Below are positions 1-53,997 of a DNA stretch of 53,997 nucleotides, in pieces. Every line of letters starts with the position of its first letter. The first letter of the stretch is position 1. Under the pieces are notes generated by a model that was given only the letters and a program-made list of their open reading frames with translations, had not been told where the DNA came from and did no database searches. Made by a program: the position numbers and the translations under genes. This DNA comes from Actinomycetota bacterium. GTDB lineage: Bacteria; Actinomycetota; Acidimicrobiia; Acidimicrobiales; Ilumatobacteraceae. The stretch is taken from contig JAFMFM010000006.1 of the NCBI GenBank assembly GCA_017856115.1, positions 1 through 53,997 on the forward strand, in the 5' to 3' direction.

Positions 1-1626
1 GCCATGTTGCGCGCCGTCGGGCTCGGCGACGGCGATTGGGAGAAACCACAGATCGGAATTGCGTCTGCGTGGAACGAGGTGACCCCGTGCAACGTGTCGT
101 TGCGGCGTCTTGCCGAGCAGTCAAAAGTTGGGGTTCGTGCTGCTGGTGGGGTGGCACTGGAATTCGGCACCATCACGGTGAGCGACGGCATCAGCATGGG
201 TCACGAAGGCATGCGCGCCTCGCTGGTGAGCCGTGAGGTCATCACCGACAGCGTGGAAACGGTGGTGCATGCGGAGCGGTTTGACGGGTTCGTCGGGCTT
301 GCCGGTTGTGACAAGAGCATTCCCGCGATGTTGATGGCGGCGGCACGTCTCAACTTGCCGAGCGTCTTCGTGTACAACGGTTCGATCCTGCCCGGTGTGC
401 ACAAGGGCAAAAACATCGACATCACCACCGTGTTCGAGGCAGTTGGTGCGTGTGCGGCGGGAACCATGTCGCGCGAGGAAGTCGACGAAATCGAACGTGC
501 GGCATGTCCGGGTGAGGGTGCATGCGGCGGAATGTTCACCGCCAACACCATGTCGAGCATTGCCGAGGCACTCGGCATGAGTTTGCCGGGTACGGCCTCG
601 CCGCCTGCCGTCGATTCCCGTCGGGATGATGATGCTCGTCGAGCCGGTGAAGCGGTGGTCAACCTGTTGCGTCTCGGCATCTATCCGCGCGACATCATGA
701 CCAAGGAGGCGTTCGAAAATGCGATCGCCATCGTGAACGCACTCGGAGGCAGCACCAATGCCGTGCTGCATCTGCTTGCCATCGCCAACGAGGCCGGAGT
801 GGCGCTGTCGCTTGATGACTTCAATCGAATCGCTGCCAAGGTGCCCCACATCGCCGACACCAAGCCCGGCGGCAAGTACCACATGACCGACATCGATCGC
901 GTCGGTGGTGTTCCGGTGGTATTGAAGCATCTGTTGGATGCGGGGCTCCTGCACGGAGACGTGCTCACCTGCACCGGAAAGACCATGGCCGAGAACCTCG
1001 CGGAGATCAATCCGCCCGCACCCGACAACGACGTGGTTCGAACCATCGACAATCCCATCCACGCCGAAGGGGGAATCAACATCCTGAGTGGGTCGCTTGC
1101 ACCGAAGGGTGCTGTGGTGAAGGTGGCGGGACTATCGAAGGATCAGATGACCTTCGACGGTGTTGCACGGGTGTTCGACGGTGAAGACGGCGCGATGGCG
1201 GCGATCATGGCGGGGGACATCGCGCCGGGCACCGTGTTGGTGATTCGTTACGAAGGACCCAAGGGTGGGCCGGGAATGCGCGAGATGCTCGCCATCACCG
1301 GTGCGCTGAAGGGTGCCGGACGCGGTGCGGACTGTGCGCTGATCACCGACGGACGCTTCAGCGGCGGTACGTGGGGCTTTTGCATCGGACACGTAGCGCC
1401 TGAAGCAACCGACGGTGGGGCGATTGCATTCGTGCACGATGGTGACCGAATCCGAATCGACGTACCGAACAAAAAACTGGATCTCCTGGTCGACGACGCC
1501 ACGATGACCGAGCGTCGCCGCGGATGGAAGCCGAATCCGCCGCGTTATACGAGTGGTGTTCTTGCCAAATACGCCAAGCTCGTGCAGGGTGCCGAGACCG
1601 GCGCCATCACCAACATCATCGACTGA
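1..1626 (+). CDS. ilvD: Dihydroxy-acid dehydratase, 5' end cut by window
   Basis: Third step of valine/isoleucine synthesis: dehydration of 2,3-dihydroxy-isovalerate or -methylvalerate to the 2-keto acid, in the cytoplasm, using an Fe-S cluster. About 540 residues are visible. The cluster and active-site segments are clear: [28 protein letters not shown], and the C-terminal [20 protein letters not shown]. The reading frame is already open at base 1 and the first visible residues match family sequence about 20 residues in, so the true start lies upstream; the ATG at base 4 is internal. The gene is monocistronic with respect to the genes that follow, which lie on the other strand. It belongs to the same pathway as ilvBNC at 7.9-11.3 kb but is not in that operon. 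Product call is secure. Confidence 0.97.
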
Positions 1627-1662
1627 CTCGCCGCGACAACTCGGGCGTGAAGTTTCTCGTCC

Positions 1663-2043
1663 TCAGTTTGTGCCGGGCCGAACTGGACGTCTTTGTAGGC
1701 GGGTGCCGACAAGGAGCAAGCCCAACACGAGCGTCGCCACGATCACGAATGGCGTTGCGATGCCGTCACCGAATACGAACCGACGGATTCCCAGTCCGAC
1801 GCCAGCGGTGACGATCCAGAGCACGACGCCGGTTGACAATGCACGTGGAGCCCGCCATGCCTTGGAGCCAACCCAGGCACCAAGCAGTGCAATGAGGAAT
1901 GGAGCGGCGGTGCGCAGCGTGCCGACGGCGTCGGTGGTTTCATCGTGGTTTCGTCTGCCGACGATGACGAAGATCACCACACAAACGACGTCGAGGATGA
2001 ACCGCAGCGACGCTGCCCGCCGAGCGGGGTTCATTGTCGGCAC
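1663..2043 (-). CDS. DUF3054 family membrane protein
   Basis: A 126-residue protein with about four hydrophobic segments. It resembles the DUF3054 family of small actinobacterial membrane proteins; the helix-1 motif DVVCVVIFVIVGRRNHDE is characteristic. Function is unknown. It starts at a GTG (base 2043); an in-frame ATG three codons later (2034) is an alternative, and neither has a strong ribosome-binding site. It lies 27 bases downstream of the inositol-phosphate synthase gene on the same strand, so the two are probably co-transcribed, and it converges on ilvD. Confidence 0.75.
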   Translation of the reverse strand: MPTMNPARRAASLRFILDVVCVVIFVIVGRRNHDETTDAVGTLRTAAPFLIALLGAWVGSKAWRAPRALSTGVVLWIVTAGVGLGIRRFVFGDGIATPFVIVATLVLGLLLVGTRLQRRPVRPGTN

Positions 2044-2070
2044 GTTTCGCTTGATGCCGCCGACATCGAA

Positions 2071-3408
2071 TCAGACCTCGTCGTAGTACTCGCGACCAAG
2101 GTGGGTGATTTGTTCTTCGCCCATCATCCAGCGCAGGGTGTTCTTCAACTTGGTGAGCTGGATGAACAGGTCGTGCTCCGGGTACAGACCATCGGCGACC
2201 TGCGGGCTCTTGTAATAGAACGAGAGCCACTCTTGAATTCCGCCCATGCCCGCACGTTGCGCCAGGTCGGAGAACAACACGAGGTCGAGAGCCAACGGTG
2301 CGGCCAGGATCGAGTCGCGGCACAGGAAGTCGACCTTGATTTGCATCGGGTATCCGAGCCAACCGAAGATGTCGATGTTGTCCCAGCCTTCCTTGTTGTC
2401 ACCACGTGGGGGGTAGTAGTTGATGCGCACCTTGTGGAAGACGTTGCCGTACAGCTCCGGATACTTGTCGGGCTGGAGGATGTTCTCGAGCACGCCGAGT
2501 TTCGATTCCTCCTTGGTCTTGAAGTTCTCCGGATCGTCGAGCACCTCACCGTCGCGATTGCCGAGGATGTTGGTGGAGTACCAGCCGGAGAGTCCGAGCA
2601 TGCGGGCCTTCAACATGGGGGCGATGACGGTCTTCACCATCGTTTGACCGGTCTTGAAGTCCTTGCCACTGATGGCAACGCCGCGCGCGGTGGCGAGGTC
2701 GCGCAAGACGGGCGTGTCGACGGCCAGGTTTGGTGCGCCGTTGGCGAACGGAATGTTCTCGAGGATTGCTGCGTATGCGTACAACATCGATGGCGCAATC
2801 GTCGGGTCGTTGGCGTCGATTGCCTTCTCGAAACTTTCCAGGTCTTGGTGCGCAGGACCCGGCTCGATGAACTTCTCGGTGGAGGCACACCAGATCATCA
2901 CCATTCGGTCGACCTTCTTTTCGTCGCGGAAACGGTGGATGTCCTCGCGAATCGCGTTCAGCATCGCCCGTTTATTGATGGTGCCGACGGTGTTGTCGGC
3001 GCTGATGTTCTTCACGTATTCGCGGTCGAAGGCTGCCTTCATCGGGCGAATGGCGCGCAAGGTGTCGGAGATTGCCTCGATGTGTCGCGGGCCTTCGAGT
3101 ACCCCGGCACGTTGTGCGGCGACATAGGCGTCGTCCGGGAACGGATCCCAGGCACCCCACTCGATGTCCTCCAACTTGGCGAGCGGAACGAAATCCTTGA
3201 TCAGTGGCGAACGGTTGTCGGTGCGCTTGCCGAGGCGGATGGAACCCATTTGTGCGAGTGAGCCGATGGGTGTTGCCATTCCACGCTTGGCAAGTTCCAC
3301 ACCTGCGATGAGGGTGCTCGACACTGCGCCAAGCCCCACGGTGAGCACACCCAACTTGCCGGTGGCAGGTGCAATCTTGCGGGGTGAACCAGAGGAAGAT
3401 GGTGACAT
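2071..3408 (-). CDS. ino1: Inositol-3-phosphate synthase, long form
   Basis: Converts glucose 6-phosphate to myo-inositol 1(3)-phosphate through bound NAD; inositol feeds mycothiol and phosphatidylinositol in actinobacteria. At 445 residues it carries the Rossmann start KLGVLTVGLGAVSSTLIAGV (about residues 18-37), an SADNTVGTINKRAML segment, SGKDFKTGQTMVKT, GWYSTNILGNRDG and the substrate-end motif IKVDFLCRDSILAAPLALDL. It is longer than the roughly 365-residue Ino1 of Mycobacterium and resembles the long form I associate with Bacteroidetes. The start is supported by a GTAGGAG ribosome-binding site five bases before the ATG. It is divergent from folD across a 67-base promoter region. The mycoredoxin at 11.3 kb and the protein at 24.6 kb fit a mycothiol-making cell. 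Confidence 0.92.
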   Translation of the reverse strand: MSPSSSGSPRKIAPATGKLGVLTVGLGAVSSTLIAGVELAKRGMATPIGSLAQMGSIRLGKRTDNRSPLIKDFVPLAKLEDIEWGAWDPFPDDAYVAAQRAGVLEGPRHIEAISDTLRAIRPMKAAFDREYVKNISADNTVGTINKRAMLNAIREDIHRFRDEKKVDRMVMIWCASTEKFIEPGPAHQDLESFEKAIDANDPTIAPSMLYAYAAILENIPFANGAPNLAVDTPVLRDLATARGVAISGKDFKTGQTMVKTVIAPMLKARMLGLSGWYSTNILGNRDGEVLDDPENFKTKEESKLGVLENILQPDKYPELYGNVFHKVRINYYPPRGDNKEGWDNIDIFGWLGYPMQIKVDFLCRDSILAAPLALDLVLFSDLAQRAGMGGIQEWLSFYYKSPQVADGLYPEHDLFIQLTKLKNTLRWMMGEEQITHLGREYYDEV

Positions 3409-3475
3409 TGGTGCTCCTACGCGCTGTGGCGCGACTTACCTAGCCTACGCGCGTCGTCGCAATAGCGTGAAAGCG

Positions 3476-4342
3476 ATGACTGACGCCATGCGCACCGCGG
3501 GTGGGGCGCTGTTGCTGGACGGCATTGCGCTGCGCGACCGCATGATCGCCGACGTTGCCCGTGAAGTGGCGAGTTTGTCGAGCATTCCGTGCTTGGCCAC
3601 GGTGCTCATCGGTGACGACGGTCCGTCGCAGGTGTACGTGCGCAACAAGCATCGCCAGGCCCAGCTCGCGGGAATGACCAGTCGCAACGAAAGGTTGCCC
3701 GCGTCTGCCACCGGAGAGGAGGCCGAGCGTCTCATGCGAACCTTGGCCGACGATCCGAACGTGAGCGGCATCATCGTGCAGCAGCCGGTACCCGCACATC
3801 TGGACGGCGAACGACTGTTGGAGCTCATTCCCGTGGAAAAGGATGTCGACGGCCTCACCACCACGTCGATGGGTCGGCTCATGCGGGGAATCGACTCCCT
3901 CGTGCCGTGCACACCACTCGGTGTCCTTCGACTACTGCAGCACTACGGAGCACCAACTGCCGGCAAACGAGCGGTGGTGGTCGGGCGGTCCAACTTGGTT
4001 GGTCTGCCGTTGTCGGTGTTGTTGGCACGCAAGGGAGTCGATGCAACGGTCACGTTGGCGCACAGTCGCACCAACGACCTCGTGGAGGTGTGTCGCGAAG
4101 CCGACATTCTCGTTTCTGCCACTGGTCAGGCCCGCAGTATCGGTCGCGCCCACGTGAAACCCGGTGCCTGGGTGGTTGACGTCGGAATCTCCCGCGACGA
4201 ACGCGGAGTAGTTGGCGACGTCGACTTCGATGCCGTTCAGTCGGTTGCCGGCGCCATCACTCCGATGCCCGGGGGAACCGGGCCGATGACCGTTGCATGT
4301 CTGGTGGCGAACACCCTTGCGGCGTGGCGCCTACAGCATTAG
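3476..4342 (+). CDS. folD: Bifunctional methylenetetrahydrofolate dehydrogenase/cyclohydrolase
   Basis: Interconverts 5,10-methylene-, 5,10-methenyl- and 10-formyl-tetrahydrofolate with NADP in one-carbon metabolism (cytoplasm). 288 residues from the ATG at 3476, the normal FolD length. Visible: the catalytic Tyr/Lys segment YVRNKHRQAQLAGM, QQPVPAHLDGERLLELIPVE followed by KDVDGLT, the dinucleotide-binding GRSNLVGLPLSVLL, and the closing PMPGGTGPMTVACLVANT. The reading frame is open upstream to 3164, but that part is antisense to ino1 and has no FolD similarity, so the start at 3476 is chosen. It ends six bases before the convergent dehalogenase gene. Confidence 0.95.
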   Translation: MTDAMRTAGGALLLDGIALRDRMIADVAREVASLSSIPCLATVLIGDDGPSQVYVRNKHRQAQLAGMTSRNERLPASATGEEAERLMRTLADDPNVSGIIVQQPVPAHLDGERLLELIPVEKDVDGLTTTSMGRLMRGIDSLVPCTPLGVLRLLQHYGAPTAGKRAVVVGRSNLVGLPLSVLLARKGVDATVTLAHSRTNDLVEVCREADILVSATGQARSIGRAHVKPGAWVVDVGISRDERGVVGDVDFDAVQSVAGAITPMPGGTGPMTVACLVANTLAAWRLQH

Positions 4343-4348
4343 CGCAAG

Positions 4349-5260
4349 TTACGGGTTGCGAGCGATGAAGTCGTTCACAACTCGAGCCAGATCTTCACCC
4401 GCGTCCTCTTGCAAGAAGTGTCCGGCGTTCACGATGGTGGTGTGCGGTTGGTCGTTGGTGCCGGGCACTCGCTGTTGAAATCCGCGATCACCGCCGACGG
4501 TCACGGGATCCGAATCGCTGAATGCGGTGAGCACCGGTTTGTCGAACGTCTCCAACACCGCCCACGCGGCGCGATTCGTCGCCGACGATGGATCATCAAG
4601 GCTGATCGGTACGAGCGTCGGAAACACCCGTGCCCCGGCCTTGTACGACTCGTCGGGAAACGGAGCGTCGTATGCGGCGATGACGTCGGGGGGAAGTGGT
4701 TTGCGTGCACATCCGCCCTCGACGATCTTTCCCACGGGGAAGAGTGGAACTTCCTGGCTGAACTTGCGCCAACGCGTGAACCCGTCGCTCGGTGGACGAT
4801 CACCGACCGGCAGGAAGGTGTTGGCTACGACCAGTCGCGCGAAACGCTCCGGCATTGCGGTTAGTAAGCGCAGGCCGATGAGGCCACCCCAGTCCTGACA
4901 CACGAGCGTGAGGGACTCGAGATCGTTGGCGACGAGCCATTGGCTCATCCAGTCCACGTGGCGTTCGTACGTGTAGTCGGCGACATCCGCCGGCTTGTCG
5001 CTACGTCCGAAACCCACGAGATCCGGCGCGATCACACGATGGCCTGCGGCAGTGAAGACCGGAATCATCTTGCGGTACAGGTAGGACCAACTCGGTTCGC
5101 CGTGCATGCACAACACCGTCGTCGCCGCATTGCGAGCGCCAACGTCGTAATGGGCCACCCGCATGGTGTGGTTGTCTTGCGACACCTCGGTGTAGGTGGG
5201 TTCGTAGGGCCAGTCGGTGAGTTGGGTGAACCGCTCGTCGGGAGTGCGGAGAATCTGCAT
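4349..5260 (-). CDS. Haloalkane dehalogenase, DhlA-type
   Basis: An alpha/beta-hydrolase that swaps a carbon-bound halogen for hydroxyl. From the ATG at 5260 it has 303 residues and begins MQILRTPDERF, the usual start of this subfamily. The frame stays open 30 codons further upstream to 5350, so a longer form is possible. The oxyanion/halide segment HGEPSW is at about 53-58. The nucleophile is Asp123 in CQDWGG, followed by the halide-binding Trp124. FSDSDPVT near residue 240 supplies the likely acid and NAGHFLQED near 280 the catalytic His. These match Xanthobacter DhlA-like (HLD-I) enzymes rather than plain epoxide hydrolases. It stands alone, convergent with folD; the natural substrate is unknown. 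Confidence 0.85.
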   Translation of the reverse strand: MQILRTPDERFTQLTDWPYEPTYTEVSQDNHTMRVAHYDVGARNAATTVLCMHGEPSWSYLYRKMIPVFTAAGHRVIAPDLVGFGRSDKPADVADYTYERHVDWMSQWLVANDLESLTLVCQDWGGLIGLRLLTAMPERFARLVVANTFLPVGDRPPSDGFTRWRKFSQEVPLFPVGKIVEGGCARKPLPPDVIAAYDAPFPDESYKAGARVFPTLVPISLDDPSSATNRAAWAVLETFDKPVLTAFSDSDPVTVGGDRGFQQRVPGTNDQPHTTIVNAGHFLQEDAGEDLARVVNDFIARNP

Positions 5261-5439
5261 GAGCACACCGTAATGAGTCGTGCCGCCGAGAACATCATCG
5301 ATGCGGATATCGCGGTGTGCCCGAACCGGATTGACGGCGACGAATGACATCGATGCAAGTTTCGGAATCGTAAAAAAGCCAAAAAGGATTCGTTAACGGT
5401 TTGGCGCACTCATGGGACAGCTTCTTATCGTTCTCGCCC

Positions 5440-7761
5440 ATGTCACACCGAAGCAGATCACTCATCGTCGTTACGTCGATTGTCGCTTTGTCGGGGATCT
5501 TCTCCGTGCATCGCGTGACTGCGGATTCGGCTGGCACGTCGGCGACCCAGGCGGATGGGTCGCCGACTCAGATCGCAGCGCTCTCGCGCTACCTCGACGC
5601 TGGTGAGTCGCACACGTGCGTGGTGATAACCGACGGTGGGTTGAAGTGCTTCGGCTCGAATTCCTCCGGACAGATCGGGTCGGGTGGCACCGCGTCGCTG
5701 GGTGACTCGACGGCCGAGATGGGCGACGCGCTCATCTCGGTGAATTTGGGTACGGGCCGCACGGTGCGCGCGGTGTCGACGGGAACCGTGCACACGTGCG
5801 TTCTGCTCGACGATTTAAGCGTGAAGTGTTTTGGTGAGGGAGACAACGGCCGTTTGGGTTACGCAAGTTCCAGCGACATCGGTCGATCGGCGGCGACGAT
5901 GGGCGACGCGCTCGTTGCGGTGGATCTCGGTACGGGTCGGACGGCGCGCGCCATAGCCACGGGTGCCGCACACTCGTGTGCAGCACTCGACGACGGCACC
6001 GTGAAATGTTGGGGCCTGAACGACGATGGACAACTCGGTGTTGGTGACACCGATGCACGCGGCGATGACCCCGGCGAGATGGGTGACGCACTACCCGCAG
6101 TTCAACTGAACCTCGCCGACGGTGTGCGGGTGACCGGCCTCGTCGCGGGCGATGCACATACCTGTGCGCTGTTGTCGACCGGTGCCGTGCAATGTTGGGG
6201 TTCGGGGGCCAACGGACGGTTGGGCAGTGGCGACGAGAACTCCCGCGGCGACGAACCCGGGGAGATGGGAACCTCGCTTACCGCGGTGGATCTTGGATCG
6301 GGTCGCACCGCAAAGGCGTTGGCTGCCGGCGGATCGCACACGTGTGCACTCCGGGACACCAACGACGTGGTGTGTTGGGGAGTTGGCGGTGAAGGACAGT
6401 TAGGTACCGGAGCGCGACTTGATATTGGTGATGCCGCTGGCGAAATGGGGAATGCGCTCACCCCCGTGCCGCTGGGTACCGGGCGAACGGCGCTTGCCCT
6501 GAGCGCAGGTGCGGCACATACCTGTGCGGTGCTCGATGACTTCTCCATGAAGTGTTGGGGCAGTGGTGCAAGTGGTCGTCTCGGAACAGGTGACACCGTG
6601 AGTCGTGGCGACCAGCCCGACGAACTTGGCGACGCGCTGTCGGTGATTGACCTCGGCACCGATGTGTCGACGAGTTCGCCGTATTCGGTGCGTGCAATCG
6701 TGGCCGGCACCGCCCACACCTGCGTGGTACTCGCCACGTTCGCTTTGAAATGTTTTGGATTGGGAACATCCGGTCGTCTCGGCTCCGGCGGCACCTCCAC
6801 GCTGGGTGATGCTGCAGCCGAGATGGGCGACAATCTCCTCGCGGTGGACCTTGGAACCGACCGCCGCGTGATGTCGCTCACCGAACCTGGCCGTGCCGGC
6901 ACACCCACCGGCACGGCCGGGGACGGCTCGGTGTCGCTCACCTGGACGGCACCAACCAGCGATGGTGGCAGCGCAGTCACCGACTATGTCATCGAGTTTT
7001 CGACCGACGGGGATTCCTGGAGCACCTTCGTCGACGAAACATCGGCGGCGACCACTGCGACCGTGACCGGACTCACGAATGCCACCAGTTACGTGTTTCG
7101 GGTGACGGCGCGCAATTCGGTGGCCGATGGTGTGGCATCGAGTGCGAGTGATCGCGTGACGCCAACGACGTCGACCACGACGTCGACCACCACAACGACA
7201 ACGACACTCGCACCAACCACCACCGTGCCAGTGTCATCGGGCGGCAGCGGTGGCGGCGGAGGCGATGCTCCACCACCCACCACGGTGGCACCAACGACCA
7301 CCACCACGCTCGCGCCAATCACCACAACGTCGTCGACGACCATCGCACCAACGACAACGACGATCGCACCGATCACCACGACAACTGCACCGGTCGTTGC
7401 CATACGATCGCTCGTGCTGCGCCCGTTCGCGCCGCTGGTCACCACACTCACCAGTGCGCAACGTCGCCAGATCGTCACGTTTGCGCGCTCGTTGCGAAAC
7501 ACCGACGTGGTCACGTGTGTGGGTGGAGCAGGTACCGGTCCGGTCAAGTTGCTGCGTGATCTCGCCCGCGTGCGCGCGGCGAACGTGTGTCAGCTGCTTG
7601 CCAAGCGGGTTCCAGGAGTACAGGTCACGACCACCGTCGCCATCTCGGGTGAGGTTCAGGTGTCGGATCGAACGTCAACCCAAGCGGCCATCCCGCTTCG
7701 CCTCGCCGCACGCGACTTGTCGCGTCGGGTGTTGGTGGTCGCCCGACCAGGCAGGTTGTGA
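5440..7761 (+). CDS. Secreted RCC1-repeat propeller protein with FN3 and OmpA-like domains
   Basis: A 773-residue exported protein of unknown role. Order: signal peptide (about 1-30); seven RCC1-type repeats (about 45-480), each with an HTC...KCWG or KCFG core; one fibronectin type III domain (about 485-575, LTEPGRAGTPTGTAGDGS onward); a Thr/Pro/Gly-rich linker (about 575-660); and a C-terminal OmpA-like region (about 665-770, with LLRDLARVRAANVCQLLAKR). The repeat cores begin at 5611, 5791, 5971, 6157, 6337, 6517 and 6715, a 60-66 residue period, so seven blades would close one beta-propeller. Each blade has a Cys pair, suggesting one disulfide per blade. The ATG at 5440 is chosen because the signal peptide follows directly; a TTG at 5401 is in frame. 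Probably a cell-surface binding protein anchored by its C-terminal domain. Confidence 0.85.
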   Translation: MSHRSRSLIVVTSIVALSGIFSVHRVTADSAGTSATQADGSPTQIAALSRYLDAGESHTCVVITDGGLKCFGSNSSGQIGSGGTASLGDSTAEMGDALISVNLGTGRTVRAVSTGTVHTCVLLDDLSVKCFGEGDNGRLGYASSSDIGRSAATMGDALVAVDLGTGRTARAIATGAAHSCAALDDGTVKCWGLNDDGQLGVGDTDARGDDPGEMGDALPAVQLNLADGVRVTGLVAGDAHTCALLSTGAVQCWGSGANGRLGSGDENSRGDEPGEMGTSLTAVDLGSGRTAKALAAGGSHTCALRDTNDVVCWGVGGEGQLGTGARLDIGDAAGEMGNALTPVPLGTGRTALALSAGAAHTCAVLDDFSMKCWGSGASGRLGTGDTVSRGDQPDELGDALSVIDLGTDVSTSSPYSVRAIVAGTAHTCVVLATFALKCFGLGTSGRLGSGGTSTLGDAAAEMGDNLLAVDLGTDRRVMSLTEPGRAGTPTGTAGDGSVSLTWTAPTSDGGSAVTDYVIEFSTDGDSWSTFVDETSAATTATVTGLTNATSYVFRVTARNSVADGVASSASDRVTPTTSTTTSTTTTTTTLAPTTTVPVSSGGSGGGGGDAPPPTTVAPTTTTTLAPITTTSSTTIAPTTTTIAPITTTTAPVVAIRSLVLRPFAPLVTTLTSAQRRQIVTFARSLRNTDVVTCVGGAGTGPVKLLRDLARVRAANVCQLLAKRVPGVQVTTTVAISGEVQVSDRTSTQAAIPLRLAARDLSRRVLVVARPGRL

Positions 7762-7795
7762 ACCCCAAAAAACCGCTGGCAGACTTGAGGTTGCT

Positions 7796-7843
7796 ATGAC
7801 CACTCGACGCCCGAATGCAGTCGTTCTCGTAGTAGTCGTCTAA
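7796..7843 (+). CDS. ilvBNC leader peptide (attenuation)
   Basis: A 15-codon reading frame, MTTRRPNAVVLVVVV, ending in TAA. Codons 9-15 are GTC GTT CTC GTA GTA GTC GTC: six Val and one Leu in an unbroken run just before the stop. A GAGG ribosome-binding site sits five bases before the ATG. It is followed at once by two hairpins, the second a rho-independent terminator, and then by ilvB. This is the architecture of ribosome-mediated attenuation: when charged Val/Leu tRNA is scarce the ribosome stalls in the run and the operon is read through. Seen: the frame, codon run, ribosome-binding site and hairpins. Inferred: the regulatory role. Confidence 0.88.
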   Translation: MTTRRPNAVVLVVVV

Positions 7844-7844
7844 G

Positions 7845-7895
7845 CGCACGTCCGCTCAGACGTGCGTAAAACCTCCCCTCAGGGGAGGTTTTTTT
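7845..7895 (+). terminator. Attenuator: leader hairpin plus rho-independent terminator before ilvB
   Basis: The first hairpin has arms CGCACGTC (7845-7852) and GACGTGCG (7859-7866) with a six-base loop. Directly after it comes a GC-rich terminator: arms AACCTCCCC (7870-7878) and GGGGAGGTT (7882-7890) followed by a T run to 7895. A possible competing pairing is GAGGTT at 7787-7792 (overlapping the leader ribosome-binding site) with AACCTC at 7870-7875. It ends 55 bases before the ilvB start. Which fold is the antiterminator cannot be settled by eye. Confidence 0.88.
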
Positions 7896-7950
7896 GTGCC
7901 CAAAACACGAAAACACGAAATTCACAGCGAGACTAAGAAATGAGGGAGAT

Positions 7951-9705
7951 ATGAAGGAGACACTCACCGGAGCCCAGGCGCTCATCCGTGCGTTGGAGCA
8001 CGAGAACGTGGACGTGATGTTCGGTCTCCCCGGCGGTTGCATCCTTCCGGCATACGACCCGCTCATCGAATCCAAGATTCGCCACATCCTCGTGCGACAC
8101 GAACAAGGCGCCGGGCACATGGCCGAGGGGTATGCGCACGTCACCGGTCGACCTGGTGTTGCGATGGTCACGAGTGGTCCCGCCGCCACCAACTTGGTGA
8201 CGCCGCTCTGCGATGCCTACATGGACTCCGTACCCATGGTGGGTATCACCGGCCAGGTACCAACGGCCGCGATCGGCACCGACGCCTTCCAGGAATGCGA
8301 CACCGTCGGCATCACTCGCAGCATCACCAAACATAACGAGTTGGTGATGAGCGCACAGGATCTGCCCATGGTGGTGCGCCAAGCGTTTCACATCGCCACC
8401 ACCGGTCGCCCGGGTCCGACGTTGATCGACATTCCAAAGGACGTGTTGCAGAACGAGATGACCTGGTACTGGCCGAGTGACGACGAAGTGCTCGACAGTT
8501 TGCCCGGTTACCGACCCAACGTGAAGGGTCACGCCAAGATGATCAAGGAGGCTGCGAGGCTGATTCTCGCCGCACGTCAACCGATTCTCTACGTGGGTGG
8601 CGGAGTGTTGAAGGCGCGTGCCGCTGCCGTGCTACGCGAGTTGGCCGAACTCACACAGATTCCGGTGGTCACCACCTTGATGGCCCGCGGCGCATTTCCC
8701 GACTCCCATCCGTTGTGCCTGGGAATGCCCGGTATGCACGGCACCGCCACTGCGGTCACTGCCATGCAAAAGAGCGACCTTCTCATTGCGCTCGGTTCGC
8801 GTTTCGACGACCGTGTCACCGGCAAGGTGTCGGCGTTCGCGCCCGATGCCAAGATCATCCACGTGGACATCGACCCCGCCGAACAGGGAAAGGTCCGTCG
8901 CCCCGACGTTCCGATCGTTGGTGACTGTCGTCTGGTGATCGAGGAAATGTTGAAAGCCATCAACGACCTGCTGCAATCCGGCGAAAAGCAGGCCGACGTT
9001 GGCCCATGGCGCAGCCGCGTGAGTGGTTGGCGCGAACAATTCCCGCTCGCCTACGACCAGAGCGAACCTGGTGCGGCGCTCAAGCCACAGTTCTGCCTGG
9101 AGAAGTTGCGTGACGGCGCACCCGAGGGCACCATCGTGGTGTCGGGCGTCGGTCAACACCAAATGTGGACCAGCCAATACTGGAACTTCGAAGAGCCCTA
9201 CACGTGGGTGAACTCGGGGGGTCTGGGCACCATGGGTTTTGCGGTGCCGGCTGCGATCGGTGCAAAGGTTGGTCGCCCCGACAAAACCGTGTGGGCGGTG
9301 GACGGCGACGGTTGCTTCCAGATGACCGCGCAAGAACTGGTGACCGCGTCACTGGAACGCATTCCCGTGAAGATCGGCATCCTCAACAACACGTACCTGG
9401 GCATGGTTCGTCAGTGGCAGGAGATGTTCTACGACGAGCGCTTCAGCGAAGTAAATCTCTCCGGCACCCTGCCCGACTTCGTGAAGTGGGCCGAGTCGAT
9501 GGGTTGCGTCGGCATCCGTGTGGAAGATCCACAGGAAGCCGAAGCCGCCATCGACAAGGCGAATTCCATCAACGATCGCCCGGTGGTGGTCGACTTCCGC
9601 GTGGCCGAGGACGAGAAGGTGTTCCCCATGGTCCCTGCCGGCAAGAGCAACGACGACATCCTTCTGCACCACTCGCAAGATTCGCGTCGCGAGTTCCTGA
9701 AGTGA
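7951..9705 (+). CDS. ilvB: Acetolactate synthase large (catalytic) subunit
   Basis: Joins two pyruvates to acetolactate, or pyruvate and 2-oxobutyrate to acetohydroxybutyrate, with TPP, FAD and Mg: the first common step to Val, Leu and Ile. 584 residues from the ATG at 7951, which has a GAGGGAG ribosome-binding site. The TPP-activating Glu51 is in [14 protein letters not shown], the FAD-domain segment [11 protein letters not shown] follows in mid-protein, and the TPP/Mg motif [15 protein letters not shown] lies near residue 450. It is the first gene of ilvB-ilvN-ilvC-mycoredoxin, under the attenuator just upstream. The frame is open from 7894, but only the stretch from 7951 matches the family. 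Confidence 0.97.
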
Positions 9706-9721
9706 GCGGAGACTCCCACCA

Positions 9722-11578
<1,857 letters not shown>

Positions 11579-11583
11579 CCCCG

Positions 11584-11601
11584 CGCCGCGGCACCGCGGC
11601 G
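11584..11601 (+). terminator. GC-rich hairpin after the ilv operon
   Basis: A perfect inverted repeat, arms CGCCGCGG and CCGCGGCG separated by CA, six bases after the mycoredoxin stop. No T run follows, so it may be a weak or factor-assisted terminator, or simply mark the 3' end of the ilv message before the pst promoter. Confidence 0.45.
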
Positions 11602-11609
11602 GCGGATAA

Positions 11610-11626
11610 TTTACCTTCCGTTTACC
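11610..11626 (+). promoter_or_regulatory. Putative PHO box upstream of pstC
   Basis: The direct repeat TTTACC at 11610-11615 and 11621-11626 has an exact 11-base period, the geometry of actinobacterial PhoP/PhoB half-sites (consensus near GTTCACC). It lies about 45-60 bases before the pstC start. A second, closer match stands before pstS. The regulator itself is not in the window. Confidence 0.65.
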
Positions 11627-11671
11627 TTTACGCCAGCACGGAGTTAGCCGTTGCGGCGAGAGTAGGGGGCT

Positions 11672-12658
11672 GTGACGACGGTGGAGACCCCTGCACCCCG
11701 CGAGATGACGGTTATCTATAGTCGCGCCGACCGCGTCTTCCGCGGCATCGTCACCGCCGGAGCCCTCACGTCCCTGATTCTGCTCGGACTGATTGCGTCA
11801 TTCCTCGTGTACCGAAGTTCCGGGATATTCCGGGAGTTCGGACTCAAGTTCATAACGGGTACCGAGTGGTTTTCCGACAGCTTCCGGGAGGTTGGAGACG
11901 AAGCTCGTCCCGACAGCAGTGTTTTTTCAATCGGGCCGATGATCGTCGGTTCCGTGGTGGTAGCGACCATTGCCATGCTGATCGCGGTTCCACTGTCAAT
12001 TGGCGGTGCGCTGTACATCGAGTTCTATGCACCGCGCTCGATCTATCGAGTGCTTGTTGCGATGTTGGACCTTGCGGCTGCGATTCCCTCCCTGATTTTC
12101 GGACTGTGGGGTATCGAGATTTTCACCGCATTCGGTGTGCGGTGGGCAACCTTCCTGAATGATCGCCTGGGTTTTCTGCCGATATTTTCTGTTGAGTTCG
12201 AGAATTTCGGTCGCAGTCCGTTTGTAGCCGGCTGTGTTCTGGCGTCACTCGTAGTGCCGATTACGACCTCGGTGGCTCGTGAGGTGTACTCACGGACACC
12301 GCGTGACCTCATTGATACCTGTTATGCACTAGGAGGCAGCAAGTGGGGTGCGATTCGCTCGGTTGTCATGCCCTACGGACGTAGCGGCGTCATCGCCGGT
12401 GCGATGTTGGGTCTCGGCCGTGCACTCGGCGAAACCGTCGCCATTTATCTCATGCTCAACCTGGTGTTCAAGTACTCGTATCAGATTCTGGACTCGACGG
12501 GTGGCAATGTCGCTTCGATGATCGCACTCAAGTTTGGTGAGGCCACCGACAGGGAAATCTCGGCGCTAATTGCTGCCGGGTTGGTGCTGTTCATCATCAC
12601 GCTGATCGTGAACATGGTCGCCTCCAACATCGTGCAACGGACAACGCCACGATCATGA
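11672..12658 (+). CDS. pstC: Phosphate ABC transporter permease PstC
   Basis: Membrane half of the high-affinity phosphate importer. 328 residues with about six transmembrane helices; the first spans about residues 28-50. The permease signature TCYALGGSKWGAIRSVVMPY lies near 215-234, followed by GMLGLGRALGETVAIYLML-like sequence. It starts at a GTG preceded by a G-rich ribosome-binding site. First gene of pstC-pstA-pstB, with a four-base overlap to pstA. The order is unusual because pstS comes last and has its own promoter. Confidence 0.95.
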   Translation: MTTVETPAPREMTVIYSRADRVFRGIVTAGALTSLILLGLIASFLVYRSSGIFREFGLKFITGTEWFSDSFREVGDEARPDSSVFSIGPMIVGSVVVATIAMLIAVPLSIGGALYIEFYAPRSIYRVLVAMLDLAAAIPSLIFGLWGIEIFTAFGVRWATFLNDRLGFLPIFSVEFENFGRSPFVAGCVLASLVVPITTSVAREVYSRTPRDLIDTCYALGGSKWGAIRSVVMPYGRSGVIAGAMLGLGRALGETVAIYLMLNLVFKYSYQILDSTGGNVASMIALKFGEATDREISALIAAGLVLFIITLIVNMVASNIVQRTTPRS

Positions 12659-13764
12659 GCACCGTCGTCCAGTCTCCCGATCAGTCCAAGGTCGAACCGC
12701 AGCGGCCGTGGGCCGTGAAACGTGTCGTTCGCGCCACGAATGGACTCCGACTCGCCGTTTTCGCCGTAATTGCAGCCGGCATCACCCTTGTGACCCCCTT
12801 GGCGAATGCAGATGGCTGGGCATTGGCGTTTCTACTGGTGAACTTGGCTTGGACCTTGGCGACTGCAGCTCGCCTCGGTGCCAAGGAACGTCGAGATGCC
12901 ATCGTGCGGGTAGTGGTGTCGTCATTGGCCTTCCTGGCCTTCGTCCCGTGGCTCTCCATTTTCGTTTCGACGGCGCTGAAGGGATACAAAGGTTTGTATC
13001 CGGGCTACTTGTTCAACGACATGCGAATAACTTCCTATGACGATGAGCTGACGTTTGGAGGAGTCGGTCACGCAGTCGTGGGATCGCTCATCATGGTTGC
13101 CATTGCCACGATTCTCACGCTGCCCCTCGGAATTCTGAGTGGAATTTATCTAACGGAAATACGCGGTCGACTCACCTTCTTGGTTCGATTCATAGTGCAA
13201 TCGATGGCCGGAGTGCCATCGGTGGTGGCTGGATTGTTCATCTTTGCCACCGTGGTGCAGTCCATGGGGAGGTACTCGGGTCTTGCCGGTGGTGTCGCTT
13301 TAGCGGTACTAATGCTTCCCACCGTTTCTCGCACCGCCGAAGAAGTATTGAAGCTGGTCCCCGATGATCTGCGAAGTGCAGGATATGCGCTGGGTGCTCG
13401 CCAATGGCGCACGGCACTCATGGTGGTATTGCCCACGGTACGAGCGGGTCTCACTACGGCGGCAATTCTGGGAGTCGCGCGAGTCATTGGCGAAACGGCA
13501 CCGCTGCTACTCACTTCATTGAACACCAACGGATTCGTGTGGAACCCCATCGGGGGAACACTGGGTTCGCTACCTACGTATATCTTTGCCATGTTTATGT
13601 ACGGATCTGAATATTCCGTCGCTCGTGCATGGTCCGGTTCCATCGTCCTACTGGCTCTCGTACTTTTCTTCTTCCTATTGGCACGGCGGCTCGGTGGACG
13701 TAATGAAAGACGCACAAGAGTAGGTGTTGGTAAGGCAGCGAGTACTTCAGCAGGAACAAAATGA
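12655..13764 (+). CDS. pstA: Phosphate ABC transporter permease PstA
   Basis: Second membrane subunit of the phosphate importer. 369 residues, longer than typical PstA (about 280-300): an N-terminal extension carries two extra hydrophobic segments (about residues 25-70 and 80-105) before the usual six-helix core. Core motifs: [36 protein letters not shown] and [17 protein letters not shown] overlaps at both ends couple it to pstC and pstB. Confidence 0.94.
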
Positions 13765-14609
13765 TGCAAAGGACAATGAACATGACGAATTCAGACCTCG
13801 AAACAACTGGACGAACAAGTGATCCGATGAGTGAAGTCACGTCTTTCCGTGGTCTTGAGACTCGCTCAGTTCATGCCTGGTTCGGCAAACACCATGCACT
13901 TGCAGGAGTCTCCTTGCGTTTCCCCGAGCGAACCGTTACGGGTCTGATAGGTCCATCTGGTTGTGGAAAGTCGACGTTCATTCGTTTGCTCAATCGGATG
14001 CACGAGTTCATTCCATCGGCGGCCATGGCTGGGTCAGTATTGCTCAACGGCTCAGATATCTACGACCCCTCCGAGGATCCGGCAATGATCCGCCTCAAGG
14101 TGGGGATGGTGTTCCAGAAGCCAAATCCGTTTCCGGCCATGAGTATCAGGGAGAATGTCTTGGCGGGTATCAAGCTGGCACATCTCAAGCGTGACAATCA
14201 TGATGACATTGTCGAGCAGTGCCTCACCCGTGCTGGGCTATGGAAAGAAGTAAAGGACCGCCTGGATGCGTCCGGTGGGTCACTCTCTGGTGGTCAACAG
14301 CAGCGACTCTGCATCGCACGTTCTCTGGCAGTGGAGCCACAAGTGCTGCTGATGGACGAGCCGTGCTCCGCACTCGACCCCGGTAGCACGCTGCGAATCG
14401 AGGAGACAATCAAGGAGTTGGCGGAAAAGATCACGGTGATCATCGTGACCCACAACATGCAGCAGGCAAGTCGGGTGAGTGACTTCTGTGCATTCTTCCT
14501 GACCGATGGCGGTCCGGGGTACCTCGTGGAGGCCGACTCAACACGAAAGATGTTCACCAACCCCAGCGACCCGCGAACCGCGGACTACGTGCAGGGCAAG
14601 TTCGGCTGA
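13761..14609 (+). CDS. pstB: Phosphate ABC transporter ATPase PstB
   Basis: ATP-hydrolysing subunit on the cytoplasmic face of PstCA. 282 residues: Walker [20 protein letters not shown] (about 72-90), Q-loop [11 protein letters not shown], signature [17 protein letters not shown], Walker [14 protein letters not shown], and the switch His in [13 protein letters not shown]. The first 30 or so residues are extra and contain several in-frame ATGs (13761, 13764, 13776, 13782, 13827), so the true start may be later. Codon 1 overlaps the pstA stop by four bases. No phoU or phoB/phoR follows in this window. Confidence 0.95.
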
Positions 14610-14611
14610 TC

Positions 14612-14629
14612 GTTCACGTACTGTTCACC
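14612..14629 (+). promoter_or_regulatory. PHO box upstream of pstS
   Basis: GTTCACG at 14612-14618 and GTTCACC at 14623-14629 form a direct repeat with an 11-base period, matching the actinobacterial PHO-box consensus at almost every position. It lies about 95-113 bases upstream of pstS, in the gap after pstB, so pstS is likely to have its own phosphate-starvation promoter. Confidence 0.8.
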
Positions 14630-14724
14630 AATCGGACGCCCTGTAGTCGTTCGATTGCTAGGTGGTAGTCACCCTGCAAACGTAGTTTTCTCCTCGGTAG
14701 TACCACTCACACACAGGAGAAATC

Positions 14725-16077
14725 ATGCAGAAACGATTCAAGCGTTTTGCGGCAGTGGCGATCACTGCTGCGAGCGTACTTTCAAGCGCGTCCATCGCGA
14801 AGGCAGAAGATGTAACGGGTGGCGGAGCATCATTCCCCGTCCAGTTCTTGACCCCGGCGATCGCCGAGTTCAACCGCACATTCGGCCACAACATCACCTA
14901 TACCTCGACAGGTTCTGGAACGGGCAAGCGGAATTTCAAGAGCGGTACGTTCAAGTTCGCAGGCACCGACTCGGCCGTCGGATCGTCCGACACCCCGTCC
15001 TTTGGTTGGAACTACGTTCCGTACCTGGCCGGAGCAATCGGTATCGCGTACCGCTTGGACGAAGTCAAGGGTGCGACAATTTCCCTGAGCCCGCAGACCA
15101 TCAACGGCATCTTCGGTGGCACCATCGAAAAGTGGAATCACCCGAGTATCGCCGCCGACGTCAGGGCGAACCCACCATGGTCGAACACCAAGAAGAAGTC
15201 CGACGTCCGTGGTGCCACTGCATTGTGGCAAAACGTGTCTCGCACCCAGGCAAAAATCACCGTGTCGATGCTGCCCTCCACGCTTAAGTCGAACAGGGGC
15301 AAGAAAATCGAGTGGATTGACGACACCACAAAGAAGGTGTTGAAGACACTTACGGTGGGGACCAAGGCCGAGGTCAATATGACCTCGACAATCAAGCCGA
15401 GTGACACGTTCTCCATAAAGATTGGTGGCAAGACGGTTGCAACCTTCAAGCAAACGCCGGTGAAGCTGCCAGACCGCGCCATCGTGGTGGTGTACCGTGC
15501 AGACACCTCCGGTACCACGAACAACTTCTGCCAGTACATGAAGAATGCGATCAACACGGACTGGGCAATCAACGATGCGTTCACATCGTGTATCCCGGGA
15601 GGTGTTGCACGACTGGGCTCACGTTTTGTTGGTCAGCCACAGAACAACAACCAGGCCAACTACATCGCTGATACCAATGGTGCCATCGGCTATGCGGAAG
15701 TTGCATACATCACCGATCCGCTTCGTGCGTCAAAGGGGATAAAGGCTGCCAATATCCGAAATGCTGCCGGTGCCTACGTTGCGCCAACTGCGGCAGGCTA
15801 CAACTCCCACCTGGCGGGTGGAACGCAAAATGCGTTTGGTTTGATCTCGTTCGACTGGAAGCAGACCACCAATCGCACCGCGTACCCGCTCGGTGCCGTG
15901 ACGTACGGTCTCTGCCAGACGAGCGCTGACGCAAAGAACAAGGTGGTGTCGCAGCTCTTCCAGTGGCTGATCACTGACTTCGGACCAAAGAATGCCGAAG
16001 CCCTCGGCTACACACCAATCTTGAATGCAGCGGCTGCCAAGTCACTCACACTCGCCAAGAAGTGTGGTGCTGGCTGA
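14725..16077 (+). CDS. pstS: Phosphate-binding protein PstS with an inserted segment
   Basis: Extracellular phosphate receptor for PstCAB. 450 residues against about 350 for common PstS. A signal peptide (about 1-27, ending SASIAKA) lacks a lipobox Cys, so the mature protein looks soluble rather than lipid-anchored. Phosphate-site segments: TGGGASFP, YTSTGSGTGKRNF, AGTDSAVGSSD, and YRADTSGTTNNF near 258. Between the usual EKWNHPSIAA (near 135-144) and KLPDRAIVVVYR (near 247) lies an extra stretch of roughly 95 residues (about 150-245) rich in Lys, Thr and Val and predicted to be beta. An AGGAG ribosome-binding site precedes the ATG. It has its own PHO box and a strong terminator. Confidence 0.94.
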   Translation: MQKRFKRFAAVAITAASVLSSASIAKAEDVTGGGASFPVQFLTPAIAEFNRTFGHNITYTSTGSGTGKRNFKSGTFKFAGTDSAVGSSDTPSFGWNYVPYLAGAIGIAYRLDEVKGATISLSPQTINGIFGGTIEKWNHPSIAADVRANPPWSNTKKKSDVRGATALWQNVSRTQAKITVSMLPSTLKSNRGKKIEWIDDTTKKVLKTLTVGTKAEVNMTSTIKPSDTFSIKIGGKTVATFKQTPVKLPDRAIVVVYRADTSGTTNNFCQYMKNAINTDWAINDAFTSCIPGGVARLGSRFVGQPQNNNQANYIADTNGAIGYAEVAYITDPLRASKGIKAANIRNAAGAYVAPTAAGYNSHLAGGTQNAFGLISFDWKQTTNRTAYPLGAVTYGLCQTSADAKNKVVSQLFQWLITDFGPKNAEALGYTPILNAAAAKSLTLAKKCGAG

Positions 16078-16115
16078 TTCCAAGTAGTACCTCGCCCCCC
16101 CGCGAGGTTGAGATG

Positions 16116-16144
16116 GGCCCCGGGCATGAGCCCGGGGCCTTTTT
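16116..16144 (+). terminator. Rho-independent terminator after pstS
   Basis: Perfect ten-base arms GGCCCCGGGC (16116-16125) and GCCCGGGGCC (16130-16139), loop ATGA, then five T. It ends the pst message before the convergent aquaporin gene. Confidence 0.93.
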
Positions 16145-16161
16145 CATTCAATGGTCGGGTG

Positions 16162-16815
16162 TCAACTGCGCAAGAACTTCAGGAGTGGCAGTGCCGCAAG
16201 AAGTCCGAGAAGTTGCATCACGATGAACATCGGTACCGACTCGGGGGCGATTCCCGCAAACGAGTCGCTGAATGCTCGGGCGATGGTGACCGAAGGATTG
16301 GCCAGCGAGGTGGACGACGTAAACCAATAAGCACCACCAATCCACACGCCAACGGCAAGTGGAACGGACTCGGCTCGATGTTTACCGATGAGGAAGATGA
16401 CCAGCAATAGGCCGAGAGTTGCCATGGCTTCGCCCAGCCAGATACCGGCGCCATCTCGCACTTTGTTTGATGGTCCGAGAATGTCGAGATCGAACATCAG
16501 GTTGGCAATTGCAGCGCCGATGACGCCACCGAAGGTCTGGGCGGCGAAGTACGGCACCACATCGCGCCACGTTCGTCTATTGAGTACGCAATCAGCGATC
16601 GTGACCACGGGGTTGAAATGTGCCCCGGAAATCGGGCCGAACATCATGATGAGCGCAATGAGAGCACCGACGGTGGCGCCAGCGTTGGCCAGAAGTTGCA
16701 ATGCCACATCGTCGGTGAGATTCGTTGCCATGATCCCTGAACCGACCACCGAGACGATGAGAAGACCCGTTCCGACGCTTTCGGCGATGAGTCGCCGTGA
16801 GAGAGTTGGGGTCAT
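16162..16815 (-). CDS. aqpS: Aquaporin/glycerol-facilitator family channel, probably arsenite efflux
   Basis: A 217-residue MIP-family channel with six membrane helices and two half-helix motifs: NPV at 68-70 (AHFNPVVT) and NPS at 173-175 (LANPSVT), both departing from canonical NPA. Its gene overlaps arsC by four bases and is the last of arsRC-arsC-aqp. No ArsB or Acr3 pump is present, so by analogy with AqpS of Sinorhizobium meliloti it probably lets arsenite, made by the reductase, flow out of the cell. Family is secure; substrate is inferred from the operon. Confidence 0.85.
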   Translation of the reverse strand: MTPTLSRRLIAESVGTGLLIVSVVGSGIMATNLTDDVALQLLANAGATVGALIALIMMFGPISGAHFNPVVTIADCVLNRRTWRDVVPYFAAQTFGGVIGAAIANLMFDLDILGPSNKVRDGAGIWLGEAMATLGLLLVIFLIGKHRAESVPLAVGVWIGGAYWFTSSTSLANPSVTIARAFSDSFAGIAPESVPMFIVMQLLGLLAALPLLKFLRS

Positions 16816-17447
16816 CGGATGCTGACTCCGAGGTCGGAGATGAGGCTCTCAACACGTCGACGAATCTCGTCTCGAATCGGACGCACCGCCTCCACGCCCA
16901 GGCCCGCCGGATCGTCGAGCGCCCAATCTTCGTAGCGCTTGCCGGGGAAGATTGGACACGTGTCGCCGCAACCCATGGTGATGACCACATCGGCCGCCTG
17001 CACGATCTCCACCGCGAATGGTTTGGGGAACTCGTTGGCGATGTCGATGCCGACCTCCTGCATGGCTGCAACGGCGGCCACGTTGAGGTCCTTACCCGGT
17101 AGTGAGCCGCCCGAATACACCTCGATCTTGCCCTTGGAGAGGTGGCGAACCCAGCCCGCCGCCATCTGCGAACGTCCGGCATTGTGCACGCACACGAACA
17201 ACACCGAAGGTGGAGCATCGGTAATGAGCCCCCGCACCTTTGCCATGGCACGCAAGCGATCGTCGGCGTAACGAGTGGTGAAAACTGCGACGAATGTGCG
17301 AACCTTTGCGTCCGAGAAACTCTCGTACGACTCCCGAACGATGGGTCGAATCTCCGCCTCGTCGAACTTTCCCGCGTACTTGCGTGCGAGTTGACTCACG
17401 GCGTGCTCGATGACCTCGTTTTCCTCAGTGGGGGTGTAGAGGCTCAT
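16812..17447 (-). CDS. arsC: Arsenate reductase, LMW-phosphatase fold with N-terminal helical domain
   Basis: Reduces arsenate to arsenite. 211 residues: residues 1-75 form a helical domain also seen in some actinobacterial ArsC, and residues 80-205 the low-molecular-weight phosphatase fold with P-loop Cys86 to Arg92 (CVHNAGRS) and the segment GCGDTCPIFPGKRYEDW, then DDPAG with the general-acid Asp. Whether the electron donor is mycothiol/mycoredoxin or thioredoxin cannot be told. It starts three bases after the arsR fusion gene ends and overlaps the aquaporin start by four bases. Confidence 0.9.
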   Translation of the reverse strand: MSLYTPTEENEVIEHAVSQLARKYAGKFDEAEIRPIVRESYESFSDAKVRTFVAVFTTRYADDRLRAMAKVRGLITDAPPSVLFVCVHNAGRSQMAAGWVRHLSKGKIEVYSGGSLPGKDLNVAAVAAMQEVGIDIANEFPKPFAVEIVQAADVVITMGCGDTCPIFPGKRYEDWALDDPAGLGVEAVRPIRDEIRRRVESLISDLGVSIR

Positions 17448-17450
17448 GGG

Positions 17451-18122
17451 CTATTCCTCTCTTGGATGGGTTGATGTTGAAAACATCGTGATGCGTTCGT
17501 GCAGGGTGGTGAAGGTGTCGTTGAAGGCCCGCATGGTGCCCACCTCGGCGGGGTCGGTAACCGACCAGTGCAGGCGACGCAGCGATGCCGGCAGCTCGTC
17601 GTGTGCTTGATCGCACACGGTGATGATGGTGGTCGACGGTTTGATCCTGCCCAGTCGGCGTGGTCGGGTGGTTCGCAGATCAAGCCCGTGGTGCTCGGCC
17701 ACTTCGATGGCCGATGGGTGCACTCGATCAGCCGGCCGTGTACCCGCCGAACTGGCCTTGCGCCCGGTGAGGTGACGCCACAGGGCCGCGGCGAGTTGTG
17801 AGCGGGCCGAGTTGTGCGTGCACACGAAAGTGACTTCGCGTGGAACCTCGTGAGCGGCGAGCATCGTGCGATGTTGCGGTAGGAGTCGGACGAATCGTTT
17901 GCGCCCATCCGCGTGCGAATTGGTTCGCTCGATGAGACCTGCATGTTCCAACACGTCGAGGTGATGAGCCAAGAGTGCAGACGACAGCTCGAATTTTTCG
18001 ATGAGCTCGCCGGGTGTCCGATCTGAACGCGAGAGCTCTTCGGCAATCTCTAACCGGCGAGGGTCGCCTAGGGCGGCAAAGACGTTGGCACGACGCTGGA
18101 GACTGCTTCGTGGTGTGGTCAT
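17451..18122 (-). CDS. ArsR-type repressor fused to an LMW-phosphatase/ArsC-like domain
   Basis: A 223-residue two-domain protein. Residues 8-82 are a winged helix-turn-helix of the ArsR type (ALGDPRRLEIAEELS, recognition region LSSALLAHHLDVLEHAGLIE). Residues 95-212 are a phosphatase-fold domain with P-loop Cys101 to Arg107 (CTHNSARS), a second Cys at 170 (TVCDQAHDE) and likely general-acid Asp190 (TDPAEVG). The DNA-binding half contains no cysteine, so it lacks the classic arsenic site; the only cysteines are in the fused enzyme domain. It is the first gene of the ars operon, has a GTAGGAG ribosome-binding site, and sits beside a perfect inverted repeat that is probably its own operator. 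Confidence 0.88.
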   Translation of the reverse strand: MTTPRSSLQRRANVFAALGDPRRLEIAEELSRSDRTPGELIEKFELSSALLAHHLDVLEHAGLIERTNSHADGRKRFVRLLPQHRTMLAAHEVPREVTFVCTHNSARSQLAAALWRHLTGRKASSAGTRPADRVHPSAIEVAEHHGLDLRTTRPRRLGRIKPSTTIITVCDQAHDELPASLRRLHWSVTDPAEVGTMRAFNDTFTTLHERITMFSTSTHPREE

Positions 18123-18135
18123 GCTCCTACCTTAG

Positions 18136-18159
18136 GTCTCTCAAACAATGTTGAGAGAC
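18136..18159 (-). promoter_or_regulatory. Inverted repeat, probable operator of the ars operon
   Basis: Perfect nine-base arms GTCTCTCAA (18136-18144) and TTGAGAGAC (18151-18159) with a six-base spacer, 13 bases before the start of the ArsR-fusion gene. The size and position fit a dimeric winged-helix repressor controlling its own operon. Confidence 0.75.
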
Positions 18160-18198
18160 TTTGTGCGGTGAATTTCAGGTGAACTCGGAGGTGGCCAT

Positions 18199-18236
18199 GC
18201 TCGTGGCCGCGCCCTGGCTCGTGGCCGTGCTCGTGG
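18199..18236. repeat. Short degenerate repeat GCTCGTGG
   Basis: GCTCGTGG occurs at 18199, 18217 and 18229 in the gap between the ars promoter and the 3' end of the PAC2 gene. On the minus strand one frame would read as His/Glu/Gly-rich (HEHGHEPGRGHEHGH), but no start or complete gene supports it. Confidence 0.4.
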
Positions 18237-18242
18237 GTGAAC

Positions 18243-19136
18243 CTATTCGTCCTCTTGCTCGCGCAGGAACTGTTCGAACGCATTCCCGAGATCGTCGGCC
18301 GAAGGAAGCACGGTCTCATTTCGCCGGTCGTACTCGGCTTCGAGCATCTGCACGTACTGGACGGTTTGTTCGTCATCTTCGACCGCTGCGTCGTGCAACT
18401 CGGTCCAGCGCTGGATGTCTTCGTACAGCCCGGCGTGTTGTGTGGGGACCCCGAGCACGCGTTCGAGATGTCGCAGGAGAGCAGCCGACGACTTGGGATG
18501 TTCCGACGACGCCAGGTAGTGGGGTACTCCGACTCGAAGTGATACCGCTGGAATTCGTTGGTGTTCCAGCCGCTCCTGCAACACGCCAATGACCCCGGTG
18601 GGGCCTTGGTACCCGGGTCGCGAGAGACCAAGTTTGCTTGCCAAGGCATTGCTGGTGGTGCTGCCGGTGACGACCGGGGTACGGGTGTGGGGAACCGCGT
18701 CCAGCATGGCTCCGACGGTGACCACTGCGGCACAGTCCAGGTCCTTGGCGCATTTCACGATGCAAGCGACGAAGGTTGGCCAGTGGAGATGCGGCTCCAC
18801 CCCGGAAATGATCACCAGATCGCGACCATCGGCGGCGTTCTGCACCGCGACCACCTCGTTTTCGGGCCAGCGAATGTGGCGCTCTTCGTCCTCGTCCATC
18901 CACACCTCGGGCCGAGCCTGAGTGAAGTCGAAGAACGGGTCGGATTCGATACTCGCCACCGTGACGCAGTTTCGACCTTCCATCAACCAATCCAGTGCTC
19001 CCGTGGCGGCTTTGGCGGCATCGAACCAGCCCTGCAGGGCAACCAGCATCACCGGTCGGTGCAACTGCGACATCTCGTCGGCGTGCGAGTCGAGCACCTC
19101 GTCGACGGTGGGGTAGGAATCCGAGAAACGTTGCAT
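18243..19136 (-). CDS. PAC2 family protein
   Basis: A 297-residue cytoplasmic protein of the PAC2 (DUF75) family, related to proteasome-assembly chaperones and common in actinobacteria; its bacterial role is not established. Characteristic segments: LVALQGWFDAAKAATGALDW (about 32-51), DPFFDFTQARPEVW, GVEPHLHWPTF, and GVPHYL...HPKSSAALLRHLERV. The acidic C-terminus ends EQFLREQEDE. It begins only three bases after the serC stop, so it is probably co-transcribed with serC. Confidence 0.85.
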   Translation of the reverse strand: MQRFSDSYPTVDEVLDSHADEMSQLHRPVMLVALQGWFDAAKAATGALDWLMEGRNCVTVASIESDPFFDFTQARPEVWMDEDEERHIRWPENEVVAVQNAADGRDLVIISGVEPHLHWPTFVACIVKCAKDLDCAAVVTVGAMLDAVPHTRTPVVTGSTTSNALASKLGLSRPGYQGPTGVIGVLQERLEHQRIPAVSLRVGVPHYLASSEHPKSSAALLRHLERVLGVPTQHAGLYEDIQRWTELHDAAVEDDEQTVQYVQMLEAEYDRRNETVLPSADDLGNAFEQFLREQEDE

Positions 19137-19139
19137 GAG

Positions 19140-21536
<2,397 letters not shown>

Positions 21537-21604
21537 CCAGGTTCATTGCGGCGTGAGCCGCTGGCTCAGGCACCTGCTACCGTCGTAAGTGCCGCAGCAA
21601 TAGT

Positions 21605-21715
21605 TGTGGTGCATGTTCGTCAGCGAAGTCCGGTGAGATTCCGGCACTGTCCCGCAACGGTAATGCGACATCCGATACGTGTCGGTAGGTCGCAAGTCCG
21701 GTCGCCTGTCGAGCG
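21605..21715 (+). ncRNA. Cobalamin riboswitch
   Basis: The conserved aptamer core is readable: AAGTCCGGTGAGATTCCGGC at 21626-21645, then the B12-box segment CTGTCCCGCAACGGT, and the closing AAGTCCGGTCGCCTGTC at 21694-21710. It lies in the leader of the B12 transporter operon, so bound cobalamin should reduce expression of btuFCD. The 5' edge is approximate. Confidence 0.92.
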
Positions 21716-21728
21716 TGACTGATCTACC

Positions 21729-21752
21729 GCTCTCGCGAGAAGAGCAAGGAGA
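21729..21752 (+). promoter_or_regulatory. Hairpin and ribosome-binding site before btuF
   Basis: Arms GCTCT (21729-21733) and AGAGC (21741-21745) immediately precede the ribosome-binding site AAGGAGA (21746-21752), five bases before the btuF ATG. It may be the expression platform of the riboswitch, acting at translation; there is no T run to suggest termination. Confidence 0.45.
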
Positions 21753-21757
21753 ACATC

Positions 21758-22711
21758 ATGAAGCAGTTTCGAGTGGCCGGCCTCGCCGGTCTCTTTTTTT
21801 TGGCAGCGTCGCTGGTTGCGTGCAGTGCATCCGACGGCGAATCGGTGGCAACCAACTCGACCATTGCTGTGGCTGCAGAGACCACGGTCGCCGAGGAGTT
21901 CCCGGTCACCGTCGGTGACCTCACACTCGAGTCGGAGCCACAACGCATCATCTCGATGTCGGCGACGGCAACGGAGATGCTGTTTGCAATCGGTGCAGGT
22001 GACCGCGTGATTGCCGTCGACAACTTCTCCAACTTTCCGGAGGAGACGGCATCCATCGAGAAACTCGATGCCTACCAACCCAACGTTGAAGCCATCTCCG
22101 AATTGGATCCCGATCTGGTCATCATCAGTTACGACCCGGGCAATCTCGTGGAGCAGTTGACCACGCTGTCCATTCCCGTGTTCATTGGCGGCGCCGTGGC
22201 CGACTTGGTTGGTGCGTACGAGCAGATCGAACAACTCGGCGCACTGACCGGCCTACTCGCGCAGGCCATGCAGGTGTCGAGCACGATGCAGTCGGACATC
22301 GATGCGATTGCTGCAGGTATCAGGAAATCTGATCCACCGCTCACGTACTTCTACGAACTGGACCCAACGCCGTACACCGTTACCTCCAAGACGTTCATCG
22401 GCGGAATCATGGACATGATGGGTTTGGTCAACATCGCCGATGGCGTGGAGCAAGGCAACGATTATCCCCAGCTATCGGCCGAGGTGATCGTGGAGAAGGA
22501 CCCCGACATCATCTTCCTCGCGGATACCAAGTGCTGTGCGCAGTCGGCGGCGACGGTGGCTGCTCGCGACGGGTGGGGAAGTCTCAACGCCGTGAAGACC
22601 GGTTCGATCATCTCGTTGGATGACGACATCGCATCACGTTGGGGTCCTCGTCTGGTGGACCTCGTACGCACGGTCGCTAACGCCATTACCTCGGTACTTG
22701 CGAAGTCGTAG
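21758..22711 (+). CDS. btuF: Cobalamin ABC transporter substrate-binding lipoprotein
   Basis: Captures vitamin B12 (or cobinamide) outside the cell. 317 residues with a lipoprotein signal (FFLAASLVACSA, Cys near 22) and a Periplasmic_BP_2 fold from about residue 50: PQRIISMSATATEMLFAIGA, ELDPDLVIISYD, GGIMDMMGLVNIADG. The substrate call comes from the cobalamin riboswitch directly upstream and from the BtuC/BtuD partners, since the fold alone is shared with iron-siderophore receptors. First gene of btuFCD. Confidence 0.88.
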   Translation: MKQFRVAGLAGLFFLAASLVACSASDGESVATNSTIAVAAETTVAEEFPVTVGDLTLESEPQRIISMSATATEMLFAIGAGDRVIAVDNFSNFPEETASIEKLDAYQPNVEAISELDPDLVIISYDPGNLVEQLTTLSIPVFIGGAVADLVGAYEQIEQLGALTGLLAQAMQVSSTMQSDIDAIAAGIRKSDPPLTYFYELDPTPYTVTSKTFIGGIMDMMGLVNIADGVEQGNDYPQLSAEVIVEKDPDIIFLADTKCCAQSAATVAARDGWGSLNAVKTGSIISLDDDIASRWGPRLVDLVRTVANAITSVLAKS

Positions 22712-22732
22712 TCGGAGCACCGGAGACTCGCC

Positions 22733-23791
22733 ATGACCACCTCCCGAGCATTCGACGAGGCGCGGGGAAGCCGTGTGCGGTGGTGGGTGCTTGGTGGTGT
22801 GTCCGTGGTGGTGGTCGGGCTGTTGGGATTGGCGCTCGGGCCGGCAGGTCCGGCGTGGTGGCGGGTGCCGCTCGCGGTGTTGGATCGTGTACCACTCGTT
22901 TCCATCGACAGCGGAGTAACCGACGCGCAGTGGAACATCGTGTGGCAGATTCGCGCCCCGCGCGTGGTGTTGGCTGCGCTGATTGGCGCCATGCTCTCGC
23001 TTGCCGGCGCAAGTTATCAAGGGGTCTTTCGTAATCCGCTCGTCGACCCGTACCTGCTCGGTGTTGCCGCCGGCGCGGGGCTCGGTGCAACCGTGGCGTT
23101 TTCCGTCGCTCGTGGGACAACGTCGACGTGGCCCGTCGACCCGGTGCCGCTGGCGGCCTTCGCCGGTGGTGTCGTCGCGGTTGCGCTCACCTACACCGTT
23201 GGCACTGCCTTTGGTCGTTCACGCTCGGCCACAACGCTCGTGTTGGCGGGCGTGGCGGTGACGTCCCTGGCGACCGCAGTCCAAACGTTCGTATTGCAGC
23301 GCAATAACGACGTGGTGCGGCAGGTGTACTCGTGGATCCTGGGACGCCTCACCTCTGCGACGTGGGGCGACGTGCGTCTCGTCATTCCGTACGTCTTGGT
23401 GAGTTCGATCATTCTGCTGATGTATCGACGAGTCATCGACGTGTTGCGGGTGGGTGACGACGAAGCACGTGCCCTCGGTGTGAACGTGAACCGGGTGCGA
23501 GTGGTGGTGGTGCTTGCAGCAACGCTCGGCACCTCTGCGGCGGTTGCCGTGAGCGGGTTGATCGGATTCGTCGGCATCATCGTTCCGCACGCGATTCGAT
23601 TGTTGATGGGATCGTCGAATCGGGTCGTGCTACCCCTCAGCATGTTTGCGGGCTCGGCATTCCTCATCGCTGCGGACATTCCTGGGCGACTGCTCACGTC
23701 ACCGTCCGAGACCCCCATTGGCGTGGTAACGGCATTCTTCGGCGCACCGTTCTTTTTGTTCCTGCTTCGGACGCGGGAGGCTCGTCAGTGA
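22733..23791 (+). CDS. btuC: Cobalamin ABC transporter permease (FecCD/BtuC family)
   Basis: Membrane channel of the B12 importer, 352 residues with about ten hydrophobic segments. Typical FecCD sequence: WNIVWQIRAPRVVLAALIGA, LAGASYQGVFRNPLVDPYLL, GAGLGATVAF, GLIGFVGIIVPHAIRLLMGS and IPGRLLTSPSETPIGVVTAF. It follows btuF by 21 bases. Confidence 0.93.
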   Translation: MTTSRAFDEARGSRVRWWVLGGVSVVVVGLLGLALGPAGPAWWRVPLAVLDRVPLVSIDSGVTDAQWNIVWQIRAPRVVLAALIGAMLSLAGASYQGVFRNPLVDPYLLGVAAGAGLGATVAFSVARGTTSTWPVDPVPLAAFAGGVVAVALTYTVGTAFGRSRSATTLVLAGVAVTSLATAVQTFVLQRNNDVVRQVYSWILGRLTSATWGDVRLVIPYVLVSSIILLMYRRVIDVLRVGDDEARALGVNVNRVRVVVVLAATLGTSAAVAVSGLIGFVGIIVPHAIRLLMGSSNRVVLPLSMFAGSAFLIAADIPGRLLTSPSETPIGVVTAFFGAPFFLFLLRTREARQ

Positions 23792-23816
23792 TGATCGATG
23801 CGAATGGAATTCGGCG

Positions 23817-24602
23817 ATGACCTCGCTCGTCCTTCGACAGGTGCGTGTGGAGTACGGCGGATGTGCGGTGGTGAGCAGCGTGGACGAGTCGCTGGCTGCT
23901 GGTGAGTGGTTGTGTCTCATCGGTCCGAACGGTGCCGGAAAGTCGTCGTTGTTGCGTGCCGTTGCCGGGCTCGTGGAGTACTCCGGTGAAATCGCCTTCG
24001 ATGGCGTGGCATTGGACGCGTTGAGTGCCCGTGAACTGGCGCGCAAGGTGGCCTTCGTGCCGCAGAATCCACTGCTGCCGGACGATATGTCGGTGAGCGA
24101 GTACGTGATGCTCGGTCGTAATCCCTACATCTCGACCTTCGGCCGGGAGTCGGTACGCGATCGCGGTGTGGTGACCGCGCTCGTCGAGGAACTGTCGCTC
24201 TCCGTCTATGCGCGGCGCCCGCTGGGAACGCTCTCGGGTGGTGAGCGCCAACGCGTGGTGATTGCCCGCGCTCTCGCTCAAGAAGCACCGGTGCTGTTGC
24301 TCGACGAGCCGACGAGCGCCCTCGACCTTGGTCATCAACAACATGCACTCGAACTTGTCGACCAACTGCGTCGACGACGGAATCTCGTGGTGGTTTCGGC
24401 GATGCACGACCTGACACTTGCCGGGTTGTATTCCGATCGACTTCTGTTGCTGCATCAGGGTGTGGGTGTGGCGCGCGGTAGAGCACAGGACGTACTCCGA
24501 AGCGAAACACTCGACGAGTTCTACGGTGTTTCGGCACGAGTGATACACGAGGGCGACGGTACGGTGGTGGTGGTGCCACAGCGAAGTCACGGCGAGTCGT
24601 AA
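23817..24602 (+). CDS. btuD: Cobalamin ABC transporter ATPase
   Basis: ATP-binding partner of BtuC. 261 residues: Walker A GPNGAGKSSLLRAVAGL (about 38-54), Q-loop FVPQNPLLPDDMSV, YVMLGRNPY, signature TLSGGERQRVVIARALA, Walker B VLLLDEPTSALD, and switch His in AMHDLTLAG. It starts 25 bases after btuC and is followed after five bases by the next gene, so all are probably one message under the riboswitch. Confidence 0.92.
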   Translation: MTSLVLRQVRVEYGGCAVVSSVDESLAAGEWLCLIGPNGAGKSSLLRAVAGLVEYSGEIAFDGVALDALSARELARKVAFVPQNPLLPDDMSVSEYVMLGRNPYISTFGRESVRDRGVVTALVEELSLSVYARRPLGTLSGGERQRVVIARALAQEAPVLLLDEPTSALDLGHQQHALELVDQLRRRRNLVVVSAMHDLTLAGLYSDRLLLLHQGVGVARGRAQDVLRSETLDEFYGVSARVIHEGDGTVVVVPQRSHGES

Positions 24603-24607
24603 CCAGC

Positions 24608-25276
24608 GTGGATGCCTCAGCTGCACGAGCACTCGATGCACAGGTTGTGGGATGCGCTGCCTCGCATCAGCGACTACTTACTGCAATAGACGAATTGACC
24701 GATGAGGATTGCCGCACCCAATCGCCGCTGTCGGGTTGGACGCGCGGTCACGTGTTGAATCATCTTGCGCGAAATGCCGACAGCCATACGAGAATGTTCG
24801 AGGCGGCTACCCGTGGCGACGAGGTGGAACAGTACGCGGGTGGGATGGCGGCGAGAGTCGCAGAGATTGACGCGGGTGCACATCGTCCGGTAAGTGACCT
24901 GATCTCCGACGTTCGTGTATCCATCTACACGCTCGAGGCGGCGTGGGCCGGGGCAACGGCAACGACCTGGGGTGGGTTCGGTATCAAGTCGCATTCCGAT
25001 GGTTCGCGAGTGGCAATAGCCGATTTGGTGCTCATGCGCTGGTGCGAGGTGGAGGTGCATCATGCCGACCTGAATATCGGGTACACCTGGCAGGACTGGG
25101 ATCCGCTTTTCGTGCGTTACGACCTGGATCGAAAGGTGATGGCTTGGAGGGCAAGGAAACCAATGGGTCTCACCACCCTGCCCGACGCCGTGCAACGTCT
25201 GTCACCGAACGAACGATTGGCGTGGTTCTACAACCGAGTTACCGTGAACGGCGTTGCACCAGCAGACCCCTACTAG
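24608..25276 (+). CDS. Maleylpyruvate isomerase/mycothiol-dependent-type protein (DinB fold)
   Basis: A 222-residue protein of the MDMPI N-terminal (DinB-like four-helix) family. The core SGWTRGHVLNHLARNADSH (about 42-60) holds the first metal-ligand His, and WCEVEVHHADLNIGYTW (about 147-163) the second pair. Family members are Zn-dependent enzymes using mycothiol, such as maleylpyruvate isomerase; the substrate here is unknown. The GTG start is five bases after btuD, so it travels with the B12 transporter, possibly by chance of operon order. Confidence 0.78.
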   Translation: MDASAARALDAQVVGCAASHQRLLTAIDELTDEDCRTQSPLSGWTRGHVLNHLARNADSHTRMFEAATRGDEVEQYAGGMAARVAEIDAGAHRPVSDLISDVRVSIYTLEAAWAGATATTWGGFGIKSHSDGSRVAIADLVLMRWCEVEVHHADLNIGYTWQDWDPLFVRYDLDRKVMAWRARKPMGLTTLPDAVQRLSPNERLAWFYNRVTVNGVAPADPY

Positions 25277-25300
25277 TCGGCGGTTGACGAGGAGAGACAC

Positions 25301-25750
25301 GTGCAGAGCAGGTTGTGGGCAGTGGCGGTGTCGGCGATGGTCCTCGTATCGTGCGGCGGTGGCACCGGAGACTCGACTGGTGCAACAGGTGGTCCACGCG
25401 ATGGTGTTCACAGCCACGGTAGTGCTGGTGCGTTCAATACGTCGCTAGTTGCCGACGACATCATTGCCGACGTCACCGTCGATCCAGCCAAGGTGGGTGA
25501 CGTCATCATCCACATGGAATTCGCCCCTCCGGGCGGGAAGTTGCAACAGGTGATGTCGGTAACCGGATTCCTTCGTCCGATCGATGACGAACAGCAGGTT
25601 CTGGACCTCGTGTTCCAAAAGAGTGGTGTCAACCATTTCCACTACGACGTCAGCGTTCCTTCGGCCGGAGAATGGACGATCGAATTCGACGCCACGTTGG
25701 CTGACGGCGCTTCGGTGCGTTACGCCACGACCGTAATGTTCGAGTCGTAG
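25301..25750 (+). CDS. Small secreted lipoprotein, immunoglobulin-like fold
   Basis: 149 residues with a GTG start behind a GAGGAGAG ribosome-binding site. Lipoprotein signal AMVLVSCGGG (Cys near 18), a short linker with HSHG, then a beta-rich domain from about 45 (VTVDPAKVGDVIIHMEFAPP, ending ATTVMFES). The VDPAKVGD...H/D pattern recalls CopC/YtkA-type extracellular domains; no specific function is known. His residues (HSHG, NHFHYD) could bind metal. It lies 24 bases after the preceding gene and may close the riboswitch-led operon. Confidence 0.65.
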   Translation: MQSRLWAVAVSAMVLVSCGGGTGDSTGATGGPRDGVHSHGSAGAFNTSLVADDIIADVTVDPAKVGDVIIHMEFAPPGGKLQQVMSVTGFLRPIDDEQQVLDLVFQKSGVNHFHYDVSVPSAGEWTIEFDATLADGASVRYATTVMFES

Positions 25751-25755
25751 TCGGG

Positions 25756-26220
25756 TCAGGAACCGAGATCGAGCACCACGAGGTGGTGCGGCACGCCGGA
25801 GGCTGGCTCGATGAACTGTTCGCCCTCCACCGAGAACGCGCATCGTTCGTAGAAGTACAGGGCGCTGTCACGTGCCTTGGCCCATACCCATCGTGCACCG
25901 AGTGATCGTGCGTGGGCGATACCAGCATCGATCAGAGCTCGACCAACCCCGGTGTTCTGCATTGCATCACGCACCGCCATTCCACGAAGCTGCACGGCTA
26001 ACGGATCCTGGTCGCCGGGCCAGGGGCGCACCAGCCACGTGGATGTTGCAACGATCGAGTGGGAGTCGAGCAGTGCTGCGCCAATGTGCACGGTGGTGGA
26101 CTCGTGGTCGCCGTCGTATGCGGCATCACGCGCAGGTGTGCCGCGACGTAACACGTCGAGGCGAACGGGCAGGGCTTCGTCGAGTGAGATACGGCGAACG
26201 ATGAAACTCGGTGAAGTCAT
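25756..26220 (-). CDS. GNAT family N-acetyltransferase
   Basis: 154 residues with the GNAT acetyl-CoA core: LRGMAVRDAMQNTGVGRALI (about 78-97) and ARDSALYFYERCAF (about 117-130). Target unknown. Its start overlaps the thiQ stop by four bases (ATGA), making it the last gene of the TPP-riboswitch operon. Confidence 0.85.
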   Translation of the reverse strand: MTSPSFIVRRISLDEALPVRLDVLRRGTPARDAAYDGDHESTTVHIGAALLDSHSIVATSTWLVRPWPGDQDPLAVQLRGMAVRDAMQNTGVGRALIDAGIAHARSLGARWVWAKARDSALYFYERCAFSVEGEQFIEPASGVPHHLVVLDLGS

Positions 26221-26858
26221 GGAATTGAGTCTGGTGGCGACTGGAGGTCGATCGACCGGTGACAGAGCGCGGAGCCTTCGGCGCGGTCGTGGGTGACGTG
26301 CACCACCGTGGTGCCGAGGTGATCGAAGAGGTTGCGGAGGTCGGCCAGCAGTTGCTCGTGCAGCAGGGGGTCGAGTCCGGTGAGTGGTTCGTCGAGCAAC
26401 ACCACCCGTGGCGTCCCGGCCAGCGTGCGAGCCAGTGCCACTCGTTTGGCTTCACCTCCCGACAAGTCGGATGTTTCCCGGTGGGCAAAATCGTCCAGAC
26501 CAACGCGCGACAGCCACTCGTCAGCGACACGATTGCGTTCCCGCTTGGAGACACCGCGAACACGGAGCGCGTACGAAACGTTGTCGGCGACGTTGAAGTG
26601 GGGAAAGAGTTGATTGTCCTGGAAGACGAGCCCCACACCACGACGATGCGCGGGCACGTGTGTGACGTCGACGTCGTCGACATGGATGGCGCCACGGTGA
26701 ACGGGAAGTAGACCGGCGATCGCATGAAGCAACGTGGTCTTTCCACACCCACTCGGACCGTGGATGGCCAGTCGTTCGCCTGATTGAACGGAGAGTGAGA
26801 CACCGTGGAGAATCAAGCGTTCGCCTCGTTCGACGGCGAGGTCAACGACGCGAAGCAT
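26217..26858 (-). CDS. thiQ: Thiamine ABC transporter ATPase
   Basis: ATPase of the thiamine/TPP importer. 213 residues from the ATG at 26858 (MLRVVDLAVERGERL); the frame runs on to 26894, but the later start fits the family. Walker A GPSGCGKTTLLHAIAGL, Q-loop GLVFQDNQLFPHFNV, signature DLSGGEAKRVALARTLA, Walker B VVLLDEPLTGLD, His in VTHDRAEG. It overlaps thiP by 17 bases. The ThiQ role, rather than another ABC ATPase, is taken from the riboswitch and neighbours. Confidence 0.88.
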   Translation of the reverse strand: MLRVVDLAVERGERLILHGVSLSVQSGERLAIHGPSGCGKTTLLHAIAGLLPVHRGAIHVDDVDVTHVPAHRRGVGLVFQDNQLFPHFNVADNVSYALRVRGVSKRERNRVADEWLSRVGLDDFAHRETSDLSGGEAKRVALARTLAGTPRVVLLDEPLTGLDPLLHEQLLADLRNLFDHLGTTVVHVTHDRAEGSALCHRSIDLQSPPDSIP

Positions 26859-28440
26859 GCTCACCCCGCTGGAGCGCCATCTCCACGATTGCAAGTGCCA
26901 TCACACACACCACGACGAGAATCGACGCCAAGGCGAATGCCTGTGCCCGTACCTCATCACCCGTTCGTGAGAGCAATCGGGCGATGGCTACGGGAATCGT
27001 CTCGGCACCTTCGCGCGACAACATCGATGCCGCACCAAACTCGCCGAGCGATACGGCAACGACCAAACCAAGTGACGCAACGATTGCGGGTCGCATTCGT
27101 CGTAGGTCGATGTCGATGAAGCGTCGCCCACCGCCGGCACCGAGTACTGCTGCGGCCCGATGCAAGCCGACCGGCGTGGTGCGCCAGGCGGGAACCAGCA
27201 CTCGCACCGCCAGCGGAAACGAAACCAAGGTGTGGGCAAGTGCCACGAACCACCAACGAGAGCGCCAATCGAACCATCCCGAGTCGAAGGTGACGAGCAG
27301 TCCGAGCCCGATGGTGACGGGAGACATTGCCAAGGGCGCCAGCGTGAGCGAGTTCACCACGTTTCCACCGGTTCGAAGTCTGGTGATTGCAAGGGTCGCC
27401 AGGATGCAGAGCACCGTTCCGACGAGTCCTGCTACGAGTGCCGTTCGGGTCGATGTCCACACACTCTCGATGAGTGACGTGTTGAAGATCGATTGCCACG
27501 CACGGGCAGAGACCGTGTCACCCACGTGAACGGACTGCCAGAACAGGGCCGAGAGTGGCGCAATGACGAAAGCAACCGTTACCGCTGCAATTGCGATCGC
27601 AGTACGACGCCGATTGTCGGGGATCGTGGGGAGCATCGCCGACGGTGCGCGGGTTGGCTTTCCATTGCTGCGAGCCAGGAGGTGAATGGCGCCCGCCACC
27701 ACTCCGATACACAGCATCTGGAGGAGGGCCAGTACCGAGGCGCCACCCACATCACCGATGCCGAATGCACGTAGGGCAATGTCACTTTCAATGGTGCTTC
27801 GTCGCGGACCCCCGAGTACCCGAATGACGGCGTACGAACTGAAGCAGTAGAGGAAGACGACGGTGCCGGCCGATGCGATGGAGTTGCGCAGCATCGGCAC
27901 GGTGATGGTTCGCCACGCCGTGGGCGGTGTTGCGCCGAGTGTTTGCGCAGCGAGCGAGAGTTGCGCATCCAACGACTCGGCGCGTGCACCGACCACTCGG
28001 ACCACCACGGCGATGTTGAAGTAGGCATGGGCAATCACCACTGCGAACACGCTGTAATGCAACGATCGCGGTAGTACGGCAAGGAATGCGGTGGCAACCA
28101 CAACGGAAGGCAGGAGAAAGCCGACGGTCGTCACGGCGCGAAGTGCGCGACGCCCACGAAACCGGTGCCGGGAGATCAACCAGGTGACGGGCCCGGCAAC
28201 GACGAACGTCGCTACGACGCTGAGCACAGCCTGCCAGGTTGCGAACCACACCACGTTCCATGTGGAGCGACGCGTGAGGATCCGAGTGACATCATCGAAG
28301 TCGGTGTCACCAGTGACGAGCAAGACGACGGGCACCACCAGGAATGCAACCAACCATGCCACGGGTATGAATGCCGCTCCAGGACCGACGACCGGGTGAA
28401 ATACCGGGTCGGTCGAAGGGTGAGTACGAGCCGATGTCAT
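26842..28440 (-). CDS. thiP: Thiamine ABC transporter permease, two-domain
   Basis: 532 residues from the ATG at 28440, which overlaps the thiB stop by four bases. It has two tandem permease domains (about 12 helices), each with an EAA loop: AAQTLGATPPTAWRTITVPM in the first half and AAVLGAGGGRRFIDIDLRRM in the second. This single-chain fused layout is typical of ThiP and iron FbpB permeases. The open frame extends 90 codons further upstream, but that part lies inside thiB and is unrelated. Confidence 0.9.
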   Translation of the reverse strand: MTSARTHPSTDPVFHPVVGPGAAFIPVAWLVAFLVVPVVLLVTGDTDFDDVTRILTRRSTWNVVWFATWQAVLSVVATFVVAGPVTWLISRHRFRGRRALRAVTTVGFLLPSVVVATAFLAVLPRSLHYSVFAVVIAHAYFNIAVVVRVVGARAESLDAQLSLAAQTLGATPPTAWRTITVPMLRNSIASAGTVVFLYCFSSYAVIRVLGGPRRSTIESDIALRAFGIGDVGGASVLALLQMLCIGVVAGAIHLLARSNGKPTRAPSAMLPTIPDNRRRTAIAIAAVTVAFVIAPLSALFWQSVHVGDTVSARAWQSIFNTSLIESVWTSTRTALVAGLVGTVLCILATLAITRLRTGGNVVNSLTLAPLAMSPVTIGLGLLVTFDSGWFDWRSRWWFVALAHTLVSFPLAVRVLVPAWRTTPVGLHRAAAVLGAGGGRRFIDIDLRRMRPAIVASLGLVVAVSLGEFGAASMLSREGAETIPVAIARLLSRTGDEVRAQAFALASILVVVCVMALAIVEMALQRGEHASRR

Positions 28441-29513
28441 CGCAACACGATGTCGCTGTAGGTGTCGAGCCACTCGACACGACGCAAAGCAATGATGGCA
28501 GGGTCGATTGTCAACGGATTCTCGGGCCGCAGTGAATAGTCGAGAAACTCTTGCGGCACCTCGGCGGTGGTGTTGATTGGCCAGACGAACTGGGTGAGTG
28601 GGAGATCCTCCTGGAAAACCTTCGACACGAGGTAGTCGATCAACGAACGTGCGGCCTCCTCGTGCTTGGTGCCCCGGAGAATGCCCGCGAATTCGTACTG
28701 CCGGAAGCACGTGAGTGCAGCAACGGCGGTTGGAGCCCGTTCTGGTCGTGGTTCGGCAAACAACACCTCGGCGGGTGGGCTCGTTGCATAACTCACCACC
28801 AGTGGGCGAGTGCCATCCGACGCGGCGGTGAAGTGCCCGTAGTACGCGTCACTCCACGATTCGACAACGAGCACGTTGTTGTCGCGAAGTGCCTGCCACC
28901 AATCCGGCCACGCATCTCCGAACTCGGCGATGCTCGCAAGCAAGAACGCGAGTCCCGGCGATGATGACACTGCGTTCGGAACAACTAGCAGGTTCCGGTA
29001 GGTGGACGAGGTGAGCGCCTGCAGGGTGAGTGGTGGCGAAACGTTGCGTTCGGCAAACCACTCCTTGTCATAGTTGATGCACACGTCGCCGGAATCGACC
29101 GGAGTCACCGCACCGTTCGGTGAGAGGTCCCGCGCCGTCGGTTCGAGATCTTCGCGGTGAACGCTGAGATAAGGCAGGAAGACGTCGGCTGCGAGTGCTC
29201 GCGACAGCAGGGTGTTGTCGAGACCCCACAGCACATCGGCCTCGGGATTTCCGGATGCCAACACCGCCTTGGTGACCAGGGTGCCGGCGTCGCCACCACG
29301 AACGATGTCCACACCGATGCCCGTGCGGTCAGTGAAGGAGTCGAAGATGCCCTCGGTGGGCGTGAATGAGTCGTGGGCCAGCAATCGCAGCGTGATCTTC
29401 TCGGGTCTGCCTCGCTCCACGGTGGAGCACGCGGAAACACCCAGACCAATGGCAAGTCCGACGATGCCCCACACGAGTCGTCGCCCCAGGGGAGTGACGC
29501 GTGCGTACCTCAC
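28437..29513 (-). CDS. thiB: Thiamine-binding lipoprotein of the ABC transporter
   Basis: Extracellular thiamine/TPP receptor. 358 residues from the GTG at 29513, which overlaps the thiN stop (GTGA). Lipobox GLGVSACST places the lipid Cys near residue 28. Thiamine-receptor segments include LLAHDSFTPTEGIFDSFTDR, NPEADVLWGLDNTLLSRAL, VCINYDKEWF, NAVSSSPGLAFLLASI, and ESWSDAYYGHFT with the aromatic ligand-cage residues. The frame is open further upstream but without a signal peptide. Confidence 0.9.
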   Translation of the reverse strand: MRYARVTPLGRRLVWGIVGLAIGLGVSACSTVERGRPEKITLRLLAHDSFTPTEGIFDSFTDRTGIGVDIVRGGDAGTLVTKAVLASGNPEADVLWGLDNTLLSRALAADVFLPYLSVHREDLEPTARDLSPNGAVTPVDSGDVCINYDKEWFAERNVSPPLTLQALTSSTYRNLLVVPNAVSSSPGLAFLLASIAEFGDAWPDWWQALRDNNVLVVESWSDAYYGHFTAASDGTRPLVVSYATSPPAEVLFAEPRPERAPTAVAALTCFRQYEFAGILRGTKHEEAARSLIDYLVSKVFQEDLPLTQFVWPINTTAEVPQEFLDYSLRPENPLTIDPAIIALRRVEWLDTYSDIVLR

Positions 29514-30193
29514 GAGGCAACACCCTGCACGTTCGCGGAGTCGACGGTGACGATCAATCGACCAGAGCCGACGGACACTCGTACGTTGGTGGAGATTGCA
29601 CGGTTGCTGATGCCTCGCGATGCGGCGACCCTCAATGAATCGTTGGAGAGGGCCCATTGCAAGCCGCTCGTCGTCACCTCGTGCGCGTCGCCGCCGAACG
29701 GGAGCAGCCCCACATTGTCGCCCAACTCACAGGCGATGCTGATCGTGGCACCATCTCTCACGGCGTACGCCCGCGAGCGTGCAAGCCGAGCCTCCACACG
29801 GGCATCGCGCAATTCATCGATGAACATCACCGCAAAGAGTGCGAGTTGATGGTCGAGTCGGCCCCCACCGCCGCCAACGAGGATCACCCGTCGGACGCCG
29901 CGATCACGCACGAAACGAAGGGCGAGTTCGGCGTCGCTCTCGCTCTTGTCGGCTGGGTGTCGGACCACCTCGGTACCGAGGGCTCGGAGTGCAGAAAGCG
30001 CCGTCGGCGAGATGGAGTCCATATCTCCGACCACCACATCCACCTTGAGTCCGAGAAGTTGGGCGACTTCCACGCCCGAGTCGGCTGCCACCACGAGCGA
30101 GTCTGCGGGAATCGTTCCGAGTGGTGGAATGTCGACGGTCTCGCCACCGAGCAGCACGATGGCGGTGGAACCCGATGGTGCTTCGGTTGTCAT
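29510..30193 (-). CDS. thiN: Thiamine diphosphokinase
   Basis: Transfers diphosphate from ATP to thiamine, giving active TPP directly. 227 residues with VAADSGVEVAQLLGLKVDVV, the Asp-rich GDMDSIS (about 56-62), KSESDAELALRF (about 83-94), and GGGGGRLDHQLALF (about 106-119), all hallmark TPK motifs. First gene of the operon, directly behind the TPP riboswitch, with a GGAGGGAG ribosome-binding site four bases before the ATG. Coupling kinase and transporter implies salvage of external thiamine. Confidence 0.94.
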   Translation of the reverse strand: MTTEAPSGSTAIVLLGGETVDIPPLGTIPADSLVVAADSGVEVAQLLGLKVDVVVGDMDSISPTALSALRALGTEVVRHPADKSESDAELALRFVRDRGVRRVILVGGGGGRLDHQLALFAVMFIDELRDARVEARLARSRAYAVRDGATISIACELGDNVGLLPFGGDAHEVTTSGLQWALSNDSLRVAASRGISNRAISTNVRVSVGSGRLIVTVDSANVQGVAS

Positions 30194-30198
30194 GTTGC

Positions 30199-30291
30199 TC
30201 CCTCCGCTGGCATTACCCAGATCAGGTCTGCGGGTCGGTGGTGGCTTCCACCCTCTCAGTCCGAGAACTCCGGACTCCCCGTGCGTGTGAC
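30199..30291 (-). ncRNA. TPP (THI-element) riboswitch
   Basis: Read on the minus strand, the aptamer shows the conserved ACGGGGAGTCC, CTGAGAGGGTGG, and ACCCGCAGACCTGATCTGGG followed by TAATGCCAGCGGAGGGA. It sits directly before thiN. The thiN ribosome-binding site (GGAGGGAG) is fused to the 3' end of the aptamer, so control is likely at translation initiation; no terminator hairpin is visible. A TTAGTG at about 30297-30302 could be the -10 element. Confidence 0.96.
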
Positions 30292-30349
30292 CGAAACACT
30301 AATGGCATCGGCACAGGAGGGAATGCGGACGCTCGGTAGCCTGCGGGGC

Positions 30350-31021
30350 GTGTCGGATTCCAAGACCTCGCCGCTCGCAGCAGGCGCTCCGGCACCCGTT
30401 TCACCGTTCGATTCGGAACAGCCGCGCGACACCATCATTTCGGTGACGCCCACCGCCCTTGCCAAGTTGAAGGAGCTCCGCTCCACCGAGCCCGATGCCG
30501 AAAAATTGGGTCTTCGTCTCTCCATCATCTCGGGACCAGGCGAGGATTTCCGCTACGACCTGGTTTTCGAGGAGTTTCTCAAATCGGCGTTCACCGACGA
30601 AGTTCGCACCATCGATGGTTTCAAATTCATCATGCCCGGTGGCGACGTGGATTCACTACGAGGCTCGGAACTCGATTACAACGAGCAGGCCGGACTGGTT
30701 CTACGCAACCCCAACCGTCCGAAGGCGCCCGTGGTGGAGGGCCTGGTTCGTGACGACGAAACCTCAGCGCAGATCGAGGCGATCGTTTCGGTCGACGTGA
30801 ACCCGATGCTGGCGGCCCACGGCGGATTCGTGACCTTCGCCGGCCACGACACGCAGGGCACTGCGTACTTCACCATGGGTGGTGGATGCCATGGTTGCTC
30901 GATGAGCAAGCAAACCATGTTGGAGGGTGTGCAGAAGATCATCACCGACCAGGTGGGCACCATCACCCACGTGCGCGACCTCACCGATCATGCAACGGGT
31001 GCGAATCCGTACTACCGCTAA
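30350..31021 (+). CDS. nfuA: Fe-S cluster carrier, A-type plus Nfu domains (NfuA-like)
   Basis: 223 residues: an N-terminal HesB/IscA-like domain (about 25-115, TIISVTPTALAKLKELRSTE onward) whose usual Cys ligands are not evident, and a C-terminal Nfu domain (about 130-210) with CHGCSM holding the CxxC cluster ligands. Nfu proteins deliver 4Fe-4S clusters to target enzymes. The start is uncertain: GTG 30350 has TAGCCT seven bases upstream, fitting leaderless initiation; ATGs at 30302 and 30323 are in frame but fall in the divergent thiamine promoter. It converges on the peptidase gene after 20 bases. Confidence 0.85.
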   Translation: MSDSKTSPLAAGAPAPVSPFDSEQPRDTIISVTPTALAKLKELRSTEPDAEKLGLRLSIISGPGEDFRYDLVFEEFLKSAFTDEVRTIDGFKFIMPGGDVDSLRGSELDYNEQAGLVLRNPNRPKAPVVEGLVRDDETSAQIEAIVSVDVNPMLAAHGGFVTFAGHDTQGTAYFTMGGGCHGCSMSKQTMLEGVQKIITDQVGTITHVRDLTDHATGANPYYR

Positions 31022-31041
31022 TTCGACGTTCCCACCGTTCG

Positions 31042-31722
31042 TCAACCGTCGCCGCCGCGTCGCTGTGCTGCCGCAGCTGCCAGACATGCGGTCGGGCTCT
31101 TGCGGGTGACTCTTTGTACTTCCTTGTTTGGCGACGTGTTGACCCCACGTTTCCAATCGTCGAGGTAGGGCTGTGGCCACACCTCGCCCCGTCGCAGATT
31201 TTGCTCCGACATTGGACAGATGCGTGATATCCCGAAGTGCAGGTGGCAGAGCGTGGTCTTGGCGTTGCCCGATTGTCCGACGGTGGCGATTTTCTGGCCC
31301 GACTCCACTCGTTGACCCTTCTTGACCATCAGACGGCCCAAGTGCGAGAAGTAGTAGCGAACGAAATCGTCTCCGTGCATGGTGATGGTGAGGCCACCAC
31401 GAGTACCCGGGTCGTCGATGGCCGGATCCCATTTGTCGGTATCTCGCACGTCGGTGATGACACCCGAGATCGGCGCGCGCACAAGTTGACGGCAACCGGT
31501 GAGATCGACTGCGGGATAGTTGAGGTGATCACGCGGATAGAACACACCCGGGCCGGAGACCGGGAAGGTGTACACCCATTCGTTTCGCTTCTTGCGTTGG
31601 TCGTCCTTGCTGTCGCTGTTCGCCGAGGTAGCCGAACGGACGCCGATGGTCGGAACATTGGAGTCACTGACCACCGTAAAGGTGGAGGCCATCGTCGCGA
31701 TCAACACGACGGCCGGCCACAT
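31042..31722 (-). CDS. Secreted M23-family peptidase (LytM fold)
   Basis: 226 residues with an N-terminal hydrophobic export signal (about 1-20). The M23 domain spans about 50-170: HLNYPAVDL supplies the first Zn ligands, GLTITMHGDDFVRYYFSHL the middle strand pair, and HLHFGIS the last. Such enzymes cut peptidoglycan peptides or act as amidase activators; the specificity is unknown. The C-terminus after 190 is Ala/Arg-rich and low in complexity. It starts four bases after the upstream secreted-protein gene, so the two are co-transcribed. Confidence 0.82.
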   Translation of the reverse strand: MWPAVVLIATMASTFTVVSDSNVPTIGVRSATSANSDSKDDQRKKRNEWVYTFPVSGPGVFYPRDHLNYPAVDLTGCRQLVRAPISGVITDVRDTDKWDPAIDDPGTRGGLTITMHGDDFVRYYFSHLGRLMVKKGQRVESGQKIATVGQSGNAKTTLCHLHFGISRICPMSEQNLRRGEVWPQPYLDDWKRGVNTSPNKEVQRVTRKSPTACLAAAAAQRRGGDG

Positions 31723-31726
31723 ACGA

Positions 31727-32773
31727 CTATTTCTTTCTGAAGCCCTTCGGGCATTTTGCGGCGACGACCTTGCGTACGACCTTGCCCTTCACGCAGGTAA
31801 TGGACTTGGTCCTTTTTGACTTGACCGTCGACTTTTTCCCTGAAGGTTTGGAGGTAATTCCGACGTCACCCCCCCGGGCGGTGTCACGTATTTGCAGGGT
31901 GCCGCGCTTGATCGTGTACGTAACGTCTCCGAGAACACCCGGTGTGGCAGTGGCGTAATACAGCCGGTAGACGTTCGGTGAGACTTCGTATCCAGTTGGA
32001 TCGAGACGTCGCAGGTCGGATCCCGAGCCGGATATGCGTTCGGGAGTGGACCAGCGGAGGCCATCGGTGGACGTCGAGGTGTAGAGCTTCTGGACACGGT
32101 CACCACAGCCAGGACCATCCGCCAGCACCATCAACCAGTCACCATCCTTTGCGCGCAGAATCTCCGGATCGACGGCGATCCCGTTTTCGAGACGCCATCC
32201 GGGTTCCTTGCTGAACGTGATGCCATCAGTCGAGATGTAGCTCGCCAGTTTCTCGGTACAGCTGGCCTCGACGGGAGATTCAACGACGTATAGTCGGACT
32301 CGACCGTCGGGAGTTACGACCGCATCGGGAACACCCCACGCCTTGGTGTTCTGGGAGACGGTCAACAATGGACTCGCTACCGTCGATGCGCCAACGGAAG
32401 TGCACGCAGCCGTCGTGCAGGGAGCGGATGCGACCGATTTCGTCGGTGCACCCTGTGTGATTTCTACGAAGTACGCCCGTCGAGTTCCGTCGGGCAGGGT
32501 GATTGCAGTGAAGTCACTGCCGAGACGACCAGTTACGGGGACGGCGACGCAGGATCCGGCATCGGAGCAGTCGGCGACAGTGGTTCCAGAGAGCCCACCC
32601 GGGTACCACAATCGATCGGCGCTCCCAGTGCGTTCGACATGGGGCGAAACTCCGGTGAGTCCGAGGGAGGTTGCATCCTCCTTCAACTCCCACTCCACCA
32701 CGGCATCGGCTGGAGCAACGGGTAATGCCAGAGTCGTAAGGGCAGCTGCTGAGAGAAGTGTGATTCGACGCAT
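31727..32773 (-). CDS. Secreted sialidase-like propeller protein with TCVKGK tail
   Basis: 348 residues from the ATG at 32773, which starts a clear signal peptide (MRRITLLSAAALTTLALP...ADA). The body (about 45-300) has repeated segments such as YISTDGITFSKEPGW and STSTDGLRWSTPERI, like glycosidase/sialidase-type beta-propellers. The Lys-rich C-terminus ends in ITCVKGKVVRKVV...CPKGFRKK, a two-Cys tail. I know similar endings on secreted actinobacterial proteins, but its function is not established. No catalytic assignment is possible. Confidence 0.65.
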   Translation of the reverse strand: MRRITLLSAAALTTLALPVAPADAVVEWELKEDATSLGLTGVSPHVERTGSADRLWYPGGLSGTTVADCSDAGSCVAVPVTGRLGSDFTAITLPDGTRRAYFVEITQGAPTKSVASAPCTTAACTSVGASTVASPLLTVSQNTKAWGVPDAVVTPDGRVRLYVVESPVEASCTEKLASYISTDGITFSKEPGWRLENGIAVDPEILRAKDGDWLMVLADGPGCGDRVQKLYTSTSTDGLRWSTPERISGSGSDLRRLDPTGYEVSPNVYRLYYATATPGVLGDVTYTIKRGTLQIRDTARGGDVGITSKPSGKKSTVKSKRTKSITCVKGKVVRKVVAAKCPKGFRKK

Positions 32774-32987
32774 ATTGTTACCGTACCAAGGTGCGGTCAT
32801 ACCTCTCTTGCTGGCCATCACCAAGCAATGTCACACCCACCACGGTGGGGCAGACGAACAGTGTCGGCCACAACATGAGCAGCTGGCGCAAGACCAAAAT
32901 GAGCGCTTCAATCTGGTAAGTCTGGGAATGATCTCGTGATAGCACCTACGATGAGTCAAGGGTTCACATGATGATTGCGATGCTTAC

Positions 32988-33353
32988 ATGACCGAAACGA
33001 TGGATGAGCGCGATCAATTGATTGCCGATCTCCTCGAGGAGGCCCACGGTTTGAGGATGAAGTACGAGGAATTCAGCCAGTACACCGAGTCGAAGGTCGC
33101 CGAATTTGTCATCGCCCGCAAGGAACTCACCCAGGAGCGTGATAGTGCCGTGCACCACCTGTCACTTGCCCAACGAGACCTCCAGGTGTTGCGCCAGAGA
33201 CAGGATCAGCTTCAAGCACAGATGATTCAGATCAACTCGAGAATCGACAAGTTGACAAAGCAGCGCGACCGTGCCCGTGAGCGAGTAGCCGCACTGGAGG
33301 CGTCCCGGGCGTTTCGGATTGCCACGAGACTGCGAAAGATGTTCGGCAACTAG
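32988..33353 (+). CDS. Coiled-coil protein of unknown function
   Basis: 121 residues, almost entirely charged heptad-like helix (about 5-105, e.g. LSLAQRDLQVLRQRQDQLQ) ending in a basic SRAFRIATRLRKMFGN tail. Similar tails occur on glycan-enzyme proteins, but nothing else links it to them. A tiny frame of seven codons ending in TGA overlaps its start (ATGA), so initiation may be coupled. It ends four bases before the convergent esterase gene. Confidence 0.6.
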   Translation: MTETMDERDQLIADLLEEAHGLRMKYEEFSQYTESKVAEFVIARKELTQERDSAVHHLSLAQRDLQVLRQRQDQLQAQMIQINSRIDKLTKQRDRARERVAALEASRAFRIATRLRKMFGN

Positions 33354-33357
33354 ACCG

Positions 33358-34233
33358 CTATCGGGTTGCGAGGAACTCGGCGAAGAGCGAGGTCCATTCG
33401 GGTTGCCATTCGTGCGACCACGACTCGTCAGTTACGAGCTCGGCGGTGGCGATACCGGTGCGAGTGAAGGCTGCGACCGAATCGCTCGCACTCGGAAACA
33501 GGATTCCGGCGGTGCCACCACCGGCCAACGGAACGACGGTGTCCAGAGTGCCGTGCAGGTGAAGTGCAGAAACGGGGTTCTCAGGTGAACACGCATCGAT
33601 CATCATCGCGCCGGCGGCAACTCCGATTGCCGTGACTCGGGACGACAACTCGCATGCCAGACGGTATGCCATCATTCCGCCGTTGGAATGACCCACCACC
33701 CAGATTCGCCGTAGGTCGATGTCGTAACTCTCCGTGAGTTCTCCGATCAGTTGATCAAAGAAGGCAACGTCATCGACAAAGCCAAGTGTGGAGAACGGAC
33801 AGCAGGCCCCGGCATTCCACGACTGTGGAAGACCGTCCTCGGATCCGCTGCCGTTCGGATACACCACGATCGGATGTATGTCGTATCGGTCGGCAAACGA
33901 CTCGTCTATGTCAGACGCATCACTCATCATCTGTGCGGTACCACCGAATCCGTGGAGTACCACGAGCAGAGGTGCCGGCCCTTCATCGGATAGGTCGACC
34001 ACTCGGTACGTTCGGGTACGACCATCGAGCGTGATGATCGAGTCGAACCCGGGTGGTACGACACTTGCCGGCCTTGGTTCTGGTAGCGGCGAGGCGCCAA
34101 TAGTGCTCGTTGGGACGACTGCATCGGTACTGACGGCTGCAACGTCATCAACGTTGCCATCGCTGGCGGACGACGAACAGCCGGAATACGCCATCGTTAC
34201 GAGGACCACGAGGGCAAGTCGGAGACCGCGCAT
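33358..34233 (-). CDS. LpqC/PHB-depolymerase-like esterase, lipoprotein
   Basis: 291 residues with a lipoprotein signal (MAYSGCSSS, Cys near 19) and an alpha/beta-hydrolase body from about 60: LLVVLHGFGGTAQMMSD (oxyanion region), VVYPNG, the nucleophile Ser in GHSNGGMMAYRLACE, and LHLHGTLDTVVP with the acid Asp. The catalytic His probably lies in SWSHEW. Family members hydrolyse polyhydroxyalkanoate or feruloyl esters; the substrate is unknown. It is divergent from the alkyl sulfatase gene. Confidence 0.82.
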   Translation of the reverse strand: MRGLRLALVVLVTMAYSGCSSSASDGNVDDVAAVSTDAVVPTSTIGASPLPEPRPASVVPPGFDSIITLDGRTRTYRVVDLSDEGPAPLLVVLHGFGGTAQMMSDASDIDESFADRYDIHPIVVYPNGSGSEDGLPQSWNAGACCPFSTLGFVDDVAFFDQLIGELTESYDIDLRRIWVVGHSNGGMMAYRLACELSSRVTAIGVAAGAMMIDACSPENPVSALHLHGTLDTVVPLAGGGTAGILFPSASDSVAAFTRTGIATAELVTDESWSHEWQPEWTSLFAEFLATR

Positions 34234-34301
34234 CGGCGCCCAACCTATCGTTGAGACGAATCCGTCGCGATGGGACCGGTGTCGCTCGGTAGTCTCCGTG
34301 C

Positions 34302-36251
34302 GTGGCTAAACCGAATGATGAGTCGAGCCAACTTGCCGGCTCTACCCCTGATCCAAAATCTGCGACGGTGCACACCGCACAGGTAAATGCACGAGCCGCA
34401 CGTCGAACGCCGGACCCCGCGGATCTCGAGCGCGTTCGGCGCGGACATATCGCGTCGCTGTCCACAGCGACCATCGATTCACCCGAGGGTCGGGTGGTGT
34501 TCAAGATCGGTGCGTACGACTTCCTTCGCAATGGCGACTCTGCACCCGACACCGTAAACCCCAATCTGTGGCGTCACGCCGTTCTCAACGCACACCACGG
34601 ACTGTTCCAGGTGATCGACGGAGTGTGGCAGGTTCGCGGTTATGACATCTCCAACATCACCTTCATTCGTGGCGAGACCGGGTGGATTGTCGTCGACCCA
34701 TTAACAACCGAGTTCACCGCCCGAAGTGCCCTCGAGCTCGTAAATCAATACGTTGAACGGCGCTCCGTAACCGCGGTGATTTACACCCACTCCCATGCCG
34801 ACCATTTCGGTGGCGTGTTGGGCGTTACTTCGCGTGACGAGGTCAACGCCGCACGATGCAGGATCATTGCCCCGGAGCACTTCCTAAGGGAGACCGTGGG
34901 CGAAAACGTGATCGCTGGGCCGGCGATGGTACGTCGCGCCATGTATCAGTTCGGAACTCGCCTCCCCTCGGGTCCGCGTGGTCACGTCGACTGCGGTCTT
35001 GGCACGGCAACTCCAATTGGACCGCCCACGTTGCTTGCACCGACCGAAGAAATCACTGTGACCGGCCAGGAGCTGGTCGTGGATGGAGTGCGGGTGATCT
35101 TTCAACTCACGCCCGAAACAGAGGCACCAGCGGAGATGAACTTCTACTTCCCCGACTTGAAGGCACTCTGCATGGCGGAGAACTGCTCGCATACCATGCA
35201 CAACCTGGTTCCAATTCGCGGTGCACTGGTGCGCAACGCACTCAATTGGTCGAAGTACATCAATGAGAGTCTGCAAATGTTCGGCGCAGAGGCTGAAGTG
35301 CTCTTTGCATCACACAACTGGCCGCGTTGGGGCGGCGATGACCTCCGCGGATTCTTGGTATTGCAGCGAGACCTGTACAAGTGGATGCACGACCAGACGA
35401 TGCGGTACGCAAACCTTGGACTCACACCACTGGAGATTGCCGAAACCCTCGAGTTGCCCGAGGAGTTCCTGGCCCACGAACACACCCGCGGGTTCTACGG
35501 AGATCTCGTTCACAACGCCAAAGCGGTATACCAGCGATATCTGAGTTGGTACGACGGGAACCCGGCCAACCTGCACAAGTTACCGCCAAGCGACGTGGGA
35601 TCTCGCTACGTTGCCCTCGCCGGGGGTGCGGACGCACTCATTGCAAACGCACGAGAGGCGTTCGAACAGGGCGACTATCGCTGGGTGGCGGAATTGGTGA
35701 ATCATCTGGTTTTCGCCGATCCAACCAATACTGCAGCTCGCAATCTGCAGGCCGATGCGCTCGAGCAGTTGGCGTACCAGGCTGAATCGTCCACGTTTCG
35801 AAACGCATATCTGATGGGTGCACAAGAGCTTCGTAGTGGACGTTCGGTGAACCCCAACGCCAACGTTCGTGCACGCGGCTTGTTGCTGGAGATGACCATC
35901 GAGCAGGTATTCGATGCGCTGTCGGTTCGCACGATGTCCGAGCAACTGGGTGGCATCGCACTCGCAATCAACTGGACCTTTACGGACCTGCGTGGTACCC
36001 CCGACGAACGATGGACACTTGGGGTGTCGAACCGGACCATCTACTCCACCCGTGGACGACACGCGGACAATGCAGCAACCTCAGTAACCATCTCACGTTC
36101 GACGCTGCTAGATGTGGTTGGTCAGGAAACCACGTTTGTCGATGCCATGAAGGCGGGACAAGCCTCGATCGACGGGGACGCCGGTGCACTACTTACCGTT
36201 TTTGGCAACCTCGACAAGTTTTCGATGGGATTTGCAATCGTCGAGCCGTAA
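34302..36251 (+). CDS. Alkyl sulfatase, metallo-beta-lactamase superfamily (SdsA1-like)
   Basis: Hydrolyses sulfate esters of long-chain alcohols such as dodecyl sulfate. 649 residues, GTG start: metallo-beta-lactamase domain with Zn motif HSHADH at 163-168, further ligands in MAENCSHTMHN, then an alkyl-sulfatase dimerisation domain (about 380-520, helical, with EHTRGFYGDLVHNAKAVYQR) and a C-terminal SCP2-like lipid-binding domain (about 530-645). This domain order matches Pseudomonas SdsA1. No export signal is seen, so it is probably cytoplasmic. It converges on the methyltransferase gene. Confidence 0.9.
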   Translation: MAKPNDESSQLAGSTPDPKSATVHTAQVNARAARRTPDPADLERVRRGHIASLSTATIDSPEGRVVFKIGAYDFLRNGDSAPDTVNPNLWRHAVLNAHHGLFQVIDGVWQVRGYDISNITFIRGETGWIVVDPLTTEFTARSALELVNQYVERRSVTAVIYTHSHADHFGGVLGVTSRDEVNAARCRIIAPEHFLRETVGENVIAGPAMVRRAMYQFGTRLPSGPRGHVDCGLGTATPIGPPTLLAPTEEITVTGQELVVDGVRVIFQLTPETEAPAEMNFYFPDLKALCMAENCSHTMHNLVPIRGALVRNALNWSKYINESLQMFGAEAEVLFASHNWPRWGGDDLRGFLVLQRDLYKWMHDQTMRYANLGLTPLEIAETLELPEEFLAHEHTRGFYGDLVHNAKAVYQRYLSWYDGNPANLHKLPPSDVGSRYVALAGGADALIANAREAFEQGDYRWVAELVNHLVFADPTNTAARNLQADALEQLAYQAESSTFRNAYLMGAQELRSGRSVNPNANVRARGLLLEMTIEQVFDALSVRTMSEQLGGIALAINWTFTDLRGTPDERWTLGVSNRTIYSTRGRHADNAATSVTISRSTLLDVVGQETTFVDAMKAGQASIDGDAGALLTVFGNLDKFSMGFAIVEP

Positions 36252-36273
36252 CGGCGCACCGACAATTGCGCCG
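36252..36273. terminator. Inverted repeat between convergent genes
   Basis: Arms CGGCGCA and TGCGCCG (36252-36258, 36267-36273) with an eight-base loop, right after the alkyl sulfatase stop and 12 bases before the end of the methyltransferase. Symmetric, no T run; possibly a weak bidirectional 3'-end signal. Confidence 0.35.
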
Positions 36274-36284
36274 CCGATTGGTGT

Positions 36285-37379
36285 TCAGGGGCGGATTGCG
36301 TAGAACGCATTCACCGAGTGTTCGACGTCTAAGCGTTCGAACCTTGTGAATCCAGCAGTTCGGGCCATGGTCTCGGCAGTCATTTCCGAGAGTCCGAGCG
36401 TGCCGAGACCGGCACCATCGGGTGTGGAGAGTGCCGACGACATGCACGACAAAACGCTGATGCCGTACATCAAAGATGCCATGGGATTCTTCTCCGCATT
36501 CATCGCAAACGTGTCGTGAGCCTTGATGTCGACCAGTAGCCAGACGCCATCGGAATGCAACGACGCACGAATTGCCTTCATCACGGCGAGTGGATGGGTC
36601 ATATCGTGGATGCAGTCGAAGGTGCTCACGAAGTGCAGGCTGTTGTTTGTTGGTAGTGGCTCTACCTGCGGATCAGCGAAACGTGCGTTGGTGAGGCCCG
36701 AGGCGCTCAGACGCTCGTTGGCACGCGCGAGCGCGTACTGCGAGATGTCGTATCCGACAATTGTGGACCTCGGAAACTCCTTCGCCATTCGCAGCACTGC
36801 GCCCCCTGCACCGCACCCGACATCGGCAACGTTTACGCCCGCCCTCAACGTGTTGGCAATACCGACGGCTGGAAGGACAACGGGAATGAGGTTGGCATTG
36901 TTCCAGGGTTCGAAGCTGCGTTCGATTCCCACCGCACCATCGGGGCCGTGACTGTCATAGTTGAACCCGATTCCCGTGCGAAACGACTCGGGCATTCGTT
37001 TGAGCGATTCCATGGTTTGCGGTAGTCGGTGGAACATGCCCATCCCGAATGCAGGGTGTGATTCGTCGGCTAGTACCGCCACCTGCTCGGGTGAGAGATA
37101 AAACGTGTCGTCGTCGAGGTGTGGCGGCTGCGATACATGCGAGGAAACGCTGATGAGTTTCGCCGCCGCCTGGTTGTACGCCCACTCGCGCACCCAACGC
37201 TCATTCAGTCCAGTCGTGGCCGATAGTTGGGTAGTGGTGAGTGGATTGGCCGCCGCGGCAAGCGCGCGGTACAGGCCAAGTTGGTCGCCGAGGTGCACCA
37301 TGCCCGAGGTGACGGCACCTTCCAGTTTCGTGAAGAGAAGGAAGGAGAAGAACTTGAGTTTGTCGGGGTTGATACTCAC
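36285..37379 (-). CDS. SAM-dependent methyltransferase with winged-helix N-terminus
   Basis: 364 residues. Residues 1-95 form a winged-helix dimerisation domain (LYRALAAAANPLTTTQLSAT), and residues 175-330 a class I methyltransferase with SAM motif VADVGCGAGGAVLRMAKEFP, VGYDISQYAL and FDCIHDMTHPLAVM. The layout resembles Mycobacterium Rv2258c. The substrate is unknown. It starts nine bases after the IDO-like gene, suggesting a shared message and perhaps methylation of a downstream product. Confidence 0.82.
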   Translation of the reverse strand: MSINPDKLKFFSFLLFTKLEGAVTSGMVHLGDQLGLYRALAAAANPLTTTQLSATTGLNERWVREWAYNQAAAKLISVSSHVSQPPHLDDDTFYLSPEQVAVLADESHPAFGMGMFHRLPQTMESLKRMPESFRTGIGFNYDSHGPDGAVGIERSFEPWNNANLIPVVLPAVGIANTLRAGVNVADVGCGAGGAVLRMAKEFPRSTIVGYDISQYALARANERLSASGLTNARFADPQVEPLPTNNSLHFVSTFDCIHDMTHPLAVMKAIRASLHSDGVWLLVDIKAHDTFAMNAEKNPMASLMYGISVLSCMSSALSTPDGAGLGTLGLSEMTAETMARTAGFTRFERLDVEHSVNAFYAIRP

Positions 37380-37388
37380 ATCGCAAAA

Positions 37389-38555
37389 CTAGGCGATGGT
37401 TTGACTGCGCGTTTCGTCTCGATGTTTGCGGAGATACGGAATAAATGGTGTACCGCCGGTTCCAACGGCCGATGGATTTCCCGGAGTCTTCTGGGCCTGG
37501 GCAAATATGTAGGTACTGGCATATTGCAGGTGCATCGCCCGAAAATCGGCGACGAGGTCCACTGATTGATTGAACAGCTCCGTGGTACCGGCTCGGCCCG
37601 CCGATTTTACGAAGGCGCGAATGCTGGGACCGTTCTCGACGGCTTCGATGAATTTCACGTGCGCCGGCGGCATGTAGGTGCGCATTTCCATGAGGTACTC
37701 GCGCAGTTCGTCACGCTCGTGTTCGATGCCGAGCGCCCCGTCGAGAGCCGGCACTATTGCGCTTTGTGCGCCCGTTTCTCCCCGGTATGTCATGCCTTTG
37801 CCGCCCAATTCACTGACCCCTTCGTAGACCACACCGTGTGGGAGTGCAGGGTTGTTCTTCCAACCGAAGATATAGGGACGAACCCGGTGGAAGTAGACGT
37901 ACGGATCGCATTTCTCGGGCATGCGAGACAGCACGTCGTACATCGACTGAATTCCATCCCGGAGTTCGCGAAGAGCGCCATCGAGTTCCTCGGCATCGTT
38001 TGCTGCGACGGCTCGCTGGGCATCTTCTATGGCCTGAAGTGCACGTCCTGCCCTCTTTTCGATGTCGATGTGGATGAGAATGAACCACTCCTCGTCTTGC
38101 CCGCCGAGAAAGCACTGCAAAAGGGCGATGTTTCCGCATTCGATCGGGCCCGAGGTATCGAGACGACGCCAGTTGTCGATTGAGTAACTGGAATAACTGA
38201 GAATCGGCGGACGACCGACCAGTTGTCCGACGGTGTACCACGGTTGGGCAAGCACCGCTGGAATCGTGTGGGCGGGATTGGCGTCGCACCATTGATATGC
38301 CTGACCGATGTAGCTGAGTGCGAGCATGGCTCGCCGTATCTCGCCCTCGCCGGAGAGCGCTGGCACATTGAACGGCGGCATGGCACGTACGCACTCACGA
38401 AACCTTGAACCCATGAGGTGCTTCGGCAGATCGGATGCCAGCGCGTCCCACTCCGCATTCTCCTTGCCGAGATGCGCAACGGGATCCACCGTCTGCATGT
38501 AGCCGAATTCTCGGGTGATGCCGTAATCGGCGAGTCGCACCGGCGCGTTGCTCAT
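37389..38555 (-). CDS. Indoleamine 2,3-dioxygenase family haem enzyme
   Basis: Family enzymes insert O2 into tryptophan or related indoles, giving N-formylkynurenine-type products. 388 residues from the ATG at 38555 behind a GGGAGGGG ribosome-binding site; the frame is open to 38585. The match to IDO is strong along the C-terminal half: PILSYSSYSIDNWRRLD, YFHRVRPYIFGWKNNP (Phe222, Arg226), GVVYEG, YMPPAHVKFIEAVENGPSIR, the proximal haem ligand His342 in FRAMHLQYASTYI, and the mobile-loop GTGGTPF. It sits 92 bases after an amidase gene and beside a methyltransferase gene. The natural substrate is unproven. Confidence 0.9.
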   Translation of the reverse strand: MSNAPVRLADYGITREFGYMQTVDPVAHLGKENAEWDALASDLPKHLMGSRFRECVRAMPPFNVPALSGEGEIRRAMLALSYIGQAYQWCDANPAHTIPAVLAQPWYTVGQLVGRPPILSYSSYSIDNWRRLDTSGPIECGNIALLQCFLGGQDEEWFILIHIDIEKRAGRALQAIEDAQRAVAANDAEELDGALRELRDGIQSMYDVLSRMPEKCDPYVYFHRVRPYIFGWKNNPALPHGVVYEGVSELGGKGMTYRGETGAQSAIVPALDGALGIEHERDELREYLMEMRTYMPPAHVKFIEAVENGPSIRAFVKSAGRAGTTELFNQSVDLVADFRAMHLQYASTYIFAQAQKTPGNPSAVGTGGTPFIPYLRKHRDETRSQTIA

Positions 38556-38647
38556 AACGATGCCCCTCCCAGAGCCAATTGCCAACGGTAGTCCAGAACT
38601 GCGAGCATCGATGATTGGCGCGACCGGTTATTTGCCGGTACCCAGCG

Positions 38648-40054
38648 TCAGGCTCCGTGCGAAGGTATGCGCCAGTCGGGTCGCGCCGTGTCTGGTCGGT
38701 TTGACTCGTACCATGCCGCTGCGCGCAGTACGTCGAGGTCGGCAAAACGACGTCCGGAAATCTGCAGACCTATGGACTTGCCATCGGGAGTGAACCCGCA
38801 GTTGATTGAGATCGCCGGCTGTTCGGACATGTTGTAGGGGACTGTGAAGCCGATGTGGGCCATCGAGCGTGCAGCGTCGTTGCTCGGCATCGCCCAGTCC
38901 ACTGGGAATGTTGGTACGGGAGACACGGGGGATAGGACGAGGTCGTATTTTTCGGTTGCAGCATGCGTGAGTTTGCGAATCTCAAGGGTGCGGTTGAAGC
39001 ATTTCATGAGCTGCTCGCTGGTTACGTGCTCGCCGACGGCAATCCAATCCTGGATGAACGGCAAGAGTTTGGCCCGCTGTGCTGGACTCATTGCACGCGA
39101 GTCCACCCAACTTCTCACACGCCAGAAAGTGTCGAGGTCGTTCAGCAGGTCGTCGCTGAAGAACGGAGACAAAGGTTCAACATTGGCACCGGCAGATTCG
39201 AAGAGCCGTGCAGCGGCCGTTACTGCAGCGAGCGTGGTGGCTTCAACCGGCATGCCGGCATTTGCATCGAGGTGTAACCCGATGCGTAGGCCCCGAGCGT
39301 TGAATTGATCGAGTGAATCCCAGGCGATTGATGCCGGTGGAAGCGCCATGTAATCGCTCGCGTCGAATTTTCCGAGCACACTCATTAGGAGTGCGTTGTC
39401 GGCCACAGTTCGTGACATTGGTCCGGCGACGCGGCCGAAGTATGGCGGGTTGATGGCCACACGCCCGTTACTCGGCTTGAGCGAGACGATTGCATTCCAA
39501 CTGGCGGGTAGTCGCAGGCTGCCACCGATGTCGGTGCCAACGTGCAATGGCCCGAATCCCGCAGCAGCAGCCGCTCCACCACCGGCGCTCGAGCCACCCG
39601 GGTTCCATTTTTGGTTCCACGGATTGCTGGTAAGTGCGTGAAAAGTGGAAAGACCCGATGACAGCATTCCGAGGTCGGGCATCGTCGTTTTTGCGAGCAA
39701 GATTGCACCCGCTTCACGGACGCGAGCTGCAGGCGGCGCATCAGCAACTGCCGGAACCAGTTCGGTCGCTGCCGTACCGAGCGGTATTGCGATACCAGCG
39801 GTCGCAATGTTCTCCTTCAACGTAATTGGAATCCCATCGAGTACCCCGACCGGTGAACCCGCCGCCCAACGACGCTCGCTCTCAACAGCCTGGTTGGTCG
39901 CGCCGTCGGAGTCGGCTGCCCACAACGCCTTCACTACTGGTTCGCGCTCGCTGATTCGATGTTGCACGTCGCGCATTACCTCAACTGGGGAAATTGTTCT
40001 GGCGCGATAGCCCGCCAGCAGCTCGACCGCGGAGAGGTCAGCGAGCGATTCCAT
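38648..40054 (-). CDS. Amidase signature family hydrolase
   Basis: Cleaves a carboxamide or related bond with a Lys-Ser-Ser triad. 468 residues from the ATG at 40054. Lys80 in GIPITLKENIA, the cis-Ser in PGGSSAGGG (155/156), and nucleophile Ser179 in TDIGGSLRLP are all present. The frame extends 58 codons upstream with a His/Arg-rich stretch, but that lies inside the SDR gene, and the ATG overlapping the SDR stop (TGATG) is the natural start. Family members include indole-acetamide and nitrile-pathway amidases. The gene follows the dpp-ALDH-SDR run; substrate unknown. Confidence 0.9.
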   Translation of the reverse strand: MESLADLSAVELLAGYRARTISPVEVMRDVQHRISEREPVVKALWAADSDGATNQAVESERRWAAGSPVGVLDGIPITLKENIATAGIAIPLGTAATELVPAVADAPPAARVREAGAILLAKTTMPDLGMLSSGLSTFHALTSNPWNQKWNPGGSSAGGGAAAAAGFGPLHVGTDIGGSLRLPASWNAIVSLKPSNGRVAINPPYFGRVAGPMSRTVADNALLMSVLGKFDASDYMALPPASIAWDSLDQFNARGLRIGLHLDANAGMPVEATTLAAVTAAARLFESAGANVEPLSPFFSDDLLNDLDTFWRVRSWVDSRAMSPAQRAKLLPFIQDWIAVGEHVTSEQLMKCFNRTLEIRKLTHAATEKYDLVLSPVSPVPTFPVDWAMPSNDAARSMAHIGFTVPYNMSEQPAISINCGFTPDGKSIGLQISGRRFADLDVLRAAAWYESNRPDTARPDWRIPSHGA

Positions 40055-40827
40055 CAGAGCGGTGGCGTGTATCGACCGTCGATTGCTGTCCATCCGGCGT
40101 CGACGGTGATGGTGGTGCCGGTGACGTACGTTGCCGCATCGCCGGCGAGAAACACGACTGCCCCGACCATTTCTGATGCTTGTGCCCAACGCTTCAACGC
40201 TGGTTTTTCGGCATACGCAGAGTACCACTCAGGATTTTTCTTGAGTTGCGCAGTAAGTGGCGTCTCAACGACGCCAGGTCGAATGGCGTTCACACGCACG
40301 TTTGATGGTCCGAATTCGGCAGCTGCGGTTCGCACAAGCGATTCGAGGCCAGATTTAGTGGCTGCATACACGCCCTGTCCCGGCTCTACTGTTGCCGCGC
40401 GAATCGATGAGATTGTGATGATGCTGCCACGTTGTCGATTACACATCGAACGTCCAAAAAGTTGCATTATGTGAAACGTCGAGCGCAAATTGAGGCGGAT
40501 GACCTTATCGAACTCGTCAAGCGAATAGTCGGCGATCTGCTTCCGAACATTAATGGCAGGTGTGTGCAACAGCACCTCTGCATCAGAGTGCGCGTCCGCC
40601 AACTCCAGAACAGAGCCTTCATCATTGACGTCGATAACCACGCTGGTCGATCCAGCTGCGTTCCTTGCCGTATCCGCGGCCGCCTCACCATTGGAATCGG
40701 CACACACGACATTTGCGCCGTGCGCTGCTAGTGCCAACGCAGCCTCGCGGCCGATTCCACTACCAGCACCGATCACTACTGCCTTGCGGCCGTCGAGGCG
40801 AAATAAATTGTCGTACTGCGCCGCCAT
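40054..40827 (-). CDS. Short-chain dehydrogenase/reductase
   Basis: 257-residue classical SDR: NAD(P)-binding GAGSGIGREAALALAAHGAN (about 21-40), where Asp after VVCAD suggests NAD preference. The usual NNAG is replaced by HTPAIN, catalytic Ser is in ISSIRAATVEPG, and the YxxxK motif is YAATK. The closing VTGTTITVDAGW is typical. Altered NNAG is the one oddity. It lies four bases after the aldehyde dehydrogenase and shares one base with the amidase start; probably oxidises an alcohol in the same pathway. Confidence 0.87.
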   Translation of the reverse strand: MAAQYDNLFRLDGRKAVVIGAGSGIGREAALALAAHGANVVCADSNGEAAADTARNAAGSTSVVIDVNDEGSVLELADAHSDAEVLLHTPAINVRKQIADYSLDEFDKVIRLNLRSTFHIMQLFGRSMCNRQRGSIITISSIRAATVEPGQGVYAATKSGLESLVRTAAAEFGPSNVRVNAIRPGVVETPLTAQLKKNPEWYSAYAEKPALKRWAQASEMVGAVVFLAGDAATYVTGTTITVDAGWTAIDGRYTPPL

Positions 40828-40831
40828 GACG

Positions 40832-42289
40832 TTACTTACCGACCGCGGAGCGAATGATGGCCATTCGCGTCACCGTGAACTCTTCGATTGCAAAGCGGGG
40901 TCCTTCTCTTCCGATACCCGAGTCTTTCACGCCGCCGTATGGCATGGTGTCGGAGCGGTATCCGGGTACCTCATTGACGACAACACCGCCAACCTCGAGT
41001 TCGTCGATGCAACGAAAGGCGTTTGCAATCGAGCTGGTAAAGATGCTGGCGTGCAGGCCGAACCGCGAAGCGTTCACCATGTCGATTGCGGTTTCTAGGT
41101 CTGGCACGCGTCGGATGCAGACCACGGGGCCAAATACCTCCTCGTCCCAGATATCCACACCATCTGGCACGTCGGCGAGCACGGTCGGGGCGATGCATGA
41201 GCCGCTGAGATTGCCGCCGGTAAGTACCCGCGAACCAAAGCGTTCTGCGGCACTGATCCAGGCAAGAACTCGCGACGTCGAGGCGTCATTGATGAGCGAC
41301 GATACTTGAGTCGATTCCTCCCTCGGGTCGCCGACCACAATTTCCTTCACGTGTGCAGTCAAATGCTCGAGAAACTCGTCGGCTACGGAGTCGAGTATGA
41401 GAACGCGCTGGATTGCGATGCACGCCTGCCCTGATGCATAGAAGCCGCCGCGCACGGCAGCCTCGGCTGCAACGGCCAGGTTTGCCGTGTCGTCAACGAT
41501 CAATGCGGCATTGGAACCGAGCTCTAGTACAACCTTGCGCGGTGCTGCAGCCCGAGCAATTGCGTGACCAACTTTTGACGAGCCCGTGAAGCTGACGATA
41601 CCGATGCGCGGGTCGGTGGTGAGCGTTTCGCCTACGGATGCGTCGCCGGTCAGGAGTTGCACGGCGCCCACTGGGGCACCAATTTTCATTGCGACTTCAC
41701 GAAACGCATGCACCAGCCAGAGTGTTGCAAGCGGCGTCGCGGGTGCGGTCTTCACGATGATGGGGCATCCAGCGGCTATCGCTGGTCCGAGTTTGTGTGT
41801 CGCGAGCAATAGCGGATAGTTGAATCCCGTAATACCAATAACCACACCGATTGGCTTTCGTTGCCAAAAACCGGTCATACCGTCTCCAGTTGGCAGCAAG
41901 TCGAGCGGTACGGTCTCACCGTGCAGACGTGCAACCTCGTCGGCGCTCGTTTCAAGTGTGACGAGCGCTCGTGCCACTTCAACTTTGCAGTCTCGTAGTG
42001 GTTTGCCCGTCTCGAGCACAAGCAGTCGCTCGAATTCGTCTCGTCTTGCTGAGACGAAGGCATGCGTGTCGCGCAACCATTGACGGCGCGTTCGTGACGG
42101 GAGTCTGGCCATCGTCTTGCGCAGTGCCACAGCATTCGTCACCGCAAGACCTGCGAGTTTCGCGTCGCCGACCGGCGCCTCCGCGACAACTTGTCCGTTG
42201 AACGGAAATCTAATTTGCTCGGTTGGCGTCTCTACCCAGGTGTCACCGACTGGTAGTCCAGCGGGATATTCGGGCGAAAAGAGATTCAT
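40832..42289 (-). CDS. NAD(P)-dependent aldehyde dehydrogenase
   Basis: Oxidises an aldehyde to the acid. 485 residues: GVVIGITGFNYPLLLATHKL with the oxyanion Asn, KTAPATPLA (NAD site), GSSKVGHAIA, Glu in VLELGSNAALIVDD and catalytic Cys in YASGQACIAIQRV. The ASGQ-C-IAIQR pattern is closer to lactaldehyde, phosphonoacetaldehyde or GapN-type enzymes than to betaine aldehyde dehydrogenases. Its ATG overlaps the dppF stop by four bases, so transporter and enzyme are translationally coupled. Confidence 0.88.
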   Translation of the reverse strand: MNLFSPEYPAGLPVGDTWVETPTEQIRFPFNGQVVAEAPVGDAKLAGLAVTNAVALRKTMARLPSRTRRQWLRDTHAFVSARRDEFERLLVLETGKPLRDCKVEVARALVTLETSADEVARLHGETVPLDLLPTGDGMTGFWQRKPIGVVIGITGFNYPLLLATHKLGPAIAAGCPIIVKTAPATPLATLWLVHAFREVAMKIGAPVGAVQLLTGDASVGETLTTDPRIGIVSFTGSSKVGHAIARAAAPRKVVLELGSNAALIVDDTANLAVAAEAAVRGGFYASGQACIAIQRVLILDSVADEFLEHLTAHVKEIVVGDPREESTQVSSLINDASTSRVLAWISAAERFGSRVLTGGNLSGSCIAPTVLADVPDGVDIWDEEVFGPVVCIRRVPDLETAIDMVNASRFGLHASIFTSSIANAFRCIDELEVGGVVVNEVPGYRSDTMPYGGVKDSGIGREGPRFAIEEFTVTRMAIIRSAVGK

Positions 42290-43068
42290 GAAGGCTCAGG
42301 TAAACGAGGCACGGATGCAATCAAGGTCTTGGTGAAGGGATGCGATGGTGCACGGAAAACGTCGACCGTCTTACCTTGCTCGACCGCCACGCCGTTCTGC
42401 ATCACCACCACATCGTCGCACAGTCGGGCGATCACACTGAGGTCGTGGGAGATGAGCACCATCGTCAGACCAAGATTCTCAGTCAAATTTGCAAGCAGCG
42501 CAAGAATCTCGTCCCGCACCAACACGTCAAGCGCACTGACCGGTTCATCGGCGATCAACAGTCGTGGCCGCGGTGCCAGTGCTCGGGCGATAGCGACACG
42601 TTGGCGTTGCCCTCCGGACAACTCGTGCGGGTAACGCCTGCGCATGTCGCGTGAAAGGCCAACTGACGTGAGTACCTCGTCGATTCGGGCCGAGTGCGGC
42701 TCATCCACCGCCAGGCACTCGAGCGGTTCGAGAACAATGTCTTCAACCGACATTCGCGGATTCAATGAACTGCGTGGGTCTTGGAAGACCACCTGAACCT
42801 GCCGACGAAATCGTCGCATGTCGGAAAGTGGAAGCGTCTCGCCAAGAAAGCTCACCGTGCCTGACGTCGGGATATCGAGTCCGAGCAATAGCCGAGCGAG
42901 CGTGGTCTTGCCGCTTCCGGATTCGCCGACGATACCGAGCCGGTCACCTTCATTGACCGTGAGGTTCATTTCAACGAGTGCTCGTCGCACCGAGCGTTCG
43001 CTGCGAAGGCCAGCACGGGGCAGTTTGAATGTGCGCGAGAGTGCGTGAGCCCGCAACAATTCGGTCAT
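42286..43068 (-). CDS. dppF: Dipeptide/oligopeptide-type ABC transporter ATPase (DppF-like)
   Basis: 260 residues: Walker A GESGSGKTTLARLLLGL (about 48-64), QVVFQDPRSSLNPRM, signature ELSGGQRQRVAIARALA, Walker B LLIADEPVSALDV, His in LISHDLSVIARL. Second of the two ATPases of the transporter. It overlaps DppD and the aldehyde dehydrogenase by four bases each. Family is certain; the cargo (peptide, opine, glycan or other) is not. Confidence 0.9.
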   Translation of the reverse strand: MTELLRAHALSRTFKLPRAGLRSERSVRRALVEMNLTVNEGDRLGIVGESGSGKTTLARLLLGLDIPTSGTVSFLGETLPLSDMRRFRRQVQVVFQDPRSSLNPRMSVEDIVLEPLECLAVDEPHSARIDEVLTSVGLSRDMRRRYPHELSGGQRQRVAIARALAPRPRLLIADEPVSALDVLVRDEILALLANLTENLGLTMVLISHDLSVIARLCDDVVVMQNGVAVEQGKTVDVFRAPSHPFTKTLIASVPRLPEPS

Positions 43069-43871
43069 CTGTGACCACCTTCTGAAATGCGAACGAACTC
43101 GTCGTCGCTTTGGCGAGCCGCCCGCACCAACATTTGTGAGTACTCATGTCGAGCCCCACCAAAAAGTTTGCTGACGGTGGCGAGTTCGACCATCGTGCCG
43201 CTACGCATGACCGCCACCCGCTCGGTCATCATCGATACCACCGGTAGGTCATGCGACACAAACATGAGAGCGGATCCTTGTTCGCGAACCAGCTCGTTGA
43301 TCAAGTTCAGCACTTCCTGCTGCACGGTGACATCAAGGGCAGTGGTCGGCTCATCCGCAATCAAAAGCGATGGATCACAAGCCAGGGCAATTGCAAGGCC
43401 GATTCGTTGACGTTGTCCGCCGGAAAGTTGATGGGGGTACGATCGCACAATTCGTTCGGGGTCGGGCAGCCCCACTCGCTCGCACAATTCGGTTGCGCGA
43501 GCGAGTGCTGCTTTCATTCGCATGCCGCGATGAATACGAAGAGGCTGCGCAATTTGTTTGCCGACGCGCATTAGAGGATTGAGCGCCGTCAGAGGTTCCT
43601 GAAACACCATGCCGATGTGATTGCCACGAATCGAGGAGAGTTGACCGTCAGATCTATTGAGTATCTCGACATTGTCGAAGACGATGCTGCCGTCGACCAC
43701 TGCACCTTCTGGAAGTAGACCGATTACTGCCAACGAGGTGAGGGTCTTGCCTGAGCCCGACTCGCCGATGATGCCGAGTCGCTCACCCGCATCGAGATCG
43801 AATGAGACGTCATCTACTACAACTTTCCGCCCGAAACGAATGGTGAGATTCCGAACTTGCAACAGAGTCAT
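43065..43871 (-). CDS. dppD: Dipeptide/oligopeptide-type ABC transporter ATPase (DppD-like)
   Basis: 268 residues: Walker A GESGSGKTLTSLAVIGLLP (about 36-54), GMVFQEPLTALNPLMRVGKQ, signature QLSGGQRQRIGLAIALA, Walker B LLIADEPTTALDV, His in FVSHDLPVVSMM. C-terminal sequence is typical of the oligopeptide-transport family but without the four-Cys Fe-S motif some members carry. Four-base overlaps on both sides. Confidence 0.9.
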   Translation of the reverse strand: MTLLQVRNLTIRFGRKVVVDDVSFDLDAGERLGIIGESGSGKTLTSLAVIGLLPEGAVVDGSIVFDNVEILNRSDGQLSSIRGNHIGMVFQEPLTALNPLMRVGKQIAQPLRIHRGMRMKAALARATELCERVGLPDPERIVRSYPHQLSGGQRQRIGLAIALACDPSLLIADEPTTALDVTVQQEVLNLINELVREQGSALMFVSHDLPVVSMMTERVAVMRSGTMVELATVSKLFGGARHEYSQMLVRAARQSDDEFVRISEGGHR

Positions 43872-44689
43872 TCGACGTCCCTTCGCAGCGTGGGGTCGAG
43901 GGCCTCGCGCAACCCATCACCCAACAAGTTGAAGCCAAGCACCGTGATGAGGATTGCGAGTCCCGGCCACAGCGGAAAGATCGGATCGATAATCAAGTAC
44001 TGCTGAAGCGACGCCATCATCCGACCCCACGACGGGTCAGGCGGTGGAGTACCAAGTCCGAGATACGACAGCGTTGACTCAGCCAAAATTGCAATTGCAC
44101 TTGCACCAGAGGCCTGCACGAACAGCGAGGCACGCAGATTGGGCAGCACGTGTGTGCGCACGATTCGCAGGTTTCTGCTGCCGGACGCCCGCGCAGCGGT
44201 GACGTAGTCAGCCAACAGAATCACATTCACTTCACGTCGAGTTACCTGCGCCACCGATGCAGAGAGAGCGATTCCGATGGCGAACACGGCGGTGTACGTC
44301 GAGGGCCCATACACGGCAGCGAGCACGATCGCGAACAAGACGGTCGGTAGCGCCAGCACGATGTCGGTTCCGAAGATCGCTGGTGATTCGACCCATTTCG
44401 GTGACATCGCAGTTGCGATTCCGATCGTGACACCAAGGAGCATGCAGATTACGACAGCGAGCACACCAGTGATCAATGTCGCTCGTGAGCCCAGGACAAT
44501 GTTGCTCAGGATGTCGCGCCCGTTCTCGTCGGTTCCCATCCAGTGTGACCACGACGGACTCGTGAGCGAAAGTTCGGGATTGATTTCCAGGGGGTCGTAC
44601 GGGGTCCAGATGAACGACAAGAGAAACATCATCAAGCTGAAGGCAACGAGTGATATGCCGATCGTGAGTGTCCTGTTTCCGCGCATCAT
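43868..44689 (-). CDS. dppC: Dipeptide/oligopeptide-type ABC transporter permease (DppC-like)
   Basis: 273 residues, about six membrane helices. The N-terminal family segment (SWSHWMGTDENGRDILSNIV, about 46-65) and the EAA loop (AARASGSRNLRIVRTHVLPN, near 165-185) are clear, ending LLGDGLREALDPTLRRDVE. Pairs with DppB to form the channel. Coupled to dppB and dppD by ATGA overlaps. Confidence 0.92.
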   Translation of the reverse strand: MMRGNRTLTIGISLVAFSLMMFLLSFIWTPYDPLEINPELSLTSPSWSHWMGTDENGRDILSNIVLGSRATLITGVLAVVICMLLGVTIGIATAMSPKWVESPAIFGTDIVLALPTVLFAIVLAAVYGPSTYTAVFAIGIALSASVAQVTRREVNVILLADYVTAARASGSRNLRIVRTHVLPNLRASLFVQASGASAIAILAESTLSYLGLGTPPPDPSWGRMMASLQQYLIIDPIFPLWPGLAILITVLGFNLLGDGLREALDPTLRRDVE

Positions 44690-45639
44690 CGCTGGCGCAT
44701 TCTGGGGTTGAGTAAGCCGAGCACGAGGTCAATCAAGAAACTCACCACAAAGACGAGCGCCGTGGTGGCGGCGACGGTACCCTGCACCTTGGTGTAGTCC
44801 CGGATGTTGACGTCTTGTAGCAACATTTGTCCGACACCCGGCAACGCAAAGACGCTCTCAACGATGATCGCGCCAACAATGAGCGTCGAAATCTGCATAC
44901 CAAGCACCGATACCACGGGCACGAGTGCGTTACGCACGCCATGTACGCGAAGCGCACCTGCTCGGCTAAGGCCTGTCGCTCGGGCGGTTCGAAAGTAGTC
45001 CTGCTGGATTACGTCGATCGTTGCTGAACGTGCGAACCGCATGAGCACTGCACCCTGGGCAAGCGCGAGCGTGCAGGCAGGAAGTACCAGTGACTTCATC
45101 GCTTCGCCGAAGTTGGACCATCCGTCGTATGGAAATCCACCCGAGGGAAATATCTGGGACTGGACTGCAAAGATGGTTATGAGAATGACACCAATCCAGA
45201 ATGTGGGTACCGCGATACCGAGCTGACTCACCGCAGATGTGGCGACTCCATCCCATTTGCGAAATCGCAGTGCCGCGAGCATGCCGAGCGGGACGGCGAT
45301 TAGCACCGCGAGTACCGAAGCAATGCCGATCAGTGGCAGTGTCACAGTTGCCTTACCTAATAGTTCGCTGGTGATATCGGCACCGGTGAGCACGGACAGA
45401 CCGAGGTCTCCACGTACAGCCTTGGACAGCCACGAGACGTACTGCTCGGGGAGCGACTTGTCGAGGCCGTATTCGGTCCTTAGCTGCGCGAGAGCCTCAG
45501 GTGTTCCGTAGATTCCGAGCTTGGCCTGAGCCAAGTCCCCAGGTAGTAAGCGAAGCAATAGAAATACGAGTGCGCTGGAAACAATCAACGACACTATGAG
45601 TAGCGCAAAACGCCGAAGTACGTACCAGGCAGTCGTCAT
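44686..45639 (-). CDS. dppB: Dipeptide/oligopeptide-type ABC transporter permease (DppB-like)
   Basis: 317 residues, six membrane helices. Family segments LRLLPGDLAQAKLGIYGTPE (near 30-50), YGLDKSLPEQYVSWL, the EAA loop YFRTARATGLSRAGALRVHG near 225, and ALPGVGQMLLQDVNIRDYTKV. It begins 124 bases after dppA, across a stable stem-loop, and starts the block of genes linked by four-base overlaps. Confidence 0.93.
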   Translation of the reverse strand: MTTAWYVLRRFALLIVSLIVSSALVFLLLRLLPGDLAQAKLGIYGTPEALAQLRTEYGLDKSLPEQYVSWLSKAVRGDLGLSVLTGADITSELLGKATVTLPLIGIASVLAVLIAVPLGMLAALRFRKWDGVATSAVSQLGIAVPTFWIGVILITIFAVQSQIFPSGGFPYDGWSNFGEAMKSLVLPACTLALAQGAVLMRFARSATIDVIQQDYFRTARATGLSRAGALRVHGVRNALVPVVSVLGMQISTLIVGAIIVESVFALPGVGQMLLQDVNIRDYTKVQGTVAATTALVFVVSFLIDLVLGLLNPRMRQR

Positions 45640-45707
45640 CTACGAAATCTCTCTAGTGGCATCACGTACGAATTCCTTCCCTCGTATCGCAAAACTGCGA
45701 TAGTACG

Positions 45708-45756
45708 ACAAGAGGCGGGCCGAGTGCGCCATGAAGGCGCACCCGACCCGCCTTGT
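45708..45756 (-). promoter_or_regulatory. Stem-loop between dppA and dppB
   Basis: A long imperfect hairpin: arms 45708-45730 and 45736-45756 pair through GTGCGCC/GGCGCAC around loop ATGAA, then through GGCGGG/CCCGCC with a few mismatches. On the minus strand no T run follows at once, so it is more likely a partial terminator or mRNA-stabilising element that keeps the binding-protein message more abundant than the transporter message. Confidence 0.65.
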
Positions 45757-45763
45757 TGTCTCG

Positions 45764-47269
45764 TTAACCCTTGACGATGTTTGCGACTGAGTACGCGTCG
45801 CCGACCGAGTTGGTCGGGAAGCCGGTCACAGTCCTGCGAGCCACTTGATTGTTACCGAGTAGCCACAGCCAGTCAGAAGGTGAATCTTCCGCCAGCACTC
45901 GCGCGGCCCTCTTCAGGAATGCGGCTTGCGCAGTCGGAGTACGGGCATTGCCCGCCTTCTTGATGAGGTCCTGATATACGGTGCTGTTGTACTTGAAGTA
46001 GTAGTTCGGATTGGCATAGATACTCATGTCGTTGCGCTCGATGTGGCACACGATTGACATGTCGTAGTTTGCCTTCGTAAATACCCGATCAATCCATTCG
46101 CCCCAGGCAACCGGCTTCAATGTGACGTTGATGCCAATTTTCTTCAGCGACGCAGCGATGAACTCTTGGGAGTCAAGTGCGTAGAACGTTGGCGGAACGT
46201 CGAGCTGAACGTTGAATCCATTCGGGTAGCCGCCCTTGGCAAGCAACTGCTTGGACTTCTTCAAGTCGTACGGGAAGAGACCATTCAAGTCTTCGTACCA
46301 CGGGTCGGTCGGCGGCACGAAGCTGCCGATCTGTGTTCCGTAGCCGGCGGCTGCGGTCTTGATCAGTGCCTTCTTGTCGATGGCCGAGCGAACAGCCTGG
46401 CGAACGAACTTGTTGTTGAACGGCGCCTTCGAGTTGTTCATGCTGAGAACGACTTCACAGTTCGTCGTACCGCTGTACACCTTCAGTTTTTTGTTCGCCT
46501 TGAACGTTGACAACAACCGCGGCTCTGCGACCGTGGTCAGCACGTCGAGCTGGCCGGACAACATTGCGTTGCTGAGAGCCGTTGCATCGAGGATGTATCG
46601 AAACACGACCGTCTTGGTCTTTGCTTTCGGGCCCCAGTATTTGTCGTTGCGCGACAGTGTGATGTTGTTGCCACGGTTCCATTGCTTGAACAGGTACGGA
46701 CCTGTGCCGTTTGCACTTGTCGCAAGGTTGGAAGTACCAGCCTTGAAGATCACGCCACCACGTTGAGTGAGGCTGAACAACAGGTTGTTGTCGCGCTCTT
46801 TCAACGTGAGCACCACGGTGTCGGCTCCCTTGGCTACGACCGACGCAACATTCTTGAACTCAGCTTTCTGCGCCGGAAGTACGGACTTGTCATTGGGGTC
46901 AAGCACGCGGTTGAAGCTCCACGTGACGTCACTTGCGTTCAGGCTTCTTCCGTCGTGAAACTTAGCTTTGCGCAATTTGAACGTCCAGGTGAGGCCATCC
47001 TTTGACTGCGTGTACGAACTGGCAAGGCCCGGCACGATCTTGCCGCTTGGTTCAATTCGCAGCAGACCTTCATAGACATTGTTCAACAACACCTGCGGAA
47101 TCGCCTGACCGGCGGTACCGCTGATGTCCAGACTCAGTGGCTCGAGCGAGAAGCCCAGCACCACCGTGTCGGACGCTGCCGAGACAGGCGAAGCGACGGC
47201 CATCGAGCCAACCGCCGCACCAGACGCGAGCATTACGCCCAACCACTTTCGGATTCGTGTTGATTTCAT
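45764..47269 (-). CDS. dppA: ABC transporter solute-binding protein, family 5 (DppA/OppA-like)
   Basis: Extracellular receptor of the dpp-type importer. 501 residues from the ATG at 47269, behind a GAGGGAAAC ribosome-binding site. The signal peptide (about 1-32, ending SPVSA) has no lipobox Cys, so export as a soluble protein is predicted. Family 5 sequence: GFSLEPLSLDISGTAGQAIP, NNVYEGLLRIEPSGKIVPGL, TWTFKLRKAKFHDGRSLNAS and RNDKYWGPKAKTKTVVFRYI. Family members bind peptides, opines, nickel or sugars; the ligand here is not readable. The C-terminal RRTVTGFPTNSVGDAYSVAN is complete. Confidence 0.92.
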   Translation of the reverse strand: MKSTRIRKWLGVMLASGAAVGSMAVASPVSAASDTVVLGFSLEPLSLDISGTAGQAIPQVLLNNVYEGLLRIEPSGKIVPGLASSYTQSKDGLTWTFKLRKAKFHDGRSLNASDVTWSFNRVLDPNDKSVLPAQKAEFKNVASVVAKGADTVVLTLKERDNNLLFSLTQRGGVIFKAGTSNLATSANGTGPYLFKQWNRGNNITLSRNDKYWGPKAKTKTVVFRYILDATALSNAMLSGQLDVLTTVAEPRLLSTFKANKKLKVYSGTTNCEVVLSMNNSKAPFNNKFVRQAVRSAIDKKALIKTAAAGYGTQIGSFVPPTDPWYEDLNGLFPYDLKKSKQLLAKGGYPNGFNVQLDVPPTFYALDSQEFIAASLKKIGINVTLKPVAWGEWIDRVFTKANYDMSIVCHIERNDMSIYANPNYYFKYNSTVYQDLIKKAGNARTPTAQAAFLKRAARVLAEDSPSDWLWLLGNNQVARRTVTGFPTNSVGDAYSVANIVKG

Positions 47270-47282
47270 GAGTTTCCCTCCC

Positions 47283-47298
47283 GGGGGTGTCAACCCCC
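47283..47298 (-). promoter_or_regulatory. Small hairpin just upstream of the dppA ribosome-binding site
   Basis: Arms GGGGGT (47283-47288) and ACCCCC (47293-47298) with loop GTCA, a few bases before the GAGGGAAAC ribosome-binding site of dppA. It could shield or expose translation, or be an operator; it contains TTGACA on the minus strand, but no -10 follows at the right distance. Confidence 0.35.
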
Positions 47299-47384
47299 AA
47301 CAACCTCAACCTATGGCGGATGGTTACTCACTAACAACTCGGAATATGTGTGGCATCACCGCAGACTCGCAGGCAGGCGCGGAG

Positions 47385-48260
47385 TTAATGACCCACCAGC
47401 AATCTGGCCAGGGCAACGGGCTGCTCTTCTTGCACATTGTGGCCGCATGGAAGTACGTGTGAGGTGGCGGATGTGCAACGATGCACGAATTCTCCGGCCG
47501 CAGGTTCGCTCACGAACCCGTGTTCGCCTCGCACCAACATCACTGGAATTTGCAGCTCCCCGAGCGGTGCCCATATCGAACTGAAATCGGGCTGTTGAGC
47601 GGGACTCGTCACGGCGAGGTGCGCCATATGGTGCAGCCAGGAGTAGGTTCCGTCGTTGTTCCGTTTGGTGTTGTGAAACACACCCCGCTCGACCGCGCGA
47701 CGCGAGGGGCCGAAACCGAATGAGAGGGCACGATCGACAATTGCATCGCGGGTATCGAACGAAGTTGGCCCGGCGAGAAACTCACGCACGACATTGTTCG
47801 GAGGCAATACCAGCCCGGGAGAGATGTCGACAACACAACATCGCATTGCCAGCTTCGGTCGACGAGCGGCGAGCGTGATGGCGGTGAGACCGCCGAGCGA
47901 CTGACCCACGATCCATCGAAAGTGACTACCGAAGTCAACGTGTTCGAGCACTTCTGCCAGACGTCGCGGAGAGTAATCGGCGTCTTCGTGCCAGTCGGAT
48001 TGACCATGCCCGGGAAGATCCAGCGCTATGGCTGGTGCGTTGAGAGCCATGATTACGGCGTCCCACGTATGCGCATTTAGACCGCTTCCGTGAAGGAAGA
48101 GATACTCAGGTTTCGCATCGCCCCATTGAATAGCGCTTACGGTGGCACCGCTCGATGTCATAAACGCGACACGACGTGGCAGGAGACGCGAGTCGCGCGT
48201 TATGTGATGTTCCCGTGCCTCTTCGTCAAGTAACGAGAACTCGTCCGTAGTTGCGTCCAT
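47385..48260 (-). CDS. Alpha/beta-hydrolase
   Basis: 291 residues. Oxyanion region YLFLHGSGLNAHTWD (about 53-67), DLPGHGQSDWHED, nucleophile Ser in VGQSLGGLTAITLAARRP, and catalytic His in LPCGHNVQEEQP. No signal peptide. Substrate unknown. It lies 115 bases upstream of dppA in the same direction and could belong to the same catabolic unit. It is divergent from the P1 peptidase, whose start is 37 bases away. Confidence 0.83.
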   Translation of the reverse strand: MDATTDEFSLLDEEAREHHITRDSRLLPRRVAFMTSSGATVSAIQWGDAKPEYLFLHGSGLNAHTWDAVIMALNAPAIALDLPGHGQSDWHEDADYSPRRLAEVLEHVDFGSHFRWIVGQSLGGLTAITLAARRPKLAMRCCVVDISPGLVLPPNNVVREFLAGPTSFDTRDAIVDRALSFGFGPSRRAVERGVFHNTKRNNDGTYSWLHHMAHLAVTSPAQQPDFSSIWAPLGELQIPVMLVRGEHGFVSEPAAGEFVHRCTSATSHVLPCGHNVQEEQPVALARLLVGH

Positions 48261-48297
48261 CGTCGGTGAATCTAGAGCCTTCTAGACTCGGTCACGC

Positions 48298-49359
48298 ATG
48301 GTGCCACCAGGATTTCGCACTGGTCGTCACAACCATCTCGTTGACGTGGCCGGTATCGAAGTCGGCCATTATCAACAGGTCGGTGATGACTGGTGTTCAG
48401 GTACCACCGTCGTGCTTCCACCGCAGGGCACGGTTGGTGGCGTTGACGTGCGTGGCGGTGGTCCAGGAACGCGCGAGACCGACTGTCTCGCGCCCACCAC
48501 CCTGGTTAGCACGGTGGACGCAATCTGTCTATCTGGTGGCAGCGCGTACGGGCTCGACACTGCGAGTGGAGTGGTTGCATGGCTCGCCGAACGAAATCGC
48601 GGATTGAAGATCGGCCCCGAAGCCCATCATGTGGTGCCGATCGTGTCGGCTGCAGTGCTGTTCGATCTCGGTGTCGGCGGAAACTTTAAGCGACAACCCA
48701 CGGCTGAATTTGGCCGACTGGCATGTGACGCAGCCACTGCGACCTCGACACGACTTGGCAACGTGGGTGCTGGAACGGGTGCTCGATCCGGAGGTTTGAA
48801 GGGCGGAGTCGGCTCGGCGAGCGTGGTGCTTGAAAACGGCATAACTGTTGCGGCACTTGTGGCATTGAACGCCGCTGGCAGTCCGATTGACCCCAAGTCA
48901 GGTGAATTGTTCGGCGCTCGCTATGGCGTTGGCGACGAATTCGAAGGGCTTCGAACCCCGAACAAATCCGAGATTTCAGCATGGCTCGAGACTCCGAGAA
49001 CGCCACCACCGCTGAACACAACGCTCGCAGTGATTGCCACCGACGCGCAACTCAGTAAACACGAGTGCTCACGAGTCGCTGCCGCCGGCCACGACGGTAT
49101 GGCCCGCGCAATATCGCCGATTCACCTCTACACCGACGGTGACACCGTCTTCACGCTCGCAACCGGCACCAAAGAGTTTCCGGAGGGCGAGGCCCAGAAG
49201 GGCGCCATTCGAACGGGGGACGAACGAGTTTTCAAGATCAACGAAGTCATGGCGGCAGGCGCTGATTGCGTGGCTCGGGCAATCGTGCACGCAATGCTGA
49301 CAGCTGAGACGTTCGGCCAATGGAAGTCTTATCGCGACGTATTTCCGTCGACTCGCTAG
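48298..49359 (+). CDS. P1-family peptidase (DmpA/NylC-like, self-cleaving)
   Basis: 353 residues of the N-terminal-nucleophile P1 (S58) family, which includes L-aminopeptidase/D-esterase DmpA and nylon-oligomer hydrolase NylC. Segments: NHLVDVAGIEVGHY, GGVDVRGGGPGTRETDCL, LSGGSAYGLDTASGVV, GAGTGARSGGLKGGVGSAS. The predicted self-cleavage site is Asn240-Thr241 in PPLNTTLAVIATDAQLSK, giving a mature chain with Thr as nucleophile, as in NylC. The ATG at 48298 fits the family start. Natural role probably hydrolysis of beta- or D-peptides or other amides. Confidence 0.88.
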   Translation: MVPPGFRTGRHNHLVDVAGIEVGHYQQVGDDWCSGTTVVLPPQGTVGGVDVRGGGPGTRETDCLAPTTLVSTVDAICLSGGSAYGLDTASGVVAWLAERNRGLKIGPEAHHVVPIVSAAVLFDLGVGGNFKRQPTAEFGRLACDAATATSTRLGNVGAGTGARSGGLKGGVGSASVVLENGITVAALVALNAAGSPIDPKSGELFGARYGVGDEFEGLRTPNKSEISAWLETPRTPPPLNTTLAVIATDAQLSKHECSRVAAAGHDGMARAISPIHLYTDGDTVFTLATGTKEFPEGEAQKGAIRTGDERVFKINEVMAAGADCVARAIVHAMLTAETFGQWKSYRDVFPSTR

Positions 49360-50672
49360 AGCGCACCCATACGTTTCCTCGCCCATACGCTGGCTGGCCG
49401 TTGTCGAAGTCGTGACTCGAGTCGGACACGCGCATCATCGCTGCGACCGCACTTCATGAGCGAGTCGATGAAGGTGCGATGCACCACGTCACGCTGTGCG
49501 TGACTTCCACCGAATGTTGCGAGCTGCGCTAGTACCGGCTCCAATGTTTCAGCGGTAGCCGCAAAGTCACCATCGGCATGCTGAACGATTGCACGACAAA
49601 CGGGAAGGCCGACTCGTCTCGTCATCTCCCAATTGGTGCTTGGTTTCGGCCTAGCCAGGTACTTCTCTAGGGCAGCCACCACGTTCATCGCGTCATCACG
49701 ACGCTCTGCACCGACGAACGCCATGACCGCGTGCATGTCGTTGAACACGTACCACGGTTCATCCAGTTTCGCGCGCCAGCCTTCGGCGAGCGACTCCCAG
49801 CGCGTGCCAACAGCGATATCCTCGAGTCGAAGTCGCCATAGCAGGGCAGAAGCATCGAGCATTTCGAGGGCGATGTCGCCTGAGTTATCGTTGCGAACAA
49901 AACGGTCGTAGAGCTCGAGTGCGCCGCTCCAATCTTCACGCTCAAGCAGGAACAGCGCATTGTGCCACGCGATGTGCACGTTCAGAAAAGTTCCAGTGTG
50001 CCAGTCGGCTGATCGTGAGTGCAGAAAGTTGATTCCTTGCTCGAAGTCACCGCGCATCTCGTTGACATGGGCAACCGCGTGGATTGCCCACGCGTCGTTG
50101 CTATGGCGTTCGACTGCTCGGGTACCGATGTCGGTGGCCTCGTCGTAACGTCCCATCTCTTCGAGCCCGAATGCCCACATTCCTTGGAGGTAGCCGGTGT
50201 ATTCGTCAGTGTCACTCCAACTCTTCAATACCCCAGCGATGCGCGCTTCCAGTCGCTGCGAGGCGCCGGTGAAGAAATCAATCTGATGACCAACGAAGGC
50301 GGCGAGAGCATCGCGAGGGTGCTCGGAATTCAGTCTCGCAGTCGTTGCTGATGCACCGTAGAGGTCACCGGCGTACAACTGCCGGACAGCAGTGAGGTGC
50401 AGATGCTCGCGATCGTTCAATGTCATTGACGTGTCGGTAATTGTCCGTAGTCGTGAACCGGCAGCTTGCGCGTCCCCCTTCTCGCTCGAGAGCAACCCGA
50501 GGTACGCAGCGAGCAGCACGGGCATCGGCGCACCGGGATCGACATCGCACGCATGCTGCGCATCGTCGCCGACGGTCTGGCGAAAGCTCAATAGGTGCAA
50601 CAGTGCGGTGTCGTAGGCGTCGCGACCGCGCGCAGTGGCGGTGACGGTGTTTCCTGCAAGATCAAGCATCAT
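49356..50672 (-). CDS. TPR protein of the TTC38 family
   Basis: 438 residues of alpha-helical tetratricopeptide repeats from the ATG at 50672; a second ATG follows at 50669, and the frame is open to 50702. The core GYLQGMWAFGLEEMGRYDEA, then AWAIHAVAHVNEMRGDFEQG and HIAWHNALFLLEREDWSGAL, is the conserved centre of TTC38-like proteins, with His residues at fixed places. No signal peptide or helix; cytoplasmic. Function unknown. It overlaps the end of the P1 peptidase gene by four bases in convergent orientation. Confidence 0.8.
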   Translation of the reverse strand: MMLDLAGNTVTATARGRDAYDTALLHLLSFRQTVGDDAQHACDVDPGAPMPVLLAAYLGLLSSEKGDAQAAGSRLRTITDTSMTLNDREHLHLTAVRQLYAGDLYGASATTARLNSEHPRDALAAFVGHQIDFFTGASQRLEARIAGVLKSWSDTDEYTGYLQGMWAFGLEEMGRYDEATDIGTRAVERHSNDAWAIHAVAHVNEMRGDFEQGINFLHSRSADWHTGTFLNVHIAWHNALFLLEREDWSGALELYDRFVRNDNSGDIALEMLDASALLWRLRLEDIAVGTRWESLAEGWRAKLDEPWYVFNDMHAVMAFVGAERRDDAMNVVAALEKYLARPKPSTNWEMTRRVGLPVCRAIVQHADGDFAATAETLEPVLAQLATFGGSHAQRDVVHRTFIDSLMKCGRSDDARVRLESRLRQRPASVWARKRMGAL

Positions 50673-50759
50673 CTGAGTTTGGCATGAAGCCAAACTCACC
50701 ACTCAGCTCAGTTGAAGCTCACCCAGAGAGCCCTGCGTTAGGCGTCGAACGGGCTGCCG

Positions 50760-51995
50760 CTAGTCCACGATGGTGCGCCGTGGCGTCCACACAAGATAGT
50801 TCCAGATCCAGTCGGCAAAAATACTGGTGCGATTGCGTCCGCCTGAGAGGTACGCAAGGTGCAGTGCCAACCACGTGAGCCACGCAAGCGTGCCCTTGAA
50901 GCGCAACCAGGGACGAACCTCGACCACTGCCTTACGCCTACCAATCGTGGCCATCTGACCCTTGTCGCGATACCTAAACACTTCAAATCGCTCTCCGCGC
51001 TCGCGGCGTACCAATTGTCGTGCAACGTGTCGACCCTGCTGGATCGCAACAGGTGCAATCATTGGAAGCTGTTTTCCATCGGCTCCGGCGAAACTTGCGA
51101 CGTCGCCGACAACCCACGTCGAATCGTCGAGCTGCAGAAAAGAATTCACCTTGATTCGATTTCCCCGTTCGGTGTCACCGAGCACCTTCCAGCGCGCTGG
51201 GGCAACAACACCTGCCGCCCATATGCGCGTGCCGGCAACCAACTCGCTGCCGTCCTTGAGCCGCAGCGACATGGGAGTCGCTTCAACTACCGCAGCGTCG
51301 ACGCGTACGTCGACACCCATTTTGGTAAGTGCCTTGCGCGCATGTTCGCTGGACGAAGGTTGAAAAGTTGGTAGCAGTCGAGGCCCCGCTTCGAGGAGTG
51401 TGACCGTTGCCTTTGGTGCAAGGTGTTCGAATTCGCGCTTGATCTCACCTTGAAGTTCGCGCACCGCGCCGGCGAGTTCCACGCCGGTTGGTCCGCCGCC
51501 GACGATCACCACATTCAGGCTTTCGATGGGAAGGGTTCCGTCTTCGACACTCTCGTAGTTTCGTAGGAGCGATGTTCGTATGGCTCGTGCGTCGACCACC
51601 GATTTCATCTGCAGTGCGTGCTCTGCAACGCCGGGAATTCCAAAAGTGGTGCCTTCGGATCCCACCGCAAGTACGAGATCGTCGTACGTCATGGTCTTCC
51701 CGTTGCTCAGGGTGATGCTCTTTGCATCGGTGTCGATGTTCGTCACCTCTGCGCGGATGAACTGCACTTCGCGGTAAGCGGTACGAACGGGAAATGCAAT
51801 GTCATCCTCGGGAAGCGACGCAGTAGCCACCTGATACAACAGTGGCGAGAACAGTTGGTATGGATTTCGATCGATCAGTGTGACCTGATAGGCACTGGAC
51901 TTTCTCAGTTTGCGTGCACATGCAAGCCCACCGAAGCCAGCCCCAATAATCACAACCTCTTTCTTGGGAGCGGGAGTGCCGAACTCCATGAGCAT
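50760..51995 (-). CDS. ndh: Type II NADH dehydrogenase
   Basis: Single-chain NADH:quinone oxidoreductase on the inner face of the membrane; passes electrons without pumping protons. 411 residues: FAD site VVIIGAGFGGLACARKL (about 14-30), quinone-site region FSPLLYQVATASLPEDD, NADH site VVIVGGGPTGVELAGAVREL (about 161-180), second FAD contact WVVGDVASF, AIQQGRHVARQLV, and a C-terminal membrane-binding stretch GTLAWLTWLALHLAYLSGG. Two Met codons lie at the start (1995 end); the choice changes length by two residues. It is divergent from the MscS gene. Confidence 0.92.
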   Translation of the reverse strand: MLMEFGTPAPKKEVVIIGAGFGGLACARKLRKSSAYQVTLIDRNPYQLFSPLLYQVATASLPEDDIAFPVRTAYREVQFIRAEVTNIDTDAKSITLSNGKTMTYDDLVLAVGSEGTTFGIPGVAEHALQMKSVVDARAIRTSLLRNYESVEDGTLPIESLNVVIVGGGPTGVELAGAVRELQGEIKREFEHLAPKATVTLLEAGPRLLPTFQPSSSEHARKALTKMGVDVRVDAAVVEATPMSLRLKDGSELVAGTRIWAAGVVAPARWKVLGDTERGNRIKVNSFLQLDDSTWVVGDVASFAGADGKQLPMIAPVAIQQGRHVARQLVRRERGERFEVFRYRDKGQMATIGRRKAVVEVRPWLRFKGTLAWLTWLALHLAYLSGGRNRTSIFADWIWNYLVWTPRRTIVD

Positions 51996-52120
51996 GAGAC
52001 AAATCTACGCCCACATATGAGGCGGGTAACGATTACCTCACAATGGCGCAACACGAGTGACGTAGTAGCGAGTGCGTTCCTAGGGTTCGAATCGTTCCGT
52101 AATCAACACAGGAGTCAAAC

Positions 52121-53008
52121 ATGTGGAGCATCGACATTGATTTTGTGGAGGTCTCATTCTTTGCTGGACAGGTCGTTGCGGCGTGGGTCGTCGTCGTTGT
52201 CGTGGCGATGTTGGTGCGCAGACTGATCAAGTCTGGAATTCGTAGAGCACTGGGTAGTGCGCCAATCGGCAACGACGCATCGCGGCGTCAGCAGCGCGGC
52301 GACTCGTTGGCGGCGCTGTCCTCGAGCATTGTCACGGTTGTGATGGTGCTTCTCGGATTGATCATGACGCTCAGTCTGCTGGGTGTGAATCCTGCGCCAC
52401 TGGTGGCGTCGGTGGGTGTGGTGGGAATCGCCGTCGGTTTGGGGGCACAGAAGTTGGTCCAAGACTTTCTTGCCGGCGTGTTCATGTTGCTGGAGGACCA
52501 ATTTGGTGTCGGCGACATCATCGACGTTGGTGATGCGGCCGGGGTGGTGGAAGGGGTAACACTGCGTACCGTTCGCTTGCGTTCTCTGGACGGGACGTTG
52601 TGGCACGTTTCAAACAGTGAGATTCGAAGAGTGGGAAATAAGAGTCAGAACTGGTCACGAGCGGTCGTCGACCTGAGCCTGGCCTACGAGCAGGACGTCG
52701 AGCGGGCGTGGTTGGTGGTCGAAGAGTGCCTTCGAGAGTTGGCTGAGGATTCCGAGTGGGCCGCGAAACTCTCCGGTACCGCGGAGGTACTCGGCGTGGA
52801 GAAGTTCGCCGAATCCTCAGTGGATTTGCGCGTGTTGATTCCGACGCTCCCCGCCAATCAGTGGTCGGTAGCTCGAGAGTTCCGTCGACGGATCAAGCAG
52901 AAGTTCGACGCAAATTCAATCTCGTTCCCGTATCCTCAGCTGACCCTGAGCGGTGTCGTGCAAACCCAAAGTGAATCGACCGGCCCTAGTTCGCGCGGCG
53001 AGGCGTAG
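52121..53008 (+). CDS. Small-conductance mechanosensitive channel (MscS family)
   Basis: 295 residues, a compact MscS: two N-terminal helices (about 10-32 and 65-90), then the pore helix with GVVGIAVGLGAQKLVQDFL (about 98-116), the beta domain GVFMLLEDQFGVGDIIDVGD, and the alpha/beta cytoplasmic domain to about 280. It opens under membrane tension to release solutes on osmotic downshock. The Ser-rich tail (SESTGPSSRGEA) is extra. Followed after 32 bases by an SDR gene on the same strand. Confidence 0.9.
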   Translation: MWSIDIDFVEVSFFAGQVVAAWVVVVVVAMLVRRLIKSGIRRALGSAPIGNDASRRQQRGDSLAALSSSIVTVVMVLLGLIMTLSLLGVNPAPLVASVGVVGIAVGLGAQKLVQDFLAGVFMLLEDQFGVGDIIDVGDAAGVVEGVTLRTVRLRSLDGTLWHVSNSEIRRVGNKSQNWSRAVVDLSLAYEQDVERAWLVVEECLRELAEDSEWAAKLSGTAEVLGVEKFAESSVDLRVLIPTLPANQWSVAREFRRRIKQKFDANSISFPYPQLTLSGVVQTQSESTGPSSRGEA

Positions 53009-53040
53009 TCGCCGAGCCAAGAGGAGTAAGTTCTGTCTGG

Positions 53041-53997
53041 ATGACAGCGTTTGTCGGCAAGGTTGCCATCGTCACCGGGGCTGGTAACGGACTCGGACGC
53101 GAGTACGCACTTTCCCTCGCCGCCCATGGTGCTTCGGTGGTGGTGAACGATCTTGGGGTTGGGGTAACTGGCGATGCACCGACGGGCGACTCTGCACGAG
53201 TCGTTGTTGATGAAATCATCTCTCGTGGCGGTCGTGCAGTCGCAAGCGTTAGCAGTGTTGCGGATTGGGCCGGTGCCGAAAGCATCGTCGGCACTGCACT
53301 CACTGAGTTCGGGAGACTGGATGTGGTTGTCAACAACGCCGGAAACAATCGTCCGAGTTCGCTCGTTGACCTCTCGCAAGCCGACGTCGACGTGCAGTTG
53401 GACACACATCTCAAAGGAACCCTCGCGGTTAGCCATTTTGCCGCTCAGCACTGGGCAGAGGCGGGTCCGTACGGAGGGCGTTCGATTGTCAACACCACTT
53501 CTGCAGTTGGGCTGCATCCTGCTGCCGGCGGCGGGGTGTACGGGGCGGCGAAGGCAGGGGTGATTGCACTCACGGTGAGTCACGCCCAGGAACTAGCGAA
53601 GTACGGAGTGCGAGTAAACGCCGTTGCGCCGTGTGCCAGAACGCGAATGGTGGAGGCGTCACCGAACGTGCTGGCATTGATGCCGAAGTCCGACGGCTTC
53701 GATCGTCACGATGCCGCTCACGTTGCACCCATGGTGCTCTATCTGGCAAGTGCGTCATGTCGATTCACCGGTCGCGTCTTTGCAGTCGAAGGCCCAGACG
53801 TAGCGATTTATCATCCGTACGGGGTGGAGGACCATTGGTCGACCAACGGACAGTGGTCGCTGCAGGCGCTGACGAAGGCATTTGACTCGCACCCGCAGCG
53901 ATCGGAGATTGATGCGTTCTTTCCTGGCGGGGTGGTGCCCTATGCCGAACCATCGGGTCGCACACTGCGAGATCTCGACAAGTTGGCGCGCTCGGAG
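53041..53997 (+). CDS. SDR oxidoreductase, MFE-2/hydroxysteroid dehydrogenase-like, 3' end cut
   Basis: 319 codons to the window end with no stop, so the C-terminus is missing. NAD-binding GAGNGLGREYALSLAAHGAS (about 13-32), VVVNDLGVG, VNNAGNNRP, Ser154 in NTTSAVGLHP, and YGAAK with Tyr167 and Lys171. The VNDLG signature is typical of multifunctional-enzyme type 2 3-hydroxyacyl-CoA dehydrogenases and actinobacterial hydroxysteroid-type SDRs. Residues after about 240 extend past the usual SDR core (DHWSTNGQWSLQALTKAF). Role probably in acyl-CoA or steroid oxidation; not certain. Confidence 0.87.
   Translation, partial: MTAFVGKVAIVTGAGNGLGREYALSLAAHGASVVVNDLGVGVTGDAPTGDSARVVVDEIISRGGRAVASVSSVADWAGAESIVGTALTEFGRLDVVVNNAGNNRPSSLVDLSQADVDVQLDTHLKGTLAVSHFAAQHWAEAGPYGGRSIVNTTSAVGLHPAAGGGVYGAAKAGVIALTVSHAQELAKYGVRVNAVAPCARTRMVEASPNVLALMPKSDGFDRHDAAHVAPMVLYLASASCRFTGRVFAVEGPDVAIYHPYGVEDHWSTNGQWSLQALTKAFDSHPQRSEIDAFFPGGVVPYAEPSGRTLRDLDKLARSE

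Follow-up and report, generated by a model that had tools for sequence, protein, structure and literature searches.

A cysteine-free ArsR-type winged helix fused to an ArsC-fold domain as a candidate arsenate receptor in Actinomycetota

The window, that is, the whole stretch of 53,997 nucleotides analysed here, encodes an ArsR-type winged helix joined in one reading frame to a domain of the ArsC fold, and the question raised by this locus is what such a protein would sense, and with which of its halves. A sequence-only reading of the DNA had pointed out that the winged-helix part (residues 1–82) is free of cysteine and that Cys101 and Cys170 are the only cysteines of the protein. The translation confirmed both points, with no cysteine in residues 1–100 of the 223-residue fusion, in a numbering that depends on the chosen start codon. 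As(III)-type cysteines, of the form CxC or CC-x6-C within or beside the winged helix, are thus absent from residues 1–100. The features discussed below are collected in Table 1.

Table 1. Features of the fusion locus, in window coordinates
Feature	Coordinates	Strand	Basis
Fusion of an ArsR-type winged helix and an LMW-phosphatase/ArsC-fold domain, 223 aa, one reading frame	17451..18122	-	Pfam, translation
Cysteine-free DNA-binding half, residues 1–82	17877..18122	-	HTH_5, cysteine positions, AlphaFold helices/strands
ArsC/LMW-PTP-fold half, residues 96–216	17475..17837	-	LMWPc; 123 residues aligned with 1lk0 by VIA-align, Z 19.0
Cys101 codon, P-loop nucleophile (C-x5-R-S)	17820..17822	-	77/77 fusions
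Cys170 codon, counterpart of pI258 ArsC Cys82	17613..17615	-	76/77 fusions; alignment
Leu177 codon, at the pI258 Cys89 position	17592..17594	-	Cys in only 2/77 fusions
ArsC encoded apart from the fusion, with an N-terminal domain of three helices; Cys86, Cys160, Cys164	16812..17447	-	Translation, profile matches
MIP/aquaporin-family channel, putatively AqpS-like	16162..16815	-	Pfam MIP, 91.8 bits
Stem resembling a terminator, between pstS and the ars operon	16115..16140		Weak: 2 found vs 2.2 expected in shuffles
pstC, pstA, pstB, pstS, convergent with the ars operon	11672..16077	+	Profile matches
Mycoredoxin-like gene directly before pstC, possible reductant	11339..11563	+	TIGR02200 over cut-off
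Candidate ArsR-type operator, GTCTCTCAA-N6-TTGAGAGAC	18136..18159		Perfect repeat; conserved upstream
PHO-box-like 11-nt direct repeat, GTTCACC-N4-ATTCACC	18167..18184	-	Pattern scan; consensus of PMC6988585
Second PHO-box-like repeat, upstream of pstS	14612..14629	+	Pattern scan

Anatomy of the fusion protein and its operon

The HTH_5 model of Pfam matched residues 20–65 at 37.4 bits (cut-off 22) and LMWPc matched residues 97–212 at 56.1 bits (cut-off 23.2), while the NCBIfam models NF033788 and TIGR02691 scored 52 bits, slightly under the cut-off of 55, and 45.2 bits against a cut-off of 174.3, respectively. The protein thus has the ArsR-type winged helix of ArsR/SmtB regulators, with HTH_5 over its cut-off, and the C-x5-R-S P-loop and D-P acid loop of the LMW-PTP/ArsC superfamily. 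The set of three catalytic cysteines of thioredoxin-coupled ArsC (10, 82 and 89) is incomplete in it, since the third position is Leu177. In an AlphaFold model of moderate quality (mean pLDDT 77, pTM 0.59, built on six sequences), the predicted winged helix reaches residue 80, with helices between residues 7 and 60 and wing strands at 64–68 and 76–80, and is followed by a short helix at 82–88 and by the phosphatase/ArsC fold from residue 96.

The enzyme half resembles the structures of the Staphylococcus aureus pI258 arsenate reductase (1lk0, 1ljl and 1jf8; Foldseek E about 1e-7, VIA-align Z about 19), with which it shares the fold, the P-loop and equivalents of Cys10 and Cys82. The VIA-align rows span mainly residues 91–220, and the DNA-binding half was assessed by its sequence and by Foldseek matches, 8qkf and 1r1u among them. 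The top VIA-align match, level with other ArsC entries and second by Foldseek E-value, was 1lk0, a structure of the C89L mutant of pI258 ArsC in a disulfide intermediate state; in the alignment, its Leu89 pairs with Leu177 of the fusion. Whereas pI258 ArsC is a standalone protein with Cys89, the window fusion has the leucine and a DNA-binding half.

A separate three-cysteine ArsC begins three bases after the fusion stop codon, and its cysteines have the same spacing as C88, C162 and C166 of Cg_ArsC1' (PMC6514093). The fusion, arsC and aquaporin-family genes follow one another in that order, nearly without gaps. The aquaporin-family gene had no NCBIfam equivalog over the cut-off, and its product is likely an arsenite exit. 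Searches of the host assembly, which is 95% complete, returned no match for ACR3 and none for ArsB, and the channel is the only arsenite exit visible there. HTH_5 matched one protein in the same assembly, the fusion itself, and this sole HTH_5 regulator is the one with the cysteine-free DNA-binding half. In the convergent pst cluster, pstC and pstA scored over the cut-off, and pstB (338.8 against 343.2) and pstS (160.5 against 205) below it. With the mycoredoxin-like gene, a possible thiol reductant is encoded next to the phosphate transporter that adjoins the ars operon. Elsewhere in the window, at 5401–7761 (+), a large predicted protein contains repeated 'HTC...CWG...G.LG' units, which resemble propeller repeats of the RCC1 type.

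Conserved cysteines and regulated genes in actinobacterial fusions

Genome scans detected close orthologues in Ilumatobacteraceae and in other Actinomycetota MAGs, and an alignment search gave matches at E <= 1e-35 in 52 of 396 Actinomycetota genomes. Within the genus, 6 of the 12 other genomes had a match (one of them partial, at a contig end), and none was found in two genomes of at least 90% completeness (G003 and G006); the fusion gene is accessory in its genus. For comparison, we used 77 proteins, namely those of 76 loci and the window protein, with no identical proteins among them. Three duplicates (L150–L152, of L005, L003 and L004) were removed before counting, L037 (Nonomuraea) stood outside the analysis, L045 and L046 are not fusions, and partial matches at contig ends were unused.

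Cys101, Arg107, Ser108, Asp171, Trp186 and Pro191 proved invariant in all 77 fusions, Cys170 and Asn104 were each kept in 76, and 74 have Asp190. The winged-helix half contains a cysteine in only 12 of the 77, at scattered positions, and only one protein had two. A cysteine-free ArsR-type helix is unremarkable alone, and what is notable is the strict retention of Cys101 and Cys170. Column 177, the place of the third catalytic cysteine of pI258 ArsC, is occupied by cysteine in only two fusions and lacks it in the other 75. The second and third cysteines are found together in 2 of 77 fused domains, in contrast to 52 of the 53 ArsC proteins encoded no more than 4.5 kb downstream in the same orientation. 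Cys89 is the residue needed for thioredoxin-coupled turnover of ArsC, with which the titles of the PDB entries agree. Since the residues for anion binding and for the first step are kept and the column-177 cysteine is lost, the fused domain is without the residue for thioredoxin-coupled turnover and, judged by this pattern, looks more like a reductase turned receptor than a working reductase.

The proposal of the sequence-only reading that repressor and reductase are merged in one protein has thus become doubtful, with leucine at the Cys89 position, no cysteine there in 75 of 77 fusions and a separate three-cysteine ArsC adjoining. Its fuller form, in which the repressor is also a working arsenate reductase that depends on mycothiol/mycoredoxin, as other actinobacterial ArsCs do, and the inducing signal acts elsewhere, would agree with the retained P-loop and Asp-Pro loop, with the mycoredoxin-like gene at 11339–11563 and with the three ArsC cysteines of nearly all alphaproteobacterial fusions (32 of 33), but a complete ArsC lies next door here, an ArsC stands downstream in 53 of 76 loci, and the fusion shows no further site that could act as the sensor, so that we regard such a bifunctional protein as improbable. 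A switch operated by peroxide or disulfide stress, which would oxidise the Cys101–Cys170 pair and derepress the operon, is very unlikely: the pair is conserved and a redox-sensing ArsR relative, RexT, is known (PMC8960804), yet the anion-binding residues and the arsenic and phosphate genes around the fusions would be left unexplained. Among individual members, the divergent L135 retains the P-loop cysteine, has serine at the Cys170 position and has no arsenic gene recognised nearby, and the 395-residue frame of L088 extends the fusion by a cysteine-rich C-terminus (Cys 249–325).

We then compared the genes that the fusions would control. A same-strand ArsC was present within 4.5 kb downstream in 53 of the 76 loci, and the remaining ones were classed as gapdh-arsJ (9), pstS (3), aquaporin without these (3) and none recognised (8). 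The first gene recognised downstream was most often ArsC (34 of 76 loci); only seed matches count as recognised here, and an unknown gene may therefore intervene. ACR3 was downstream in six loci and first in none. In either orientation, ACR3 was found in 11 loci; in seven of them a separate ArsR was found no farther than 3 kb away, always with a CxC site (7/7), and in the other four none was recognised by a search whose seeds are of the CxC type, so that other ArsR types could be missed. As a control, 30 canonical ArsRs were picked by similarity to one ACR3-adjacent ArsR, 29 of them with the CxC site, and the first recognised gene in their short loci (2.8–3.4 kb) was ACR3 in four, MIP in three, ArsC in two and none in 21. 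ACR3 as first recognised gene thus occurred in 0 of 76 fusion loci versus 4 of 30 control loci (Fisher p 0.0055, a guide only, because the sequences are related and the control loci shorter). Since ArsC and aquaporin genes also stand behind canonical ArsRs, the context distinguishes the two kinds only on ACR3, and the idea that fusions can be told from canonical ArsRs by their neighbouring genes alone was rejected. At three loci (L039, on a Mycobacterium lentiflavum plasmid, L085 and L086), pstS comes directly after the fusion, as though arsenic were the inducer of a phosphate-binding protein, and ArsC is either unrecognised there or lies farther away (L086, at about 4.5 kb).

These genes bear on whether arsenite, the product of ArsC, could be the inducer, as it is for ordinary ars operons, either by bridging Cys101 and Cys170 or by sitting on Cys101 in the P-loop and so releasing the repressor. 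Both cysteines are conserved, a complex of pI258 ArsC with arsenite exists (1lju, by its entry title), so the P-loop could hold arsenite too, and the CC-x6-C arsenite triad is kept in 21 of 33 alphaproteobacterial fusions; as ArsC makes arsenite and is the commonest first recognised gene, an arsenite signal would also be useful. We nevertheless consider an arsenite sensor unlikely, since the gapdh-arsJ and pstS targets act on the pentavalent oxyanion or on phosphate, and since the retention of Asp190 and of the whole P-loop, including Arg107, would go unexplained. In addition, opening an aquaporin in response to arsenite would be risky in a genome with no ACR3 or ArsB match, because the channel would also admit arsenite. 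The earlier suggestion that the enzyme domain is the sensor, through arsenate in its P-loop or arsenite at the two cysteines, accordingly gained support from the conserved cysteine pair and from the neighbouring genes, and of its two options arsenate fits the regulated-gene context better than arsenite. Indeed, the cysteine-free DNA-binding half, the conserved enzyme cysteines and recognised neighbours that mostly handle arsenate or phosphate together make the enzyme half the likely sensor.

Operator palindrome and PHO-box-like repeats

The perfect inverted repeat that had been noticed before the gene was found again at 18136–18159, 13 bases before the fusion start codon. Perfect repeats with 9-bp arms occur at nine sites in the 54-kb window, so that the notion of a palindrome notable by itself was dropped, and its significance comes from position and conservation, not from arm length. 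The core TCAA-N6-TTGA, which we take to be the operator motif of the ArsR/SmtB type, occurs once in the window. Upstream of the fusions, 69 of 76 loci have it with no more than one mismatch, 41 of them exactly, versus 2.7% (0.2% exact) of mononucleotide shuffles, and the arms lengthen to CTCTCAA/TTGAGAG in the nearest relatives. The locus thus has, at the sequence level, the palindromic promoter operator of ArsR/SmtB regulators as a predicted operator; a sigma-70 promoter scan gave no match.

Seven bases from this operator lies the first of the two PHO-box-like repeats. In Streptomyces, PHO boxes are 11-nt direct repeats with a conserved GTTCACC (PMC6988585), and the repeat here consists of two 11-nt units with this core, one exact and one with a single change (ATTCACC). 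The pattern GTTCACCNNNNRTTCACC, a strict pattern widened after the site had already been seen to allow A at one position, has one perfect match in the whole assembly, which is 18167–18184, and four matches with one mismatch, including 14612–14629 before pstS, and its reversed control has no match in the assembly. Under the strict pattern, these two sites have one mismatch each and are the two best in the window, which also holds three sites at two mismatches and eight at three (4.6 expected). Mononucleotide shuffles gave none at one mismatch or fewer and 0.1 per window at two, figures that understate chance, given the extra real sites at two to three mismatches. The site is kept with one or two mismatches to the strict pattern in L003–L006, L139 and L140 and is absent upstream in L007, and with up to three mismatches it was found in 11 of 76 fusion loci versus 19 of 1580 random stretches. 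A search of the genome for PhoP/PhoB returned nine TIGR02154 matches, none over the equivalog cut-off, and the regulator of the site is therefore only putative. The repeat suggests that phosphate starvation also drives the fusion operon, in which case starvation would both raise Pst-mediated arsenate entry and switch the operon on.

Genes of the pst system neighbour the fusion here, in Rhodococcus erythropolis PR4 and in M. lentiflavum. Together with the PHO-box-like repeats before the fusion and pstS, this could be read as a P-loop that senses inorganic phosphate, through which the operon, and perhaps pst as well, would follow the supply of phosphate. We give such a phosphate sensor very little credence, since the operon encodes arsenate handling and phosphate gives no reason for the retention of Cys170; furthermore, TCAA-N6-TTGA occurs once in the window, so that pst is not an obvious direct target.

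Related fusions and the proposed arsenate receptor

Longer fusions, mostly of 270–310 residues, are found on plasmids and in genomes of Alphaproteobacteria, and their ArsC domains are similar to unfused ArsC proteins of Alphaproteobacteria. We counted 33 distinct ones, excluding L195, L196, L198 and L201, which are separate ArsR and ArsC proteins, and treating L049 as the same Tistrella locus as L186. The three ArsC cysteines are kept in all except L212, and 24 of the 33 head gapdh-arsJ, a pathway that acts on As(V) without reduction (PMC5930303). The CC-x6-C arsenite triad is present in 21, only its CC in five, and neither in seven; gapdh-arsJ is headed by 13, four and all seven of these, respectively. 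A link between triad loss and gapdh-arsJ operons, first apparent in nine plasmid fusions, was not significant in the 33 (p 0.075 and 0.107), and this 'natural experiment' was rejected as proof. In the alignment, the enzyme half of the window protein starts where the alphaproteobacterial fusions carry the triad, and this position, the sole cysteines and the full anion pocket again mark the enzyme half as the likely sensor.

In a tree of ArsC domains from 66 hand-chosen rows (25 actinobacterial fusions and the window protein, 21 alphaproteobacterial fusions and 19 standalone proteins), rooted only for drawing and with one very long row (L135), at least two changes were forced for each fusion group. 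The tree is consistent with more than one origin of the fusion and may also reflect an old fusion that was later split. The ArsC parts of three actinobacterial fusions (L136, L137 and L138) fall on the alphaproteobacterial side, and the third cysteine is retained in two of them, a hint that they arose separately or were transferred.

From the anatomy, the conservation, the candidate operator, the gene context and the assembly without ACR3, ArsB or second HTH_5 matches, we infer the DNA binding, the ligand, the direction of the response, the disulfide and its reset as follows. At somewhat better than even odds, the protein is an autoregulated repressor of the fusion–arsC–aquaporin operon, with an enzyme half that was formerly a reductase and now serves as an arsenate effector domain. 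The N-terminal winged helix would bind the 18136–18159 palindrome, presumably as a dimer, and arsenate would bind in the Cys101 P-loop and release the repressor. Simple binding cannot separate arsenate from abundant phosphate, whereas a first catalytic step open only to arsenate would. In the step that we prefer, Cys101 would be arsenylated and attacked by Cys170, so that arsenite leaves and a Cys101–Cys170 disulfide forms; phosphate fits the P-loop yet cannot be reduced, and chemistry would thus discriminate between the two. Without a relay cysteine of the Cys89 type, the disulfide state would persist until reset by mycothiol/mycoredoxin or thioredoxin. By analogy with 1lk0, the disulfide intermediate of the C89L mutant, the missing counterpart of Cys89 suggests that the pair is possibly such a latch. 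Extended to the family, the scenario is tentative: a widespread actinobacterial group would descend from a reductase made into a single-turnover receptor, in which arsenate, not phosphate, drives a Cys101–Cys170 disulfide trapped by relay loss, the latch would open an operon that is also induced by phosphate starvation, and the similar alphaproteobacterial fusion would have arisen apparently independently, for arsenate export by way of GAPDH–ArsJ.

The fusion architecture has been published before, in the actinobacterial clusters C4 and C7 (PMC6514093), which have the same two domains as the protein described here and to which it belongs by that architecture; the R. erythropolis PR4 fusion RER_RS00775, within the locus range of that paper, is 43% identical to the window protein. 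The available parts of PMC6514093 propose no sensing mechanism, relay-cysteine loss or PHO-box link. ArsR–ArsC fusions have also been noted in L. ferriphilum, Microbacterium and Sinorhizobium (PMC6205960), where, in the text available, an advantage was suggested for arsenite sensing and/or detoxification, not for arsenate sensing. Other regulators approach the present case from different sides. The ArsR-family repressor TtSmtB of Thermus thermophilus reportedly responds better to arsenate than to arsenite, but it is unfused and has three cysteines (10, 62 and 64) in the ArsR protein (PMC5658604). As(V) sensing was suggested for the ArsR of the Vibrio cholerae var operon, which has a C-to-A change in its As(III) motif and controls a GAPDH gene and arsJ, whereas the phosphatase VarH is a separate, unfused protein of the dual-specificity type (PMC9601151). 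In ArsRM of Brevundimonas sp. M20 a regulator is merged with an arsenic enzyme, as here, but the link there is to arsenite methylation and not to an ArsC fold (PMC10190100). A fused ArsC domain as arsenate sensor was proposed nowhere that we found in the open-access literature, subscription papers being mostly outside the scope of the search. We thus rate the architecture as already known, and the combination of relay-cysteine loss, a cysteine-free DNA-binding half and a PHO-box-like site as a new variant.

Arsenate and phosphate have nearly the same shape and charge, and cells contain far more phosphate, so that direct arsenate sensing is a real problem of discrimination. If the proposal is true, a receptor that uses redox chemistry instead of fit would solve it, and would offer a possible route to the induction of gapdh-arsJ operons, which make no arsenite. 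It would also provide an arsenate-specific part for biosensors, for which the current ArsR parts mostly read arsenite.
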